Translations under genes and position numbers: made by a program | In this document: positions 1 to 64,000 of the stretch, piece after piece | Numbering within the stretch: the first letter of the stretch is position 1 | Layout: every line of letters begins with the position of its first letter | Assembly: GCF_024345185.1 (NCBI RefSeq) | Contig: NZ_BROB01000001.1 | Location: 1-64,000 of the forward strand | Reading direction: 5' to 3' | DNA length: 64,000 nt | From: Levilactobacillus humaensis | Lineage (GTDB): Bacteria; Bacillota; Bacilli; Lactobacillales; Lactobacillaceae | Notes under the pieces: generated by a model | The model's database searches: none | Told to the model about the DNA's origin: nothing | The model's input: only the letters and a program-made list of their open reading frames with translations

Positions 1-1
1 A

Positions 2-184
2 TTGGCGTACACCATTAGAGGTCTTCTGGGAACAGATGAGGTTCTAATAAGTGTTCGGATAATTCTTGCAATCTCCCATTTTGAAACGCCATTAGTAAAA
101 TTGACTAGTTGTCTTAGTTTGTTGCTAATGCTTGGAATTATTTCAGCAATTTTAAATGCCATTGTAAAAGGTAGGGATTATTAA
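2..184 (+). CDS. C-terminal fragment of a membrane protein, probably an ABC transporter permease (5' end outside window)
   Basis: The open frame enters from the left edge and stops with TAA at 182-184. Only about 60 residues are visible. They include one clear hydrophobic segment (about residues 36-56) ending in a short basic tail, as in the last membrane span of a permease. The TAA directly abuts the GTG of the next gene, so the two are translated as neighbours in one operon with a second permease, an ATPase and a membrane-anchored protein. A TTG at position 2 is unlikely to be the true start. Function is inferred from context only. Confidence 0.55.
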   Translation: MAYTIRGLLGTDEVLISVRIILAISHFETPLVKLTSCLSLLLMLGIISAILNAIVKGRDY

Positions 185-904
185 GTGACCAGATTGATGT
201 ATGTACAATTCAAATACTTAATGTCACATGTGCTTCAGCGTTTTTTATGGCTTACTGGCATTTACGTCGTGACGATTATTATCTTGAGTATACGATTTCA
301 TGCTTACAATTCTATTCTAGAAATGCCGACGAATGGTCCAAGCTTTGAAATGATTCAGGCCGGGCACCCCTACCTGCCTATTTTCTGGATGCTATTACTA
401 ACGTTACCCCTATTTATTGTAGGTGATAGTTTTAATCAAGTTCACCAAAAGTTACTGTCCCAAATTAAAGGCCAGAGATTCACCAAAAGTCAGGTAGGAC
501 TAGTCAATTTATCTTTTTTAATCTCACTAGTCTTAGGATACATTGGGGTAATCCAGCTAACCACGACACTAGTTGATCTCAACTCTCTAGGGTTCACTGA
601 CTTTTTAAAACACCATTTGATTGAACAGTATTTATCATTTAATTTTATCCTGTTTCTGTCACTACTATCGATTCTTGTCATTCAACAGTTGTGTGGCTGG
701 ATCAATAGAATCTTCCTCTTACTGGCACCAATACTTCTTGTTGTTTACACCGCCTTTTCGGTAAATAGGCTGAATCCCTTAAATCTGACAATGGCTACAA
801 GAAGAACGGTAATGCCGCAGACAGCAATTGTTGAACTGATAGTTGGTTCCCTACTGCTGTGTGTTGCGTATGTGTTAATCTATGGAAAATTTGAAATGAA
901 ATGA
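185..904 (+). CDS. ABC-2-like transporter permease, 239 aa
   Basis: A polytopic membrane protein with about six hydrophobic segments (near residues 18-38, 72-94, 106-130, 150-172, 178-198, 214-236). The start is GTG, directly following the stop of the preceding fragment, with a weak AGGG upstream. The ATPase gene begins 9 bases downstream, so this is probably the membrane half of the same exporter. Substrate unknown; the layout (two permease-like genes, one ATPase, one anchored accessory protein) resembles small peptide-export or self-immunity ABC systems, but no substrate peptide or biosynthetic gene is visible. The DNA is clearly more AT-rich than the housekeeping genes to the right. Confidence 0.65.
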   Translation: MTRLMYVQFKYLMSHVLQRFLWLTGIYVVTIIILSIRFHAYNSILEMPTNGPSFEMIQAGHPYLPIFWMLLLTLPLFIVGDSFNQVHQKLLSQIKGQRFTKSQVGLVNLSFLISLVLGYIGVIQLTTTLVDLNSLGFTDFLKHHLIEQYLSFNFILFLSLLSILVIQQLCGWINRIFLLLAPILLVVYTAFSVNRLNPLNLTMATRRTVMPQTAIVELIVGSLLLCVAYVLIYGKFEMK

Positions 905-913
905 GAGAAAATA

Positions 914-1549
914 ATGAACTTAATCGAGTTGACGAATGTCAGTAAAGTCATCAAGGGTCGGACATTGCTGGACAATGTCTCCCTGACTGTAAGAAAAGGT
1001 AGCATCACAACTTTAGAAGGAATCAACGGCTCTGGCAAAACCTTGATTCTAAAATCCATTTTAGGATTAATCAAAACGACTGGTGAAGTTAAGGTTAATG
1101 GTGAATTGGTATCAGTAAGCAGTCGATTCCCGGTTAGATCCGGTGCATTGATTGAATCTCCCAGCATCATAGAAGAATTTTCAGCATTTAAAAATCTTGA
1201 GCTCATTGCGAGATTACAAGGGCCTGTCAATGAAGACAGCATTCTACACTTACTGACTAAATTCGACTTGCCTACTGATAAAAAGAATCGGGTTAGAAAG
1301 TTTTCGCTAGGTATGAAACAAAAACTGGGTATCGCGCAAGCAATGTTAGGAAACTGTGAATTAATTGTCCTAGACGAACCCACTAATGCGCTGGATGAAG
1401 AAAGTATCCAGAAATTAACCACCTACATTCGTGAGATGAATGTGATGGGATCAACATTTCTAATTACATCTCACGATCGGGAATTTTTAGAAAACATCAC
1501 CTCACAGCGAATAAAGGTAAAGGCTGGCAAAGTAAATGAAGAAGCGTAA
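914..1549 (+). CDS. ABC transporter ATP-binding protein, 211 aa
   Basis: A complete single ABC ATPase. Walker A is GINGSGKT near residues 36-43, the signature is FSLGMKQKLGIAQ near 130, Walker B is LIVLDEPTNALD near 149-160, and the switch histidine lies in ITSHD near 184. The serine-then-leucine signature (SLGMKQ) is typical of the drug and peptide exporter subgroup that pairs with ABC-2 permeases. It presumably powers the permeases encoded just upstream. Its 3' end overlaps the next gene by 14 bases, suggesting translational coupling. Substrate not identifiable. Confidence 0.88.
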   Translation: MNLIELTNVSKVIKGRTLLDNVSLTVRKGSITTLEGINGSGKTLILKSILGLIKTTGEVKVNGELVSVSSRFPVRSGALIESPSIIEEFSAFKNLELIARLQGPVNEDSILHLLTKFDLPTDKKNRVRKFSLGMKQKLGIAQAMLGNCELIVLDEPTNALDEESIQKLTTYIREMNVMGSTFLITSHDREFLENITSQRIKVKAGKVNEEA

Positions 1550-2069
1550 TTTAACACTGTATAGTCTCATGGCCCTCGTAGCTTTGAGCTTAATCAGTCT
1601 AGGCGTTTGGCAATATACAAGAATAAACAATGGGCCTAAGCATCCTGTGAGTGAAAAAATATTTTCTCAAAACGAGTGGGTAAATGCCCCACAAGTTAGG
1701 TTCAAGGTTTTAAAGGTCGTGACGTCAACCGGTGCTGATGAAAAACGTGCTACTGTGACGATGCGAATTAAGCAATTGGCCCCCGGGAATTATGGGGCAA
1801 TAAAAGGGAACTCCAACATTCTCGAAAGCATTTGGATTAATATTCCGTATGGTTTTAGTAATATGAGTCAGTGGATGAAAAACGCCAACGGAACTCGCTA
1901 TACGATGAAGGAACTGGGCGATGGCAAAAGTAAGATTGCAAAATTCTATTTTACAACCCCTTCTGCTAATTATAAATACAGAAGTGCACCTGCTCGATTA
2001 AGCATTTTGATACCAGATAATGATAAATTTGAACACTTTACCAAGTATTCCATGTTGGTAGATTTGTAG
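1536..2069 (+). CDS. Membrane-anchored extracytoplasmic protein of unknown function, 177 aa
   Basis: The start codon lies inside the end of the ATPase gene. The protein begins KKRN, followed by one hydrophobic stretch (about residues 8-25) and no lipobox cysteine, so an uncleaved signal anchor with the remaining ~150 residues outside the membrane is most likely. The outer part is beta-rich looking (VRFKVLKVVTS, TVTMRIKQLA) without cysteines. I do not recognise the family. Its coupling to the ATPase suggests an accessory role in the same transporter, for example substrate binding or self-protection, but this is inference. Confidence 0.7.
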   Translation: MKKRNLTLYSLMALVALSLISLGVWQYTRINNGPKHPVSEKIFSQNEWVNAPQVRFKVLKVVTSTGADEKRATVTMRIKQLAPGNYGAIKGNSNILESIWINIPYGFSNMSQWMKNANGTRYTMKELGDGKSKIAKFYFTTPSANYKYRSAPARLSILIPDNDKFEHFTKYSMLVDL

Positions 2070-2087
2070 GAGCCAAGTGATGTCGAT

Positions 2088-2134
2088 AAAATGACCCCCT
2101 GAACTGGAGAAGATCCAATTCAGGGGGTCATTTT
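2088..2134. terminator. Strong bidirectional intrinsic terminator
   Basis: Twenty-base arms (2088-2107 and 2115-2134) pair with only one G-U position around a 7-base loop. The stem starts with AAAA and ends with TTTT, so it has a U-tract in both directions. It separates the plus-strand ABC operon from the convergent dfrA gene, and its 3' arm ends 6 bases from the dfrA stop. Confidence 0.95.
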
Positions 2135-2140
2135 ATTGGC

Positions 2141-2641
2141 TTATTTCACTGAATAGCGCTGGTATTGTTCGAACCGATACTCATAAGGATTCTTCTCGTT
2201 TCGGACGCCAGGCTGCGTCGCAGTCAACTTGAATTGACTATAATCAATCGCGGGCATCCAGGTATCCCCGGCAAAGTCAGCCTCAATCACGGTGCGATAG
2301 AGCTGATCGACATCGGGCAGTAAGGCTTCAAAGATCTGGGCCCCACCCACGACGAAGAGCTTGTCTTGCCGATGGGTTGCGGCATACTGCCGAACGGCAT
2401 CGATGCTATCAAGCACGATGACCTCTGCGGGAAAGTTGGTACGGTCCTGGTGAGTGATCACGATATTTTGGCGATTGGGTAACGGCCGGCCAAACGAGGC
2501 ATAGGTCCGTGACCCTGCCAAAATGGTGTTCCCGGTCGTCACGGTCTTGAAGAAATGCATGTCGGCCGGCAGATGCCAAGGGAGCTGGCCATTTTGGCCG
2601 ATAACGCCCTGGTTACCCTCCGCCCATAAGAAGATCAGCAT
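2141..2641 (-). CDS. dfrA: Dihydrofolate reductase
   Basis: Reduces dihydrofolate to tetrahydrofolate with NADPH in the cytosol, regenerating the cofactor consumed by thymidylate synthase encoded immediately upstream. The 166-residue length is normal. The N-terminal FLWAEGNQGVIG strand, the LPWHLPAD segment carrying the catalytic Asp (residue 27; the preceding residue is Ala instead of the more usual Asp), ILAGSRTYASFG and the FVVGGAQIF cofactor loop are all present. The gene starts 17 bases after thyA, so the two form a folate/dTMP operon. It ends at the bidirectional terminator. Confidence 0.96.
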   Translation of the reverse strand: MLIFLWAEGNQGVIGQNGQLPWHLPADMHFFKTVTTGNTILAGSRTYASFGRPLPNRQNIVITHQDRTNFPAEVIVLDSIDAVRQYAATHRQDKLFVVGGAQIFEALLPDVDQLYRTVIEADFAGDTWMPAIDYSQFKLTATQPGVRNEKNPYEYRFEQYQRYSVK

Positions 2642-2658
2642 AGGTGGGTCCTCCTGTC

Positions 2659-3609
2659 TTAGACGGCCACAGGGGCCTTAATTGCGGGTGCTGGGTCGTA
2701 ACCTTCGACCTTGATGTCGTGCATGTCGTAATCGAAGATACTGGACTTATCTGGATTCAGCCACAGCTTAGGCGCCGCTTTCGGCGTCCGTGCCAGCTGG
2801 GTCTTAACCTGTTCGATGTGATTGCTGTAAATGTGGGCATCACCCAAGGTGTGGACAAAGTCACCGACCTCGAGGCCAACCTCCTTGGCAATCAAGGACG
2901 TTAGCAGTGCATAACTGGCGATGTTGAACGGCACCCCAAGGAAGATGTCCCCACTCCGTTGGTAGAGCTGACAGCTCAGTTTACCGTCATTGACGTAGAA
3001 CTGGAACAGCGTGTGACAAGGTGGCAAGGCCATGGAAGGCACGTCGGCGGGATTCCAAGCTGAAACGATCATCCGTCGAGAATCAGGATGCGTTCGCAAC
3101 GTCTGAATCACATTGGCCAACTGGTCAATCGTTTCGCCGTTGTGTCCCTGCCAGGCACGCCATTGACTCCCATAAACCAAGCCGAGATCACCGTAGTGGT
3201 CCCCGAAGGCTTGATCGTTTAAGATTCGGTCGTCAAAGGCCTTCTTCTCGGCCTGGTACTGGTCATTGAAGTCGGAATCGACGAGTGAACGCCGTCCGAA
3301 GTCGGTCATGTCAGGACCATGGTAGTCGGGGCTCTCGATGAACCGTTGAAAGGCCCATTCGTCCCAGATATGGTTGTGATGCTGGAGGAGAAAACGAATA
3401 TTGGTATCCCCCTTTAAAAACCAGAGTAGTTCCGATTTGATAAGGCCGAAGGGAACCTTCTTCGTGGTTAAGAGTGGAAAGCCTTCTTGCAGGTTGAATC
3501 GCATCTGGTAACCAAACAAACTGATGGTCCCAGTCCCCGTTCTATCGGTTTTCTGGTGACCTTCCGTCAAAACAGTTTTGGCAAGGTTGAGGTATGCCTC
3601 TTCTAACAT
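2659..3609 (-). CDS. thyA: Thymidylate synthase
   Basis: Methylates dUMP to dTMP using methylene-tetrahydrofolate. The start is the ATG at 3609, preceded by AAGGAG that overlaps the end of the ABC-F gene; an in-frame extension upstream is not needed. The protein has 316 residues, the size of the Lactobacillus casei enzyme, including the extra ~50-residue insert (about residues 90-140) found in that type. The catalytic Cys falls at residue 198 in PPCHT, and the [10 protein letters not shown] segment binds the dUMP phosphate. Downstream dfrA recycles its dihydrofolate product. Confidence 0.97.
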
Positions 3610-3622
3610 GCTGGTCGTCTCC

Positions 3623-5515
3623 TTAGTCGGCGTATTCGCTGAGATATTCCCAGCGAGCCATCTTTTCATCGAGCTGTTGATCTAATTGGTCTAGTTGCTG
3701 TTGCAGATCGGCTAACTTGTCATAGTTGGCGCCATTGGCATTCATGGCGTCCTTAACCTGTGATTTCTGGTCTTCCAGGCCATCGATGACGCCTTCGATA
3801 CCTTCCCATTCCTTCTGTTCCGCGTAGGTCAGCTTGACCTTCTTCTTAGGTTTGTCAGGGGTTTCTTTTGCGACAGGCTTGGGTGCTTTCTTTTCGGTTG
3901 TCTGTGCCTTATCGGCCTTCAGACGGTCGTTCAGGTACGTACTGAATCGGCCGGAATACCGGTCAATCTGGGCGTTCCCATTGAATATCAGAAGCCGATC
4001 GGCCACCTTGTCCAGGAAGTAACGGTCATGGGAAACCGTAATAACGGTGCCGGCAAATTGTGAAATGTAATCTTCCAAAACGGTCAAGGTCCCAATATCG
4101 AGATCATTAGTTGGTTCGTCTAACAGTAAGACGTTTGGCTGTTCCATGAGCAGTTTCAACAGGTAGAGCCGGCGTTTCTCCCCACCGGATAATTTGCGAA
4201 TCAGGGTCCCATGCATGAAGCGTGGGAACAGGAATTGTTCCAGGAGATCCGTGACACTGACGGCGTTCCCATCCTTATCCGTGACTGTTTGGCCAACTTC
4301 GGAAAGGTAGTTAATCATCCGCTTATCTTCCGGAATGGGTTCGATCTGTTGCGTATAGTAAGCCATCTTGACGGTTTCGCCGATGGACACCGTTCCGGAA
4401 TCCAGTGGCAGCCGCTGGGCGATGACATTTAAGAGGCTGGATTTGCCGGCCCCATTGTCGCCACTGATCCCGATGCGTTCGCCGGCCTGAATCAAGTCGC
4501 TGAAGTCATTGAGAATGTGGTGACCACCGAGATCCAGTGAAGCCTCTTTGAGTTCGATGACCTTCTTCCCAAGACGTTGTTGACCTAAGGAAATGGCAAC
4601 ATTGTGCTGTACCTGACGGGTACCCACATTGTCTTCCAGATCGTTAAAGCGGTTGATCCGGGCCTGTTGCTTGGTTGAACGGGCTTGCGCCCCGGCCTTC
4701 ATCCAGGCTAATTCCTGTTGATAGAGTCGCTGCTGCTTACGATCCGCAACGGCTTCCTGGTTGACCCGTTCGGCCTTCTCTTGAACGTAATCCTGGTAGT
4801 TCCCAGGATATTGGTAGAGTTTCCCGAAGTCGAGTTCCCAGATCTGATTGGCAACTTGATCCAAGAAATACCGGTCATGGGTCACGACGAGTAAGGCCCC
4901 TTTGTAGGCACTCAGATACTGTTGGAGCCAGGCAATGGAATCGAAGTCCAAGTGGTTGGTCGGTTCGTCTAACAGGAGTAGATCTGGCGATTGGATCAGC
5001 ACTTGTGCCAAGCCAACCCGCTTAATTTGGCCCCCGGACATGGTCTTAATCGACTGGGAGAGGTCTGTTATCTTCAATTGTGTCAGGATAGTCTTGACGT
5101 CACTCTCGGCCGTCCAGGCGTCCTCTTCGTTCATCTGAGCCTCAGCATCCAGATAGCGTTGAAGGGCCTTTTGATCCTCTGGGTGAGCCCCATAGGTGGC
5201 CAGAGCGGCTTCATAACGCCGAATGGTCTTAAAGACGGGTTGGTCTCCAGAAAAGACGGCGTCCATGACCGTTAAGTTCTCATCGAGAGCAGGTTTTTGG
5301 GTGAGGTAACCGATGCTGTATTCCTTAGGGGTGTCGATCACCCCTGTTTGGTCATTGCTGACGCCGGCTAGGGTGTCCAATAACGAGGTTTTCCCACTCC
5401 CGTTAACCCCAATCAGACCAATACGGTCGTGTTCATTAATGATGAAATTCAAATTATCAAAAAGTACTTTTTCACCATAGGTTCGGTGTAAATTCTCTCC
5501 ACGTAAGGTTTGCAT
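3623..5515 (-). CDS. ABC-F family ATPase, Uup-like
   Basis: A soluble protein with two ABC domains and no membrane segments, hence a ribosome-acting ABC-F factor rather than a transporter. Walker A motifs are GVNGSGKTS (near residue 36) and GDNGAGKSS (near 350). Signatures are [13 protein letters not shown] and [12 protein letters not shown], and Walker B motifs are [12 protein letters not shown] and [13 protein letters not shown] basic helical linker follows domain 1, and a charged C-terminal tail (about 540-630) looks like the Uup coiled-coil DNA/ribosome-binding domain. It lies between cca and thyA, whose ribosome-binding site overlaps its stop. Confidence 0.92.
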
Positions 5516-5541
5516 ACTGTCTTCACTCTCTTAGTTTAGAT

Positions 5542-6735
5542 TCAGTTGGTAGTAACTTGTTTAATTAGCGCTGCGGCGTCGTTAGATAACTGTCCCGTGA
5601 CGACTTGAAATTCGAGATCACCGAGGCTCGCTCCCAATTGGGGTCCGGGTTGAATCCCTGCTTTCATGAGATCGCGTCCCGTGACGGCTAATTGTTTTTT
5701 ATCATGAATGGGTAGTGCGGCGTAGGCCTGTGTTAGTTCGGTCTCACGATCGGGAGCGCCAAGGATGACGGCGACTTCATTAGCTCGTGCCAAATTAGCG
5801 CCACCCTGGTAAAGTTGCCAGGCATTGAGCTCCCCTTGGCGAAGGCGTTGTGCCATCTGGCTGGCATTCTGAACGATGGCGATGGTCTGATTGGCCGTCT
5901 TCCAGTGTTTCAGAAATGGGGAAACTTCAGCGACTGGCAAGTCGAATTGCGTGGCGAGCAGTGTCCAAGCAGTCTCGGCATCACTGACCCCACTGGTCAG
6001 GCGTTGCGTCAAATCAGTTAAGGCGGCCTCATGCGTCGCAAAGTCCGGACAATGTTGCCACAAGCCTGTCTCCATGAACGGTTTCAGTCCCCGTTGTGGT
6101 GTCCGACCCGTGAAGAGTTTGAGAAGTTCGACTTGAGTCCGTTCAACGGCAATTTTAGCAAGTAGTTCGGCGTGATCGGTGATGGCCGCCAAAGTTGGTT
6201 CAACAATGTTAAAGTCGAGTTGACTTGCGAAGCGGACAGCTCGCATCATGCGCAAGGCATCTTCGTGGAACCGTTCCTGAGGATCGCCCACAGCGCGAAT
6301 TTGATGATTTTTCAGGTCGCCGAGGCCGTCGAAAAGATCAATGATTTGGCCGTCTTCCTTCATTGCCAAGGCATTGATGGTAAAGTCTCGGCGCTTGAGA
6401 TCTTCTTCCAATGAGCGAACGAAGGTTACTTGGTCCGGTCGCCGGAAATCGGTATAGGTTGACTCCGACCGAAAAGTCGTCGTTTCATAGCCGGTTCCGT
6501 GGTCTAAAATCATAACCGTTCCGTGTTCGATACCGGTATCGACGGTGCGGTGAAAGAGCCCCTTTATCTCATTAGGATAGGCACTAGTGGCGATATCAAC
6601 GTCGTGAATGGGTTTCCCTAAAATGGTGTCACGGACACTGCCGCCAACGAAGTAGGCTTCGTAGCCCGCGCGTTCAATAGTTTGTAAGACGGGCCGTGCC
6701 AGCTCGAATTCCTGTGGTAAGTGGGTCAATTGCAT
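5542..6735 (-). CDS. cca: CCA-adding tRNA nucleotidyltransferase
   Basis: Adds or repairs the 3' CCA end of tRNAs without a template. I place the start at ATG 6735 (protein begins MQLTHLPQEF), preceded by GAAAGGTGA; the in-frame extension to 6906 has no family similarity. The 397 residues match class II enzymes of Firmicutes. The nucleotidyltransferase core shows VGGSVRDTILG with HDVDIATSAYP carrying the metal-binding aspartates, then RRDFTINALA and the ERFHEDALRMMRAVRFA nucleotide-selection segment. It precedes the ABC-F gene by 26 bases. Confidence 0.95.
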   Translation of the reverse strand: MQLTHLPQEFELARPVLQTIERAGYEAYFVGGSVRDTILGKPIHDVDIATSAYPNEIKGLFHRTVDTGIEHGTVMILDHGTGYETTTFRSESTYTDFRRPDQVTFVRSLEEDLKRRDFTINALAMKEDGQIIDLFDGLGDLKNHQIRAVGDPQERFHEDALRMMRAVRFASQLDFNIVEPTLAAITDHAELLAKIAVERTQVELLKLFTGRTPQRGLKPFMETGLWQHCPDFATHEAALTDLTQRLTSGVSDAETAWTLLATQFDLPVAEVSPFLKHWKTANQTIAIVQNASQMAQRLRQGELNAWQLYQGGANLARANEVAVILGAPDRETELTQAYAALPIHDKKQLAVTGRDLMKAGIQPGPQLGASLGDLEFQVVTGQLSNDAAALIKQVTTN

Positions 6736-6972
6736 GTTTTCCGTCACCTTTCCAGCCGATAGTAGTCGGTAATGCTCTATATGCCAGTCTAACAGATTCG
6801 GCCGCAGAATTGAATTCAAAGACGGGGTCGTTTTGACTGAACTGGGCCGACTGTTGTTTAGGGGTTGCAACCGCGGGTTTTGCGGTTGTGATTCTAAAAA
6901 TGCCATAGGTTAAAGTAATTATTGTGTTATGACTTATTAAAAAAGATGACCTACTCGGCCACCCTTTTGTTC

Positions 6973-8235
6973 TTAATCTTCTTGATAACCTTCTAACATC
7001 AAGGCCATCTCTTCATCATCTGGGACAACCTTCAGATAAGCCTCGAGTAGTTTCACGACTTGGTCGGTAGCCCCTTCCTCACGGTAAAAGTAAATGGCTG
7101 GCTTTAAGAAGTCGGCCTGATCCATAAAGAATGGTGTCGCAGCATCGTAGTACTTTCGTGCCGCGTCATAATCCTCTTGATTTAACGCCGTCACTGCCAG
7201 GTTCCAGTATAATTGTGGGTCGGCATCCTCACTCGCCAAATAAGGCTTGGCAAGTTCAGCATTCTCGTCCCAACGCTCCTGCTTCACATAAAGGTTACTG
7301 AGCTGAATCACGGCACCTAAGTCCTCGCTATCCAGTTCATGTCCCTTCTTCAGGTAACGTTCAGCGAGCTTCTCATCGTCCAATTTTGTGGCCACGTGAG
7401 CCGCCTGGAGCCAGAGCTTCTCGTTATACTGGTCAACACCCAAACCTTCCTGGAGGCTCTTCAGGGCCTCAGGAAGCCGGTTCTCGTCCTCTAGGGCTTG
7501 TCCCAGATAAGGATAGAGTGACGTGTAATGCGGATCACTATCCTTTAATTCGTTAAATAAGTTAATCGCCGTTGCCCGTTCCTTCAATTGCAGGTAGGTA
7601 AATGCCGTTTCAAATTTGACATCCGGGGTCATATCACCTGGATGAATCTGTTTGAGATAGCCGATGGCTTGCTCAAATCGGCCCGCGTTGGCATAAGCGA
7701 CCCCTAGCCGTTCCACCAGGTTAACCTGTGAGAGCGACGTCGTGCCACTGGTGATCAGGTCGAGGTACAAGGGAATAGCCTTCCGAAATTCACGCATGGT
7801 GAAGTACAATTCGGCCAGAGCAAAGGTAATCACCGGCTCGTCTGGGGCCAATTTCTTCGCCGTCAGGAGCTTCTGCTCGCTCACCTCAAAGAGCTCTTGG
7901 GTCTGATACAAGTCGGCGGCAACCATCAAGGATTCCACATAGGCCGGTGAATCCGGGTTGACCTGGTTCAAATAGTCCAGGGCTTCGTCATTTTTATCTT
8001 CATCAATCGCAATATCTGCTAAGTTCGTTCGTAGCTCATCCTCGTCCGGATACTTCTTCAAAAGTTTCTCATAGATGCGTCGGGACTGGTTCAGAAAGCC
8101 CAGTGAGTAGAGTTCCTCCGCCAAACTGAATAAGGTATCATCGTCGTCATGACGCAGCGACAAGGCATACTGCTTTTTGAAATCCTCGAGCTGCCCCTTT
8201 TCCAATTGGTCAAGTGCTGTTTGTGCGTAACTCAT
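6973..8235 (-). CDS. Tetratricopeptide-repeat protein, 420 aa
   Basis: An all-helical acidic soluble protein made of about eleven tandem TPR-like units covering nearly its whole length. Typical unit consensus is visible, for example A-L-Y near 50-60, LAELYFTMREFRKAI near 140 and WNLAVTALNQEDYDAARKYY near 345. Start ATG 8235 follows GGAGGCGGGTT. No enzymatic domain is seen; TPR arrays usually mediate protein contacts. The location next to hup and der matches a TPR protein of the YpiA type conserved in lactobacilli. The partner is unknown. Confidence 0.85.
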   Translation of the reverse strand: MSYAQTALDQLEKGQLEDFKKQYALSLRHDDDDTLFSLAEELYSLGFLNQSRRIYEKLLKKYPDEDELRTNLADIAIDEDKNDEALDYLNQVNPDSPAYVESLMVAADLYQTQELFEVSEQKLLTAKKLAPDEPVITFALAELYFTMREFRKAIPLYLDLITSGTTSLSQVNLVERLGVAYANAGRFEQAIGYLKQIHPGDMTPDVKFETAFTYLQLKERATAINLFNELKDSDPHYTSLYPYLGQALEDENRLPEALKSLQEGLGVDQYNEKLWLQAAHVATKLDDEKLAERYLKKGHELDSEDLGAVIQLSNLYVKQERWDENAELAKPYLASEDADPQLYWNLAVTALNQEDYDAARKYYDAATPFFMDQADFLKPAIYFYREEGATDQVVKLLEAYLKVVPDDEEMALMLEGYQED

Positions 8236-8263
8236 AACCCGCCTCCATTTAATCTGCTTGTTA

Positions 8264-8288
8264 GGTGTAGCACTGCCACGGCTACACC
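8264..8288 (-). other. Perfect 8-bp hairpin in the 5' leader of the TPR gene
   Basis: GGTGTAGC (8264-8271) pairs with GCTACACC (8281-8288) around a 9-base loop, about 29 bases upstream of the TPR start codon. There is no adjacent U-tract on either strand, so it is not a canonical terminator. It could be a leader structure or an operator palindrome. Nothing else recognisable lies in 8289-8390. Confidence 0.4.
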
Positions 8289-8390
8289 CGTTTCATTAAA
8301 TTCTCTAAAATTCGCAACGCATTTAATTATACGCAATCCCAGCAAACATGGAAACTATAAACACTCAGTCCAGCACAAATTTTGGACAAT

Positions 8391-8422
8391 AAAAAACCAG
8401 ACCGACAAAAGTCGACCTGGTC
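8391..8422 (-). terminator. Intrinsic terminator of hup
   Basis: On the minus strand, arms CCAGGTCGAC and GTCGGTCTGG pair (with G-U) around TTTT, followed by a run of six T. It lies 28 bases beyond the hup stop codon. Confidence 0.9.
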
Positions 8423-8449
8423 CTTTACCGATTAAATAATGAAGAGTCA

Positions 8450-8725
8450 TTATTTAACAGCATCCTTTAAAGCTTTACCTGGCTTGAATGCAGGTACTTT
8501 GCTTGCAGGGATTTGGATTTCTTGTCCAGTTTGTGGGTTACGGCCCTTACGAGCTGCACGTTCACGAACCTCAAAGTTACCAAAGCCGATCAATTGAACC
8601 TTTTCGCCTTTAGCTAACGTTGCTTGGACAGAATCGAAGACTGCATCAACTGCAGCCGTTGCGTCTTTTTTAGTTAAACCAGTTGCAGTTGCAACGTCGC
8701 TAACCAATTGTGCTTTGTTTGCCAT
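8450..8725 (-). CDS. hup: HU family DNA-binding protein
   Basis: Nucleoid-associated histone-like protein that bends and compacts DNA as a dimer. The start is the ATG at 8725 ([12 protein letters not shown]) with an excellent GGAGGTG seven or so bases upstream; seven in-frame codons before it overlap that site. The 91 residues are the normal size. The helical N-terminal half is followed by [18 protein letters not shown] and the flexible DNA-binding arm with [17 protein letters not shown]. Monocistronic, with its own strong promoter (8835-8863), leader hairpin and terminator. Confidence 0.97.
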
Positions 8726-8789
8726 GTTTGAATTCACCTCCTGCAAAGAAGATTAGATGATTACCATCTAGGTCATTTTTGAGTGGTCC

Positions 8790-8826
8790 AAAAATGATGA
8801 AACAAATACGGTCAGCCGCATCATTT
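8790..8826 (-). other. 5' leader hairpin of hup mRNA with a T-run
   Basis: On the minus strand AAATGATG and CATCATTT (8819-8826 and 8792-8799) pair over an 19-base loop and are followed by TT, giving a run of five T. It begins within a few bases of the expected transcription start for the promoter at 8835-8863. It may act as a 5' stabilising stem or a weak attenuator. Function inferred only from position. Confidence 0.45.
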
Positions 8827-8834
8827 CTTAATCA

Positions 8835-8863
8835 AAGATAGCACAGGAAGCCTTATATGACAA
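8835..8863 (-). promoter_or_regulatory. SigA-type promoter of hup
   Basis: TTGTCA (8858-8863) and TATCTT (8835-8840) are separated by exactly 17 bases. It lies about 110 bases upstream of the hup start codon, leaving a long leader for such a highly expressed gene. Confidence 0.7.
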
Positions 8864-8934
8864 GGGATAACGGCATTTTTTAGTAATAAAACGTCGAATA
8901 TTAAGAGTTTTCGGTGAAAACTCACCAAAATCCC

Positions 8935-8953
8935 CCTTAGACCCGGTCTAAGG
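8935..8953 (-). terminator. Hairpin downstream of der, probable terminator
   Basis: CCTTAGACC and GGTCTAAGG form a GC-rich stem 10 bases past the der stop. On the minus strand it is followed by GGGGATTTT, a weak U-tract, so termination may be partial. Confidence 0.6.
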
Positions 8954-8962
8954 CCCTTTGTC

Positions 8963-10270
8963 CTACTTTCTTGCGCGTTCGATCAGATGAAGCGGTGTTC
9001 CCTCGAAATCGAAGTGTTCCCGAATCTGATTTTCTAAGAAACGTTCGTAAGAGAAGTGCATCATTTTCGGATCGTTGACGAAAACCACGAAAGTTGGTGG
9101 GGCCACGGCGACCTGCGTCGCGTAGTAAACCCGCAACCGTTTCCCGTTGTCCGAAGGCGTTGGGTTAACGGCAATGGCATCCATGACCACATCATTCAAT
9201 GTGGACGATTGGACCCGCTTATTATGGTTCTCGGAGACTCGCTTGATCAGTGCCGGAAGTTGTTCCAAACGTTGGCCCGTCTTCGCAGAAACGAAGATAA
9301 TTGGGGCGTAGCTCAAGTATTGGAACTCTAGTCGAATCAGGTTCTGGAAGTCCGTCAGCGTATGGTTATCCTTCTTCAAGGTATCCCACTTGTTGACCAA
9401 GATAATAATCCCGCGGCCCGCCTCATGAGCGTAACCAGCAACTCGTTTATCCTGTTCACGGATACCTTCTTCAGCATTCATGACCATCAGGACAACGTCG
9501 GAATTATCAATCGCTCGCATGGCCCGCATCACACTGTAACGTTCCGTGTTTTCGTAAACCTTCCCGCGCTTCCGAATTCCGGCCGTATCGACCATGGTGA
9601 ACTTCGTCTTATCAGCGGTAAACTTGGTATCAATCGCATCACGCGTGGTCCCGGCAATGTCAGAAACAATGACCCGGTCTTCACCAAGAATGGCGTTAAC
9701 CAGTGATGATTTCCCAACATTGGGCCGACCAATCAGACTGAAACGAATCGTATCGTCCTTAGGAGCACCACTGTTGTCAGGGAATTCCTTAACAACAGCA
9801 TCAAGTAAGTCTCCTAAACCAAGTCCGTGAACCCCAGAAACGGGGTATGGATCGCCGAATCCTAAGGAATAGAAGTCGTAAATTGACTCCCGAACTTCAG
9901 GGTTATCGGCTTTATTGACGGCCAGAATGACTGGCTTGTCGGCCCGATACAGGATCTTAGCAACCCGTTCATCGGCATCGGTCACACCCTCAGGGGCGCT
10001 CACGATAAAGACGATCACATCGGCTTCTTCAACCGCGATCTCGGCTTGTTGGGTAATTTGATTCATGAATGGTTCATCACCGAGGTCAATACCCCCGGTA
10101 TCAATCATCCGGAATTCGGTTCCTAGCCACTCTCCACCGGCATAGATCCGGTCACGAGTGACACCCGGTGTATCTTCAACGATCGAGATACGCTCACCGG
10201 CAATCCGGTTGAATAGCGTCGACTTCCCCACGTTGGGGCGGCCGACAATGGCAACTACTGGAAATGCCAC
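8963..10270 (-). CDS. der: Ribosome biogenesis GTPase Der (EngA)
   Basis: Tandem-GTPase protein needed for 50S subunit maturation. Two complete G domains are visible: [12 protein letters not shown] near residue 9 and [12 protein letters not shown] near 181, with DTPGVTRDR and DIAGTTRDA switch regions, NKAD and NKWD specificity motifs. A C-terminal KH-like domain (about 355-435) follows. Length 435 matches the family. The start is GTG at 10270 after AAAGGAGGG. It follows rpsA after a terminator, so it likely has its own promoter or depends on readthrough. Confidence 0.97.
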
Positions 10271-10302
10271 GACAATCCCTCCTTTAATTTCAAATAGTGA
10301 CG

Positions 10303-10346
10303 AAAAAAGGTCTGGAACGAAACCAACAAAAGTTTCGCTCTAGACC
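10303..10346 (-). terminator. Intrinsic terminator of rpsA
   Basis: On the minus strand GGTCTAGAGCGAAAC pairs with GTTTCGTTCCAGACC, followed by six T. It starts 18 bases beyond the rpsA stop. Confidence 0.93.
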
Positions 10347-10363
10347 CATTTCAACCAAACGTA

Positions 10364-11677
10364 TTAGTTGTTTTCGTTATCTTCCATATCTTTCTTTAAG
10401 CTATCACCAATCAGATCACCTAAAGAGAAACCAGTGCTTTCTTCTGGGGCGTTAGCCGTTGAAGTTTCAGCAGAGTTCCGGCTGTTACGACGACGGTTGT
10501 TGTTACCGCCATTGTTACGGCTACGGTTGTTGTTACTGCTGCTCCGGTGTTCGCCAGCATTGCTGTCGTCGCCAGATTGTGGCTTTTCTTCAAGAGCCTT
10601 GATTGATAAGGCCAAACGGTGGTCGTTAGGACGAACGTCCAAGACCTTAACCTTGATTTCTTGACCAACCTTCAGAACGTCAGCAGGCGTTGCGATGTGT
10701 TGGTGAGAAATTTGGGAAATGTGAACTAAACCTTCAACGCCAGGGAACACTTCAACGAAGGCCCCAAAGCTAGTCAAACGCTTAACAGTTCCATCCAAGA
10801 CACTACCTTGTGGTGCCTTTTCTTCGATACCGTCCCAAGGTTCTGGTAACGTTTGCTTGATGGAAAGGGAAATCCGGTCACGATCTGGGTCTACAGATAA
10901 GACCTTAACCTTAACTTCTTGACCCACCTTCAAGACATCGCTAGGCTTTTCAACCCGTTCAAAGGCGATTTCTGAAACGTGAACCAACCCATCAACACCA
11001 CCAAGGTCAACGAAGGCACCGAAGTTGGTCAAACGAGCAACCTTACCTTCGACAATGTCGCCGGCGGTCAACTTAGCCATGATTTCAGCCTTTTGTGCTG
11101 CCCGTTCCTTTTCGACAAGTGCCCGGTGAGATAAGATTAACCGGTTTTCGCTAGGTTCGATTTCGATGATCTTGAATTCAAGAGTTTGGCCCTTGAATTG
11201 AGAAAGATCTTCAACGAAGTGGTCGGATACCATAGATGCAGGAACGAATCCACGCACACCAGCATCAACGACTAACCCACCCTTAACCACTTGGGTAACA
11301 GGGGCAGTTAACGTATGACCAGCTTCGAATTCCTTTTGGATGTCGTCCCAAACCTTACGGGCTTCCAAACGACGTTGAGACAGTAAGTAGCTACCGCCTT
11401 CCTTATCGGTACCGATACGAGAAATTACGACGAGGTCCATAACGTCCCCGACTTTAATTACAGTATTAATGTCATCTACTGGCTTAGTTGATAATTCCTT
11501 CTTAGGAACCACCCCTTCAATACCAGTGTCGGCAATGCCGACGATTGCTTGTTGGTCATCATCAATTGCTAAGACTTCACCCTTAACAACGTCACCAACT
11601 TTAACGGTTTCGATGCTGTTTAAAGCATTCAATAAATCGTTGTTTTCATTGTTTTGACTCGTGCCATTTTCACTCAT
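10364..11677 (-). CDS. rpsA: 30S ribosomal protein S1 homologue (four S1 domains)
   Basis: RNA-binding translation protein. Start ATG 11677 follows AGGAGG; in-frame codons further upstream overlap that site. Four S1 OB-fold domains are visible (about residues 25-95, 113-180, 195-270, 282-355), the third and fourth with the classic LTNFGAFVDLGGVDGLVHVSE and LTSFGAFVEVFPGVEGLVHIS cores. This short form is normal for low-GC Gram-positives. The last ~70 residues are a low-complexity Ser/Asn/Arg tail (NNNRSRNNGGNNNRRRN) ending acidic, which probably adds unstructured RNA contacts. It lies between cmk and der. Confidence 0.93.
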   Translation of the reverse strand: MSENGTSQNNENNDLLNALNSIETVKVGDVVKGEVLAIDDDQQAIVGIADTGIEGVVPKKELSTKPVDDINTVIKVGDVMDLVVISRIGTDKEGGSYLLSQRRLEARKVWDDIQKEFEAGHTLTAPVTQVVKGGLVVDAGVRGFVPASMVSDHFVEDLSQFKGQTLEFKIIEIEPSENRLILSHRALVEKERAAQKAEIMAKLTAGDIVEGKVARLTNFGAFVDLGGVDGLVHVSEIAFERVEKPSDVLKVGQEVKVKVLSVDPDRDRISLSIKQTLPEPWDGIEEKAPQGSVLDGTVKRLTSFGAFVEVFPGVEGLVHISQISHQHIATPADVLKVGQEIKVKVLDVRPNDHRLALSIKALEEKPQSGDDSNAGEHRSSSNNNRSRNNGGNNNRRRNSRNSAETSTANAPEESTGFSLGDLIGDSLKKDMEDNENN

Positions 11678-11750
11678 GCGAATTTTTCCTCCTTGCGACA
11701 ACTCTATATACTATTCTAGCCGATTGTGCCAGTAAAAGCTAGTAAAATGC

Positions 11751-12437
11751 CTATTTCTCTAGGGATTCTTTTTCTTGAATAATTTCAGCGATTCGATCGG
11801 CCACTTGTTCGATAGACATTGACGTCGTATCGAGCCGAATTGCGTCGTCTGCTTGCGTTAATGGTGAAATCTTCCGAGTAGAATCTTTGCGATCCCGTTC
11901 TTCGATCTCGTACTTCAATGTTGCCAATGGGGTATCAATCCCCTTAGCTGCATTATCCTTCAAACGGCGTTGGGCCCGTTCATCGACGCTTGCAACCATG
12001 AAAATCTTCACTTCAGCGTCCGGCAGAACGGTCGATCCAATGTCGCGACCATCCATGACAATGCCTCCAGCGTCGGCGATTTGCCGTTGCCGTTCCGTCA
12101 ATTCGGAACGGACCGCAGATAGTGCGGATACTTGAGAAACCGCGTTCGTCACATCCGGTTGGCGAATGGCTAACGTCACTTCGGTATCATCCACGTAAAC
12201 CTTTTGAACGGGCTTACCGGGTTCAAACCGAATCACGATGCCATCTAACAACTTTTTGATAGCGGCTTCGTCATCCAAAGCAACACCTGCCTGTAACGCC
12301 TTCCAAGTAATTGCCCGATACATTGCACCTGTATCACAGTAGATGTAGTGGAACCGTGTTGCGACAATCTTAGCAACCGTACTCTTACCAGCTGATGCCG
12401 GTCCGTCGATTGCGACTTGCAAACCTTGTTTATCCAT
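11751..12437 (-). CDS. cmk: Cytidylate kinase
   Basis: Phosphorylates CMP and dCMP to the diphosphates. The P-loop AIDGPASAGKST lies at the N-terminus (about residues 8-20), followed by YCDTGAMYRA and the GGIVMDGRDIGSTVLPDAEVKIF core, and a basic lid ERDRKDSTRKISPL. Start chosen as ATG 12437, ten bases after GGGAG; the alternative TTG three codons earlier would sit too close to it. Encoded directly upstream of rpsA, the common cmk-rpsA-der order. Confidence 0.96.
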   Translation of the reverse strand: MDKQGLQVAIDGPASAGKSTVAKIVATRFHYIYCDTGAMYRAITWKALQAGVALDDEAAIKKLLDGIVIRFEPGKPVQKVYVDDTEVTLAIRQPDVTNAVSQVSALSAVRSELTERQRQIADAGGIVMDGRDIGSTVLPDAEVKIFMVASVDERAQRRLKDNAAKGIDTPLATLKYEIEERDRKDSTRKISPLTQADDAIRLDTTSMSIEQVADRIAEIIQEKESLEK

Positions 12438-12473
12438 GAAAACCAAGCTCCCTATCCAATTTTAATCATTTGC

Positions 12474-13088
12474 TTATCTAACCCGTAAGCGCTGACCCGG
12501 ATACAATGATGAACCCGAGGAAAGGCCGTTAAGTTCTAGCAATTTGTCTACCGAGATACCGGCGTTAGTCGCCACCCGATAAACCCCTTGGCCAGATTCA
12601 ACGGTCGTGTACTTGGCACCAGCAGTTGTACTACTACTGCTACTCGTGGTCTTGCTAGACGATGAGGCTGCTTGACTTTCTTGGGTAGCCGAAGAACTGC
12701 TAGTCTTCGTTGCTGAACTAGCAGTCGTATTTGACGTTGAACTCTTCTTGCGACTACTAGTCGTTGAGGAAGACTTTTTACTGGCCGAGGATTTGCTCGA
12801 CTTGTGTTTAGCCGCCTTAGACGAGTGTGACGAACTGGCCGCCACGCTCTCTGTATTCTCGGGCCGGTTAACCGCGCTTTGCCGTGCTAAACCATAAACC
12901 AGTGAGGCCGCTGCAATAACGATAATAATCGCGACGAGAATAATCGTCACCATCGTATTGCTGTGATTCTGCCGCCGCATCTTTGACCGCGACAGGTTAC
13001 CCTGATCGTCGCGATCATCGGCAAACGATTGATCCCACGGATGGGATTCTTGCTCCTTTGGTGTTTGATCGTCACGCTTTTGACTCAT
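12474..13088 (-). CDS. LysM-domain surface protein, YpbE/EF1546-like
   Basis: A hydrophilic, acidic cytoplasmic head (about 1-45) is followed by one membrane span (about 46-68), then a ~85-residue linker made mostly of Ser, Thr, Lys and Ala, and a C-terminal LysM fold (about 155-204; YRVATNAGISVDKLLELNG and LYPGQRLRVR). LysM binds peptidoglycan, so the protein probably spans the membrane with its C-terminus in the wall. Two ATGs are adjacent (13091 and 13088); the GGGAGG spacing favours the second. Neighbour of recQ as in Bacillus (ypbE). Role unknown. Confidence 0.85.
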   Translation of the reverse strand: MSQKRDDQTPKEQESHPWDQSFADDRDDQGNLSRSKMRRQNHSNTMVTIILVAIIIVIAAASLVYGLARQSAVNRPENTESVAASSSHSSKAAKHKSSKSSASKKSSSTTSSRKKSSTSNTTASSATKTSSSSATQESQAASSSSKTTSSSSSTTAGAKYTTVESGQGVYRVATNAGISVDKLLELNGLSSGSSLYPGQRLRVR

Positions 13089-13159
13089 CATCTAACCTCC
13101 CAGAAAAACTTTCACCCGTAATTGTACCATATCGACAACCTGAATTCTCTAAAATCTTC

Positions 13160-14575
13160 TTAAAATAGCTGTCTGAGCTGGTCACGCCATGCAGTTTTGG
13201 TGCTAGTGACTGTCGCCAGAGTCGACTGTTGGAGCCCCAAGGTTGCCAAATCGAGGGCCACTGCTTTAGGCGCACAGCACTTATCGCTGTGCGTTCCCTG
13301 CTCATCGAAGGCTTTCAGCCAATTCTGACGCAGGCAATGCGGTTCTCTGACGTAGCTGAGCATCTGGGCCAAGGCCCGATTGCGTTCTCGCTCCCGTCGT
13401 GTGAAGAGCCGAACTACCGCCGCCTCACTAATCCCGTGATTACGGTAAAAGGCCAGGAGATGTACTCCGGGGTCGTTGACATCAAACGCCGCCGGTCGTG
13501 CATAGTAATCATGCACGGTGACCGCTGTTGGTCGATTGGCCTGTCCCAGCATCAAGGGTAACTGCTCATCCCCGGGAGCATACAACAATACGGCTAGACT
13601 GGGTTCACCATCCCGACCGGCCCGGCCGATCTCCTGCGCATAGCTTTCCATATCCGCTGGCAGGTGGTAGTGAATCACATACCGAACGTCATTCTTATCG
13701 ACACCCATCCCAAATGCACTGGTGGCACAGATCAGATCCAATTGGCCGGCCATATATTGTTGCTGAATCTTAAACCGTGACTCATTGTCTAAACCGGCAT
13801 GGTAAGCCGCAACGACCTTGCCCGTTTGTGACTGCAACCACAAGGCCATGTCACTGGCAAGTTGCTTGCTAGAAAAGTACACGATTCCCGGCCCTGGCAG
13901 CTTACCTACCAGTTCGGCCAACCGCGCCTGCTTCTCGTTGCCATCGCCCACGTCTTCCACATCCAGAAAAATATTTGGACGATCCACGGAAGTTGCCACA
14001 ACCTGTGGCTGACACCGTAACTGATGGGCGATCTCCTGGCGGGTCGTCTTACCCGCCGTGGCCGTCAACATCAGCGTCCGGGGCATCCCCAATTTCTCAC
14101 GAATAGCACCCAATAACAGGTATTCCGGGCGGAAATCAGGCCCCCACTGGACGATACAATGTGCCTCATCAATGACGAGCAGACTGAGATCGACCTGACG
14201 AAGTTGACTCAGCATTGTCGGCTGCGACAACATCTCCGGGGACATGAAGAGAAACTGATACTCCCCTAAATGACGTAAGATCGCCTGGCGTTCGTCTCGT
14301 CCGGTTAGCGAATTAATTGCCGCTACTCGGCGAAACCCAGCCATCCGCATGCGATCCACTTGATCATTCATTAAGGACAATAAGGGCGATACGATCAGGA
14401 CACAGCCCGGATGACGATACCCATAGAGCTGATAGATCAGTGTCTTACCGGCACCAGTCGGTAGAACGGCCAGCACATCTTGTCCCGCCTCTAGGTCGCG
14501 TAAAGTCTCCGCCTGCCCCGTTCGGAACTCTTCAAAACCAAAGACCCGTTTAAGACTCGCTGTTAGCTCTTCCAT
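13160..14575 (-). CDS. recQ: ATP-dependent DNA helicase RecQ, short form
   Basis: A 3'-5' SF2 helicase for recombination repair and fork processing. Motif I is LPTGAGKTLIYQ, motif II IDEAHCIVQWGPDFRPEY (more usually ISQWGHDF), motif III LTATA, and motif VI is QEIGRAGRDGEPS. At 471 residues it ends after the helicase core and a reduced zinc-binding region (cysteines in PHCLRQ and DKCCAP); winged-helix and HRDC domains are absent, as in the Bacillus RecS form. Its start overlaps the 3' end of the ypbB-like gene by 26 bases, suggesting coupled translation. Confidence 0.93.
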   Translation of the reverse strand: MEELTASLKRVFGFEEFRTGQAETLRDLEAGQDVLAVLPTGAGKTLIYQLYGYRHPGCVLIVSPLLSLMNDQVDRMRMAGFRRVAAINSLTGRDERQAILRHLGEYQFLFMSPEMLSQPTMLSQLRQVDLSLLVIDEAHCIVQWGPDFRPEYLLLGAIREKLGMPRTLMLTATAGKTTRQEIAHQLRCQPQVVATSVDRPNIFLDVEDVGDGNEKQARLAELVGKLPGPGIVYFSSKQLASDMALWLQSQTGKVVAAYHAGLDNESRFKIQQQYMAGQLDLICATSAFGMGVDKNDVRYVIHYHLPADMESYAQEIGRAGRDGEPSLAVLLYAPGDEQLPLMLGQANRPTAVTVHDYYARPAAFDVNDPGVHLLAFYRNHGISEAAVVRLFTRRERERNRALAQMLSYVREPHCLRQNWLKAFDEQGTHSDKCCAPKAVALDLATLGLQQSTLATVTSTKTAWRDQLRQLF

Positions 14576-15611
14576 CGACTAGCACGCCCCCTTTCTCAAT
14601 CCAAATGGCATAGAGCCGAAAATAAAAGAAGTCATATTGCTGCTGCAAATCAGCGGGCAGACTGGTGTATTGCCAGTCATCGATTGCCCCCGTTAAATTC
14701 TGGGCAAAAAGCCGACATAACTCGGGTGTCAGAATTTGCTCATAGGGAAAGCCCGACAGTGGGAGAAAAATGGCCGCTTCCAGTAGATGCTCCCGCACCG
14801 TACTCAACTTAATTCGACGTTGTGCCGCCACACGGTCAAGGTCGCCAGTCTGCCGGACCGCTTCTAATGTCAGCTGGGCACTCCGCGTGACCGGTGATTG
14901 CCACAGGCTATTCAGCAGACTGGTAAATGGCGTCTCTGCGACCCGAGCATCCTGACTGATCTGCATCAGGCCATCCAGTTGCATCAGGGTAACCTCCCAG
15001 GCCGTCTGCTGATGCGCCTGTGCGACCTGTTCTCGCGTTAACCCAGGATGCTGATAGCCAGTCAACAGACTCGTCGTGACCACCGCAACCTCCTCTGGTA
15101 GCTGTTCTAGGGCGTGTGTCAGGGCTTGTAAAAGCTGCTGACCCAGTTGGTCGGATTTTACCCGTTGAAACCAGGCTCTGACCGCCTGACGAGTCGCCAA
15201 ATCCGTCATCAGTGGATAGTAACGCCGAGTGGCATGGGTATATTCACTAACCACCTGAACGGCTAACAGGATCCGCTGCCGTGCCGCCATCAAATCCAAC
15301 TGAATCCATTGATCGGCCGTTTGTGGCCGATAGTAATCTCGTTGGGCGGCAATGACTCCGGCCGGCGTTAATCGTAGCTGGTCATTTTCCTCATCCAGCG
15401 TTGCCAAGCCTCCGGTGACCAGCGACCGGGCCGAAGCATCTAACGCCCCACGATCGAGCGTCTTATCCAGTCCGATAAGCGGCAATAACTGGTATCGCTG
15501 TCCCCAATAAAGCGTTGAGACCGTCTTTTTACCACGAAGGAGGTTTTCGATCACCCGCAGACGCCGGGCTTGTTGTGGGGTCAAAACCTGAATTAAATCC
15601 GCCGCTTCCAA
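14550..15611 (-). CDS. YpbB-like helix-turn-helix protein encoded with RecQ
   Basis: A 353-residue helical protein with no membrane segments. The C-terminal region around 255-285 (RVAAQRRIKLSTVREHLLEAAIF) reads as a helix-turn-helix, the hallmark of the YpbB family that is encoded next to RecQ in Firmicutes. The start is TTG at 15611 after GAGGAGATGG. The 26-base overlap with recQ suggests the two proteins work together, though the biochemical role of YpbB is not established to my knowledge. Confidence 0.75.
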   Translation of the reverse strand: MEAADLIQVLTPQQARRLRVIENLLRGKKTVSTLYWGQRYQLLPLIGLDKTLDRGALDASARSLVTGGLATLDEENDQLRLTPAGVIAAQRDYYRPQTADQWIQLDLMAARQRILLAVQVVSEYTHATRRYYPLMTDLATRQAVRAWFQRVKSDQLGQQLLQALTHALEQLPEEVAVVTTSLLTGYQHPGLTREQVAQAHQQTAWEVTLMQLDGLMQISQDARVAETPFTSLLNSLWQSPVTRSAQLTLEAVRQTGDLDRVAAQRRIKLSTVREHLLEAAIFLPLSGFPYEQILTPELCRLFAQNLTGAIDDWQYTSLPADLQQQYDFFYFRLYAIWIEKGGVLVDGRANSES

Positions 15612-15703
15612 AAGACCATCTCCTCATATCGCTTAATTTTACCATAGAAAAAGGACTGACGACTGCCAGTCCCTCGTTTGCCTGTAATTGTTTATGTGCG
15701 TCT

Positions 15704-16288
15704 TTATGACAGCGCATGCTTAGCCATCCAGGGCGCCAATCGCCGATTCAAGGGGATAAATAACACCCCAAGCACAATCCCCTTAATCAGGTTGAATGGG
15801 ACCACTCCCAGCAGCACTAACTGCTTTACGGGGAGTCCGAGATCCATATGCCAGACCTTGAGATAGAGCGGCGTAATGACCCACCAGTTTGCCAGTGACA
15901 GCACGACCGTCAGACTCACCGTCCCCGCAATAATCGCGAGAATGTGGCGCCCGATGGAAGCCTTGTGTTGCCGCCGTAGAACGGCACTGATGGGCAAGAC
16001 GTAAGCCACGTCAGCAATAAAGGCCGTCATGACCCCAATGAAGTTCATGATGTCCATCCCAGTCGTCACAAAGTACAGCAGTTCCTTAAGGGCGGCGATC
16101 AGAATCGCCCCCGCGGGCCCAAAGACCCCCAGTCCCACTAAGACCACCAGATCACTGAGATCCAACTTCATGTACGGCACAATGGGAATAATTGATACCG
16201 ACATGAACATGAGAATGTAGGATACCCCCGCAAACAGTGACATTTCCACCATCGCGCGAACGCCTAAACCCTTGTGAACATTTTCCAT
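15704..16288 (-). CDS. ribU: Riboflavin ECF transporter substrate-binding subunit RibU
   Basis: Membrane S-component that captures riboflavin and works with the shared EcfAA'T energising module, which is not encoded here. It has about six spans; the first helices carry EMSLFAGVSYILMF, and the central loop LDLSDLVVLVGLGVFGPAGA corresponds to the family's flavin-site segment. Start ATG 16288 after AAGGAGGAAC; 194 residues is normal. An FMN riboswitch with a terminator precedes it, which directly supports flavin transport and predicts repression when FMN is high. Confidence 0.95.
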   Translation of the reverse strand: MENVHKGLGVRAMVEMSLFAGVSYILMFMSVSIIPIVPYMKLDLSDLVVLVGLGVFGPAGAILIAALKELLYFVTTGMDIMNFIGVMTAFIADVAYVLPISAVLRRQHKASIGRHILAIIAGTVSLTVVLSLANWWVITPLYLKVWHMDLGLPVKQLVLLGVVPFNLIKGIVLGVLFIPLNRRLAPWMAKHALS

Positions 16289-16330
16289 AATTCTGTTCCT
16301 CCTTGCGGCCATCTCAGTGGTGAGACCACG

Positions 16331-16362
16331 AAAAAAGATCCCACCACAGAAGGGTAAGACCT
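16331..16362 (-). terminator. Riboswitch-controlled terminator upstream of ribU
   Basis: On the minus strand AGGTCTTACC pairs fully (with G-U pairs) to GGTGGGATCT around CTTCTGT, then six T. It sits between the FMN aptamer and the ribU ribosome-binding site, so it is the expression platform of a transcription-attenuating switch. Confidence 0.88.
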
Positions 16363-16403
16363 TGGCTTTACGTAAACATGGGCCTACGCAAAGAGCAACG
16401 TCT

Positions 16404-16517
16404 CATCTTCTGCATACCAGACTTTACTGTCGGTTCCGGAGTTTCACCGAATCAACCGCTTAACGCGGGTCGCGGACTTTACCGCCGGTCGGGAATTTCA
16501 CCCTGCCCTGAAGATGA
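16404..16517 (-). promoter_or_regulatory. FMN riboswitch (RFN element)
   Basis: The minus strand carries the RFN consensus in order: ATCTTCAGGGCAGGGTG, AATTCCCGACCGGCGGT, AAAGTCCGCGACCCGCG, GGTGAAACTCCGGAACCGA, CAGTAAAGTCTGG and the closing GCAGAAGATGA, which pairs with the start to form P1. FMN binding should favour the downstream terminator and shut off ribU. Confidence 0.97.
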
Positions 16518-16578
16518 ACCATAAATTATTTGACACCATAAATATACTAATACTGCGCGTTACTGTCAATCATTTGAC

Positions 16579-17301
16579 TTAGGCCAGATCCGTCAGTCGT
16601 CTGAGTTCCTTCACTTCTTCGGGCTTCAGATAACGTGAATCCCCGGGATTAAGTCCCTTGAGCGTCAATTTGGCATATTCTTCTCGCTTCAACTTTTCCA
16701 CGGGACAACCCACACTAGCCAACATCTTCTTGACCTGATGGTTCTTCCCTTCGTGAATTGTTAACGAGACAATCGCCGTATGCTTCTTGTCATCAGTGCT
16801 CAGCACCTTTGCCTTGGCTGGTGCATAGGTAATATTATCCACCTCAACCCCTTGACGCAATTGACGTAAGGCATCGTTGGTTGGGATTCCCGTGACCTTC
16901 GCCACGTAAGTCTTCTCGACCCCGTACTTGGGATGGGTCAACCGATTGGCCAGTTCACCGTCGTTGGTTAACAACAACAGCCCCGTCGTATCGTAATCTA
17001 ACCGGCCTACAGGATAAATCCGTTGAGGTACGTTTTCGATCAGGTCGACAACGGTTTCGCGACCCTTTTCATCGTTAGCAGTCGAAACTACCCCACGAGG
17101 CTTGTACAACAGGACGTAGGTTGGGGCTTCGCTGGACACCGGCACACCGTCCACCACGATTTTATCGTGAACGCCGACCTTAGTTCCAAGTTCCGTGACC
17201 ACGTCACCGTTGACCCGTACTCGGCCACTCATGATGAGTTTTTCCGACTGACGCCGTGATGCAACCCCGTCGTGGGCTAAAACTTTTTGTAATCGTTCCA
17301 T
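16579..17301 (-). CDS. rluB: 23S rRNA pseudouridine synthase, RluB family
   Basis: Converts a uridine of 23S rRNA to pseudouridine. An N-terminal S4 RNA-binding domain (about 1-60; ASRRQSEKLIMSGRVRVNG) precedes the catalytic domain with GRLDYDTTGLLLLTNDG carrying the catalytic Asp, and KTYVAKV plus EGKNHQVKKML. Length 240 is normal. Its ATG directly follows the scpB stop (TAA-ATG), so it is cotranslated with the condensin-like scpAB genes, a common Firmicutes arrangement. RluB rather than RluE/F is assigned from context. Confidence 0.93.
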   Translation of the reverse strand: MERLQKVLAHDGVASRRQSEKLIMSGRVRVNGDVVTELGTKVGVHDKIVVDGVPVSSEAPTYVLLYKPRGVVSTANDEKGRETVVDLIENVPQRIYPVGRLDYDTTGLLLLTNDGELANRLTHPKYGVEKTYVAKVTGIPTNDALRQLRQGVEVDNITYAPAKAKVLSTDDKKHTAIVSLTIHEGKNHQVKKMLASVGCPVEKLKREEYAKLTLKGLNPGDSRYLKPEEVKELRRLTDLA

Positions 17302-17910
17302 TTATTGGTCATCTCCTGCTTGATTGAGTTGTTGATTGAAGGCCTTTAAAAAGATGTCGCCACCGTCTTCATCCGCATGGTCACCGGTGGTTGCCGCAGC
17401 GGGTAATGGCGGCAGATCCGTCAATTCTTCCAGGCCGAAATAGTCCAGGAAGTAGGCACTGGTCCGATACAGCTTTGGTCGACCGGGCTCATCTAACCGT
17501 CCCGCATCTTCGATCAGTCGGCGCAAGACCAGCTTCTGCACGGTCGAGGCACTCTGAACCCCGCGAATCTCATCAATCTCGATACGCGTAATGGGCTGGC
17601 GGTAAGCAATAATTGCGAGCACTTCTAAGGAAGCCGGCGACAAGCTCGTACTCAACGGATTTTCAAAGTAACGTTTGATGAGGTCCCCAGTCGCCGCCTT
17701 GGTTACCAGCCGGTAGGTGGTCTCATTCACCATCAGCTCCAGGGCTGAATCGGGATCGTCCCGGTATTTCTCCGCCAGCCGTTCCAGACTGGCCAGGATG
17801 GCCGGTCGTAAGAGGCCAGTTGCCGCAGCTAAATCCGCCACGGTGATCCCTTCATCGCCACTCACGAACAGGAGACTTTCAATTTGTGCCAGAGGTGACA
17901 TCGGTGGCAT
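17302..17910 (-). CDS. scpB: Chromosome segregation and condensation protein ScpB
   Basis: Winged-helix kleisin-associated subunit that dimerises and binds ScpA in the SMC complex. Two winged-helix units are seen (about 1-85 and 90-165), with SLSPASLEVLAIIAYRQPIT and IDEIRGVQS typical of the family. Two ATGs (17910 and 17901) are possible; AAGGAAG is close to the first and far from the second, so the exact start is uncertain. The reading frame overlaps the end of scpA by 20-30 bases, implying coupled synthesis of the two partners. Confidence 0.95.
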   Translation of the reverse strand: MPPMSPLAQIESLLFVSGDEGITVADLAAATGLLRPAILASLERLAEKYRDDPDSALELMVNETTYRLVTKAATGDLIKRYFENPLSTSLSPASLEVLAIIAYRQPITRIEIDEIRGVQSASTVQKLVLRRLIEDAGRLDEPGRPKLYRTSAYFLDYFGLEELTDLPPLPAAATTGDHADEDGGDIFLKAFNQQLNQAGDDQ

Positions 17911-18667
17911 AACTTCCTTTCGCTTTCAAGAAATTCACTTGCAGGGGCAACAGCCGACTGGCCTGAGAGAGCGCCACTTGTCGTTGCCGGGCCAATTCGA
18001 GGATTGCCAAGAATGTCGTGACAATCTCGTCGACAACCGTGGTTTGGCCCACTAGGCGTTCAAAATCCATTGGACCCTGAGCCCGCTCTAATCGAGTCAA
18101 GACCACCTGCATCTGTTCTTTAATTGTATATTGTTCCTGCTGAATGCTCTGGGTGACTGGCCGGGCAATACGCGCGCGTTTAATCAGTCGTGCCAGGGCC
18201 GTTTGGAGATCGGCGGCCTGAATCCCCGGTTCCACGGTTAAGACCACATTGTCCGGAACAGCCATCGCCGGACGGGTAAAGTGTTGCTGTCGCTGTTGGG
18301 CTCTGACCTTCAGTTCCTGGGCAGCCTGCTTATAACGCTGGTAATCCAGTAGCCGTTGGACCAGGTCCTCACGCGGATCACCCTCGGGTTCCACATCGTC
18401 GTCCGTCACCAGTGTTGGCTTAGGCAACAACAACTTGGCCTTAATGGCCATCAGGTTGGCCGCCATGACAAAGTATTCCCCCGCAATATCCAAACGCAAG
18501 ACCTGCATCTGATGCAGGTACGTCAGGTATTGACTCGTGATGGTTGCAATCCGGATATCATAAATATCCATTTCATTGGTTTTAATTAAGTGAAGCAATA
18601 AATCAAGCGGTCCCTCAAAATCACTGACCTGAATCAGTGGTTGACCGCTGGGTGTGACTTTGTCCAT
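17879..18667 (-). CDS. scpA: Segregation and condensation protein ScpA (kleisin)
   Basis: The kleisin that bridges the SMC heads in chromosome condensation. The N-terminus FEGPLDLLLHLIKTNEMDIYDI is diagnostic, followed by YLVM-like MAANLMAIKAKLLLP; the C-terminal winged helix is around 195-255. I use ATG 18667, seven bases after GGGAG; the protein is 262 residues. It overlaps the ribT-like gene upstream by 47 bases and scpB downstream, forming a tightly packed ribT-scpA-scpB-rluB operon. Confidence 0.95.
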   Translation of the reverse strand: MDKVTPSGQPLIQVSDFEGPLDLLLHLIKTNEMDIYDIRIATITSQYLTYLHQMQVLRLDIAGEYFVMAANLMAIKAKLLLPKPTLVTDDDVEPEGDPREDLVQRLLDYQRYKQAAQELKVRAQQRQQHFTRPAMAVPDNVVLTVEPGIQAADLQTALARLIKRARIARPVTQSIQQEQYTIKEQMQVVLTRLERAQGPMDFERLVGQTTVVDEIVTTFLAILELARQRQVALSQASRLLPLQVNFLKAKGSYATDVTSGTN

Positions 18668-19016
18668 GTTGATACTCCCATTTTGCAATAATCTTAGCGG
18701 TCGTCAGGGTCCCCATTAACCGTTTATCTGGTAGCGCCGTTGCGAGTTGGTCCAGCATCTGCCAGGTATTCTCGGTGAGGTCTTGGTCTGGGGTCAAAGT
18801 GACCAGCCGGACAATCAGATAGTCGCCCTGAATCTCAGTCCCCACGGCCCCAGCAAAATCATCGTGATCGTCCTTCCACAGGTAGAGTCGCCGGCTATCA
18901 TCACTCTGATACCAGGTCAATTCCCGTTGTAGCCGATCCCAATCCTTAAAGGTGGGCAACAGGCTCAGGAGTCCCATCGCAATCTTTTGATAATCGCTCC
19001 GATATTTCAGTAACAT
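18621..19016 (-). CDS. ribT: RibT-like protein (acetyltransferase-type fold)
   Basis: A 131-residue soluble protein beginning MLLKYRSDYQKIAMGLLS, a motif I associate with RibT, a GNAT-like protein first seen in Bacillus riboflavin operons. In Firmicutes it commonly lies just ahead of scpA, as here. It is not itself next to riboflavin synthesis genes, so a role in flavin metabolism is not shown by this window. Its last 16 codons overlap scpA. Confidence 0.75.
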   Translation of the reverse strand: MLLKYRSDYQKIAMGLLSLLPTFKDWDRLQRELTWYQSDDSRRLYLWKDDHDDFAGAVGTEIQGDYLIVRLVTLTPDQDLTENTWQMLDQLATALPDKRLMGTLTTAKIIAKWEYQHGQSHTQRSTTDSGQ

Positions 19017-19070
19017 GGTCTGCCTCCGTTTAAATCGTCCCTATACTTTACCACAAAGCGCTGGTCACCG

Positions 19071-19967
19071 CTAGGCACGCGGATGTGCCTGGTCATAGAC
19101 GGCCACTAACCGCTTCTTGGAAATATGGGTGTAAATCTGAGTCGTGGTAATGTCCGCGTGGCCCAGGAGTTCCTGAACCACCCGTAGGTCCGCCCCGTTC
19201 TCCAACAAATGCGTCGCAAAAGAATGCCGCAGGGTATGGGGGGTGACGTCCTTGGTAATATCCGCCAATGCCACGTAGCGCTTGATCTTCTGCCAAATGG
19301 ACTGTCGCGACAAGCCCCCACCGTGGGCATTCAAGAAGAGGTAGGGACTCGTGCGCTGCTTCAACAACAGTGGCCGGCTTTCGGTCAAGTAGTGTTGAAT
19401 CCAGTCACTGGCGACATCGCCAATGGGCACGATCCGTTCCTTGTCCCCTTTACCCAGGGTTTGAATCAACCCCATCTCCAGATGCAGGTCGCCAAGCTTG
19501 AGGTGAACGAGCTCGCTCACCCGCAATCCCGTGGCGTACATGACCTCGAGAATGGCACGGTCGCGAATCCCATACTTATTCGCCGTGTCGGGGGCCGCCA
19601 GCAGGCGGTCCACCTCGGCCACCGTCAGGACCGCCGGCAAATGCTCGGCATGCTTAGGTGCCGCAATATTTGCCATCGGGCTCTCCGCCATTTGATGGGT
19701 CTGAACGAGGTAGCGGTAAGTCTTTCGTAAGGCCGAGACCGCATGGATCACGGAGTTACGCGACTTGCCACTCTTGGTCAACGTTTCCAAATAGGCCATC
19801 ACCTGTAGGCGATCGACCTGGGTCAGAGACGTCACATGCTGCGTGGTCAAATAGTCAGCGAATCCCCGCAACTCCTGGACATAACTCGTGACCGAATTCT
19901 TTGCTAATCCCTGTTCTACCGTAAGATAGTGGGCAAAATCCGCAATCTGCGTTGTCAATTCGGTCAT
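19071..19967 (-). CDS. xerD: Site-specific tyrosine recombinase XerD
   Basis: Resolves chromosome dimers at dif with a Xer partner and FtsK. The N-terminal SAM-like DNA-binding domain covers about 1-105. The catalytic domain contains the full set: Arg149 (TGLRVSEL), Lys173 (GKGDKERIV), His244 and Arg247 (HTLRHSFATHLL), His270 (LGHADITTTQ) and the nucleophile Tyr279 (IYTHIS). The 298-residue length and chromosomal housekeeping context favour a true XerD over a phage integrase. Start ATG 19967 follows AGGAGGTGACGAC, which overlaps the cvfB stop. Confidence 0.95.
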   Translation of the reverse strand: MTELTTQIADFAHYLTVEQGLAKNSVTSYVQELRGFADYLTTQHVTSLTQVDRLQVMAYLETLTKSGKSRNSVIHAVSALRKTYRYLVQTHQMAESPMANIAAPKHAEHLPAVLTVAEVDRLLAAPDTANKYGIRDRAILEVMYATGLRVSELVHLKLGDLHLEMGLIQTLGKGDKERIVPIGDVASDWIQHYLTESRPLLLKQRTSPYLFLNAHGGGLSRQSIWQKIKRYVALADITKDVTPHTLRHSFATHLLENGADLRVVQELLGHADITTTQIYTHISKKRLVAVYDQAHPRA

Positions 19968-19978
19968 GTCGTCACCTC

Positions 19979-20860
19979 CTATTTTGTCGCTTGTTCATCA
20001 TCCTTAACTAGCCAAAGTTGTCCATCATGCTGGGTAATCTTCCGAGCCTTCAAGAGGTGCCCAATGGCCCGTTTAAATTGACCCTTACTGATCCCAAAGT
20101 AAGCCTTGATGGCAGCCGGATCGCTCTTGTCGCTGAAGTCCAGGTAGCCTTCACCACTGTGTTCCAATGCAGCCAATAACATGGCAGCGTCGTCGTCAAT
20201 GGCTTCGAAGGTCCGTGGCCGTAATGACAAGTTTAACGTCCCATCATCGTGAACGCCAATCACCCGCGCGTGGAGTTCTTCTCCCAAACGAGGTTCCGTT
20301 TCACGTTCTGAGGGGTGAATAAATCCTAACTCGTAATGGTCAGTCATCACCCGCGTTCCCACCAGTTTTAATTGATAAGCCCGAGCCACGACATTAGAAT
20401 TTTGCAGCTTCTTCTTAGCAGGCTGGCCAATGGCTTGGTAAATGTCGCCGTCGGCTAACACCCCCCAGAGCCGCTGTTTCTTATCTTCACGCAGGGCGAT
20501 CAGTAACCGATCTCCTTGTTGTGGCCAAAGTTCCATCATCGCTGGCAGATCATCTAAAGACACCACGATGTCCTTGTTAGGTAGTCCAACATCCACGAAG
20601 ACGCCTAATGTTCGTTGGGTCCGAACAACCGTACCGAAACCATAATGGTCCACTTGAACCTCGGGTGCGTCCCGGGTAATCTGCATGTCATGGTCTTCAT
20701 TTTCATAAGCGAAGCCCTTGAAGACCGACCCTAGCTTCAGCGGCTTCTTGATCTCTGCCTTATCCAAGCGGAAGGTCGTCCCCGCCACTTGTACATAATA
20801 ATCTTTTTCATTCTCGTCGGTAACTTTACCCGCAACGATGCGGCCTAATAGTTCTTCCAT
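19979..20860 (-). CDS. cvfB: S1 RNA-binding protein CvfB (YitL family)
   Basis: Start chosen at ATG 20860 (MEELLGRIVAGKV) after GAGGAGATT; the 44 in-frame codons upstream lack family character. The 293-residue protein has consecutive S1-like OB domains (about 1-60, 65-135, 140-210) and a C-terminal winged helix (about 225-290, with SDPAAIKAYFGISKGQFKRAIGHLLKARKI). Staphylococcal CvfB binds RNA and influences virulence gene expression; the target here is not known. It lies between pyk and xerD. Confidence 0.9.
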   Translation of the reverse strand: MEELLGRIVAGKVTDENEKDYYVQVAGTTFRLDKAEIKKPLKLGSVFKGFAYENEDHDMQITRDAPEVQVDHYGFGTVVRTQRTLGVFVDVGLPNKDIVVSLDDLPAMMELWPQQGDRLLIALREDKKQRLWGVLADGDIYQAIGQPAKKKLQNSNVVARAYQLKLVGTRVMTDHYELGFIHPSERETEPRLGEELHARVIGVHDDGTLNLSLRPRTFEAIDDDAAMLLAALEHSGEGYLDFSDKSDPAAIKAYFGISKGQFKRAIGHLLKARKITQHDGQLWLVKDDEQATK

Positions 20861-21011
20861 AATCTCCTCAATTCTACTGGCGAGGCCAGTTTTCCGTTCA
20901 AAGTGTCTAATGCCTATTTTACACGGAAACGCCCCAACTAGCGACCTTTTCTCATAAAATTCGTGGCAATCTTCTCGACTTGTGTCTTGCACAGGGCTTC
21001 GAAAAAAAGAA

Positions 21012-21041
21012 AAAACGGACCCCCGACAGAGGGTCCGTTTT
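21012..21041 (-). terminator. Intrinsic terminator of pyk
   Basis: On the minus strand AAAACGGACCC pairs with GGGTCCGTTTT and continues into a T-rich run, 20 bases past the pyk stop. It isolates pyk from cvfB. Confidence 0.93.
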
Positions 21042-21061
21042 CATAACAGGTTTATCTCTTA

Positions 21062-22819
21062 TTAAAGCGCGTTGGAAGCACCGTGGTAGACGATACCGCG
21101 ACGTGAGTCAACGGTGATCAATTCACCATCGGAGATCTTGTCGCTGGCACCAGTAGCACCAACGATAACAGGAATCCCCATGGAAATCCCAACAACAGCC
21201 GCATGAGAAGTCAACCCACCGTTTTCAACGATAACGGCACTAGACTTTTCGATAGCTGGCAAGTAGTCCTTGTCGGTGTTCTTGGCAATCAAGATACCAC
21301 CTTCAACAACCTTGGCGTTGGCTTCGGCAGCGGTGTTGGCAATGATTGCCTTACCGATAACCGTGTCATCACCGACACCTTGACCTTGAACTAACTTTGA
21401 ACCGATCAATTGGATCTTCATCAAGTTAGTGGTCCCGCGTTCGCCGACTGGCACACCAGCGGTGATCAGGATTAAGTCGCCTTCCTTAGCTAAGCCCGTT
21501 TCAACGGCCTTGGCTGCGGCAAGATCGAACATTTCGTCAGTGTTAGCTGGCTTTTCGGTAACGATTGGGTAAACACCCCAGTTAACCATCAAACCACGAC
21601 GAGTCCGGTCATCAAAGGTAACAGCTAAGATATCAGCATTTGGCCGGTACTTAGAAATCATCTTGGCGGTGTAGCCACTTTCAGTAGCAGCAACGATCGT
21701 CTTAACGCCTAATTCGTTGGCAACACGTGCAACGGAAGCACCGATTGATTCGGTAACGTCACCGTTGTCGAAGTTCAAGTTGTCACGACCAAAGTCTGGC
21801 AAAGCATTTTCAGCCTTGATGTCGATCTGGTTCATAGTTGCAACGGCTTGTACTGGGTATTCACCGTTAGCACTTTCACCAGAAAGCATAGTTGCGTCAG
21901 TACCATCAAAGACGGCGTTGGCAACGTCAGAGGCTTCGGCACGCGTAGGACGTGGGTTTTCTTGCATGGAGTCTAACATTTGGGTAGCCGTGATAACGGG
22001 CTTGCCTAAGATGTTACACTTCTTGATCAAAGCCTTTTGTACTAAAGGTACGTTTTCCGTAGGAATTTCGACACCCATGTCACCACGAGCAACCATCAAA
22101 CCATCGGAAACCTTGATAATGTCATCAAAGTTGTTGATACCTTCTTGAGATTCGATCTTAGGGAAGATTTGCACGTGTTCCATGTGCTTTTCTTCAAGGA
22201 GTTCACGAATATCCATCACATCTTGAGGCTTCCGTACGAAGGAAGCAGCGATGAAGTTGATTTCGTGGTCCAAACCAAAGCGAATGTCATCTGAGTCCTT
22301 TTCAGTGATCCCAGGTAAGTTGATGGAAACACCAGGGGCGTTAACACCCTTACGGGAACCTAAGATACCATCGTTTTGAACAGTCACAACTAATTCCTTA
22401 GTTGCATCGTCCTTTTCGTCAACAACAGTGTCTAATAAACCGTCATCAAACAGAACGTGGCCACCTTCGTGAACGTCATCGTAAAGACCTGGGTAAGTAA
22501 CCGCAATCTTTTCGTTAGTTCCTTCAAGTGAGGCATCCATGGAGATCCGGAATTGGTCGCCAGTGCTAAATTGCAGCTTGCCGCCCTTTTCAACGGTCGT
22601 CCGAATTTCGGCACCCTTAGTATCTAACATGATACCAACAGTCTTGCCAGTAATCTTTTCGGCTTGGTGAACTTTGTCCAAGCGACCTAAATGTTCTTCG
22701 TGGTCACCGTGAGAAAAGTTAAACCGGAAAATGTTGGCACCGGATTCGATTAACTTAACAATCGTATCGACGTCATTACTTGCAGGCCCAAGGGTACTTA
22801 CGATCTTGGTTTTCTTCAT
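21062..22819 (-). CDS. pyk: Pyruvate kinase
   Basis: Converts phosphoenolpyruvate and ADP to pyruvate and ATP, the last energy-yielding glycolytic step. The (beta/alpha)8 core shows KIVSTLGPAS at the start, FNFSHGDHEEH, the ARGDMGVEIP active-site segment and the TATQMLDSM motif. At 585 residues it carries the extra C-terminal PEP-utiliser-like domain common in Firmicutes (GGLTSHAAVVG near 535). A cre-like site and a promoter lie upstream, consistent with CcpA activation. In most lactobacilli pfkA precedes pyk; here it does not. Confidence 0.98.
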   Translation of the reverse strand: MKKTKIVSTLGPASNDVDTIVKLIESGANIFRFNFSHGDHEEHLGRLDKVHQAEKITGKTVGIMLDTKGAEIRTTVEKGGKLQFSTGDQFRISMDASLEGTNEKIAVTYPGLYDDVHEGGHVLFDDGLLDTVVDEKDDATKELVVTVQNDGILGSRKGVNAPGVSINLPGITEKDSDDIRFGLDHEINFIAASFVRKPQDVMDIRELLEEKHMEHVQIFPKIESQEGINNFDDIIKVSDGLMVARGDMGVEIPTENVPLVQKALIKKCNILGKPVITATQMLDSMQENPRPTRAEASDVANAVFDGTDATMLSGESANGEYPVQAVATMNQIDIKAENALPDFGRDNLNFDNGDVTESIGASVARVANELGVKTIVAATESGYTAKMISKYRPNADILAVTFDDRTRRGLMVNWGVYPIVTEKPANTDEMFDLAAAKAVETGLAKEGDLILITAGVPVGERGTTNLMKIQLIGSKLVQGQGVGDDTVIGKAIIANTAAEANAKVVEGGILIAKNTDKDYLPAIEKSSAVIVENGGLTSHAAVVGISMGIPVIVGATGASDKISDGELITVDSRRGIVYHGASNAL

Positions 22820-22912
22820 TAGAAAAATCTCTCCTTTAGAATTGGCCCGATGGTTACTAATTTTAAAAAATTAGCAGACCAAAAGTTTCGGCACAAATTT
22901 CATTACACCAAT

Positions 22913-22941
22913 ATTCTAGCACTTTTAATTTTTTCTGTCTG
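22913..22941 (-). promoter_or_regulatory. Promoter of pyk
   Basis: CAGACA (22936-22941) and TAGAAT (22913-22918) are 17 bases apart, about 94 bases upstream of the start codon. The -10 box is good and the -35 box is weak, as expected for an activated promoter. Confidence 0.6.
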
Positions 22942-22984
22942 CTATGTTTATCGAATTTCGAGCCTTTTGTACATCTTTTCTCAA

Positions 22985-22998
22985 AGTAAGCGTTTTCT
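22985..22998 (-). promoter_or_regulatory. cre-like CcpA site upstream of pyk
   Basis: Minus-strand AGAAAACGCTTACT matches the 14-base cre consensus TGWAANCGNTNWCA at all but the two outermost positions. It lies about 45 bases upstream of the -35 box, a position from which CcpA usually activates. Confidence 0.65.
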
Positions 22999-23024
22999 GC
23001 GAACTGACGGGCCCCAGCGCAATT

Positions 23025-23055
23025 AAAAACCTACTCGTTTGATAACGAGTAGGTT
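23025..23055 (-). terminator. Intrinsic terminator of the transaldolase gene
   Basis: Arms AACCTACTCGTT (23028-23039) and AACGAGTAGGTT (23044-23055) pair perfectly, followed on the minus strand by a T-run. It separates this gene from pyk. Confidence 0.93.
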
Positions 23056-23076
23056 ATAAAAGGGATAACTTTGATT

Positions 23077-23805
23077 TTATTCTTGGATGCCGTCAGCTAC
23101 TGGAATCGTAAACCCGAGTTCGGCGATGTCGGAATCAAAAGTCTTCACCGTGTCAACCGAGATTTGGAAGGCTGGTTTGCCAAACTTGTCTAACTTGTTC
23201 AAGATCTTTGGGGGTACCGTGATGATGTCACAGCCCGTTTCATTAGCTTGAACGATGTTGATAGATTCCCGCGTGCTGGCCCATAACAAGTCAATGTTAG
23301 CCTTGGCGTGGCAAAGGTTAGCAGATTGTCTCATCAATGGTAAAGGATCAACACCGGTATCGGCTACCCGTCCAGCGAAGACGGAGACGATCCCGCCAAC
23401 TTCTGGGTTCAAGGCATCAACGGCCCAACGAACTTCTTCTAAAGTGGTAATTGCCGTGACGTTCACACGAACCCCGGCATCGGATAACTTAGAAATGACA
23501 TCGGTATTGTCTTCACCAGTGGCACGAATGATTGGCACCTTAACTGCGACGTGTTTCCCCAATGATGCTAACGTCTGTGCTTCGGCCAGCATCCGTTCCG
23601 GTGTGTTCCCAAAAACTTCGAAACTGATCGATTGGTCGGGGAAAGTTGCCACGGCTTCCTTAGCAAAGGCTAAGTAGTCGGTAATCCCGGCAGCCTTCAT
23701 CAAGCTAGGGTTCGTGGTGAATCCTTCAACTAAGCCCTTAGCAGCAACAGCCTTCATAGCGGATAATTCTGCCCCATCGGAGTAGACCTTGACGTTTAAT
23801 TTCAT
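23077..23805 (-). CDS. Small transaldolase / fructose-6-phosphate aldolase-like enzyme
   Basis: A 242-residue class I aldolase. Lys89 in VAVKVPIIRA is the expected Schiff-base lysine, and TTNPSLMK near 30-37 and VTAITTLEEVRWA match the transaldolase/FSA family. It would exchange dihydroxyacetone units between sugar phosphates in the cytosol. Start ATG 23805 after GGGAGGATTT; the longer in-frame extension crosses that site. It occupies the place between dnaE and pyk that pfkA fills in homofermentative lactobacilli. Whether it is a transaldolase or an FSA cannot be told from sequence by eye. Confidence 0.85.
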   Translation of the reverse strand: MKLNVKVYSDGAELSAMKAVAAKGLVEGFTTNPSLMKAAGITDYLAFAKEAVATFPDQSISFEVFGNTPERMLAEAQTLASLGKHVAVKVPIIRATGEDNTDVISKLSDAGVRVNVTAITTLEEVRWAVDALNPEVGGIVSVFAGRVADTGVDPLPLMRQSANLCHAKANIDLLWASTRESINIVQANETGCDIITVPPKILNKLDKFGKPAFQISVDTVKTFDSDIAELGFTIPVADGIQE

Positions 23806-23901
23806 TTTGTAAATCCTCCCAAAATAGATTATCTCGTTCATTGGTATATATAATACCGAACTTGATAACAATAGTCCAGAAGTATTTTTCACAAAATTGG
23901 T

Positions 23902-26900
23902 CTATCCATTCCTCAGAATGACATTTTTCGCACCCATTAGGCTTCTCAGCCCAGTCATAACAGCATTCTCATTTGAAAGCCATTGTTCATTAGGTAAGAT
24001 TCTTTTCTGATCGGTCTGGGCTTGATAGATGATTACCGGAACTTTTCCGGGGTTGGATTTGATGAATTGGCCTAGTTGTTTAGCAATTGGTCGTTGGTCA
24101 TGTTGTTCATCCACCCGGATGTACCAACAAGGACCCGCAGGTAACTTCGTCGGCTGTGCTGACTCAGTGACCGGTCGTTCTAACCGGTCCACGACAATCT
24201 GCAGTCCCCGCTGTTGTTCCACCTTCCCAGTCACTAGAACCACTTGGTTGGGCGCCAACCACTCGCCGACAATTCGGAACTGGTTGGGGAAGACCGTCAG
24301 ACTAATCTCCCCGGTCTCGTCACTTCCCGTCACAAAGGCCATGGGTTCGCCGCGTTTCGTGCGGATCGTCCGAATCTTCGTGACGTAGACAATTACCGTT
24401 ACACGTGAATTCACCGTTAGATCACTGATCGGCACCGCATGCCGTTGCGCACCCAACTGACGGTACTGTTTGACCGGATGCCCAGACAGGTAAGCTCCGA
24501 GCACTTGTTCTTCATGACTCAACTTGGTCATCAGGTCAAAGTCAGGTTGCCGTTTTACCTTGGGAGCCAGGGCCGCAAACAATTCGACATTATCACCGGA
24601 CAACTCGACCGTACTTAGGAATTCCGGCAAGGCGGCGATCAACTCGGCACGGTTATAGCCGAAATGGTCAAAGGCTCCGGCATAAACTAGGGCATCCAGC
24701 AGGTCTTCCTTGCGATACTTAGCCTCAATGCGTTCCAGGAATTGGTGCAGGTCGCGGAAGGGTCCCTGCGCCTTGCGATCGGCCAAGACCGCTCGTAGAA
24801 AGTCCCGGCGGACCCCCTTGATTGAACTCAAGCCAAAGAGAATTGCCTGCTGGTGAAGACTAAAGTAGGCTGCCGAATGATTGATATCTGGCGGCAAGAC
24901 GGTGACCCCGTGGCGTTTGGCCTCAGCCAGATAGAGTTTCGTCTTGTCAGGCACATTGACCACCGAGTTCATCAAGGCCGCATAGAACGGTCCGGGATAA
25001 TGCGCCTTGAGGTAGGCCAACTGAAAGGCTAGCTTACTGTAGGCCACGGCATGGGAGCGATTAAACCCATAGTTGGCGAACCGATCCATGTAGGCAAAGA
25101 CCTGTTGCGCGGTCGCCGTGTCGTAACCCAGCTCCTGCGCTCCGGCCACGAACTTCTTTTGCATCGCGTCCATGGTGGCCTTCTTTTTCTTACTCATGGC
25201 CCGACGAAGCAGATCGGCTTCTCCCAGGCTAAAGCCCCCCATGACCGCGGCCACCTGCATGACTTGTTCCTGGTAGACCAGAACGCCATAGGTTGGCCCT
25301 AAGATGGGTTTCAGTGCTGGCGCCGCGTACTGAACAGGTTCCTTGCCATCTTTACGGTTAATAAAAGTTTCGATGTTTTCCATAGGACCCGGCCGGTAAA
25401 GGGCGTTAACGGCGGCCACCAGTTCGAAACTATCCGGCTTGAGTTGACGCAAGACCCGTTTGATCCCAGAGGATTCAAATTGAAAGACCCCGTTGGTTTC
25501 GCCCTGGGCAAAAAGCGCCAGGGTGTCGGGATCGTTGAGGTCGATCTGATCGAGGTCAAAGACCTTGCCCGTCTGCTGCTTCACCAACGCCAAGGCATTG
25601 GCTAGGATACTCAAATTCCGCAACCCCAGTAAATCCATCTTCAATAGCCCTACTGCTTCGACCGTATCCTTGGGATACTGCGTCATCAGCAGGTCCTCGG
25701 CGCCTGGTTGTAACGGGACCACATCGGTCAGCGGTCCCTGACTCAACACGATCCCCGCAGCATGCGTGGAATAGTGTCGTGGCAAGCCCTCGACCTTGCA
25801 GGCCGTTTCAAATAACAGGCGATTCTCGGGACTATCCGCGACTAAATTTTTCAGTCGTTGGGATTGATCATAGGCATCGTGTAGCGTGATGTGGAGCTGG
25901 TTAGGAATGGCGGCACTCCAATCACTCATCTGATAAGGGGCCATCCCCAGTGCGCGTCCCACATCACGTAAGGCGGCCTTGGCAGCCAATGTTCCAAAGG
26001 TAATGATCTGTGCTACCCGCGTGTGACCATACTTGCCATGAACGTACTGCAGAACTTGCTCTCGCCGATCGTCCGGAATATCCAAGTCAATATCGGGCAT
26101 CTGGGCCCGTTCTTCATTTAAGAACCGTTCGAACAAGAGATTGTAGGCCAAGGGATCGACCTCCGTAATCGCCAAAACATAGGCTACCAGGGAGCCCGCC
26201 GCGGAACCTCGCCCCGGCCCCGTTTGGATATGGGCCCGATGGGCGAAATTCATGATGTCCCAGACAATCAGGAAGTAGTCATCAAACCCCATCCGGTGAA
26301 TGACCGAGAGTTCGTGGTTTAGTCGCTCCTGGTAAGGGTGGTCGTCGGTGATGCCATTGGCCTGTATCCGTCGCTGTAAGCCTTGGCCACAGAGTGCCCG
26401 CAGGTAGTCCTGTGACGGCTGCTGGTCCGGCGTCGGAAATTGTGGGAGCTGTGGCTGTTGAAATTTCAGCGTCACGTCACAGTCGTTGGCTAAGACTGCC
26501 GTGGCAGTGGCTGCGGCTTCTAAGCCAACCCCAGCAAAACGCGCCTGTTGCTCGGCGGCTGGTCGTAACCAGTGAGTGCCCAGTGTGGCCTGCTCGGCGG
26601 GGATGTCCGTAATCGTGGCCCCGGCATCAATGGCGCGTAGGACCGTGACAGCAAAATGGTCGTCCTGATTCAAATATTCCACCGGAGACAGCCCAACTAG
26701 GGGAATCCCCACGGCTTGACCTAATTGTTGTAGGGCTAGGCGCGTCTCCTCACTCTGGTCAGCACTGATTCCCAGCGAGACGTTGGCCGGCGTGAACAGG
26801 TCCTGTAAGCGACCCAGTGCCTCGCTAGCCGCACTCCGATCCCCATTGGCCAACAGCCGGGGAGCCTCCCCATTCAACGGCACAACGGCCTTTAAGTGGG

Positions 26901-27246
26901 TCAGATTGGCGCGTTGCTGGGTCAGGTCGACCGGGGCCGCCGCCACTTGATAGGCCGTGGAAAGTTGCATGAGTTGCTGGTACCCTGTGAAATCACGCGC
27001 TAAGACCACCAGATCGGCCCCGGCTTCATCCCCGGCAACTTGAACCGTCAGTGTGATTCCCAAGATCGGCTTAATACCCGCCTGTTGACAAGCATTGTAG
27101 AAGGCCACGACCCCGTACATCACATTTCTATCGGTGATCGCTAGCGTCGTGTACCCCCGCTCCTTGGCCGTTTGGACCAATTCATTTATTCGATTGGTAC
27201 TCTGTAACAGACTGTACGTACTGATGACCTGTAACGGGACAAACAT
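23902..27246 (-). CDS. dnaE: DNA polymerase III alpha subunit DnaE
   Basis: Replicative C-family polymerase, used mainly in lagging-strand synthesis in low-GC Gram-positives. Start ATG 27246 follows GAGGAGCGTCC; a longer in-frame extension has no similarity. The 1114-residue protein has an N-terminal PHP domain (MFVPLQVISTYSLLQS, about 1-215), the polymerase core with PDIDLDIPDDRREQVLQYV holding catalytic aspartates, then GPGRGSAAGSLVAYVLAIT, a tandem HhH region, and an OB domain near 950-1040. Its stop is 97 bases from the transaldolase start. Confidence 0.97.
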   Translation of the reverse strand: MFVPLQVISTYSLLQSTNRINELVQTAKERGYTTLAITDRNVMYGVVAFYNACQQAGIKPILGITLTVQVAGDEAGADLVVLARDFTGYQQLMQLSTAYQVAAAPVDLTQQRANLTHLKAVVPLNGEAPRLLANGDRSAASEALGRLQDLFTPANVSLGISADQSEETRLALQQLGQAVGIPLVGLSPVEYLNQDDHFAVTVLRAIDAGATITDIPAEQATLGTHWLRPAAEQQARFAGVGLEAAATATAVLANDCDVTLKFQQPQLPQFPTPDQQPSQDYLRALCGQGLQRRIQANGITDDHPYQERLNHELSVIHRMGFDDYFLIVWDIMNFAHRAHIQTGPGRGSAAGSLVAYVLAITEVDPLAYNLLFERFLNEERAQMPDIDLDIPDDRREQVLQYVHGKYGHTRVAQIITFGTLAAKAALRDVGRALGMAPYQMSDWSAAIPNQLHITLHDAYDQSQRLKNLVADSPENRLLFETACKVEGLPRHYSTHAAGIVLSQGPLTDVVPLQPGAEDLLMTQYPKDTVEAVGLLKMDLLGLRNLSILANALALVKQQTGKVFDLDQIDLNDPDTLALFAQGETNGVFQFESSGIKRVLRQLKPDSFELVAAVNALYRPGPMENIETFINRKDGKEPVQYAAPALKPILGPTYGVLVYQEQVMQVAAVMGGFSLGEADLLRRAMSKKKKATMDAMQKKFVAGAQELGYDTATAQQVFAYMDRFANYGFNRSHAVAYSKLAFQLAYLKAHYPGPFYAALMNSVVNVPDKTKLYLAEAKRHGVTVLPPDINHSAAYFSLHQQAILFGLSSIKGVRRDFLRAVLADRKAQGPFRDLHQFLERIEAKYRKEDLLDALVYAGAFDHFGYNRAELIAALPEFLSTVELSGDNVELFAALAPKVKRQPDFDLMTKLSHEEQVLGAYLSGHPVKQYRQLGAQRHAVPISDLTVNSRVTVIVYVTKIRTIRTKRGEPMAFVTGSDETGEISLTVFPNQFRIVGEWLAPNQVVLVTGKVEQQRGLQIVVDRLERPVTESAQPTKLPAGPCWYIRVDEQHDQRPIAKQLGQFIKSNPGKVPVIIYQAQTDQKRILPNEQWLSNENAVMTGLRSLMGAKNVILRNG

Positions 27247-27346
27247 GTTGGACGCTCCTCTCAAGAATTCTTTATCGCTATTATACCAGAAATTCACGAC
27301 CGATCCGTCACATAAGAACGTACGTTCCAGCCTAAATTTTCCGCAT

Positions 27347-27376
27347 AAAAAAGCGGGATCGACGACGGTCGACCCC
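27347..27376 (-). terminator. Intrinsic terminator of clpB
   Basis: On the minus strand GGGTCGACC and GTCGATCCC-type arms pair around a short loop, then six T. It lies about 12 bases past the clpB stop. Confidence 0.88.
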
Positions 27377-27386
27377 ACTAAAATAC

Positions 27387-29987
27387 TTACTGTTCTAACG
27401 GTGCATGTGTAAACGTTAATTGATCGTCTTGAACGGCGATGGTAATCAGGCTCTTGGCTGGAATCTCGCCACCAATAAGGGCCTTGGCCAACGGCGTTTC
27501 CACGTGCGTGGTGATAAACCGTTGGAGTGGCCGGGCCCCGTATGCCGGCAGGTAACCCTTCTCGGCAATCCAAGCCTGAGCCGCCGGCGTAATGGTCAGA
27601 TCCAACTGCTGTTCGTGTAGCCGCGTTGCCAGGTGACCAATCAACTTGACCACAATCTGCTGCACGTCCGCTAAGGTCAGTGGCGTAAACATGATCGTCT
27701 CGTCAATTCGATTCAGGAACTCTGGCCGGAAGTGAGTCTGTAAGAGTTGGGCAACTTGCTTTTGGGCCTCAGGCTTCAATTGTCCCTGATCGTCTGTGCC
27801 TTGCAGCAAAATGTCTGAGCCCAGGTTAGACGTCATAATGAGAATCGTGTTCTTAAAGTCCACGGTCCGTCCCTGACTATCCGTCAGGCGGCCATCGTCT
27901 AAGACCTGTAGCAACAGGTTAAAGACATCCGGATGGGCCTTCTCGACTTCGTCAAATAAAACAATGGTGTACGGATTACGCCGGACAGCCTCGGTTAATT
28001 GACCGCCTTGTTCGTAACCCACGTAGCCGGGAGCGGCCCCCACTAACCGGGAGACCGATTCCTTTTCCATATATTCACTCATATCAATCCGAACCATGTG
28101 ATCTTCACTGTCGAAGAGGTTTTCGGCCAAGGCCTTGGCTAATTCCGTCTTTCCGACCCCAGTTGGGCCTAAGAAGAGGAATGATCCTAAGGGCTTCGTT
28201 GGGTCCTGTAGACCGGCCCGTGACCGCAAGACGGCATCGGCCACCGCCGTCACCGCCTGATCCTGCCCGACAACGCGATCGTGTAGCCGGTCGGCTAACT
28301 TCAACAGTTTTTCCCGTTCACCTTGAACCAACTTAGTGACTGGAATCCCCGTCATCCGGCTAACCACGGCCGCAATTTCATTTTCGGTAACTGATTCGGA
28401 TACCAACCAATCCTGCTGCTGGTCGGCCTGTTCCAGATCCGCCAGTTCTTTTTGTAAACGCGGAATAGTCCCGTGTTGGAGTTCGGCGGCCTTGTTCAGG
28501 TCATAGGCAGACTCGGCATTAGCCAAATCACGTTTGGCGCGATCCAGCTCCTGCTTCTTATCTCCCAGACCCTTAATGGCTGTCTTTTCTTGCGTCCAAC
28601 GAGCACCCAGGCGATCCACCTTTTCCTTGGTATCGGCCAGTTCCTTTTGGAGTTCCGCCAAGCGCTTCTTGGAAGCGTCGTCGGTCTCCTGCTTCAACGC
28701 TGTCTGTTCAACTTGCATCCGCATCAGTGAACGCCGCGCCTGGTCCAGTTCCGTTGGTGCCGAGTTCATCTCTACTCGGATCGACGCCGACGCCTCGTCG
28801 ACCAGGTCAATCGCCTTGTCTGGCAGGAAACGGTCAGTCAGGTAGCGATCGGATAACTTAGCCGCCGCAATCAGAGCATTGTCGTGAATCCGAACACCAT
28901 GGTGGATTTCAAACCGTTCACGTAATCCCCGTAAGATGGTAATGGTATCCTCCAGACTCGGTTCGGCCACAACTACCCGTTGGAACCGCCGAGCCAAGGC
29001 CTTGTCCTTTTCCATATACTGACGATACTCATCCAGCGTGGTGGCCCCAATCAGGTGAAGCTCACCTCGCGCCAACATTGGCTTCAAAATGTTGCCGGCA
29101 TCCATACTGCCTTCGGCCTTCCCGGCCCCGACAATGTTATGAATTTCATCGATAAACATGATGATCTGGCCGTCACTTTTGGTGACTTCCTTCAAGACGG
29201 CCTTCAAGCGTTCCTCAAATTCACCCCGGTATTTAGCCCCGGCAATCAGGGAACCCATATCCAGGGAGAAGATGGTCTTGTCCTTTAAATTATCGGGGAC
29301 ATCCCCGCGAACGATGCGTTGGGCCAAGCCCTCGACGATCGCGGTCTTCCCCACCCCAGGTTCCCCGATCAGAACGGGGTTGTTCTTGGTCTTTCGCGAC
29401 AGAATCCGAATGACCGAAAGAATTTCGTCATCCCGGCCAATGATCGGATCAATCTTGCCACTACGCATGGCCTTCACGAGGTCGATCCCATATTTCTCGA
29501 GGGCCTTGTATTGGTCCTCCTGATTCTTCGATGTGACACGCTCGCCGTTACGGAGCTTGTCCACGGCTTGACGCATCTTCTTTTCGGTAATCCCGACTTG
29601 CTTCAGATAGTCTGTCAGGCTCTCGCCACGCAACTGGGTAACCGCGATCAGCACCGTGTCCACCGCCATAAAGTCATCGTGGTAGGCCTCCCGAATGCTG
29701 TCGGCTTTCTGTAAAAGATCGGTTAAATTCCGTGAGAATTCCTGGCCGTACTGCACGCCACTCCCACTAACGGTACTGATACTATCGAGCTCCCGATCCA
29801 ATTCACCATCCAGGGCCGTCACATCAGCTCCGGCATCCTCGAAGAGCTGCCGACCGAGTTCCCCCGGTTGGACTAAAAATTTAAACAAGTGGGCAACCGT
29901 GACCGCCTGGTGCTTACGGGTCATCGCAATTCGTTGAGCCTCCGCCAAAGCATCGGTCAGGGCCTGCGTCATTTTTTCTGGGTTCAT
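27387..29987 (-). CDS. clpB: ATP-dependent disaggregase ClpB
   Basis: Hexameric AAA+ chaperone that pulls proteins out of aggregates with DnaK. In order: Clp-N domain (about 1-145), AAA1 with [13 protein letters not shown] (near 207), a long coiled-coil middle domain rich in Lys/Glu (about 405-520), AAA2 with [16 protein letters not shown] (near 605) and the C-terminal ClpB_D2-small domain. Length 866 is typical. Start ATG 29987 follows GAGGAGG. A CtsR-type operator lies at its promoter, so heat-shock control by CtsR is expected. Confidence 0.97.
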
Positions 29988-30026
29988 CTAAACATCCTCC
30001 TCAAGGTTTCATTTTTTTCAGGGTCT

Positions 30027-30055
30027 AAAAAAGAGGCAACCCTTAGGTCAACCTC
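30027..30055 (-). other. Leader hairpin plus T-run upstream of clpB
   Basis: GAGG and CCTC arms (30052-30055 and 30033-30036) enclose an inner ACC/GGT stem with a small internal loop; on the minus strand six T follow. It lies between the clpB promoter and its ribosome-binding site. It could end pepT transcripts or act as an attenuator of clpB. Confidence 0.5.
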
Positions 30056-30068
30056 CATTTTCACTCAT

Positions 30069-30096
30069 ATTTTAACCGATCTGTCGCCAAATTCAA
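30069..30096 (-). promoter_or_regulatory. Promoter of clpB
   Basis: TTGAAT (30091-30096) and TAAAAT (30069-30074) are 16 bases apart, giving a start about 75 bases upstream of the start codon. The CtsR-type box lies five bases upstream of the -35. Confidence 0.6.
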
Positions 30097-30101
30097 AATA
30101 A

Positions 30102-30118
30102 TTTGACCAATTTTGACT
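30102..30118 (-). promoter_or_regulatory. CtsR heat-shock repressor operator
   Basis: Minus-strand AGTCAAA-ATT-GGTCAAA fits the CtsR direct heptad repeat (RGTCAAA-NAN-RGTCAAA) except for the middle spacer base. It overlaps the promoter region of clpB, a standard CtsR target. Confidence 0.85.
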
Positions 30119-30126
30119 AATTCGAT

Positions 30127-31368
30127 TTAAGCTTTATTTTCAGTCAGTTCAGCGATCTTGATAATCACGTCAGTGGCCTTTTCCATAGTCTGTTCGGAGA
30201 CATACTCGAAGCGCCCGTGCATGTTTTCCCCACCGGCGAAAAGGTTTGGTGTTGGCAAGCCCATGAAGGAAATCTTAGACCCATCGGTCCCCCCACGAAC
30301 AGGGAAGATCAGTGGCTTGATGTCGAGATCTTCTAAGGCTTCCTTAGCCAGGTCAACAACGGTCATATCCTTCTCAATCACTTCACGCATGTTGTAGTAC
30401 TGGTCCTTAACGGTCACTTGAACCCGTTCTGAACCATATTGCTTGTTCAACTGGTCAGCCACGCCTTGGAAGAGCTTCTTACGGTCTTCGAAGACTTGAC
30501 GGTCATGGTCTCTGATGATGTAACTCAGGTGAGCAGAATCCACGGTCCCAGTCATACTGTACAGGTGGAAGAACCCTTCACGACCCTCAGTATTCTCTGG
30601 CCGGTCGTGTTCTGGCAAGGCAGCATGGAAGTCCATCGCCACTTGCGAGGCATTGACCATGACCCCCTTGGCTTCGGCTGGATGCACGTTGGTCCCGGTA
30701 ATTTCTACCTGAGCATCGGCGGCGTTAAAGGTTTCATATTCCAATTGACCCAGTGGCCCACCATCAACGGTGTAGGCAATATCGGCGCCAAAGTCCTTGA
30801 CGTCAAAGTGGTCGGCCCCGGTTCCGATTTCTTCATCGGGTCCCAAGCCAATCTCAATTTCACCATGCTTGATTTCTGGATGAGCCAACAGGTATTCGGC
30901 AGCGGCCATGATTTCGGCAACCCCGGACTTGTCATCGGCCCCTAACAAGGTGCTCCCATCGGTGGTAATCAGGGTGTGCCCTTTGTAATTCTTCAAATTA
31001 GGGAAGACGGCTGGATCCAGGGTGTATTTGCCCGCATCATCCAACTTGATGACCGACTGACCATCATAGTTTTCAACGAACTTGGGCGTAATGTGCTCGC
31101 TGTTAAAGTCCGCCGTGTCAAAGTGGGAAATGAATCCTAACTTCTGAACGGTCTTGTCGGTGTTGGCTGGCAACGTCGCAAAGACGTAGCTCGACTGTGG
31201 ATTAATGTGCACATTCTTCAAGCCAATCGCCTTGAGATCAGCCACTAACCCATTGGCGAATTCAGTCAGACGGGGATCGGAAGGAACCGTCGTCGAATCC
31301 GGATTGGATTGGGTATTAATCTTAACGTACTTCAGAAAGCGGGGAATCAAATTTTCATACTTTGCCAA
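30127..31368 (-). CDS. pepT: Peptidase T (tripeptidase)
   Basis: Zinc-dependent M20 aminotripeptidase that releases the N-terminal residue from tripeptides in the cytosol, part of lactobacillar peptide use. Metal ligands and catalytic residues appear in [11 protein letters not shown] (near 80), [12 protein letters not shown] (near 142) and [11 protein letters not shown] (near 174), with a dimerisation domain in between. The 413-residue length is normal. The start is TTG at 31368, nine bases after GAGGAG; no ATG fits. It lies upstream of clpB but is separated by the clpB promoter. Confidence 0.95.
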
Positions 31369-31424
31369 AATAAATCACTCCTCAGTTAAGTTAATCAACA
31401 AATTAAGTGTACCTGTTTTTGAAA

Positions 31425-32231
31425 TTAAAGAAAAGTAAAGGGATCGGTATTCAACCCAGAGGCTTCAACCGTAATTGGCCAGTCATTTTCCTGAGCCCAC
31501 TGCTTGAACAGCGTGGTCAATTGGACCTTACAGATGCTCTCAATGTGGTGACCGGGGTCGATCACACTGAGACCGTGTGCCAGCATGTCATGACCGGTAT
31601 GGTAGGAAACATCCCCCGTTACGTACACGTCGGCACCCTGAGCCAAGGCTTCGGGATAGAACTGACTGCCACTGCCACCCAGGACAGCAACGCGCTTCAC
31701 GGGTGCATTAGGGGTCTGGCTAATCAGCCGTAAGCCAGCGATGTTGAAGATCTCCTTGCACCGAAAGGCAAAGTTCAAGACGGTCGTTGGTTCTGGTAAG
31801 TTGCCGATCCGCCCCATCATAATTTCCGGGGTCGCGCCACTGCCATTGCTGGGAATCAAGCCGGTGGTGTCTTCCAGACCCAGTGCTGTAGCCAACCAGT
31901 CATTCATGCCACCGGGCGCGCTGTCCAGATTCGTGTGAGCCCCATACACCGTGATGTGGTGCTGAAGCAGGGTCGCATACATCTGATTTTGTGGGTCGGC
32001 CAAATCAAGATTCTTAGCCGGATGAAACATCATGGGATGGTGAGCAAAGATGAAGTCGGCATTAAAGGAAATCGCCTCGGCCACAATTTCTGGTCGCACA
32101 TCGAGGGTGACTAAAACCTTGTGGACTGGGGCATCTAAGCTTCCCAGCTGTAAGCCAATCGGATCGCCTGGTTCGGCCCAAGTCTGGGGCGCAAATTGTT
32201 CAAATCGTTCAACTAAATCACGCACTAACAC
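31425..32231 (-). CDS. Nif3-like dinuclear metal-centre protein
   Basis: A 268-residue member of the NIF3/DUF34 family, toroid-forming proteins with a bimetal site. Metal-ligand motifs HHPMMFHP (near 65) and GDVSYHTGHDM near 220 are visible, together with AEPGDPIGLQLG at the start. The start is GTG 32231, nine bases after GAGGAGG, lying inside the trmK end so the two overlap; the TTG further upstream is inside the ribosome-binding site itself. The biochemical role of the family is unsettled. Neighbouring trmK-nif3 order is conserved in Firmicutes. Confidence 0.88.
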   Translation of the reverse strand: MLVRDLVERFEQFAPQTWAEPGDPIGLQLGSLDAPVHKVLVTLDVRPEIVAEAISFNADFIFAHHPMMFHPAKNLDLADPQNQMYATLLQHHITVYGAHTNLDSAPGGMNDWLATALGLEDTTGLIPSNGSGATPEIMMGRIGNLPEPTTVLNFAFRCKEIFNIAGLRLISQTPNAPVKRVAVLGGSGSQFYPEALAQGADVYVTGDVSYHTGHDMLAHGLSVIDPGHHIESICKVQLTTLFKQWAQENDWPITVEASGLNTDPFTFL

Positions 32232-32925
32232 GGTGTAAAACCTCCTCAATCTCTTGAATCTCTGCTGTCAGTTGGGCAACCTTGTCCTCCGGAACCACCG
32301 CGGCTTGTTGCACCTGCGTGAGGACTTCTTGCGTCCGTGCCAGTTCACGTTGCCATTTCGCGATGAAAATTGCCGAATGTTCCTGTAATAGGTAGGGCCC
32401 AAAGCGCAATTCCTCATCGTTATAGATCTTGGGCTGATCGGCCAGATCGGCCACTAGGACTTCATAGGTGTGGCCATCTTCGGCCAAAATTTTCTCGGTC
32501 ACCAGTTGGAAACCATGGGTCATCAGGAATCGGCGAACCACCATTTCACCCACGTTGGGTTGGAGGATCAGGCGTTTAACCCCGGCCAAGCGATCGAAGT
32601 CTTGGGTCAGGATCTGGGTAATCAGGGTGCCTCCCATCCCCGCAATCACAACCGTATCAATCTGATCGGCAGGTTCAATGGCCTTTAAGCCATTGGCCAG
32701 GCGGGCTGTCAGTCGGTCGGTTAAGCCCTCACGTTGGATCTCATGAGCGGCATTTTCAAAGGGACCGCGGACGACCTCACCAGCAACACCGCCGGCAATC
32801 AGGCCGCGTTTTAAGAGGTTCACTGGGAGATAGGCATGGTCGGTCCCAATGTCCGCCAATCGGCTCCCCTTTGGCACATAGCTGGCAACGGTCGCCAGTC
32901 GATTTGATAAGTGGTCTGCATCCAT
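32218..32925 (-). CDS. trmK: tRNA (adenine22-N1)-methyltransferase TrmK
   Basis: SAM-dependent methylase of A22 in certain tRNAs. The Rossmann core shows LADIGTDHAYLPVNLLKRG near residues 22-40 and VIAGMGGTLITQIL near 92, both characteristic of TrmK/COG2384, and a helical C-terminal region (about 170-235). Start ATG 32925 after AAAGGAAGC. It overlaps the Nif3-like gene by 14 bases and probably forms a two-gene operon with it. Confidence 0.93.
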   Translation of the reverse strand: MDADHLSNRLATVASYVPKGSRLADIGTDHAYLPVNLLKRGLIAGGVAGEVVRGPFENAAHEIQREGLTDRLTARLANGLKAIEPADQIDTVVIAGMGGTLITQILTQDFDRLAGVKRLILQPNVGEMVVRRFLMTHGFQLVTEKILAEDGHTYEVLVADLADQPKIYNDEELRFGPYLLQEHSAIFIAKWQRELARTQEVLTQVQQAAVVPEDKVAQLTAEIQEIEEVLHRVSA

Positions 32926-33030
32926 TTTCTACGCTTCCTTTCGCATTTAAAATCTCATTACTCCTAGTATAAGCTAGTCACCGGCTCTTGAATACCCCAC
33001 AAATCAAAACATATGTTCGCCTCACAAATA

Positions 33031-33062
33031 AAAAAAGTGCGTGGCCAACGCCACACACTTTT
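33031..33062 (-). terminator. Intrinsic terminator of the MMPL gene
   Basis: On the minus strand AAAGTGTGTGGC and GCCACGCACTTT pair around a 3-base loop and are followed by seven T, about 18 bases past the stop codon. Confidence 0.93.
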
Positions 33063-33079
33063 CTTTGTCATTTTAGAAA

Positions 33080-36000
33080 TTAGTGACCGCTTCTCGTTTG
33101 AGGTTCTGTCGGCTGATCATCAGTCGGCGTTGGCCCCATTTTAGAATACGGATACGGGTACGTAATTTTCATGACGGCTGGCATCACGATTGGTAAGAGG
33201 ATGACCAACAGGATAATCCCGATGATCACGGCTAACGCAATCTGAATCAGTGTCATGACACCGGATGGCATCAAGGCCGCGAAGGTCCCACTTAAGATGA
33301 CCCCGGCAGAGATAACCACCGTTCCAATCACCGTAGCAGCCTGTAACATCTTGTCACTGGTTGCTCCCGGTTCGTGGAGGTATTCACGGTACTTACGCAT
33401 CAGGAAGATCGAGTAATCTACCCCGAGAGAAATCAGCATCACGAACGTAAAGAATGGGGTATTCCACGTCAGCATGTTGGTTCCCAAAACGGGATCGACT
33501 AACCAGTGCACAATGGTTAAGGCACCGGAGTAAGCCACTAACAGGATCCCTTCGATCACGATTGGTTGAACCAGGGAGTGCGTCACAATCATTAAGGCAA
33601 CGAAGATCCCGGCTAACATGATAATAACGGTCCGCGTGAAGTCACTGGAGGCCATATCATTAATATCGTTGGTCTGTGAGGTATTCCCACCAAAGGCCAC
33701 CTTAGCCTTACCCAGGCTGGTCCCCTTCAATGTCCCGTTAACCACCTTTTCCAGCTTAGGCAGCCGGGCCATGGCAGCAGCGGAACTTGGATCATCATCG
33801 AGAACAACCGTCAGCTTCGTCAACTTCTTATTTGGCGAAACGTAAGTGTCCAAGGCTGGCTTAAAGTCACTTCCGTGGAGTTGCTTAGTTGGAATGTAGA
33901 AGGTTTCCGAAGCCGCGGACTTCTGCAAGCCCTTCAGGTAAGAGTTGGCCGTACCAACCCCACCGGAGACCTGCGTCAACCCATCGGTTGCGGAGGTTAA
34001 GCCCTTCCGCAAAGCGGTCAGTTGCTTACTCATAGCGGCTAGCTTTTCCGCCATCGTTTGGTTCCCGGCAGCAACTTGACTCGCCCCGGAGACCAGCGTT
34101 GGCATCTTCCCGTTGATGCTAAACATCGCCCCGGAAAGTTGACCCGTAGCACTCGCCAATTGCGCCGACTGTGAACTAGCGGCACTCAAGGCCGTGGCGG
34201 CTCCCGGTAACGCAACCCCAGACTTCTGAGCCAAAGTGGCCACGGCAGTCTGAAGTTGTCCCGTTGAACTTTGAAGAGCTTCGAGTTGTGAACCGACACT
34301 CTTGGTTGAAGCCCCGATGGCGGTCGCGTCCCCACCAATATTGGTTAAGGCGCTCGTCAATGTTGATTGTAACTTACTCTGAGCGGCACTCTGTTGCTTC
34401 AGCACGCCCGCTAAGACGGCCTGTTGCTTGGCACTCAATGGTGCCCCATTTTGGGTAAATGCCTGAGCTACCGATGCCGCATCGATCTGTGGCATACTCT
34501 TCATTTCGCTCTGAACCGTTCCGATTTGTGTGCCAATATCGTTGGCCTTAGCCCCAATATTGGTCAGTGATGTCTTGATACCACTGGTATCGGTGCCACT
34601 GTTTTGAATCTGAGAATTCAATTCTTGGATTGCCGCATTTAATTGTGGCAAGGCAGCTTCTAGTTGAGCCAATTGGGCCGCCTGCTTGCCGCCAGAAGCG
34701 GAAGAGACTTGGCTGTTCAGCGTATTCACCCCAGTGGAAACTTGGCTGATCGCTGATTGTAATTGACTCGTGCCGTCGCTGACCTGTTGAGCCCCACTAG
34801 CAAGCTTGTTCGCATCGCTAACGGCCCCAGAAACATTTTGGCTACTCAGTTGGCTATTAGCCGACTTAAGGCCCTTATTGACCTTGTTAACCCCTTGTTG
34901 GGCCTGCGCTAAACCAGAGGTGACAGAACTCATTTGGTTTCGCACATAGAGCTTCTTGATGGCCTTCCCACCAGGTTGGGTGACGGAAGCCACGGTCTTG
35001 ACCCCATCGGAAGCTTGGAGTTGCTTCGTCAACCGGTCAATCAATAACAAGGATTTTTCATTATCTAACTTGTGATTACTTTGGATGTAAATGGTCGTTG
35101 GTTCGGCAGTTCCCTTGGAGAAATGCTGCTGAACGATCTTGAACCCTTGCTTGGCGGGAACATTGTCACCAATTTCCACCAAGTTATCGTAGTCCAACGT
35201 CCCGTGAGACGTCAGGGCCAGCGGAACGAAGATTAACCCAGTCACGATTAACGTGAGAATTGGCCGAATCATGGCATGCTTGGCCATCCCATGCCAGAGC
35301 TTGCTATCGCCTTCACCCTGGAACTTCTTAACTGGCCAGAACATCTTTGGCCCACAGATGGCCATAAAGAATGGATTTAACGTCAGGAGAACGGCCAGTA
35401 AGACCACAACCCCAACGGCAATCCCAACGGCTGACTTGTAGAGTGAGAAGTTGGCGAAGCCCAACACACTCATCCCAATCAGGACGGATAGACCAGAATA
35501 CAGAACGGTCCGACCACCAATCTTGATGGCCTCTTTGGTTGCTGTATAGCGGTCTTTCCCATTGGCCAGCCGCTCTCGGAACTCGTTATACAGGAGGATA
35601 TTGTAGTCGGTCCCAATCCCGAAGAGCACGATGACGATAAAGACTTCCGTAAAGTTGGAGAATGGGAAGTTAAACCGATCGACCAGGTTGGCAACGACGG
35701 AAATTGACGTGATGACGGATACCGCCACCGTCAATAAGGAGAAGAGTGGCGTGACGGGTGATCGGAAGACCAACCAGAGCACCAAGAAAATAAAGATGGC
35801 AGCAATGACTTCGGTCTTCTGAACCCCGGCCTGCGTCGCGTCGGAGAAGTCTTGGTTTAAGACATCTGCCCCGGTCACGTAGGTTGTCACCCCGCTCGTC
35901 TTCGCCAACGACGTGATGTCGGAACGAATCTGGGTGACGGAATGACTGTTGGACTTGTGCACGTTCAGTTGGAGTAATTGCGTACTCTTATCCTTAGAAA

Positions 36001-36355
36001 TTAACTGCGAAGCAGCTGTTGAACTGTCACTGGCGGCGGTAATTGACCGGATTTCATACTTGTTCTCATTATTTTTGATCCGGTTAATCGTCTTGTCGAT
36101 CTGGGTATTCTGGGCCGAAGTTAAAGCCGAATTCCCGTTGTTGAAGACCACGACGACCGCTGTGGTTCCCCGTTGTGACCGCCCCCATTGCTTTTGCATG
36201 TTGGTGGCGCGGGTACTTTGGTAGCTACTAGGGACGGTGATTTGCCCCTTATCCGCAACTAATTTACTCATGCTGGGAATCGTCACGACAGCTAGGATAA
36301 CAATCGCTAGCCAGCCAATCACGTTCCAGATGTAATGCTTATTCATCCATCGCAC
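33080..36355 (-). CDS. MMPL/RND-superfamily membrane transporter, 1091 aa
   Basis: Start GTG 36355 (VRWMNKHYIWN, translated with Met) lies nine bases after AGGAGG; the TTG upstream is inside that site. The protein has two MMPL halves, each with a membrane block; the first includes GIGTDYNILLYNEFRERL (near 265) and the second SLGVDYSIFLMRKYREYL (near 965). Between them is a ~460-residue extracytoplasmic region of long Ser/Gln/Ala coiled stretches (about 420-830). Such proteins export lipids or large amphiphiles using the proton gradient. The substrate is unknown. Encoded 36 bases downstream of an Rrf2 regulator. Confidence 0.88.
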   Translation of the reverse strand: MRWMNKHYIWNVIGWLAIVILAVVTIPSMSKLVADKGQITVPSSYQSTRATNMQKQWGRSQRGTTAVVVVFNNGNSALTSAQNTQIDKTINRIKNNENKYEIRSITAASDSSTAASQLISKDKSTQLLQLNVHKSNSHSVTQIRSDITSLAKTSGVTTYVTGADVLNQDFSDATQAGVQKTEVIAAIFIFLVLWLVFRSPVTPLFSLLTVAVSVITSISVVANLVDRFNFPFSNFTEVFIVIVLFGIGTDYNILLYNEFRERLANGKDRYTATKEAIKIGGRTVLYSGLSVLIGMSVLGFANFSLYKSAVGIAVGVVVLLAVLLTLNPFFMAICGPKMFWPVKKFQGEGDSKLWHGMAKHAMIRPILTLIVTGLIFVPLALTSHGTLDYDNLVEIGDNVPAKQGFKIVQQHFSKGTAEPTTIYIQSNHKLDNEKSLLLIDRLTKQLQASDGVKTVASVTQPGGKAIKKLYVRNQMSSVTSGLAQAQQGVNKVNKGLKSANSQLSSQNVSGAVSDANKLASGAQQVSDGTSQLQSAISQVSTGVNTLNSQVSSASGGKQAAQLAQLEAALPQLNAAIQELNSQIQNSGTDTSGIKTSLTNIGAKANDIGTQIGTVQSEMKSMPQIDAASVAQAFTQNGAPLSAKQQAVLAGVLKQQSAAQSKLQSTLTSALTNIGGDATAIGASTKSVGSQLEALQSSTGQLQTAVATLAQKSGVALPGAATALSAASSQSAQLASATGQLSGAMFSINGKMPTLVSGASQVAAGNQTMAEKLAAMSKQLTALRKGLTSATDGLTQVSGGVGTANSYLKGLQKSAASETFYIPTKQLHGSDFKPALDTYVSPNKKLTKLTVVLDDDPSSAAAMARLPKLEKVVNGTLKGTSLGKAKVAFGGNTSQTNDINDMASSDFTRTVIIMLAGIFVALMIVTHSLVQPIVIEGILLVAYSGALTIVHWLVDPVLGTNMLTWNTPFFTFVMLISLGVDYSIFLMRKYREYLHEPGATSDKMLQAATVIGTVVISAGVILSGTFAALMPSGVMTLIQIALAVIIGIILLVILLPIVMPAVMKITYPYPYSKMGPTPTDDQPTEPQTRSGH

Positions 36356-36391
36356 GCTGTGAAACCTCCTAATCAATTTTTGAAAATTTAT

Positions 36392-36910
36392 CTATTCTGC
36401 TGAGTGACGCGTTAACCACTTAGTCCAATCCAGTTGGAGGGGTTGGTTATCCGCCGTGGGCAAGACATCCCCAATCGACAGTTTGGTTAATTGTTCCCGA
36501 TACTGTTGTTCCGCCTCAGCGAAGACAGCCAACAGTGTTGCAACCGGACGCTGATTCTCAAAGTCCTTTAACGCATACGTTTTTGTAAACGTACTCTCTT
36601 TGCCGAAACCAAAGACTTTGGAAACCAGGCCGGTACTCCTGACGAAGGGCGTCTCAGTCTCAATGGCTTCGAAGACATCCAGCAATGTAATCTGCTTGGG
36701 GTCTCGGGCCAAGACGATGCCACCTTCACGACCGGAAACGGTCTTGACGATGCCACCACCCGCTAACTTCTGGACAACCTTCTTCAGATAACTGGTCGAG
36801 ATTCCCAATCTCTCAGCCACTAAATGGCTATGTAGGGGGACTTTTCGGTCCTGAATTCCCAAAATTGCCACGATACAAAAGGCTTGTTCCAAGCTCGGTT
36901 TGCTCTTCAC
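36392..36910 (-). CDS. Rrf2-family transcriptional regulator lacking the cluster cysteines
   Basis: The N-terminal winged helix (about 1-65; HLVAERLGISTSYLKKVVQKL and SGREGGIVLARDP) is typical of Rrf2 proteins. The three cysteines that bind an iron-sulfur cluster in IscR- and NsrR-type members are absent; only Cys12 remains, so it should sense something else. Start GTG 36910 after GGAAGGAGG. The pair with the MMPL gene suggests it controls that transporter. It is 172 residues, a little longer than typical, with an extra C-terminal segment. Confidence 0.85.
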   Translation of the reverse strand: MKSKPSLEQAFCIVAILGIQDRKVPLHSHLVAERLGISTSYLKKVVQKLAGGGIVKTVSGREGGIVLARDPKQITLLDVFEAIETETPFVRSTGLVSKVFGFGKESTFTKTYALKDFENQRPVATLLAVFAEAEQQYREQLTKLSIGDVLPTADNQPLQLDWTKWLTRHSAE

Positions 36911-36955
36911 GACGGCCCTCCTTCCTCATAAAGTCCTACTTTTTAAACAAGATAC

Positions 36956-36983
36956 ATTATATCCCCTTTAAAGATTAATGCAA
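36956..36983 (-). promoter_or_regulatory. Second promoter of the rrf2-mmpL pair
   Basis: TTGCAT (36978-36983) and a consensus TATAAT (36956-36961) are 16 bases apart. Direct repeats CTTTAAA lie nearby and might be bound by the Rrf2 product. Confidence 0.6.
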
Positions 36984-37003
36984 GACTTTTAAAGAATAAA
37001 TTA

Positions 37004-37032
37004 AGTCTACCGGAATTATTTTCCAGTGTAAA
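37004..37032 (-). promoter_or_regulatory. Upstream promoter of the rrf2-mmpL pair
   Basis: TTTACA (37027-37032) and TAGACT (37004-37009) are 17 bases apart. The -35 lies inside a perfect cre site, so CcpA binding should occlude it. Confidence 0.5.
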
Positions 37033-37040
37033 CGGTTTCA
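37027..37040 (-). promoter_or_regulatory. Perfect cre (CcpA) site upstream of rrf2-mmpL
   Basis: Minus-strand TGAAACCGTTTACA matches TGWAANCGNTNWCA at all 14 positions. It overlaps the -35 box of the upstream promoter, so repression by sugar is the simplest reading. Confidence 0.75.
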
Positions 37041-37115
37041 ACTCGGCGATTTAATTCTTTTGCATTTTTGTCGAACTTTTAACGGAATTATCTGTGACCA
37101 GGGTTATCCGAAAAC

Positions 37116-37164
37116 AAAAAAAGCACCCGATACTCACCGCAAAATTGCAGTGAGCACTGGGTGC
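37116..37164 (-). terminator. Intrinsic terminator of rpoD
   Basis: On the minus strand GCACCCAGTGCTCACTGC and GCGGTGAGTATCGGGTGC pair around AATTTT, followed by seven T, about 15 bases beyond the rpoD stop. Confidence 0.93.
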
Positions 37165-37179
37165 CCTTCAAAAGTTAAG

Positions 37180-38304
37180 TTATTCCAAGAAATCCTTCAG
37201 TTGCTTGCTCCGTGATGGATGACGCAACTTCCGTAAAGCCTTGGCTTCGATCTGACGAATCCGTTCACGGGTAACCCCGAAGACCTTGCCGACTTCTTCC
37301 AAAGTCCGTGTCCGGCCATCATCGAGTCCGAAGCGTAATCGCAGCACGTTCTCTTCACGATCAGTCAAGGTGTCCAAGACACTCTCCAACTGTTCCTTCA
37401 AGAGTTCGTAAGCCGCGTGATCGGCAGGACTTGTGGCATCTTGGTCTTCAATGAAGTCACCTAAGTGAGAGTCATCTTCTTCACCAATAGGCGTTTCCAA
37501 GGAAACGGGTTCTTGCGCGATCTTCAAGATCTCACGGACCTTTTCCGTTGGCATGTCCATTTCGGCCCCAATTTCTTCAGGCGTTGGTTCCCGCCCTAAG
37601 TCTTGGAGTAATTGCCGTTGAATCCGAATTAACTTGTTAATGGTTTCAACCATGTGCACGGGAATCCGAATCGTCCGCGCTTGGTCAGCAATCGCCCGTG
37701 TAATGGCTTGCCGAATCCACCAAGTGGCGTACGTGGAGAACTTGAACCCTTTACGGTAGTCGAACTTTTCGACGGCCTTCATCAGACCCATGTTCCCTTC
37801 TTGGATCAGATCCAGGAATTGCATCCCCCGACCCACATAACGCTTGGCGATAGAAACCACCAACCGCAAGTTGGCTTCAGCCAGCTCTTGCTTGGCAGCT
37901 TCTTCACCCTTTTCGATCCGCAAAGCCAAAGCGACTTCTTGGTCCGCCGTTAACAGGCTAACCCGACCGATTTCCTTCAGGTACATCCGAACAGGATCGT
38001 TAATCTTGACCCCGGTCGTTGACCCGGCAGCCTTCAATTCCTTCTTAGAAACGGCCTTTTGGGCTTTAACCGCCCGTGGGTCTGGCTCACCCTTAGCATC
38101 AACCACGCTGATCCCAGCATCGGAAATTGTTTCAAGCAATTTATCCATCTGCTTAGCATCCAGCGTGTACGGGGTAGCCACCTTATCAGTCAAATCATCA
38201 TAAGTGATCTGACCCGCTTTCTTGGTGTTCTTAATCAGAGCACGCACCGTCTTGTTGTATGCTTTCTGGTCAAACATTGGTTGATCCGTGGTTTTTTTTG
38301 CCAT
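37180..38304 (-). CDS. rpoD: Primary RNA polymerase sigma factor SigA
   Basis: Vegetative sigma factor giving core polymerase -35/-10 specificity. The order is region 1.1-like N-terminus, [17 protein letters not shown] (1.2), [21 protein letters not shown] (2.1-2.2), [17 protein letters not shown] (2.3-2.4), [13 protein letters not shown] (3.0), and [21 protein letters not shown] (4.2). The 374 residues are normal. It is encoded 16 bases after dnaG and ends at a strong terminator, so dnaG-rpoD form the macromolecular synthesis unit without rpsU, which lies 16 kb away. Confidence 0.98.
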
Positions 38305-38320
38305 TAAAATACCCCCTAGA

Positions 38321-40165
38321 CTAAACTGGTTTATTCGCCTGTCGTTGCCGCTCTAACTGCACAATCTCAACCACGAGTTGGCGCTGTTGGTCGGCATCAC
38401 CTAAGCGCGCAGCCCTCGCCAACTGCTGTTTCTTTTGCCGGAGTTGCGCATCGACTGGCGCTTGGTCCATAATCACCGCTAAATAATCATCGATTTCCCG
38501 CGGGGTTACCGCCGCGGCCATATTGGTAGTTTCTAAGTCGATGACCATTTGCTGCAGCCGGTCTTCTTGAACGAAGTCCGTAAACTGAGCGGCCTGATAA
38601 TCTTGATGCGTTTGAAAATAGCCCTGGGCCAGGGTATAAATCACTTGATAATCCTCATGAACAAAGCTGAAATTTGGGACCTCACTCACCCGCGTCCACA
38701 CGTTGCGATCGTGCAAACACCGATAAAGTAAACTCCGTTCCGCTCGTTCGAGGCGGTTCAATGGCCGTTGCTGTTGATGCACGGTCATCACCGGTTCGCT
38801 AGGGGCCGGCTGTTGTTGCTGTGCCGGCCGCTGACGTTCCTGTTGGGCCGCACTGTCCCGCTGAACTTGCTTGAGCTGAGCCAGCAATGCCGCCTTGTCG
38901 ATCCCAAGCTCCGTCGTTAACTGATTCAAGTAGAGATCCAATTCGACGGGTTCGGTGACCTGAGCCAATAGTGGCATGACCTGATTGACATAGGCCAACC
39001 GCTCACTGTCCGTGTTCAGTGCCTGAGAACGCCGCAGATACCGCAATTGGAATTGCAACGGCGGTTCTTTGGCAGTCTCGAGCATTTGCCGAAACGCCTC
39101 GTCACCGTGCGCCTTACGGTATTCATCCGGGTCTTCACCCTCAGGCAACTGAATCACGCGCAATTGCAAATGACTGTGTTCCCCAAGGAGACGCAACGCC
39201 CGGTCGATCGCCCGTTGTCCGGGTTCATCCCCGTCGTAACAGACATTCAACCGATCTGTCGTCCGCTCAATAGCGTAGATTTGCTCGGTCGTGAGACTCG
39301 TCCCCATGGAGGCAATTCCATTCAGCACACCCGCCTGGGTGGCCGAGATGACATCCATGTACCCTTCAAATAGCGTGACTTCCCCGGCCTGGCGAATTGC
39401 CGGGCGCGCGAGATCAAAGTTAAAGAGTAAGCGACTCTTATTAAATAAGCTGGTTTCCGGACTGTTCAGATACTTCGGCTGATCCGGTGCGGTCTTCAGT
39501 AAACGACCGGAGAACGCCGCCACATGCCCACTCGCATTACGGAGCGGGAACATAACCCGTTCCGTGAATCGATCGCGCAGTTCACCGTCAGCATTTTCAA
39601 TAAAGAGCCCCGTCTGACGCAACAGCTGGTAGTCACTTTGCCGTTGTTCGAAGAACGGTTTCAATAACCGTTGCCCGGGTGCAAAACCTAATTGGTAGGT
39701 TTCAATTGTCTCGTCAGTCAGGCCCCGGTCGTGGAGATAGTCCAAAGCCGGTTGCCCCATCTCGGTGTTCACCAGGATGTGGTGGTAGAGCTTGGCGGCC
39801 TGTTCGTGCAGCGCCAGCAATTGTCCCGTCTTGGAGTCCACCGCTGGACCCGTCGATTCTTGCCGGTATTCACTAGCGAGATCGACGTGACTAAAGTCAG
39901 CCACCTTCACGACGGCCTCCGGGAAGGAAACGTGTTCAAGTTCCATCAAAAACTTAAAGACGTTTCCACCCCGACCACAACTGAAACAATGAAAAATCTG
40001 TTTGTCTTCCGAAACGGAAAACGACGGTGTCCGTTCCTCATGAAACGGACACAACCCAAATAGGTTTTTCCCGGACTTCTTGAGTTGCACGTACTGACCC
40101 ACGACATCTGCGATGTTCGTGGCCGTCCGAACTGTTTCAATGACGTCTTCAGGTATCTTTGCCAC
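38321..40165 (-). CDS. dnaG: DNA primase DnaG
   Basis: Synthesises RNA primers at the replication fork. The start is GTG 40165 ([12 protein letters not shown]), seven bases after AAGGGAG; an upstream extension crosses a terminator and is not used. Zinc finger CHC2 appears as [11 protein letters not shown] and [10 protein letters not shown] (about 40-65), the TOPRIM core as [15 protein letters not shown] near 265 and the DEPGQRA segment near 312, and the DnaB-binding C-terminal helical region from about 440. Length 614 is typical. Confidence 0.97.
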
Positions 40166-40210
40166 CCAATCACTCCCTTGTCGTGGATGACCCTGACTCA
40201 CCATAGCCTT

Positions 40211-40249
40211 GAAAAGTCGCACCCCGGAAACCCGAAAAGTGCGACTCTT
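40211..40249 (-). terminator. Intrinsic terminator of the SdpI-like gene
   Basis: On the minus strand AGTCGCAC and GTGCGACT pair and are followed by TTTTC. It lies between that gene and dnaG, only about 45 bases before the dnaG start, downstream of the candidate dnaG promoter, so it could also affect dnaG-rpoD readthrough. Confidence 0.75.
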
Positions 40250-40282
40250 TAATTAGAATTCGTGCGCAAAAATACACTATAC

Positions 40283-40310
40283 ATACTACTCCTATTACGG
40301 CGCATGTCAA
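40283..40310 (-). promoter_or_regulatory. Candidate promoter of dnaG-rpoD
   Basis: TTGACA (40305-40310) and TAGTAT (40283-40288) are 16 bases apart. The predicted transcript starts before the hairpin at 40211-40249, which would then act as an attenuator. Nothing else clear is seen in 40311-40433. Confidence 0.5.
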
Positions 40311-40433
40311 CTCATAAGCCTCTCTGGTAACCCATGGTTTCAGTATACCGCACGTCGCCTCTCCTGTCCGTTTACGGGGTCCATTATTGCCATAAAAACA
40401 GTGACCAATTGCTGAATCAGCCACCGTTATTCT

Positions 40434-41036
40434 TCAACGCGCCATTTTTGATAAGTGATGTCCGTAAGACACAGTCACAATCGCCATAATCACAACGCCA
40501 ACACCCATGACGATCAGACCCCAGGTGTCCCCTAACAAACCGGCCGCCAGCAAGATGACCATCCCCAACAGGAAGAATAGCCGTCCACCTAAAACATTGG
40601 TCTTGTGCCAAATAACTGGTGAGGCCGCTGTCGACGGAATTCGAATACCAATGATGCCGTTTCGCGGCATATACATCATGATGACGCCTAATAGGCTAAA
40701 GATAACGCCACAGCCCGCCACACTAGTCAGCGGGTAAGCCGCAATTAAGACCCGTGGTGCTGCCAAGTAAATCACTTGATACGAGATGAGTAATAGATTG
40801 GCATCGCGGGCGATATAGGTCGTCTGACTCGCTGAGAAACGAGCTGGTAACGCGCTCGGCAAAAGCCCGGCAATCCCAACAAACAACGTCAGCACCAATA
40901 ATAACTTTTCCGAACGAATGGGTTCGCTCAGGCCCCAACGCAAACCGGTAGCCTGAGCGTCCCACAATAGAATAATTAAAACCACATTGCCTAGACACAA
41001 TTGCCAATTCTTGAGTCGTAACCGTGGCACTAACAT
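40434..41036 (-). CDS. SdpI-family membrane protein
   Basis: About six spans in 200 residues. The segment GIIGIRIPSTAASPVIWHKTN (near 130-150) matches the SdpI C-terminal signature (GIRxPxT...W.KTH), so it belongs to the group that includes the Bacillus immunity protein against the SdpC toxin. No SdpC or SdpR is nearby, so immunity is not supported here. Start ATG 41036 is nine bases after GGAG; a second ATG at 41042 is too close. It stands alone between glyS and dnaG. Confidence 0.75.
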   Translation of the reverse strand: MLVPRLRLKNWQLCLGNVVLIILLWDAQATGLRWGLSEPIRSEKLLLVLTLFVGIAGLLPSALPARFSASQTTYIARDANLLLISYQVIYLAAPRVLIAAYPLTSVAGCGVIFSLLGVIMMYMPRNGIIGIRIPSTAASPVIWHKTNVLGGRLFFLLGMVILLAAGLLGDTWGLIVMGVGVVIMAIVTVSYGHHLSKMAR

Positions 41037-41179
41037 CCCCATCGTCTCCTTTCCAGACGGGCAACCCCGCCTACACCTGAGACGATCATAGTTGCCTGGG
41101 AAAACCGTCCCCAATAAAGAAGTTAGATTAGGCAGTACCCGAACCAAGTCATTTCGACGCCTGATCCGAAAGGCCAAAT

Positions 41180-41224
41180 AAAATGGCCGTGACCCACACC
41201 AAAAGTGTCAGTCACAACCATTTT
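41180..41224 (-). terminator. Probable intrinsic terminator of glyQS
   Basis: On the minus strand AAAATGGTTGTGAC pairs with GTCACGGCCATTTT over a long loop that contains another inverted repeat, and is followed by ATTTGG. It lies ~120 bases past the glyS stop with a structured repeat element between. Confidence 0.75.
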
Positions 41225-41270
41225 AACAGGTATGGGGCAATTCTCAGATCCGCTTGTAGCAACAAACTTA

Positions 41271-41339
41271 TATAGTCGAAGCGTGCAACAAAGGGTAGCT
41301 GGTACCGCTTAACCCAGCTAACCGCCCTTTGACTCACTC
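41271..41339 (+). repeat. Structured intergenic repeat, copy C (short form)
   Basis: A 69-base copy starting TATAGTCGAAGCGTG. CAAAGGG (41289-41295) pairs with CCCTTTG (41325-41331), AGCTGG (41297-41302) pairs with CCAGCT (41314-41319), and AACC (41320-41323) bulges between them. The apical loop is CCGCTTAA type, without the extra helices of the two other copies. Its end, CACTC, is three bases from the glyS stop codon. Confidence 0.75.
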
Positions 41340-41342
41340 TTC

Positions 41343-43418
41343 CTATTTAACGATTAATTGGTCCAAGTCACCCAACTTCAGCGTCAGCCGAGCCAAACCA
41401 CTCAATTCGGTTAACCGGTTATTCCGAACCGCATCGTTCTTATCCATAACCATCGTGGCTTCAAAGTAAGCCGCAATCGTTGGTTGAATGTCAGCTAAGG
41501 CAGCGTACAGATCAGCTAATGTCTTGTCAGCAGCAGTTGCAACTTCGGCAACGCCTTGGTGCAAGGCACCTTCACTGTCATTTTCAAACAGATCGGTGTC
41601 AACCGTGGCCGTAGCCAATTCGGCTGGGGCCTTCTGGGCCAAACGAATAACCCGCGTCAAGGACTCGATAACCGCCTTGAAGTTGGCATCGTTGGCATGG
41701 CTAGCCAGGATATCGGCAGCCGTGAAGATCCGCAGCACATCACTGCTAGAACTGTTGGTAACGGCATCAATGATGTCATGACGTTGCTTAGCAGAACGCA
41801 AGATCTTCCGAATCCGATCCTTAACGAACCCAATCACAGCGTCAATTTGGCTAGCTTGGTCAAGTTGAGGGGCCACCTTGGCAGCCTCTTCAGCCGTGAT
41901 GAAGGCTTGCGCCAAATCAGCAATTGGTAAGGACCACTGTTGGTCGGTGACAATCCGAACAATCCCGATGGCCTGACGCCGTAAAGCGTAAGGGTCATTG
42001 GATCCACTAGGAATCATCCCAGCGGCGAAGAAGGTCAGGATGCTATCGAACTTGTCAGCCAAGGCCAATACGGCACCCGGCACGGATTCTGGTAAGGATC
42101 CGTTAGCAGAGATGGGTTCGTAGTGTTCACGAACGGCCTGCGCAACGGCTGGGTCTTCCCCGGCCAGTAAGGCATACTTCTCACCCATGACCCCTTGTAA
42201 TTCGGCGAATTCGCCAACCATTCCGGTAACCAGGTCGAACTTGTAGATCTCACTGGCACGCAGGGCAGCCTGAGTTTGGACATCGTTTAAGTGGAGGTGC
42301 TTGGCCAGCACGCCCACGATCGCCTTGACCCGATCCATCTTTTCAGCCATCGTGCTGATCTTATCATGGAAACTAACCGTCTTGAGCCGTTCCACGTAGT
42401 CGGCAATGGACTTCTTCTGGTCTTCGGTGTAGAAGAACATGGCATCTTCCAAACGTGCTGTCAGAACCTTTTCGTTCCCAGCAACGACGTTTTGAAGGTC
42501 GTGGTCGTTCCCATTACGAACGGAGATGAAGTTAGGCAAAAGCTGGCCCTCGGCATTCCGGGCGTAGAAGAACCGTTGGTGATCACGCATCGAGGTAATC
42601 AGAACTTCTTCGGGGATGGTCAGGTACTTTTCGTCAAAGCTACCTTCAAAGGCTGTTGGCCATTCGACCAGATTGTTAACCTCTTCCAGCAACCCGCCGT
42701 CGATGGTAACCGTCCAGTTGTGATCGGTCGCAATCTTTTCGATTTGGCTCTTGATAAGCGCCTTACGCTTGTCGGCATCGGCAATGACGAATTGCGCCGT
42801 CAGGTCGGCTTCGTAGTCGGCGGCCGTGGCAATATCCACGTCGGTCCCTAAGAAACGGTGACCCCGCGTGTTGCGACCGGTCGTGACATTCAAGATGCTA
42901 AATGGAATGACATCGGCATCTAACAACGCCACAATCCAGCGAATTGGCCGGATGTATTCGAAGTGATGGGTGCCCCATTTCATCATGGTTGGGAAGGTCA
43001 TGGCGGTCACAATATCTTTTAAACCAGCCAAGACAGATGCCACGGGTTCGCCGGCAATGAACTTGTCAACGTAGACGTATTCCGTTCCCTTGATTTCCTT
43101 AAAGGTAATGTCGTCAGGAGTGAGGCCTTGACCACGGGTAAATCCAATGGCCGCCTTCGTCCAGTTGCCATCGGCATCCTGAGCAATCTTCTTAGCGGGA
43201 CCCTTGACGGATTCACTAATGTCTTCCTGCTTGTCAGCTAAGCCAGTAATTTGGATGGCCAACCGGCGAGGCGTGGAGAATGGCTTGATGTCATCGTAAG
43301 CCACGCGTTGTTCCTTTAAATAATCTGCCGTCCGCTTGACCAGTTGCTTGATAGCTGGCGTTACCACGTGGGCTGGCATTTCTTCTAGTCCAATTTCCAG
43401 TAAAAATGTGTGTGCCAT
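41343..43418 (-). CDS. glyS: Glycyl-tRNA synthetase beta subunit
   Basis: Beta chain of the bacterial alpha2beta2 GlyRS, which supplies the tRNA-binding HD-like and anticodon-recognition domains. N-terminus [14 protein letters not shown] and [18 protein letters not shown] segment near 340 and a helical C-terminal DALR-like domain are seen. The 691-residue length is normal. The gene overlaps glyQ by one base (TAATG), so synthesis of the two subunits is coupled. The TAG stop abuts copy C of the structured repeat. Confidence 0.97.
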
Positions 43419-44347
43419 TATTTTTTGGCCTCCTCGTCGTCTGCTAGTAGTTTCGTCCGCAGGGCTTCATCCTTGATCAGTGGGAAACCACGCTTCTTCC
43501 GTTCGTCAACGAAGGCCCGAGCCACGGCACGTGCCATGTTCCGGATGCGTGACAGGTAGCCGGCCCGTTCAGTAACGGACACAGCCCCTCTGGCATCGAG
43601 CAAGTTGAAGGTGTGGCTACACTTCAAGATGTAGTCGTAGGCCGGGTGAACCAGACCGTTGGCGATTTGCTTCTTGGCTTCATCTTCAAATTCATTGAAG
43701 TGCCGTAACAGCATGTCTTGGTTGCTTTCTTCGAAACTGTACTTGGAGTGTTCATATTCGGGTTCCTTGAAGATATCCCCGTATTTAACGCCATCGGCCC
43801 ATTCCAGGTCAAAGACGGAGTTGACGTCTTGGACATAAGAAGCCAGACGTTCTAGACCATAAGTCACTTCGGAAGTGACAGGATCAACTGCCATTCCCCC
43901 AACAACTTGGAAGTAGGTGAACTGGGTGATTTCCATCCCGTCCAACCAAACTTCCCAACCAACACCGGCACAACCCATGGATGGGTTTTCCCAGTTATCT
44001 TCCACGAAACGAATATCATGTTCGAGTGGGTTAATGCCAAGCTCCTTCAAACTGTTCAGGTAAAGTTCCTGAATGTTGTCTGGTGAAGGCTTCATCACCA
44101 CTTGGAATTGGTGATGTTGGTACAACCGGTTAGGGTTTTCCCCGTAACGACCATCGGCTGGTCGACGGGAAGGTTCAACGTAAGCGGCGTTCCAAGGTTC
44201 TGGTCCGATTGCCCGTAAGAAGGTGTAAGGACTCATCGTCCCGGCCCCTTTTTCGGTATCGTAAGCTTGCATCAGCATGCAGCCCTGTGCGGACCAGTAC
44301 TGTTGTAACTTCAAAATGATTGCTTGCATGGACAGTTTTTCTGTCAT
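43418..44347 (-). CDS. glyQ: Glycyl-tRNA synthetase alpha subunit
   Basis: Catalytic class II subunit that activates glycine. Motif-like segments include [21 protein letters not shown] at the start, [22 protein letters not shown] and [24 protein letters not shown]. The 309 residues fit the family. Expression is controlled by a T-box leader with a GGC specifier (44428-44648), a direct link between glycyl-tRNA charging and synthesis of its own enzyme. Confidence 0.98.
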
Positions 44348-44427
44348 GGGTGCTGTTTCCTCCTTGTGTGGTTGCCAAGCGACTAAATTCGGCCGTTTTG
44401 GTCAATCGATTAAACAAATAAGCGCGC

Positions 44428-44473
44428 AAAAAAGTCCCTACGAGAATTCACTTAGGCAAATTCACGTAGGGAC
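44428..44473 (-). terminator. T-box terminator of glyQS
   Basis: On the minus strand GTCCCTACGTGAATT pairs with the corresponding arm ending CTCGTAGGGAC, then six T. The upstream T-box sequence competes with it to form the antiterminator. Confidence 0.93.
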
Positions 44474-44648
44474 GAAGTTTTAATTTCGCGGTTCCACCCT
44501 ACTTCTAGTCAGACGTGACTAGCAGCTTACTTGGAAACGACTCCGAATGTGCCAACTCACCACGCCTTGGGTTCGGCTTACACTTTCCCGAACTCGCTTA
44601 ACCAACCACGCGGTGACTCTCATTCATCATAATCGACTTATTTAACTG
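44428..44648 (-). promoter_or_regulatory. T-box riboswitch of glyQS (glycine specifier GGC)
   Basis: The conserved T-box AGGGTGGAACCGCG lies at 44487-44500. In stem I, GAATG (44631-44635) pairs with CATTC (44545-44549) and TCACCG (44621-44626) pairs with its partner just inside the loop; the internal loop carries AGAG on one side and GGC-A (44550-44553) on the other, so the specifier is GGC, glycine. Uncharged tRNA-Gly should stabilise the antiterminator. Confidence 0.95.
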
Positions 44649-44654
44649 AGTTTT

Positions 44655-44683
44655 ATGATAGCTGTCTGAGACGGGGATGTCAA
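44655..44683 (-). promoter_or_regulatory. Promoter of the glyQS T-box transcript
   Basis: A consensus TTGACA (44678-44683) and TATCAT (44655-44660) are exactly 17 bases apart. The -35 lies within a 23-base palindrome (44673-44695) just after the stop of the surface-protein gene. Confidence 0.8.
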
Positions 44684-44705
44684 TGGTTGACCCCCATTCT
44701 TCTTG

Positions 44706-47000
44706 CTAGTGTTCTCGCCGACGATTACTCAGGCCGAGCCAACCGAGAATTGCCAGTAGCCATCCCCCGATCACTGCCCAGAGATTAGTCGTCTCACTGG
44801 TCTGGGGCAAGGTCGTCTGATGTTGTGGGGTAGCCGGCTGATTGACCTTTAATTGGCTGGTTGCCGTTGTTGGACGCATAACGGTCTTGGCCGAGCGTGT
44901 CCCTGTTGCCAAACGTTGACCTGTCGCTGCCTGCCCCGTTGACTTACCATGACGGTTAGCCTGCTTCTGAGCGGACTTCTTGGGTTGTGTGGACCGCTTG
45001 GCCGGTTTGGTTGGCTTGATTGGCTGAGCTGGTGTGACTGGCGTCGTGGGATCAACTGGAGCGACTGGTTGACTTGGTGTCACGGGATCGGTGGGGGTGG
45101 TGGGTGTCGACTGTGGCGTTCCATCCAGCGTCAACTGCAAGACACCATAATTTCCAGAATTATCACCGGATGTTCCCGAGGTCATCATGACAGTCAGCTT
45201 TTCTCCAGTAAAACCATCCGGTAACGTCAGGGTATCTGTAGTTTCGTCGTATGTCACTGGCGTCCCATCAAGGGTAAACGTCAGCGCGTTTAAGGCTAAA
45301 TTGCTTGGCATAACTTTGTTCAAAATGGCCTGCTTAACACCAACAAACTTGCCATCAACTAATTTAACTGGCACCGTTAGGGTTTGCTGAGTTGCGAGCG
45401 CACCATCGTCAAACGTGTTCAATGGTGAATCAGCCTGAATATGTTGCAGATTATTTTGGACAAAGGCGTCGGCTCCAATACTATCTGGAACTCCCAGGAA
45501 GTGAACACCTGTTAATTTATTTTGCAAAAAGGCGGCATCACCAATTGTTTTCACACTGGCTGGAATTGTCAACATTCCATTGAGTTGGTTCTCACCGAAT
45601 GCACTCGCCCCAATCGACTGAACCTTATCAGGTATTATCAATGAACCCGTCAGTTGGTTACCATCCGGGGCCCCGCCAAAGGCTCTGTTACCAATGGTTT
45701 CGACATTTGCTCCAAGCTTCACTCCAGAGAGATGATTGCCCTCAAAAGCGGTATCGCCAATGCTAATCACGCTATCCGGAATATCAATGGTACCCTGCAG
45801 GTTGTTAACGTTAAAGGCATCAACCCCAATAGTTTCAACATTCTTCCCAAAAACAACACTGCTAAAAGCATCATCTACAAATGCTGCTGGTGAAATTGTC
45901 TTGACACTATCTGGAATGATCAACGGACCGCCATTTAAGCCACCCGTCAAAGTTTTCATGTGCGAAAATGAATTGATACCAATTGTTGTCAGCTGTGACT
46001 GCCCAGTGCCGAAGGCAAGCTCGGTTAATTTGTTCCCAGAAAAAGCCATCATGCCAATACTCTGCACACTGTCCGGAATAATTAAAGCTCCTGAAATTTG
46101 ATTACCGCTAAACGCGGCGTAACCAATTGTCTGAACGTCTTTACCCAGTGTTAAGCATGTCGCACTATTACCGTCAAATGCTGAGCCACCAATTGTCGTC
46201 ACATTATTCGGAATATCGATAGTTGCCAACTGATTTTCTGAAAATGCACCATTGCCAATGGTTTCTAAGGCCTTGTCAAATGCAATTGTCTTCAGAGAGT
46301 TACTCTCAAAAGCCCCCTTACTAATATTAATCAAACTATCAGGCAACTTAACACTAATTAGGCCTTTTTGGCTAAAGGCCCCTTCACCGATACCAACCAC
46401 ACTCAATCCTTGATAGCTGTCTGGGATCGTGATATCAGTATCGCTACCAGAATAGGCTGTAATGTCATAACCGGTTGTATTCCCGTCTTCATCCACATGC
46501 TTCGTGTACGTATAGCCTGCAGCATCCGTCACTGGCTGATTGCCGTCAGAACCCGTGTCCTCTGGATCAGTATCTGTTGGGTCCGACACAGTTGGCGCTG
46601 CCATCCGTGCTGAGAACAGCCCGACTTTCCGTTTTGACTTTGGCTTAATAGCCTCATTGCCATCAGATGTACCTTGCCCGCTTCCATCGTCACCCTGCGA
46701 GCTACCGGTGCCATCAGTAGCACTTCCAGTGCCTCCAGTTGTTTGTTCTGAACCAGTGCTGCCAGACTCTTCAGCCGACGATTTGTTCACAGTAACTACT
46801 TCTGCAGACTTAGTAACCTCTTCGGCTGGCTTCTCACCGGAAACCGCTGTGGGTGCTTGATCACCGGTTGCGGCCTGGGCTGGCGTCACACCAACCACGA
46901 GCAGTTCGGTACTGAGAACCGCCGCGGCCACACCGACAAACAACCATTGCCGACGATGGGAAACTTGTACATTTTTAGTTTGCTGCTGATCAACTGACAT
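44706..47000 (-). CDS. Sortase-anchored leucine-rich-repeat surface protein (BspA-like)
   Basis: A 764-residue secreted protein. An N-terminal signal (about 15-43, basic SHRRQW then hydrophobic, ending AQA) is followed by a Ser/Gly/Glu-rich linker, then ~14 tandem 22-24-residue repeats (about 170-540) of the type IPDSVxxIGxxAFxxNxL, as in LRR_5/BspA proteins. After a small globular segment comes a Pro/Thr/Lys-rich wall-spanning stretch (about 640-720). The C-terminus has LPQTS at 731-735, a hydrophobic span and RRREH, the lactobacillar sortase signal. A surface adhesin is the likely role. Start ATG 47000 after GAAGGAAG. Confidence 0.92.
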   Translation of the reverse strand: MSVDQQQTKNVQVSHRRQWLFVGVAAAVLSTELLVVGVTPAQAATGDQAPTAVSGEKPAEEVTKSAEVVTVNKSSAEESGSTGSEQTTGGTGSATDGTGSSQGDDGSGQGTSDGNEAIKPKSKRKVGLFSARMAAPTVSDPTDTDPEDTGSDGNQPVTDAAGYTYTKHVDEDGNTTGYDITAYSGSDTDITIPDSYQGLSVVGIGEGAFSQKGLISVKLPDSLINISKGAFESNSLKTIAFDKALETIGNGAFSENQLATIDIPNNVTTIGGSAFDGNSATCLTLGKDVQTIGYAAFSGNQISGALIIPDSVQSIGMMAFSGNKLTELAFGTGQSQLTTIGINSFSHMKTLTGGLNGGPLIIPDSVKTISPAAFVDDAFSSVVFGKNVETIGVDAFNVNNLQGTIDIPDSVISIGDTAFEGNHLSGVKLGANVETIGNRAFGGAPDGNQLTGSLIIPDKVQSIGASAFGENQLNGMLTIPASVKTIGDAAFLQNKLTGVHFLGVPDSIGADAFVQNNLQHIQADSPLNTFDDGALATQQTLTVPVKLVDGKFVGVKQAILNKVMPSNLALNALTFTLDGTPVTYDETTDTLTLPDGFTGEKLTVMMTSGTSGDNSGNYGVLQLTLDGTPQSTPTTPTDPVTPSQPVAPVDPTTPVTPAQPIKPTKPAKRSTQPKKSAQKQANRHGKSTGQAATGQRLATGTRSAKTVMRPTTATSQLKVNQPATPQHQTTLPQTSETTNLWAVIGGWLLAILGWLGLSNRRREH

Positions 47001-47068
47001 TGACTAGACTTCCTTCACCTTGACCACTTATTTAGGTCAAATTCATTTCAAAGATTAAATACATTTTA

Positions 47069-47096
47069 TGTATACAATTTCATCGTACCACGCCAA
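47069..47096 (-). promoter_or_regulatory. Candidate promoter of the surface-protein gene
   Basis: TTGGCG (47091-47096) and TATACA (47069-47074) are 16 bases apart, about 70 bases upstream of the start codon. Confidence 0.45.
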
Positions 47097-47220
47097 ATTC
47101 AGTTTTCCAGACTAACCGATTGTCACCCCATAAAACTATTTTTAGGTTAAACGGCCAATCATTAAAGCGCCAGGCTTTCCTATCTTTTATCAGCCGTAGT
47201 GCCTTCTTTGAGAGTAAGCA

Positions 47221-47240
47221 CTATCGCAAAAATGTGATAG
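47221..47240. other. Small hairpin in the AKR / surface-protein intergenic region
   Basis: CTATCGC and GTGATAG pair around AAAAAT; the plus strand continues TTTTAT. It could be a plus-strand terminator (no plus-strand gene ends here) or an operator. The rest of 47001-47324 holds the candidate promoter at 47069 and the AKR terminator. Confidence 0.35.
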
Positions 47241-47275
47241 TTTTATAAATATTTTCCAATTCGATCCGCCAACAC

Positions 47276-47311
47276 AAAAAAATCACATCCGAGTGACTAG
47301 CCCGAATGTGA
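47276..47311 (-). terminator. Intrinsic terminator of the aldo-keto reductase gene
   Basis: On the minus strand TCACATTCG pairs with CGGATGTGA, followed by seven T, 14 bases past the stop codon. Confidence 0.9.
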
Positions 47312-47324
47312 CACCTTCTGTCTC

Positions 47325-48290
47325 TTAAATTTCGCGGAAAAACTTCTTAAATCCAAATAACTTGTCAATCTGGGCTTCATATTCGGCTGGAATAGCCAAA
47401 TCAACAGCCTTCAAGTTATTCTGTAACTGGGCCGGCTTGCTGGCCCCGATGATCAGACTGGAAATTCGGGAATCGCGTTTGTCCCAGGCTAAAGCAAAGG
47501 TTGCCAGGTCCGTATTTAACTCGGCGGCCATCTTCGACAGTTCTTCAACCTTCGACAGATTTTCAGGAACTAGTTGTGCCTGCAAGTCCGGTTGGAACGA
47601 CCCCCGCGACCCCGCGGGAACAGGTTGGCCCTGACGATATTTACCCGTCAATAACCCCTGAGCCAGTGGTGAAAATGGCACAACACCCAGGCCTAACTCG
47701 CCACACAAATCCAACAGTTCATGTTCAATGTAGCGGTCAAAGAGGTTGTACTCGGGTTGCACTACGGTAATTGGGTGAAGGCCTCGCTCCTGAATAATCA
47801 GTTCCGCCTTAAGAATCTGTACTGGAGTCCACTCGCTGACCCCGTAATACAGGATCTTTCCTTGATCGACTAAACCACTCAAGGTCTCCAGCGTCTCTGC
47901 CAATGGTGTCTGCGGATCAAAACGATGACAGAAGTACAGATCCAAATAATCTGTTTGTAAATTAGTCAACGATTGATCAATCGACTCGGTAATATGTTTC
48001 CGTGATAGGCCGCGGTCGTTGACCCCTTTGCCTGAAGGAAAATAAACCTTGCTTGAGACGACCAATTCCTTCCGTGGAAACTGTTGCAACGCCTGACCCA
48101 AGAATCGTTCGGCACCACCGCCACTATACACATCTGCACAATCAAAATAGTTGATCCCACTGTCATAGGCTAATTGGACGCTCTGCGCTGCTAGCTCCTG
48201 TTTAGCCGCATCACTGACGTCTGTCAGCCAACTCCCTAAGGCTAGTTCACTAACTCTTAAACCTGATTTGCCTAATTGCCGATACTTCAT
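47325..48290 (-). CDS. Aldo/keto reductase
   Basis: A 321-residue NADPH-dependent oxidoreductase of the potassium-channel-beta-like AKR group. N-terminus YRQLGKSGLRVSELALGSW, catalytic Asp and Tyr in YFDCADVYSGGGAERFLG (near 52), Lys in SSKVYFPS (near 80), His in FCHRFDP (near 122), and the cofactor segment SLIIGASKPAQL near 280 are visible. The substrate is unknown; this group reduces various carbonyls. Start ATG 48290 after AGGAG. It has its own terminator and belongs to the accessory islet between recO and glyQ. Confidence 0.93.
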   Translation of the reverse strand: MKYRQLGKSGLRVSELALGSWLTDVSDAAKQELAAQSVQLAYDSGINYFDCADVYSGGGAERFLGQALQQFPRKELVVSSKVYFPSGKGVNDRGLSRKHITESIDQSLTNLQTDYLDLYFCHRFDPQTPLAETLETLSGLVDQGKILYYGVSEWTPVQILKAELIIQERGLHPITVVQPEYNLFDRYIEHELLDLCGELGLGVVPFSPLAQGLLTGKYRQGQPVPAGSRGSFQPDLQAQLVPENLSKVEELSKMAAELNTDLATFALAWDKRDSRISSLIIGASKPAQLQNNLKAVDLAIPAEYEAQIDKLFGFKKFFREI

Positions 48291-48406
48291 ATGTGCGCGC
48301 TCCTATTCATTGGAAAATAACAAGATTTCGATTAGAAAACGATATGAAGTTAGTTTACCACGTCGGAACTCGTGCGGCCAACTATTCAGTCAGGCCGGTT
48401 GCCATT

Positions 48407-49564
48407 TCAGACCAATCCTCGCCGATTATCCCAGTAAACCAGCACAATTGCCGGCAGGGTCACGGCCATGACGGGATAGAGCCAGGACCATGGCAGATAG
48501 GTCGTGATAACCCCCGCCAGCATGGGTCCCAGGGTCATCCCCAGGTCAATCCCAATGTAGAAAGTGCTGTTGGCCAGCCCCCGATCGGCCTTGGGAACCA
48601 GCGTCAGCGACTTCGCCTGACAAATGGAAAACATCAGACCATAGCCGGCAGCCAGGCCCACGGCCCCGACGATGAGCATCAACCAATTATCCATATCGGT
48701 TAGGCCGATGATCCCAATGAGGTTACAACCGAGGCAGATCCAAAAGAATTTTTTAAAAGGAACACGGTCAAAGGCGTCGCGGAGAATGAGCCGCATGGCC
48801 AGCAACACCAGCGCATAGACCGGGAAGAAGGCCCCAGCCGGGATCGCAAAGCCCCGGTGAAAGACGTAGCTCACGATATAGGTCTGCGTTGCAAAGTAAG
48901 GCAGTGAAAACAGCAAGAGAATGGCAGCAACCGGCACGACCTTGGGTTGAACCAACCGAATCTTTGGACGCTCGCCCTTAGCCTTTTGATAGTCGGGATG
49001 TGGAACACTCTTATCCCCGACAAATTGGATGGTCACCAGGAGTAAGGTCACAAAGCCTGCGGCCACCCAGAAGACACTGCGATAGCCGAGACGGTGATAC
49101 AGGTAAACACTCACTGCGGGACCAATCGCCATTCCCAGGGCATTGGCAATCCCGTAGATCCCCATCCCCGCACCGATTCGATCGGCTGGCAACAGACTCG
49201 CCATCCAGGTGGCCATGCAAACGGAGCACAACGTATAGCCAACCCCATTGACGACTCGCCACAACATAATCAGGGGTACCGACGTCGTGACCCCATACCC
49301 AATGCAGGCAATGAGGATCAGACTGCCCCCGATCAGACTCAATCGATATTTCGAAAAACGGTCAGTGAGATTCCCGGCCACTGGCCGTAACAGCAGCGAG
49401 GTGAGATTCATCATCCCCGCCACGATTCCGGCGAGGACACTGTTCGCTCCCACGTTACTTGAGAAGCCTGCAATGATGGGATTGACCATCATGGGACTCA
49501 TCAGGAAGAAGAAACTCGCCGCCAAAACCAATTTGACATCTCTTGTATATAGCCGTGTCTTCAA
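48407..49564 (-). CDS. Major facilitator superfamily transporter
   Basis: A 385-residue membrane protein with about twelve spans and the MFS loop between spans 2 and 3 (GNLTDRFSKYRLSLIGG, near 61-77). This group exports drugs or sugars; the substrate is unknown. The start is TTG at 49564, six bases after the marR stop, with GAGGG close by, so translation follows that of marR. Pairing with a MarR repressor makes efflux of a toxic small molecule plausible. Confidence 0.85.
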   Translation of the reverse strand: MKTRLYTRDVKLVLAASFFFLMSPMMVNPIIAGFSSNVGANSVLAGIVAGMMNLTSLLLRPVAGNLTDRFSKYRLSLIGGSLILIACIGYGVTTSVPLIMLWRVVNGVGYTLCSVCMATWMASLLPADRIGAGMGIYGIANALGMAIGPAVSVYLYHRLGYRSVFWVAAGFVTLLLVTIQFVGDKSVPHPDYQKAKGERPKIRLVQPKVVPVAAILLLFSLPYFATQTYIVSYVFHRGFAIPAGAFFPVYALVLLAMRLILRDAFDRVPFKKFFWICLGCNLIGIIGLTDMDNWLMLIVGAVGLAAGYGLMFSICQAKSLTLVPKADRGLANSTFYIGIDLGMTLGPMLAGVITTYLPWSWLYPVMAVTLPAIVLVYWDNRRGLV

Positions 49565-49570
49565 ACGCCC

Positions 49571-49996
49571 TCAGTTCCTTTCTAAATTCCGTTCGATTCG
49601 ATCCAACATCGTGAGGACCGCTTGCTGTTCAGCACCCGTAAATCCGGCAAATAAGGCTTGACTCGTATCTTTGATGTAGTCGTCTAGCTGGTGACGTTTC
49701 GCCAAGCCGGCTTCGGTAAACCCGACCAGCTTTTCGCGCCGGTCGGCCGGATTGGCCTCCAACACCAGCAGGTCCCGATCGACCATCCGCTTCACAATTA
49801 ACCGAGCTGTCTGGTGAGTCACCTGTTGGCGATCCTTGAAGTCGGTAATGGTGCTGTGGGGGAAATCACCAAAGAAGCGCAGAGCATCGGCCTGTTCACT
49901 CGTTAAATTCAGGTGTCGCACGAACCGATTCCGTCGATTTCGAATCTTTCGTCCCAGTAAGACCAATTTCCAAGACACCAGTTGATTGCTATCCAT
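49571..49996 (-). CDS. MarR-family transcriptional regulator
   Basis: A 141-residue winged-helix regulator (helices about 20-60, DNA-binding helix-turn-helix STITDFKDRQQVTHQTARLIVKRM near 48-70, beta wing NPADRREKLVGFTEAG near 85-100). Dimerising helices are at both ends. It lies directly upstream of the MFS gene and behind a palindrome (50013-50028), so it likely represses its own operon and is released by a ligand. Confidence 0.9.
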   Translation of the reverse strand: MDSNQLVSWKLVLLGRKIRNRRNRFVRHLNLTSEQADALRFFGDFPHSTITDFKDRQQVTHQTARLIVKRMVDRDLLVLEANPADRREKLVGFTEAGLAKRHQLDDYIKDTSQALFAGFTGAEQQAVLTMLDRIERNLERN

Positions 49997-50012
49997 GTGA
50001 TCACCTCTAAAA

Positions 50013-50028
50013 CTAATTGTACAACTAG
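50013..50028. promoter_or_regulatory. Palindromic operator upstream of marR
   Basis: CTAATTGTACAACTAG is a 16-base palindrome with a single mismatch, its centre TTGTACAA being a common MarR-type core. It lies 17 bases upstream of the marR start, so it overlaps the expected transcription start. Confidence 0.6.
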
Positions 50029-50130
50029 CTGTATATTTTTTAAAGTATCGATTCAGACTTTAATCCCCGATAAATCTCCTTGATGAGACCCAATTCCCCC
50101 TTTAGTCGTCAAGGGTCAACCAATTTAAGT

Positions 50131-50178
50131 AAAAAAGCCGCTCAAACCACTCACAAGGAGTCAGTCTGAACGGCTTTT
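50131..50178 (-). terminator. Intrinsic terminator of recO
   Basis: On the minus strand AAAAGCCGTTCA pairs with the arm ending TGAGCGGCTTTT and runs into six T, close after the recO stop. Confidence 0.9.
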
Positions 50179-50186
50179 CGAATATT

Positions 50187-50984
50187 TTATTGTTCTTTGG
50201 GTTTGTCCGCTGGTGGCATCGTCATCCGCGCCGACCAGGATTGCATCTGATCTAAGAAGCGCTTGCTGCGGGGATGAACCCCGATCTGACTGTCATAGAT
50301 CTCATCCATCAGTTGCCGCAAGGCGTGTTCCGTCTGCGGTTTCACCTTGATGGAATGCAGGCGATCTAGGTCCAAGACGGAGAACTGTCGCAGATAGTAG
50401 ATCGTCCGCTGAGCCAAGTGGAGTCGCCGTGGATCACGCTGCCAGTGCTGTTGGCACAACAGGCCCCCATAGCTTTCCGAGTAGTCGAATGGCAAATCAT
50501 TTCGACCACAGATTGCACACCCCTGAAGTTGCGGAGCCACCCCGAAGGACGGCATCAGCTGGATCTCCATGATATTGGTGACAATGGCGGCATTCACCCC
50601 ATCATCAATCAACGTCAGGGCCCGTTCAACCTTGTGATACCACTCAGGTAACGGTTGACTATCCGGAAAGGCCGCATCGACCAGACTCATGACGTAGGTC
50701 GCATAGGCATTCTTAAAGATGTCGGCAGAGATGTTCTGAAACTGATGCGTCTCACGCGCCGTTCGAATGTAAGAGAGCCCATCGTCGGCAATATCACCCA
50801 CGTAGCCCCCCACCGTAAACGGGAGAATATCCGCCACCATTTTGAACCCACGTTTCTTAGCGCCACGAACCAAGAACATTTTTTTACCGAACTCTTGCGT
50901 CAAAAACTTCACCAGGAAGTCTCGTTCGGCATAGTCACGGCGAAATAAAAGGATGCCGTGAAAATCCGTAACATGACGTGCCAC
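50187..50984 (-). CDS. recO: DNA repair protein RecO
   Basis: Loads RecA onto SSB-coated single-stranded DNA with RecR. The N-terminal OB domain (about 1-80; FHGILLFRRDYAERDFLVKFLT) is followed by a helical domain and a C4-type zinc site: CAICGRNDLPFDY and YGGLLCQQHW near 150-170. Length 265 is normal. The start is GTG at 50984. era lies 26 bases upstream, and the era-recO order is conserved in Firmicutes. Confidence 0.95.
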   Translation of the reverse strand: MARHVTDFHGILLFRRDYAERDFLVKFLTQEFGKKMFLVRGAKKRGFKMVADILPFTVGGYVGDIADDGLSYIRTARETHQFQNISADIFKNAYATYVMSLVDAAFPDSQPLPEWYHKVERALTLIDDGVNAAIVTNIMEIQLMPSFGVAPQLQGCAICGRNDLPFDYSESYGGLLCQQHWQRDPRRLHLAQRTIYYLRQFSVLDLDRLHSIKVKPQTEHALRQLMDEIYDSQIGVHPRSKRFLDQMQSWSARMTMPPADKPKEQ

Positions 50985-51009
50985 ACCGCATCCCTACTTT
51001 CCTTCAGTT

Positions 51010-51915
51010 TTAAAGATCATCTTTCCGGTAACCGTAGCTCTTCAACAACGTGGACTTGTCTCGCCAATTTGGCTGAACCTTGACCCACAGTTGCAGGTAA
51101 ACTTTACTACCGAGTAAGTGTTCAATGTCGCGACGCGCTAACGTCCCGATCTTCTTGAGCATGCTCCCACCCTTACCGATCATGATACCCTTTTGCGTAG
51201 GCCGATCGACAATAATCGTGGCTTCGATGTGGACGTGGTCCGCATCTTCTTGCTTCATACTTTCGATTTCAACAGCCACTGAATGTGGCACTTCCTCACG
51301 CGTTAACATGAAGATCTTTTCACGAATGAGTTCACTCACCACGAAACGTTCTGGGTGATCGGTCACCTGATCCTCAGGGTAGTACTGTGGCCCATTTGGC
51401 ATCTGATCAACCAGATCGCTCAGGAAGTCGTCAACGTTATTCCCCTCCAGAGCGGAGATCGGATAAACAGCTTTCCAAGGGATCGCGGTCTTGTATTGTT
51501 CCATAATAGGCAACAGATCGTCTGGATGAATCTGGTCAATCTTGTTGATCAACAGGTAGACTGGAGCCTTAACATCCTTCAAACGGTCAATGATGAAGTT
51601 GTCTCCGGCTCCCCGCTTTTCGGCGGCATTAATCATGAACAACACGGCATCGACTTCGTTTAAGGCTGACAGGGCCGACTTGACCATGTAGTCACCCAGC
51701 TTGTGCTTAGGTTTATGCACCCCAGGGGTATCGATAAAGACGATTTGGGCCTCGTCCGTCGTGTAAATTCCTTGAATCTTGTTCCGCGTGGTTTGCGCCG
51801 TATCCGACATGATGGCAATCTTCTGGCCAATCACGCGGTTTAAAAACGTCGACTTCCCCACATTGGGCCGGCCAACAATGGCCACGAACCCTGATTTGTA
51901 ATTTGGATTATCCAT
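51010..51915 (-). CDS. era: GTPase Era
   Basis: Ribosome-assembly GTPase binding 16S rRNA near its 3' end. G1 [12 protein letters not shown] (near 13), G3 DTPGVHKP, G4 NKID and the C-terminal KH domain with [14 protein letters not shown] (near 245) are all present. The 301 residues are normal. Start ATG 51915 after GTGGAGGAAAAT; a GTG four codons upstream is inside that site. Confidence 0.97.
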
Positions 51916-51927
51916 ATTTTCCTCCAC

Positions 51928-52329
51928 TTAAAACCAACGACTCAGCGCTGGCAACATCACGAGCGCCCCAACAATTACCGCGAAGGTCGCAGCCAGCAGA
52001 ACCCCACCGGCAGCCACATCCTTGGCGCGTTTCGCTAAAGCATGATAGGTTGTCCCCACCACAAGATCCACGACGGCCTCCACAATAGTATTGAGGGTCT
52101 CCGCGATTAACACTAGGAAGATCGCTAACATCAGCCACAACCACTCGTTAACATCGAGCCGTAAGACCAGGCCAGCCAACACGGCTACCGTGCCAAAGGC
52201 CAGGTGCTTACGAAAGTTGCGTTCATAGTGAAACAGAGCCCGTAGGCCATCCCACGCGTGACCCAACGACTGAATAAAGGCCCGATTCTTCCCGGTTTGT
52301 TTTCGTTTATCGCTTGAGGCCATAGGCAT
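51928..52329 (-). CDS. dgkA: Diacylglycerol/undecaprenol kinase (DgkA family)
   Basis: Small membrane kinase of the DgkA family, which in Gram-positives phosphorylates undecaprenol for wall synthesis. It has about three spans and the motif AETLNTIVEAVVDLVVG near 73-88, the family signature with the catalytic Glu. The start codon (ATG 52329 or 52323) lies within the ybeY 3' end, overlapping it by 17-23 bases with no strong ribosome-binding site, so translation is probably coupled to ybeY. Confidence 0.93.
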   Translation of the reverse strand: MPMASSDKRKQTGKNRAFIQSLGHAWDGLRALFHYERNFRKHLAFGTVAVLAGLVLRLDVNEWLWLMLAIFLVLIAETLNTIVEAVVDLVVGTTYHALAKRAKDVAAGGVLLAATFAVIVGALVMLPALSRWF

Positions 52330-52795
52330 CCAAGATGTCCGCCTGAAGCTTAAACATCACCTTTTCATCTTCCGGCTCCATATGATCGTAGCCGTTAAGG
52401 TGCAGGAACCCATGGACCACGAGAAAACCAAGTTCCCGTTCGTAGGAATGGCCCAAGTATTCCGCCTGTTCTTCAACCTTATCCATCGAGACAAAGATAT
52501 CCCCGATGTTTTCGGGAATCTCGGCTGCCATTTCGTCATCCATCACGAGTGGAAATTCGGCAGCTTCCTCGTCGTCATCCTCAATCGCAAAGCTAATGAC
52601 ATCGGTGGCCCGATCAACGCCCCGGTATTCCTTATTGATCCGGTGAATGTCTTCGTTATTCATCAACGTCACGGACATCTCCGTGTTGGCCGCCAACTTT
52701 AGGTAGTCCCCGGCATAGGTTAACACGTCTTGAATCAATTTCACGTGCTCTGCTGGCACGCCATCTTTGGTCTTATCATAAATCTCTAAATTCAT
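52307..52795 (-). CDS. ybeY: Endoribonuclease YbeY
   Basis: Metal-dependent endoribonuclease for 16S rRNA maturation and ribosome quality control. The zinc-site signature HGFLHLNGYDHMEPED lies near 128-143, and the ATDVISFAIEDD segment near 60 is typical. Length 162 is normal. It overlaps phoH by one base (TAATG), a conserved pairing. Confidence 0.96.
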   Translation of the reverse strand: MNLEIYDKTKDGVPAEHVKLIQDVLTYAGDYLKLAANTEMSVTLMNNEDIHRINKEYRGVDRATDVISFAIEDDDEEAAEFPLVMDDEMAAEIPENIGDIFVSMDKVEEQAEYLGHSYERELGFLVVHGFLHLNGYDHMEPEDEKVMFKLQADILDAYGLKR

Positions 52796-53781
52796 TATTT
52801 TTTAGCTCCATTTGGTTTAGTATCGTTGGCCTCGTATGCGTTGATGATGCTGGCCACGACGGGATGCCGGACCACATCATCTGAGCTGAAGGTGACGAAG
52901 TTAATGTGTTTCACGTTTTGTAAAATGTGTTGGGCCTGAATCAGTCCCGACTTCGCATTATGTGGCAAGTCAATCTGGGAGATATCCCCATTGACGATCA
53001 TCTTGGATCCAAAGCCTAACCGCGTCAGGAACATCTTCATTTGCATGTTCGTGGTGTTTTGCGCTTCATCCAAAATGACGAAGGCCGACTCCAACGTCCG
53101 ACCCCGCATATAGGCTAATGGGGCGATTTCAATCACACCACGGTCCATCAACCGTGTCGTGTGTTCTGCCCCCAGAATTGCGTACAAGGCGTCGTAGATT
53201 GGCCGCAAGTAAGGATCAACCTTTTCCTTCAGATCACCTGGTAAGAATCCCAGACTTTCACCGGCTTCAACGGCCGGACGAGTGATGATGAGCTTTTCCA
53301 CATCCCCGCTCTTCAGCGCAGCCACAGCCATGACGACAGCCAGGAAGGTCTTCCCGGTCCCGGCTGGCCCAATCCCAAAGGTAATATCATTGTGTTTAAT
53401 TGAATCAATATACTGGCGTTGACCGAAGTTCTTGACCCGCACAGAGCGGCCCTTCGCATCGCGAATCAACGTTTCCGTATAGAAATCCTTGAAGTAAGTC
53501 AACGTGCCCTTCTGAGACATCTTCATGGCACTGAGAACATCGGCACTGTTCAGCTTGATGCCCTTTGCCAGGAGGTCACTCATGTTGCCTAGAATAGCCA
53601 ACGTTTGGTCGACAGCCTCGGTCGTACCAGAGACTTTGATTGAATTGCCAAAGGGCTTGATCGTTACGTTAAGCCCTTCCTCAAGGATCGTCACAAACTG
53701 ATCCTGAGCGCCCAATAACCCCATTTCGTCCTCGGGCCGTTCTAAGATATATTCTTTTTCAATCGTTGCGTTCTCAGTCAA
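52795..53781 (-). CDS. phoH: PhoH-family ATPase
   Basis: An NTPase of the PhoH/YbeZ group, encoded upstream of ybeY throughout Firmicutes and linked to rRNA processing. The P-loop FGIGPAGTGKTFLAV lies near 142-155, Walker B FVILDEAQN near 240, with an N-terminal KH-like domain. The 328-residue length is normal. The start is TTG at 53781, nine bases after AAAGGAG. Confidence 0.95.
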   Translation of the reverse strand: MTENATIEKEYILERPEDEMGLLGAQDQFVTILEEGLNVTIKPFGNSIKVSGTTEAVDQTLAILGNMSDLLAKGIKLNSADVLSAMKMSQKGTLTYFKDFYTETLIRDAKGRSVRVKNFGQRQYIDSIKHNDITFGIGPAGTGKTFLAVVMAVAALKSGDVEKLIITRPAVEAGESLGFLPGDLKEKVDPYLRPIYDALYAILGAEHTTRLMDRGVIEIAPLAYMRGRTLESAFVILDEAQNTTNMQMKMFLTRLGFGSKMIVNGDISQIDLPHNAKSGLIQAQHILQNVKHINFVTFSSDDVVRHPVVASIINAYEANDTKPNGAKK

Positions 53782-53879
53782 ATACGGTGGCTCCTTTGTT
53801 TTTAATTAGTGTCTGATAGACAAATTTTAGCATACTGCCGGGGATTGTAAAAGGATTCGGCGTGAAAAGTCGGCCGGGG

Positions 53880-54362
53880 TCAGTTGATTGGCAGGTTTGG
53901 CAGGTTAATTTGCAGGTCTAACACCAAGCGATCCCGCAGAACTAAGCCGTTCTCAATGATCGTCTGACTGTAGTTTTGGGTGAAGTAATCCGGGTCCACC
54001 CGTACCACGCGAAAGCCTTGTTGCTGATAGAGGTAGAGTTGCTTGAGACTCGTGGTCCCCGTCGCAATTCGCACCGTGCGATAGCCGTGTTCGATAGCCC
54101 ACTGCTTGGCAAAGACCAGTAAGGCCCGGCCGTACTCTCGCCGTTGTTTCGTTGGGCTAACCGCGAGTGCCATGATTTCAATCGTCAATGGCTCCTGTGG
54201 CTTTAAGACCAACATCCCCGCTAATCCCGTAGCATCATTTGCCGCATAGACGTTGCTGACGGGCACATAGCTGTCGATTAGTCGCTGGCTGGGATCCGCC
54301 AACAATAGGAGCCGATTCTCTTCAGTTGTCGGCGCTGTCACCCGTTGATAGGTTAACACCAT
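53880..54362 (-). CDS. GNAT-family N-acetyltransferase
   Basis: A 160-residue single-domain GNAT protein. The acetyl-CoA loop is seen as ALAVSPTKQRREYGRALLVFA (near 88), preceded by the beta strands TIEIMALAV, and the C-terminal YQQQGFRVVRVDPDYFTQNY is usual for the fold. The start is ATG 54362 after GGGAGG; a TTG three codons upstream is too close to it. It lies between yqeY and phoH, and substrate is unknown. Confidence 0.85.
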   Translation of the reverse strand: MVLTYQRVTAPTTEENRLLLLADPSQRLIDSYVPVSNVYAANDATGLAGMLVLKPQEPLTIEIMALAVSPTKQRREYGRALLVFAKQWAIEHGYRTVRIATGTTSLKQLYLYQQQGFRVVRVDPDYFTQNYSQTIIENGLVLRDRLVLDLQINLPNLPIN

Positions 54363-54384
54363 TGTTTTCAACCTCCCTTGATTG

Positions 54385-54412
54385 AAAAAGCCGCCACGAA
54401 AACTCGTGACGG
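54385..54412 (-). terminator. Intrinsic terminator of yqeY
   Basis: On the minus strand GCCGTCACG pairs with CGTGGCGGC and is followed by five T. It lies between yqeY and the GNAT gene. Confidence 0.9.
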
Positions 54413-54453
54413 CCGCAACCCGTTGGCCTGTTACACCAAGCTGGGTCTCTTCA

Positions 54454-54900
54454 TTACTTGTTTAATTGTGCCTTAACGGTCTTGTTGACCAGGGCCCCAT
54501 CGGCCTTGCCCTTAACCTGTGGCATCACAACACCCATGACCTTACCGAAGTCACTCATACCACTAGCGGAAACTTTGGCAATGCCATCAACGACGATCTT
54601 AGTAATTTCGTCTTCGCTCAATTGCTTAGGCGCATACTTTTCAACGATCGCAATTTCTGCCTTAACGCCTTCAACCAAGTCATCGCGGTTACCCTTGGCA
54701 AATTCTTCCATGGATTCCTTACGTTGCTTTAGTTCACGGGAAACGATGGTTAACTCCTCGTCACTGGATAAGTCATGGCCCTGCTTAACCTTTTCGTTAG
54801 TCAAAGCGGCCTTCATCATCCGGATAACATTCAGGGATAACTTGTCGTGAGCCTTCATTGTAGTTTTTAAATCAGTGTTGAGTTGGGTTTCTAAACTCAT
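54454..54900 (-). CDS. yqeY: GatB/YqeY domain protein
   Basis: A 148-residue helical protein with the C-terminal domain related to the GatB tail (EKYAPKQLSEDEITKIVVDGIAK and SDFGKVMGVVMPQVKGKADGALVNKTV). In Firmicutes it usually follows rpsU directly; here a plus-strand oxidoreductase gene is inserted between them. Its molecular role is not settled; a tRNA-related function has been suggested for the domain. Confidence 0.93.
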   Translation of the reverse strand: MSLETQLNTDLKTTMKAHDKLSLNVIRMMKAALTNEKVKQGHDLSSDEELTIVSRELKQRKESMEEFAKGNRDDLVEGVKAEIAIVEKYAPKQLSEDEITKIVVDGIAKVSASGMSDFGKVMGVVMPQVKGKADGALVNKTVKAQLNK

Positions 54901-54970
54901 TACATTTCCTCCTAAAAATCAATCTTACGATTAAGTTTACACCTTATTGGCGGCGACGTCAGGTAAAGAT

Positions 54971-55003
54971 GCCTCCCTCAAGAGGCTGAAATTGTATTTT
55001 CAG
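54971..55003. other. Two adjacent small palindromes upstream of the oxidoreductase gene
   Basis: GCCTC/GAGGC (54971-54986) and CTGAAA/TTTCAG (54986-55003) lie in the yqeY / oxidoreductase gap. They may be operators or weak terminators. The oxidoreductase ATG is 43 bases downstream. Confidence 0.3.
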
Positions 55004-55045
55004 AAGTGATGCGCTAGTCTGGAGAATATGAAGGGAAGTTTTAAG

Positions 55046-56080
55046 ATGACAGACATGCGCGCCATTGGGGTCACCCAGTATCGCCCGATTGAAGATCCTG
55101 ACAGTTTTACGACCTTTTTTGAACCAAAACCGATGCCAACCGATCATGACTTATTGGTTAAAATCATTGCAACCTCGGTCAATCCGGTCGACACTGGCGT
55201 TCGCCAAGGCATTCAAGCCCCCTTGAAGCAGCCTAAAGTCCTGGGATGGGATGCCTACGGAACCGTAGAGGCCACTGGCGAGGCCGTCAGCCTCTTTCAA
55301 CCAGGTGACCGGGTATTTTACGCAGGTTCGTTCATTCGTCCAGGAACGAACAGTGAGTACCAACTCGTGGATGAGCGGATCGTGGGACACGCTCCCCAGA
55401 ATTTAAAACCAGCGGAGATTGCGGCCATGCCCTTGACCAGTCTCACGGCCTGGGAAGCCCTCTTTGAACAGCTTCACATCCCAACAGACGATGCTACTGA
55501 GATGCATGGGAAAACCATTCTCGTCATCAACGGAGCTGGCGGTGTCGGTTCCGTGGCGACCCAATTGGCTCGGATGGCCGGGCTCAAGGTCATTGCCACC
55601 GCTTCACGTCCGGAAACCATCGCCTGGACCAAGGCCCACGGTGCCAACGAGGTGGTCAATCACCGACAAGACCTCGTCCAGCAAGTCCGAGAACTTGGGA
55701 TCACCTACGTCGACTATATCCTAGAACTCAGCGATCTCAACCAACACTGGCACGAGATTACCGAGCTCATTGCCCCCAGTGGCCACATTGTTTCCATCAC
55801 CGGTAGCGACCAGCCCATCGATCTACGCGCCTTAAAGCAAAAACGCGCCACCTTTGCCTGGGAATGGATGTATACCAAGTCTTACTATCAGACGGCGGAT
55901 ATGGCCAGCCAACATGCGATTCTTGAACAAATTAGCCTGTTACTCGATACCGGTCAGTTGCAATCGACCTTGACCAAGACGCTATCTCCCATCAACGCCG
56001 ACAATTTACGAGCCGCGCATCAGCTGGTGGAAAGTCACCATATGATGGGAAAAGTCGTCATCACCAACGAACACGATTAA
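55046..56080 (+). CDS. Medium-chain dehydrogenase/reductase, zinc-free alcohol-dehydrogenase-like
   Basis: A 344-residue MDR-family NADPH oxidoreductase. The N-terminal GroES-like domain (GYTV-like ATSVNPVDTGVRQG, VLGWDAYGTVEATGEAV) and the Rossmann motif VINGAGGVGSVATQLARMAG (near 153-172) are clear. The structural zinc cysteines of true alcohol dehydrogenases are absent, so a quinone/enone reductase is more likely. Start ATG 55046, seven bases after AAGGGAAG. It is one of only two complete plus-strand genes right of 2.1 kb and sits inside the conserved rpsU-yqeY unit. Confidence 0.88.
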   Translation: MTDMRAIGVTQYRPIEDPDSFTTFFEPKPMPTDHDLLVKIIATSVNPVDTGVRQGIQAPLKQPKVLGWDAYGTVEATGEAVSLFQPGDRVFYAGSFIRPGTNSEYQLVDERIVGHAPQNLKPAEIAAMPLTSLTAWEALFEQLHIPTDDATEMHGKTILVINGAGGVGSVATQLARMAGLKVIATASRPETIAWTKAHGANEVVNHRQDLVQQVRELGITYVDYILELSDLNQHWHEITELIAPSGHIVSITGSDQPIDLRALKQKRATFAWEWMYTKSYYQTADMASQHAILEQISLLLDTGQLQSTLTKTLSPINADNLRAAHQLVESHHMMGKVVITNEHD

Positions 56081-56084
56081 CCGC

Positions 56085-56122
56085 AACAAAAAACCACCAG
56101 CCGAAAACGGTTGATGGTTTTT
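56085..56122. terminator. Bidirectional terminator between the oxidoreductase gene and rpsU
   Basis: AAAACCACCAGCCG and CGGTTGATGGTTTT pair around AAAA, with an A-tract on the left and a T-tract on the right, so it works for both convergent genes. Confidence 0.92.
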
Positions 56123-56142
56123 ATTAAGCTTGCAAAAAGAGC

Positions 56143-56331
56143 TTAGAAACGCTTCTTCTTGGCCTTACGCTTACGCGCAGCTTCTGATTTTAACTTTTTA
56201 TTCACACTTGGTTTTTCGTAAAATTCACGCTTACGGTATTCTTGTAAAGTACCGCTACGGGAAACCGTACGTTTGAAGCGCCGAAGAGCGTCGTCAAAAG
56301 ACTCGTTTTTGCGAACGACTGTCTTTGCCAT
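56143..56331 (-). CDS. rpsU: 30S ribosomal protein S21
   Basis: A 62-residue basic ribosomal protein: [40 protein letters not shown] followed by a lysine/arginine-rich tail. Start ATG 56331 after GGAGGGA. It has a perfect SigA-type promoter (56406-56434) and terminates at the bidirectional stem before the oxidoreductase gene. It is separated from dnaG-rpoD. Confidence 0.97.
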
Positions 56332-56405
56332 ATAAAATTCCCTCCCTCCGAGCACAAATAATAACACCAATTGGATTTCATCCATCGGCGTAACGGTTCT
56401 TAACT

Positions 56406-56434
56406 ATTATACATAAACTGCTAAACCGCGTCAA
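56406..56434 (-). promoter_or_regulatory. Strong promoter of rpsU
   Basis: TTGACG (56429-56434) and TATAAT (56406-56411) are exactly 17 bases apart. It is nearly consensus, as expected for a ribosomal protein gene. Confidence 0.85.
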
Positions 56435-56453
56435 TATTGCCAGCAAATAAAAT

Positions 56454-56482
56454 TTGAACGGATTTCGACTCCGGGGTACACT
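56454..56482 (+). promoter_or_regulatory. Promoter of the YqfL-type regulator
   Basis: TTGAAC (56454-56459) and TACACT (56477-56482) are 17 bases apart on the plus strand, 29 bases before the start codon. It is divergent from the rpsU promoter. Confidence 0.65.
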
Positions 56483-56511
56483 ATAAGAAATAACTAGAGG
56501 AGTTGGGTGCC

Positions 56512-57339
56512 ATGCCAAAGATTGCCATATTTATTATCTCCGATTCATCCGGTGAGACCGCGCTAACCGTGGCCCAGACGGCCGTCTCGCAGTTTCCCAA
56601 GGTGGAAGCCAGCTATCAACGGTTCCCCTTCATTCAGACGGATTCCATCCTGGAAGGGATTCTCAACCTGGCTAAAAAACAACGTGCGATGATTTTTCAC
56701 ACATTGGTTAATGCAAAATTAAGTGCCCACGTTAAAGACTTTGCGACCGGCAACCGGTTACAACAGTTCGACTGCATTCAACCCGCCATGGGTGTCCTGC
56801 AAGCGGCCACGGGGATGACTCCCGTTGAGGTCCCAGGTCTGGTGCACAACTTAAACGACACCTACTTCGACCGTATCGCCGCCATGGAGTTTGCCGTGGC
56901 CTATGATGATGGGAAGGACCCCACTGGCCTGCTTAAGGCTGACCTGGTCATTCTCGGCGTCTCACGGACGTCTAAGACCCCGTTGTCACTCTTCCTGGCC
57001 AACCGGGGGTTACGTGTCGCAAACCTTCCTCTGGGGCCAACGACGCAGCTACCAGACGAGCTCTGGCAAGTTGACCCGAAACGAATCTTTGGTCTGACCA
57101 ATCGACCAGAGATTCTGCGTAAAATTCGACAGGAACGGATGCTCTCCTATGGGCTACCCGCCGACAGTGCCTACTCGGATACCGATAAAATCAGTTTAGA
57201 ACTCGACTACGCCCAACAACTCTACAAAAAGATTGGGTGCCTGGTCATCGACGTTTCCAACAAATCGATTGAAGAGACAGCCACCCTCATCATGGAAAGC
57301 GTGGATTATGATTTGATCCCGCACTCCCTGACTGATTAA
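56512..57339 (+). CDS. yqfL: Pyruvate phosphate dikinase regulatory protein family (YqfL-like)
   Basis: A 275-residue DUF299/PDRP protein: bifunctional Ser/Thr kinase/phosphorylase that in characterised members controls PPDK or PEP synthase. IFIISDSSGETALTVAQTAVSQF at the N-terminus, the P-loop-like LGVSRTSKTPLSLFLANRG (near 149-167) and the RNDTYFDRIAAMEFAVAYDDGK-type segment are typical. Start ATG 56512, nine bases after GAGGAG; a TTG three codons earlier is too close. No PPDK gene is seen in the window, so the target is unknown. Confidence 0.93.
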   Translation: MPKIAIFIISDSSGETALTVAQTAVSQFPKVEASYQRFPFIQTDSILEGILNLAKKQRAMIFHTLVNAKLSAHVKDFATGNRLQQFDCIQPAMGVLQAATGMTPVEVPGLVHNLNDTYFDRIAAMEFAVAYDDGKDPTGLLKADLVILGVSRTSKTPLSLFLANRGLRVANLPLGPTTQLPDELWQVDPKRIFGLTNRPEILRKIRQERMLSYGLPADSAYSDTDKISLELDYAQQLYKKIGCLVIDVSNKSIEETATLIMESVDYDLIPHSLTD

Positions 57340-57352
57340 AACCAACTCCACT

Positions 57353-57395
57353 AAAAATCACGTTCTGCCCGATAAAGGCGAAACGTGATTTTTTT
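57353..57395. terminator. Bidirectional terminator between the YqfL-like gene and nfo
   Basis: AAATCACGTT and AACGTGATTT pair with an inner GCC/GGC step, flanked by A-tract and T-tract. It serves the two convergent genes. Confidence 0.92.
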
Positions 57396-57409
57396 AGTTT
57401 CAAAATAAA

Positions 57410-58339
57410 TTACCGTTTCAGATAAGCATCCACTGGATTGCCAGCCAAGACATCGGCTTCAAAATTGGGATTAAACCGTTGGGCCTTCAACATGGCCACT
57501 TCGTACCCGTGCGGATTGACACCGTGCTTGCGATCCGGCCCCACCACGGGGGTCTCCATAATCTTCGGCACTGTCGTTAATTGGGGATGGTGGGCAATGC
57601 TATTTAAAACGTCAAACCCTAAGGTTCCCAACCCAATGTTGGTATGACGGTCCTTGTGGCTTCCTTGCGGATTCTTCGAGTCGTTGAGATGAATCACCTT
57701 CAGTCGATCGACGCCAATCACATGATCGAATTCGTTAAGCACACCGTCAAAGTCCGAGGCAATGTCATAACCGGCGTCGCTCGTGTGACAGGTGTCAAAA
57801 CAGACCGACAACCGGTCATTGGCACTGGTGGCATCCATAATAGCGGCCAGCTCCTCGAAACTTCGGCCAACTTCGGTTCCCTTGCCCGCCATGGTTTCCA
57901 GGGCAATCTGGACCGGTTCGTCTGCCGCAGCTAGGATCTCATCGAGGCCCTTGGCGATCTGCGCAATTGCGGCCTCCGGACCAGCCCCAACGTGGGCCCC
58001 CGGATGCAGGACAATCTGAGTGGCCCCTAAGGCTGCGGCCCGCTTAATTTCTGCCGTCAAGAACTCTACCGCAAAGCCATAATTCTGAGGCTTGACCGTA
58101 TTGCCGAGATTGACCACGTAAGGTGCATGAATGACCACCGCTCGTTGGTCGTGATCGGCCATAAAGGCCTGACCTGCCGGAATGTTAAGTTCTTCGATGG
58201 GCTTACGCCGCGTGTTCTGCGGGGCCCCAGTATAAATCATAAAGACATTTTCACCATACTGGGCCGCCTCCTGGGCCGACCCCAGAAACATGGGTTTTCC
58301 CTTCATACTGACGTGTGATCCGATTAGAAATTCTGACAT
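57410..58339 (-). CDS. nfo: Endonuclease IV
   Basis: AP endonuclease of base excision repair with a three-zinc site. [14 protein letters not shown] at the start, [17 protein letters not shown], metal-binding VLHPGAH (near 110), the [13 protein letters not shown] loop, [14 protein letters not shown] and [19 protein letters not shown] are all present. Length 309 is a little longer than the ~285 of the E. coli protein. The start is ATG 58339 after GAAAGGACG; a longer in-frame extension reaches the wall-polymer gene upstream. Confidence 0.96.
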
Positions 58340-58341
58340 GT

Positions 58342-59562
58342 TTATTCGTCCTTTCCACTGATGATTAAGTCCGCGACACGTTGACTGGCCGTACCATCTT
58401 CCCACTCACAGAACTTATGGTTAAACGCCGCCTGTTGCTCACGGTAGGCTGGGAAGTCCCCTTCTTTTTGCCACTCGTCGAGCTGGTCGTAGAAGGCTGC
58501 TGCCGTGGTAACCAACGGACCCGGAATTTCCTTTTGATAGTCAAAGTAGAACCCGCGAAGCTGATCGCGATAGTGTTCCAGGTCGTAAGCAAAGAAAAGT
58601 TGCGGCCGTTTTAAGTTCGCAAAGTCGAACATGACCGATGAATAGTCTGTAATCAAGAGATCCGTAACGAGGTAGAGTTCGGCAATGTCAGTATCGGCTA
58701 ACACCGTGACGCGATCCTCGAAGCCACGGGTATTCACGGCATCCTTGACCAGATAATGTGGCCGAATGATCAGGTGCGTCCCTGCCGGCACATGCTTGAA
58801 GAAGTCGCCAAGGTCAAATGGCAGATCGAAGCGATAGACCCCCTCGCTCACGGCCATGTCATCCCGCCAGGTTGGCGCATACGTCACGACTGGCCCACTG
58901 ACTGGACCCAGCAACCGTTGCCGAAGTGCCGCAATCTTAGCCGGTTGATTCTCGGTATAGAGCACATCGTTTCGCGGGTAGCCCACCGTTAAAAAGTGCC
59001 CGCGATAGCCAAAGGCCCGCTTAAAGATATCCCGCGAATACTGGTTTGGTGCAATCAGGTAGTCCCACCGTGAAGACGCCGTTACAAACTGCTGATGGTA
59101 ATCGGCCGTGGACGTTCCCGGGATGGCGACGTGTTCGATGTCGGCTCCCAACTTCTTTAGCGGGGTCCCGTGCCACGTCTGAATGGTTCGGGTGTGCCGG
59201 TTGGACCGCCACCAATTCGGCAGGCGCGAATTCAGCACCCAGTACTGCGCTCTGGCCATGAGCCAGACCCATTTGGGCGTAAACCGCCGAATCAATTGGA
59301 CTTCGGGATACTGCCGTTTTAATTTGGCGTACTCCCTAGGCTTCACGCTGAAGTATGCCGTTTTGCGATAACGCGGGTCGCTGGCCACCAACGCCCGGTA
59401 AATGGCTGCCGGATTGTCGTTGACGTCCTTCCCGTTAAAGCTTTCAAAGAGGACTAGTCGCCGTTTAATGGGTAAACAAATGAGCCCATCGTTCAAGACG
59501 ATGAGCCCATAACGAGCAACTAGCTTCAATGACTGAGTAATCTTGCGAACTGCCTTAGTCAT
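58342..59562 (-). CDS. CDP-glycerol glycerophosphotransferase family protein (TagB/TagF-like)
   Basis: A 406-residue PF04464 protein that transfers glycerophosphate from CDP-glycerol in teichoic acid synthesis at the inner membrane face. The catalytic-type histidines lie in [14 protein letters not shown] (near 135) and the CDP-glycerol-binding [22 protein letters not shown] near 315. It lacks the long N-terminal extension of TagF polymerases, so it may be a TagB-type primase or a side-chain enzyme. Start ATG 59562 after AAAGGAG. It is cotranscribed with the TagG permease and the second transferase upstream. Confidence 0.9.
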
Positions 59563-59586
59563 GACGCGTGCTCCTTTCAAATTCAA

Positions 59587-60396
59587 CTAGATTAAATCAA
59601 CGAACCGTGACCGGAACTTGAAGTGCAAGTGTGATCCCACTAAGAAGACGATGAACACGAATAACCAGAATTCCAACGTCAACAGTGGCCGATCCCAGAA
59701 CCAGCCTGTTCCCAGGAAGGATTCCCGGAAACCAGAAACAATGTAGTAGTATGGGTTCAATTCCAATAAGTGGACGAATGGTGCGGGGAACGACGTCGTC
59801 ACGAAGTTAAACAGCACACCAGACATGTAGAATAACATCCGCATCAGGGATTGGAGCAAGATATGGTAGTCTCGAACCAACACACTGATACAAGAGTTGA
59901 AGATTCCTAAAGCCACTAACATGCAAATCATGGCGAAGAAGTAGTAGATCCACTGCAACCAAGACACCTTGGGGTAAACACCATTCAAGGCACCGATGAA
60001 GACGGAGAAGACCATCATCGTCCAGAAAGAACTCAGATTGCTGACAATCTTAATCGTTGGTAAAGCAGAGACTGGGAACTTCATCTTAGCCACCATGTTG
60101 ACCCGTTGGAAGATACTCTTCGAAGCATCCAACGTGGCCCGGTTCATGAAGAACCATGCCGAGTACCCGATAACCATCCATGGTAAGTAACTGACCCCGT
60201 TCAATGGTTGACCATGTTTCAGACCAACACCGAACACCAACCAGTAAATTCCGATTTGGATTAAGGGATATAAGTATTCCCACATTAAACCTAAGTAATG
60301 ACTCTGATAACTGGCTTGATCCTCATAACGGGAAATCCGTAAGATAATCCCCAAACTTGAAATCTGCTCTTTAAATAAGGTGATAACCTCTTTCAA
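59587..60396 (-). CDS. tagG: Wall-polymer ABC transporter permease (TagG family)
   Basis: A 269-residue six-span ABC-2 permease with the family's N-terminal SRYEDQASYQSHYLGLMWEYLYPLI and LLELNPYYYIVSGFRESFLGTGWFWD segments. TagG with the ATPase TagH exports teichoic acid linked to undecaprenyl phosphate. TagH is not encoded in this cluster, so an ATPase from elsewhere must complete it. The start is TTG at 60396, nine bases after AAAGGAG. It lies between two CDP-glycerol transferase genes. Confidence 0.9.
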   Translation of the reverse strand: MKEVITLFKEQISSLGIILRISRYEDQASYQSHYLGLMWEYLYPLIQIGIYWLVFGVGLKHGQPLNGVSYLPWMVIGYSAWFFMNRATLDASKSIFQRVNMVAKMKFPVSALPTIKIVSNLSSFWTMMVFSVFIGALNGVYPKVSWLQWIYYFFAMICMLVALGIFNSCISVLVRDYHILLQSLMRMLFYMSGVLFNFVTTSFPAPFVHLLELNPYYYIVSGFRESFLGTGWFWDRPLLTLEFWLFVFIVFLVGSHLHFKFRSRFVDLI

Positions 60397-60429
60397 GGCA
60401 CTGCACTCCTTTAATTTTTAATCGTTAAC

Positions 60430-61581
60430 CTAGTTAAGCAGATCAACGTAACGCCGGATAACCCGCGCAGTGGCGGCTCCGTCGTTAGCAGTATTCCAGT
60501 GACGGTTAAACTGAATCAAATCAGTCGCCTCGTCGGCCGTAATTGCTGCTGCCAATTGCGCATTCGTCGTGAGCATTGGACTTGGCAACCAATCAGCAAG
60601 GTCGCTTTGAACCCCAGGATTTTGCTGATAAGTTGGTAAATCGAAAAGATAAAATAACAAACTGTGTGCATTAGGCAAGAGGCTGTAGTCGAATGCCACA
60701 GAAGAATAGTCGGTGACCAAGGTTTCGGCAACCGTCAATAGTTCCGTCGTACTCAGGTGTTTGGCCACCACAACCTGGGGACCTAATTCACGCTGTAACT
60801 GTTCCGCGGCGTTCGCTAGGGCCGGGTGGAGCTTAACCACCACCTTAGCCTTAGGATCCGCACGCAACGCTGCCGCTAACCCTTTCGGGGGGGTAAACGT
60901 GACCCCTTCGCGATACGTTGGTGCATACAGAATAACCCGCTGGTCAACCAACTCTGGTGCTAACCGCACAACCCGCTCGTGGGTCTGGTCTCGCCAGTTA
61001 GGGTCTAACAACCGATCGGAACGTGGGTAACCAAGAACGTGCATCCGCTGGGCTGACGCCCGGTAGCTCCGTTCAAAAACCTGGGCCATGGCCGGGGCGC
61101 CCACAACGTACTCGTCGAAATGGTCATACACGGCTTGGAACCGCCGTTGATCACTCGCCGAACGCTCTGGCGTCGTGGGATCCTCCCAACCGAAGCGTTT
61201 GATCGCTCCGGCGGCATGCCACAACTGCACGATCCGCATATTTGCCGGATGTGCCAGCCCACCGAGAAATGCATAATAGTTATCGCAGAATAAGACCTTA
61301 GCCCGCATGACAACGGGAATTCCCGTCAACACGAACCGCAACCCATCCTGAAATTCCTGTATCCGAATTCCGTCGGTTACCAATTGTTCCGCCGCAGCGC
61401 GTTGTTTCGGCCGGTAAAGCACCCACAACTGCCGATCCGGCGATAACGACTGGGCCATTGCCCGTATAAAAGGGACGTTGTCGTCAAAGCTCATGAGGTA
61501 AACCACATCACGCCTCGACCGCCAACGCCATAGCTGCGACATTAGTCGAACTAACCATAAATAAATCTCTTTCACGTTCAT
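60430..61581 (-). CDS. CDP-glycerol glycerophosphotransferase family protein (paralogue)
   Basis: A 383-residue PF04464 protein, TagB-like in length, paralogous to the gene at 58342. The catalytic-type His lies in QLWHAAGAIKRFG (near 136), where the usual Gly after His is Ala, and ETLVTDYSSVAFDYSLLPNAH near 290 binds CDP-glycerol. An N-terminal short hydrophobic stretch may lie on the membrane. Start ATG 61581 is chosen; a GTG at 61593 is possible and the ribosome-binding site is poor for both. First gene of the cluster, behind an extended -10 promoter. Confidence 0.88.
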   Translation of the reverse strand: MNVKEIYLWLVRLMSQLWRWRSRRDVVYLMSFDDNVPFIRAMAQSLSPDRQLWVLYRPKQRAAAEQLVTDGIRIQEFQDGLRFVLTGIPVVMRAKVLFCDNYYAFLGGLAHPANMRIVQLWHAAGAIKRFGWEDPTTPERSASDQRRFQAVYDHFDEYVVGAPAMAQVFERSYRASAQRMHVLGYPRSDRLLDPNWRDQTHERVVRLAPELVDQRVILYAPTYREGVTFTPPKGLAAALRADPKAKVVVKLHPALANAAEQLQRELGPQVVVAKHLSTTELLTVAETLVTDYSSVAFDYSLLPNAHSLLFYLFDLPTYQQNPGVQSDLADWLPSPMLTTNAQLAAAITADEATDLIQFNRHWNTANDGAATARVIRRYVDLLN

Positions 61582-61620
61582 CACCAATATCACTTATTTT
61601 CGCTACCCATAACACCGAGA

Positions 61621-61626
61621 ATTATA
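61621..61626 (-). promoter_or_regulatory. Extended -10 promoter of the wall-polymer cluster
   Basis: Minus-strand TGGTATAAT gives a TG-extended TATAAT, about 40 bases before the first transferase start. A -35 box is weak (TAGGTT, 16 bases upstream). Confidence 0.6.
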
Positions 61627-61682
61627 CCACAACTGCTCGGTGAACCTAGAGAATTTTAAAAAGGCTTAAGAAACAAGTGAGA

Positions 61683-61807
61683 GAGTGTGACAAAAGGCGG
61701 TTAGTCAATGAGCATTAACGTCGCTAAACGGCTAATCCCGGTCTTGGATTGTTTGTCTAGCGGGGTTAAGCGGAGTTGACTGCCTTTTGTCACACGTTTC
61801 GACTATA
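61683..61807 (-). repeat. Structured intergenic repeat, copy A (long form)
   Basis: A 125-base copy on the minus strand, starting TATAGTCGAAACGTG and ending CACACTC. GTGTGACAAAAGGC pairs perfectly with GCCTTTTGTCACAC, then AGTCAA with TTGACT, with an AACC bulge on the 3' side. The conserved CTCCGCTTAA lies inside, followed by a CGCTAGAC/GTTTAGCG helix capped by AATCC/GGATT with an AAGACCG loop. Confidence 0.78.
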
Positions 61808-61820
61808 GATGTTCGGAGCG

Positions 61821-61854
61821 CAAAACGAGCCTGAGATTTGTGTCCCAGGCCCTC
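61821..61854 (-). terminator. Probable terminator of yitT, between the two repeats
   Basis: On the minus strand GAGGGCCTGGGA pairs with TCTCAGGCTC (one bulge, one G-U) and is followed by GTTTTGC. It ends yitT transcripts after copy B of the repeat. Confidence 0.7.
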
Positions 61855-61910
61855 ACCTTTTTGGTGTTTTTGCTTATATGGTTCTTGGTTGGATGCTTTC
61901 AAGTTACGTG

Positions 61911-62031
61911 GTCGAAACGTGCGCCCCAGGGCAGCTGGTTCCGCTTAATCCTGATAAGCAAATAATCCAAGACCAGGATTATCTGCTTATCAGCCTTAAT
62001 GCTCGCCAGCTAACCGCCCTGGGCCACACTC
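61911..62031 (+). repeat. Structured intergenic repeat, copy B (long form)
   Basis: A 121-base copy on the plus strand, starting GTCGAAACGTG and ending CACACTC directly at the yitT stop codon. CCCAGGGC (61925-61932) pairs with GCCCTGGG (62016-62023); AGCTGG (61933-61938) with CCAGCT (62006-62011), with AACC bulged. CTGATAAGCA (61951-61960) pairs perfectly with TGCTTATCAG (61984-61993), enclosing ATAATCC/GGATTAT with loop AAGACCA. An internal CCGCTTAA is conserved. Confidence 0.8.
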
Positions 62032-62907
62032 TTACCACTTTGGCTCGTAGAAATGTCCCAGCACCTTCACCGTGTCGGAGATGCTGACGAAGGCCTTAGG
62101 ATCGGCCTCTTCCATCGCCGTTTCCAGCGCGTCCATTTCGTAACGCGTAATCACCGTGAAGAGAATCGTCTTCTCATCGTGATGGTACGCTCCCTCTGCG
62201 CCATGGACGATCGTGATCCCCCGTCGCATGTGGTTTTGAATACTATCAATCACGGTCTTTGGTCGATCCGTAATAACCATGACCTGCATCCGCTGTTGCC
62301 GCGTAAAGGTCATGTCGATAACCTTGGCATTCACGTAAAGTCCCAGGGCTGAATACAGGGCGTATGGCCAACCGTAAACAAAGCCCGCACTGATCACAAT
62401 CAGACTGTTAAAGGCAATGTTAATGGTTCCCATGCTCCGTCCGGTCTTCCGCCGAACGACAATCCCGATGATATCCAATCCCCCAGTAGAAATCCCATTC
62501 TTCAATGCGAAGCCCGTACCGAAGCCGTTGACGGCTCCCCCGAAGATCGCACAAATAATGGGGTCACTGGTCAAATGGATTGGTTGAATCAACCGAATCA
62601 TAATTGACGCGAATAGCACACAAATAAAAGTAAATACAGTGAACGTTTTGCCAATTTGTTTCCACGCCAACACAAACATTGGGATGTTAATCAGAAACAA
62701 CCCCAAGGCAGTGGTGATATGAAAAGCTCCGAGACCCGCGGTTAACGTGTTAACCAATTGAGCCAGACCGGTCACGCCTGAAGAGTAAATCTTACCAGGC
62801 GTCCAAAAGAAGTTCACCGCGATCGACACCAGTAACCCGTAGAAAAACGCTACGGAAAACTTTGTCGTGTAGGTATGCCGTTTCATTAACTGCTGCACAT
62901 CATCCAT
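62032..62907 (-). CDS. YitT-family membrane protein
   Basis: A 291-residue protein with about five or six N-terminal spans (YitT_membrane, about 15-205; NGISTGGLDIIGIVVRRKTGRSMGTINIAFN near 134-163) and a C-terminal cytoplasmic DUF2179 domain (about 220-280; GITIVHGAEGAYHHDEKTILFTVI). The family is widespread in Firmicutes and its transport role is not established. Start ATG 62907. Its stop abuts copy B of the structured repeat. Confidence 0.88.
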   Translation of the reverse strand: MDDVQQLMKRHTYTTKFSVAFFYGLLVSIAVNFFWTPGKIYSSGVTGLAQLVNTLTAGLGAFHITTALGLFLINIPMFVLAWKQIGKTFTVFTFICVLFASIMIRLIQPIHLTSDPIICAIFGGAVNGFGTGFALKNGISTGGLDIIGIVVRRKTGRSMGTINIAFNSLIVISAGFVYGWPYALYSALGLYVNAKVIDMTFTRQQRMQVMVITDRPKTVIDSIQNHMRRGITIVHGAEGAYHHDEKTILFTVITRYEMDALETAMEEADPKAFVSISDTVKVLGHFYEPKW

Positions 62908-63011
62908 GATTTAAAACTCGACCTCACTTATTTCCATCGTTGTTATTGCTCGGCTTAGTATAGCATTTATCCCCCGTGGCGGCCACGGCCAAACTGATCT
63001 CTTAGTGACTT

Positions 63012-63536
63012 CTAATTTTTCCAATTCTTCGCAATGAAGTCCGCTCGACCGCCGGCTTCCTGTTCGGCATAAACACGCGGATTTTTCTTATAGAACTCCT
63101 GATGCCGCTCTTCGGCCACGTAAAACGGTTGAACCTCTTCAATTTTAGTGACGATTGGCTGGTCGAATTGTTCCCGATCCTGGAGTGCCTGGCGTGAGGC
63201 TTCGGCGACAGCTCGTTGGGCCGGACTGTTAACAAAGATAACGGGTCGGTAGTTGTTCCCCCGGTCCTGAAACTGGCCACTGGCGTCGGTTGGGTCCGTC
63301 TGTTGCCAATACAGGCTGACCAATTTGTCATATGAAATAACCTGCGGATCGAACCAAATTTTCACGGCCTCCGTGTGACCGGTTGTCTGGCTTTTGACCT
63401 GTTCGTAGGTCGGATTAGGGACAGTTCCTCCCGTATAACCGGAAAGAACTTTTTGAATTCCAGGTAACGTTTCAAAAGGCTGGACCATGCACCAAAAACA
63501 CCCGCCGGCAAAAATTGCTGTTTCCGTTTCACTCAT
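63012..63536 (-). CDS. msrA: Peptide methionine sulfoxide reductase MsrA
   Basis: Reduces methionine S-sulfoxide in proteins. The catalytic GGCFWC motif lies near residues 11-16 with Cys13 first, followed by [27 protein letters not shown]. The 174-residue protein has the usual size. The start is ATG 63536 or 63539, near TTGGAG. It stands alone between yitT and aspS. Confidence 0.96.
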
Positions 63537-63646
63537 CATAATCACTCCAATTTCTAATGTTTCTATTAAACGTCTTTTCGCCGCTTAGGTCAACCCGTCA
63601 CCAGGTTAACCACCGTCAGTGCCCACGGTTCAGGGGGATCGCCATT

Positions 63647-63688
63647 AAAAAAGACTGACCGATCACCCAGCTGAGTGATCGGTCAGTC
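63647..63688 (-). terminator. Intrinsic terminator of aspS
   Basis: On the minus strand GACTGACCGATCAC pairs perfectly with GTGATCGGTCAGTC and is followed by six T. It lies about 40 bases past the aspS stop. Confidence 0.95.
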
Positions 63689-63724
63689 TCATTAATTTAG
63701 TCGCTTAGTTGTCCGGAATGCGGC

Positions 63725-64000
63725 CTACTTATCGGCTGGTTCGTCGGGCGTAATCTGCAAGTCCAAGTCAACCAATTGCTTGTCAGCAACCGTGCTTGGG
63801 GCTTCCGTCATTGGTTCCGTGGCCTTCGAGTTTTTAGGGAAGGCAATCACGTCGCGAATGTTGTCGCGCTTAGCTAACAGACGGGCGAAACGGTCCAACC
63901 CGATAGCTAAACCACCATGAGGTGGGAACCCGTAATCCAAGGCTCTCAACAAGAACCCGAATTGCTTGTCGGCGCGTTCAGGCGTAAAGCCTAAGGCCTT
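63725..64000 (-). CDS. aspS: Aspartyl-tRNA synthetase, C-terminal part (truncated by the window edge)
   Basis: The last ~91 residues of aspS. Motif 3 of class II synthetases is visible as [19 protein letters not shown], followed by [25 protein letters not shown] and an acidic tail, as in bacterial AspRS. The frame continues to the window end and encodes [14 protein letters not shown] just upstream, so the 5' portion lies beyond 64000. An upstream hisS neighbour is expected but cannot be seen. Confidence 0.96.

Follow-up and report, generated by a model that had tools for sequence, protein, structure and literature searches.

Copy C, a short hairpin behind the glyS gene of Levilactobacillus humaensis, resembles two longer hairpins, copies A and B, in the 64,000-nucleotide stretch of genomic DNA analysed here (the window). 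It raises the question of whether a short and a long form of one element coexist as two classes, with the inner arm as an optional module of a 3' untranslated RNA, or whether the short form is what remains of something longer. Our answer, held with reasonable though not full confidence, is that copy C is a decayed and internally deleted copy of a dispersed, non-coding repeat of mobile type. The features concerned are collected in Table 1.

Table 1. Features of the window referred to in the text, numbered from its first nucleotide.
Feature	Position	Strand	Evidence or remark
Copy C core, 65 nt	41275..41339	-	internally deleted hairpin-repeat member; starts 3 nt past glyS stop
glyS, glycine--tRNA ligase beta subunit, 691 aa	41343..43418	-	open reading frame; host gene of the 3' UTR
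glyQ (presumed), for the alpha subunit, preceding glyS in the same orientation	43418..44347	-	open reading frame
Copy C P1 (CAAAGGG/CCCTTTG) around P2 (TAGCTGG/CCAGCTA) with 11-nt apex	41289..41331	-	sequence, fold, long orthologues
Native terminator-like hairpin 3' of copy C	41179..41225	-	fold; also at the empty site of relative G250
Copy A, full length, 142 bits	61679-61817	+	present in G159 as in the own genome (G000); site empty in the relatives G135 and G250
Copy B, full length, 140.3 bits	61897-62035	-	G135 and G159 have orthologues; G250 has, by eye, a short degenerate remnant
764-aa surface-type protein	44706-47000	-	open reading frame with repeated 'IPDSV.SIG..AF'-like motifs; presumed LPQTS-like C-terminal anchor
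FMN riboswitch	16401-16519	-	112.3 bits

We take the host gene to be glyS, as in the initial annotation, and the gene before it to be glyQ, for the alpha subunit. On the minus strand, which is the sense strand of glyS, the TAG stop (41345-41343) is followed by GAA and then by GAGTG from 41339, so the three-base spacing given in the initial annotation is correct; the core reads GAGTG...CGCTTCGAC (41339-41275). The outer helix P1 pairs CAAAGGG (41331-41325) with CCCTTTG (41295-41289), the second helix P2 pairs TAGCTGG (41320-41314) with CCAGCTA (41302-41296), and the apex is GTTAAGCGGTA. These two helices, the bulge and the apex are present as first described. The inner helix of copies A and B, P3, is missing, together with the GAGCATTAA half of a conserved motif of which the TTAAGCGG half is retained, and copy C thus falls short of the full three-helix architecture in the manner of a deletion derivative. 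Its fold strength is unremarkable when taken alone (z -2.55 on the plus and -1.89 on the minus strand), and copies A and B fold unusually strongly (z -6.9 to -9.1). The flanking sequence TATAGTCGAAGCGTG, allowing up to three mismatches, has four matches in the window against 0.87 expected; inside elements it is seen only at copy C (exact) and copy A (one mismatch), and the covariance model described below matches neither of the 3-mismatch sites, at 12344 and 57373. On the 3' side of copy C, 76 nt of the minus strand (41160-41235) have a folding energy of -32.6 kcal/mol and form a terminator-like hairpin of 21 bp (about 41225-41179), in agreement with the terminator proposed earlier, and a corresponding sequence occurs in relative G250, which has no element behind glyS. 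The reverse complement of copy C would accordingly lie where the 3' UTR of the glyQS mRNA is predicted, as had also been suggested.

Whether copy C belongs with A and B was decided with a covariance model trained on 24 full-length copies from the same genome, a subset picked by length and motif, of near-constant length and read on the gene-sense strand. Copy C, which was absent from the training sequences, matches the model over 41343-41261 on the minus strand with 50.4 bits (E 3.9e-11). This was the comparison on which the initial annotation had staked its claim that the three are the same element, and copy C is a real member of the hairpin-repeat family. The family is large: blastn located it at 37 genome places, copy C among them, and the covariance model gave 128 genome matches with both strands counted. 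About 79 copies, 56 of them full length, 22 shorter and 1 longer, were picked by hand from 147 rows after removal of opposite-strand and duplicate rows; the weakest, below about 27 bits, are doubtful, and the shorter ones include L076, cut by a contig end, L022, which has lost only 10 nt, and L094, a partly aligned variant. A variant subfamily (L082, L088, L089, L090, L091 and L094) has a tail that continues into a conserved-looking stretch of the GCCGCCAGTACCGGGAT...GGCGAGAGC type, and extra partial P3-like matches beside L090 and L091 (C2:83314-83377 and C9:15552-15614 of the own genome) give longer composite units.

In the full form, three helices (P1, P2 and P3) are stacked into a hairpin of 121 nt, which a second hairpin often follows. 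Read in the direction of the upstream gene, its 5' half consists of AAGAGTG, P1 (14 bp), GGCGGTTAG, P2 (7 bp), GAGCATTAA and P3, and its 3' half leads from the small loop of P3 through TTAAGCGGA, the return strands and CACGTTTCGAC to a linker, about 20 nt long, behind which the second hairpin is often found. RNAalifold predicts 48 pairs for the own-genome alignment, 27 of them with changes on both sides. Paired cells amount to 97.8% in the 24 own-genome sequences, to 91.8% in 40 matches from other genera (7 opposite-strand rows included) and to 87.7% over 32 rows from other families of the order, the rows of the last two sets having been aligned to the model. None of 500 shuffles attained either of the first two values, and shifting the partner by one column lowers pairing to about 40%. 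Some elements of other genera (L114, L126, L110, L115 and L128) carry variants of the internal motif, of the AGAATATAAG/CTTATATGGCC, GGAGTCTAAGG and TATGAATAA/TTATTTACTAG types, at the same position.

The pairing also differs between the strands. On the gene-sense strand, G-U cells number 80 and A-C cells 8 in the own-genome set of 24 sequences; the 33 sense rows from other genera, from which the opposite-strand rows were excluded, have 77 and 15. The preference of RNAalifold for G-U when picking pairs somewhat inflates these ratios. This excess points to the gene-sense strand, the minus strand at glyS, as the one conserved as RNA. It is also the main difficulty for the idea that the element acts purely as a DNA palindrome, as a cruciform or a protein-binding site, and has no role as RNA: the unit is strongly palindromic and both of its strands score, but the strand asymmetry recurs in both sets of sequences and the sense strand scores higher, albeit with a model built on that strand, and we judge this idea quite improbable.

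Copies are placed with some precision relative to genes. When frames of at least 90 codons are considered, 49 of the 79 begin no more than 20 nt behind a stop on their own strand, as against 2.0% at displaced points, and for 17 others the stop of a converging gene lies within 150 nt on the 3' side, a figure that stands without a control; the two counts indicate that copies gather at gene ends, in either direction. A same-strand upstream frame is present for 64 of the 79. Among the matches listed from named records, 91 after removal of those near locus ends, 71 have a frame of their own strand in front of them, at 15 nt or less in 46 cases, and a single one lies between divergent frames; close placement was found for 41 of the 64 of these listed matches for which it could be computed, where 7.5 would be expected under uniform placement. 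The proteins encoded upstream have little in common. When 20 of the 49 upstream frames were scanned, 16 matched families (GreA, GlpK, LepA, MscL and DusB among them), several below the curated cut-off, and these families are mutually unrelated; a regulon was therefore rejected.

These properties could suggest a working RNA that hosts keep in their 3' UTRs for protecting or processing mRNA 3' ends, with copy C as its minimal functional form. The fixed architecture, the pairing preserved across genera and in other families, the G-U excess on the gene-sense strand and the sense-oriented copies that begin directly behind stop codons all speak for it. However, the 17 copies located beyond the end of a converging gene are perhaps not transcribed in the sense direction, the scanned upstream genes lack a common function, the corresponding sites of near relatives are empty or degraded, and copy C is itself short of 56 nt, with a P1 that is losing its pairs. 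We therefore hold such a role to be unlikely.

The history of copy C can be followed at the glyS locus of its relatives. The last 199 codons of glyS match in all 35 genomes of the genus that were searched, the closest being G159 and G135 (both 98% identical), with G250 at 97%. Full-length copies occupy the glyS site in G159 and G135 (139.1 and 140.7 bits) and the site is empty in G250; among 30 glyS loci searched with the model, no sense copy was found behind glyS beyond those named here, and four loci (L143, L145, L154 and L155) hold copies opposite to the glyS strand. Copy A is filled in the own genome and in G159 and absent in G135 and G250, and the flanks of copy C are more similar to those of G159 (95.4/93.0%) than to those of G135 (92.0/88.0%), so that G159 is the likely sister, followed by G135 as the next lineage out. 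Both are long at this site, and the short copy C is therefore a deletion in the present lineage. It removed 56 nt, namely P3 and one half of the conserved motif; the derived nature of the short form is well supported. The outer helix seems to be degenerating as well: between the orthologues of copy C in G135 and G159, P1 shows no compensated, one one-sided and three broken pairs, changes that are broken rather than compensated, and the glyS copy thus appears to be drifting.

The opposite polarity, an ancestral short form to which the inner arm was later added, finds some encouragement in the fact that copy C keeps both of its remaining helices. It is hardly credible, in our opinion, when set against the long copies of G159 and G135 at the same site, the predominance of long copies in the genome (56 of 79), the long matches in 16 genomes of 16 other genera and the TTAAGCGG half-motif that has survived the loss of its partner. 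Nor do the short copies form a class. Leaving out L076, L022 and L094, their model matches are between 57 and 105 nt long, with many different junctions; L002, L006, L095 and L099 share a recurrent junction of GGTTA type (GCTTA in L002), which looks like a deletion between GGTTA-type repeats and which copy C does not have. The short forms are a collection of deletions and not a second class, and the view of the inner arm as an optional module, put forward in the initial annotation, gives way both to this diversity and to the long orthologues at glyS. Today copy C most likely sits as a passive hairpin in the 3' UTR of glyQS, and it is most likely a fossil; the element at glyS would then have no function.

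How such copies arrive is suggested by a 124-kb syntenic stretch that carries six of them in the own genome. In relative G250 four of the six sites (C, A, 75799 and 119482) are empty, and the other two, B and 69038, hold apparent degenerate remnants, recognised by eye. Each of the four empty sites contains an inverted repeat, established by folding at C and by eye at A, 75799 and 119482. The empty glyS site, TAACGGGGTCTAACCCGTTA, folds into a 7-bp stem-loop that includes the stop codon, and the 3' half of that stem can still be recognised, by eye, beyond copy C in the own genome. Copy A, again by eye, is joined to a hairpin with a native-looking 3' arm, and the junctions of both A and C cross a hairpin whose 5' arm and loop belong to the element and whose 3' arm looks native. 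By the same kind of inspection, the native terminator at the 75799 copy is wholly gone, with no native stem kept, and the 119482 copy has an outer stem similar to the native one; no target-site duplication was seen by eye. A stem-loop at every empty site is weak evidence of targeting, since terminators at gene ends are stem-loops anyway, and clean losses can resemble empty sites. Turnover would be slow, to judge from the 29 of 33 compared copies of G159 and G135 that have a filled counterpart in the own genome; the 33 are a subset of 144 matches (both strands), and because they were compared with the sequence around the own copies and with contig C1, the four without an upstream-flank match, two of which match downstream, are not proven to be empty sites.

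A second hairpin, of the CTGAGA/TCTCAG type, is found 3' of about 14 of the 20 listed copies of a recent subfamily, giving a unit of 121-nt hairpin, linker and second hairpin of about 175 nt by eye; it is not present at C. All three CTGRGA/TCYCAG hairpins in 124 kb of the own genome follow element copies, and three of the six copies have one, while 160 kb of G250 contain one such hairpin and the pattern is lacking from 80 kb of G135 that include 3 copies and from 49 kb of G159 that include 1. Its uneven occurrence suggests that the second hairpin travels with one recent subfamily and not with every copy.

From these observations we propose that the full unit, a dispersed and non-coding hairpin of P1 to P3 that is often extended by a linker of about 20 nt and the second hairpin, would reach stem-loops at gene ends, mostly between the stop codon and the terminator, and would often replace the target stem-loop in part or completely. 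The ancestor shared by the own genome, G159 and G135 may have received a long copy in a small stem-loop at its glyS stop; the own lineage would then have lost 56 nt, and the outer helix would have drifted in all three genomes. The family is probably a structured, mobile repeat of gene ends, and we infer both transposition as its mode of arrival and an enzyme that performs it.

Three candidates for that enzyme were considered. Y1 transposases are absent from 8 of 12 element-bearing genomes, and the own genome has a single Y1 match with a stop inside, which leaves the element without the partner that a REP/RAYT assignment would call for. Reverse transcriptases are absent from 11 of the 12. PF13751, which we take to be the IS1182-type DDE model, was detected in 2 of 16 element-bearing and 3 of 20 element-free genomes and is absent from the own genome, where this one model accordingly revealed no autonomous DDE transposase of the kind that would define an IS1182-type MITE. 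RAYT, reverse transcriptase and IS1182-type DDE transposase were rejected as required partners, as they are not consistently present in element-bearing genomes.

A close parallel lies in the enterococci. Venditti and colleagues are said to have described EFAR in 2007 as elements of about 170 bp, folded into an L-shaped pair of stem-loops and ranging from 42 to 650 bp through variable modules, which reportedly integrate at stem-loops with part of the target stem retained. EFAR are referred to as MITEs of Enterococci (PMC3733652), and Efa-1 of E. faecalis as a 163-bp intergenic family of 65 copies with a pair of adjacent stem-loops (PMC2267715); we infer that the two are one family. The present family resembles them in that its four empty sites are all stem-loops, with the stem partly kept at A and C, but it occurs in other bacteria, and the likeness is one of description rather than of aligned sequence. 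Features seen here that can be set against EFAR are the tight placement behind stop codons and the apparent exchange of helix blocks discussed below. IS1272, of the IS1182 family, is reported to use inverted repeats of unrelated sequence as targets and to replace the target stem-loop without target-site duplication (PMC5678879). Our insertion picture fits such stem-loop-replacing transposition, except that IS1272 carries its transposase, whereas the present unit is non-coding and its genome lacks PF13751. ERIC, described as a 127-bp intergenic repeat that is co-transcribed with its neighbours and exerts orientation-dependent effects on mRNA (PMC2229807), and as a single long stem-loop (PMC2267715), differs by description in its host bacteria and its consensus. 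The L17 downstream element (RF01708), described for genes of the Lactobacillales as a structured RNA in what may be their 3' UTR (PMC2864571), is tied to one gene, and our Rfam scans did not match it to the present element.

Those scans comprised the window against 4227 Rfam families at gathering score, which returned the FMN riboswitch alone, and five element loci at E up to 5, which gave four weak matches, none of them at the element; identity with a known Rfam family was rejected on these grounds. The open-licence literature, represented mostly by titles and the beginnings of abstracts, yielded no description of the repeat in Lactobacillaceae, and the terms 'lactobacill' and 'EFAR' are absent from the main text of a 2024 review of prokaryotic MITEs (PMC10969869). 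A plasmid or phage origin of copy A was rejected, as it has no match among phages and plasmids at E 1e-3. Of three elements from other genera compared with plasmids, one had no match, one matched partly in an Aerococcus record and one partly in three Pediococcus plasmids. Among viral contigs, two scans found three stretches (L401, L402 and L403) that match the conserved patterns of the element and are possibly host flanks.

The element is far from confined to one species. The model finds it in 144 of the 301 Lactobacillaceae genomes sampled and in 22 of 40 genera, one genome of another genus having 112 (both strands), and across the order in 33 of 295 genomes, 18 of which lie outside Lactobacillaceae in four other families; the surveys beyond 40 genomes used stricter filters. 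Named records among the matches listed belong to Levilactobacillus, Lactiplantibacillus and metagenome-assembled Lactobacillus.

Between copies at shared sites, changes in P3 tend to come in blocks. In 26 pairs of copies at shared sites, namely those without a length change and some with a member in common, P3 shows either at most one compensated pair or else 3 to 10 simultaneously. The extreme is the pair L184/L045, with 10 compensated pairs in P3 and every pair of P1 and P2 unchanged. At site B (with L189 and L200) the P1 arms are mismatched in G159 and mostly matched, with different sequences, in the own genome and G135. Such patterns are suggestive of whole helices being exchanged between copies, or of one arm being copied from the other, and base-by-base selection may accordingly not account for all of the covariation.

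Block changes of this kind, as in L184/L045, also lend themselves to a scenario without any transposase, where the family would have spread by recombination, gene conversion or template switching at replication between stem-loops. The junctions of A and C, which by eye fall within a hairpin whose 5' arm came with the element and whose 3' arm looks native, agree with it, as does the want of a common enzyme among the three families tested. Its difficulties are that two switches are required to place a complete unit at a stem-loop of unrelated sequence and that the near-identical recent subfamily points to efficient copying; this scenario deserves serious consideration, although we lean against it. 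More speculatively, the elements may constitute an undescribed mobile hairpin family across the Lactobacillales that enters gene-end stem-loops and terminators by means of an enzyme outside the three tested, and in which helix cassettes are exchanged and perhaps re-templated arm to arm, such that covariation builds up without base-by-base selection on an RNA, a proposal that we advance tentatively and with more doubt than conviction.

Copy C alone, as a fossil, matters little. What matters is the family: in a genus to which L. brevis belongs, dozens of genes in each genome have their 3' ends reshaped by it. It offers events of insertion, decay and block exchange at orthologous sites, and it tests whether covariation in repeated hairpins amounts to RNA function. 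If the last proposal is true, a hairpin family that exchanges its cassettes would be a natural warning case for the finding of RNA genes by covariation.
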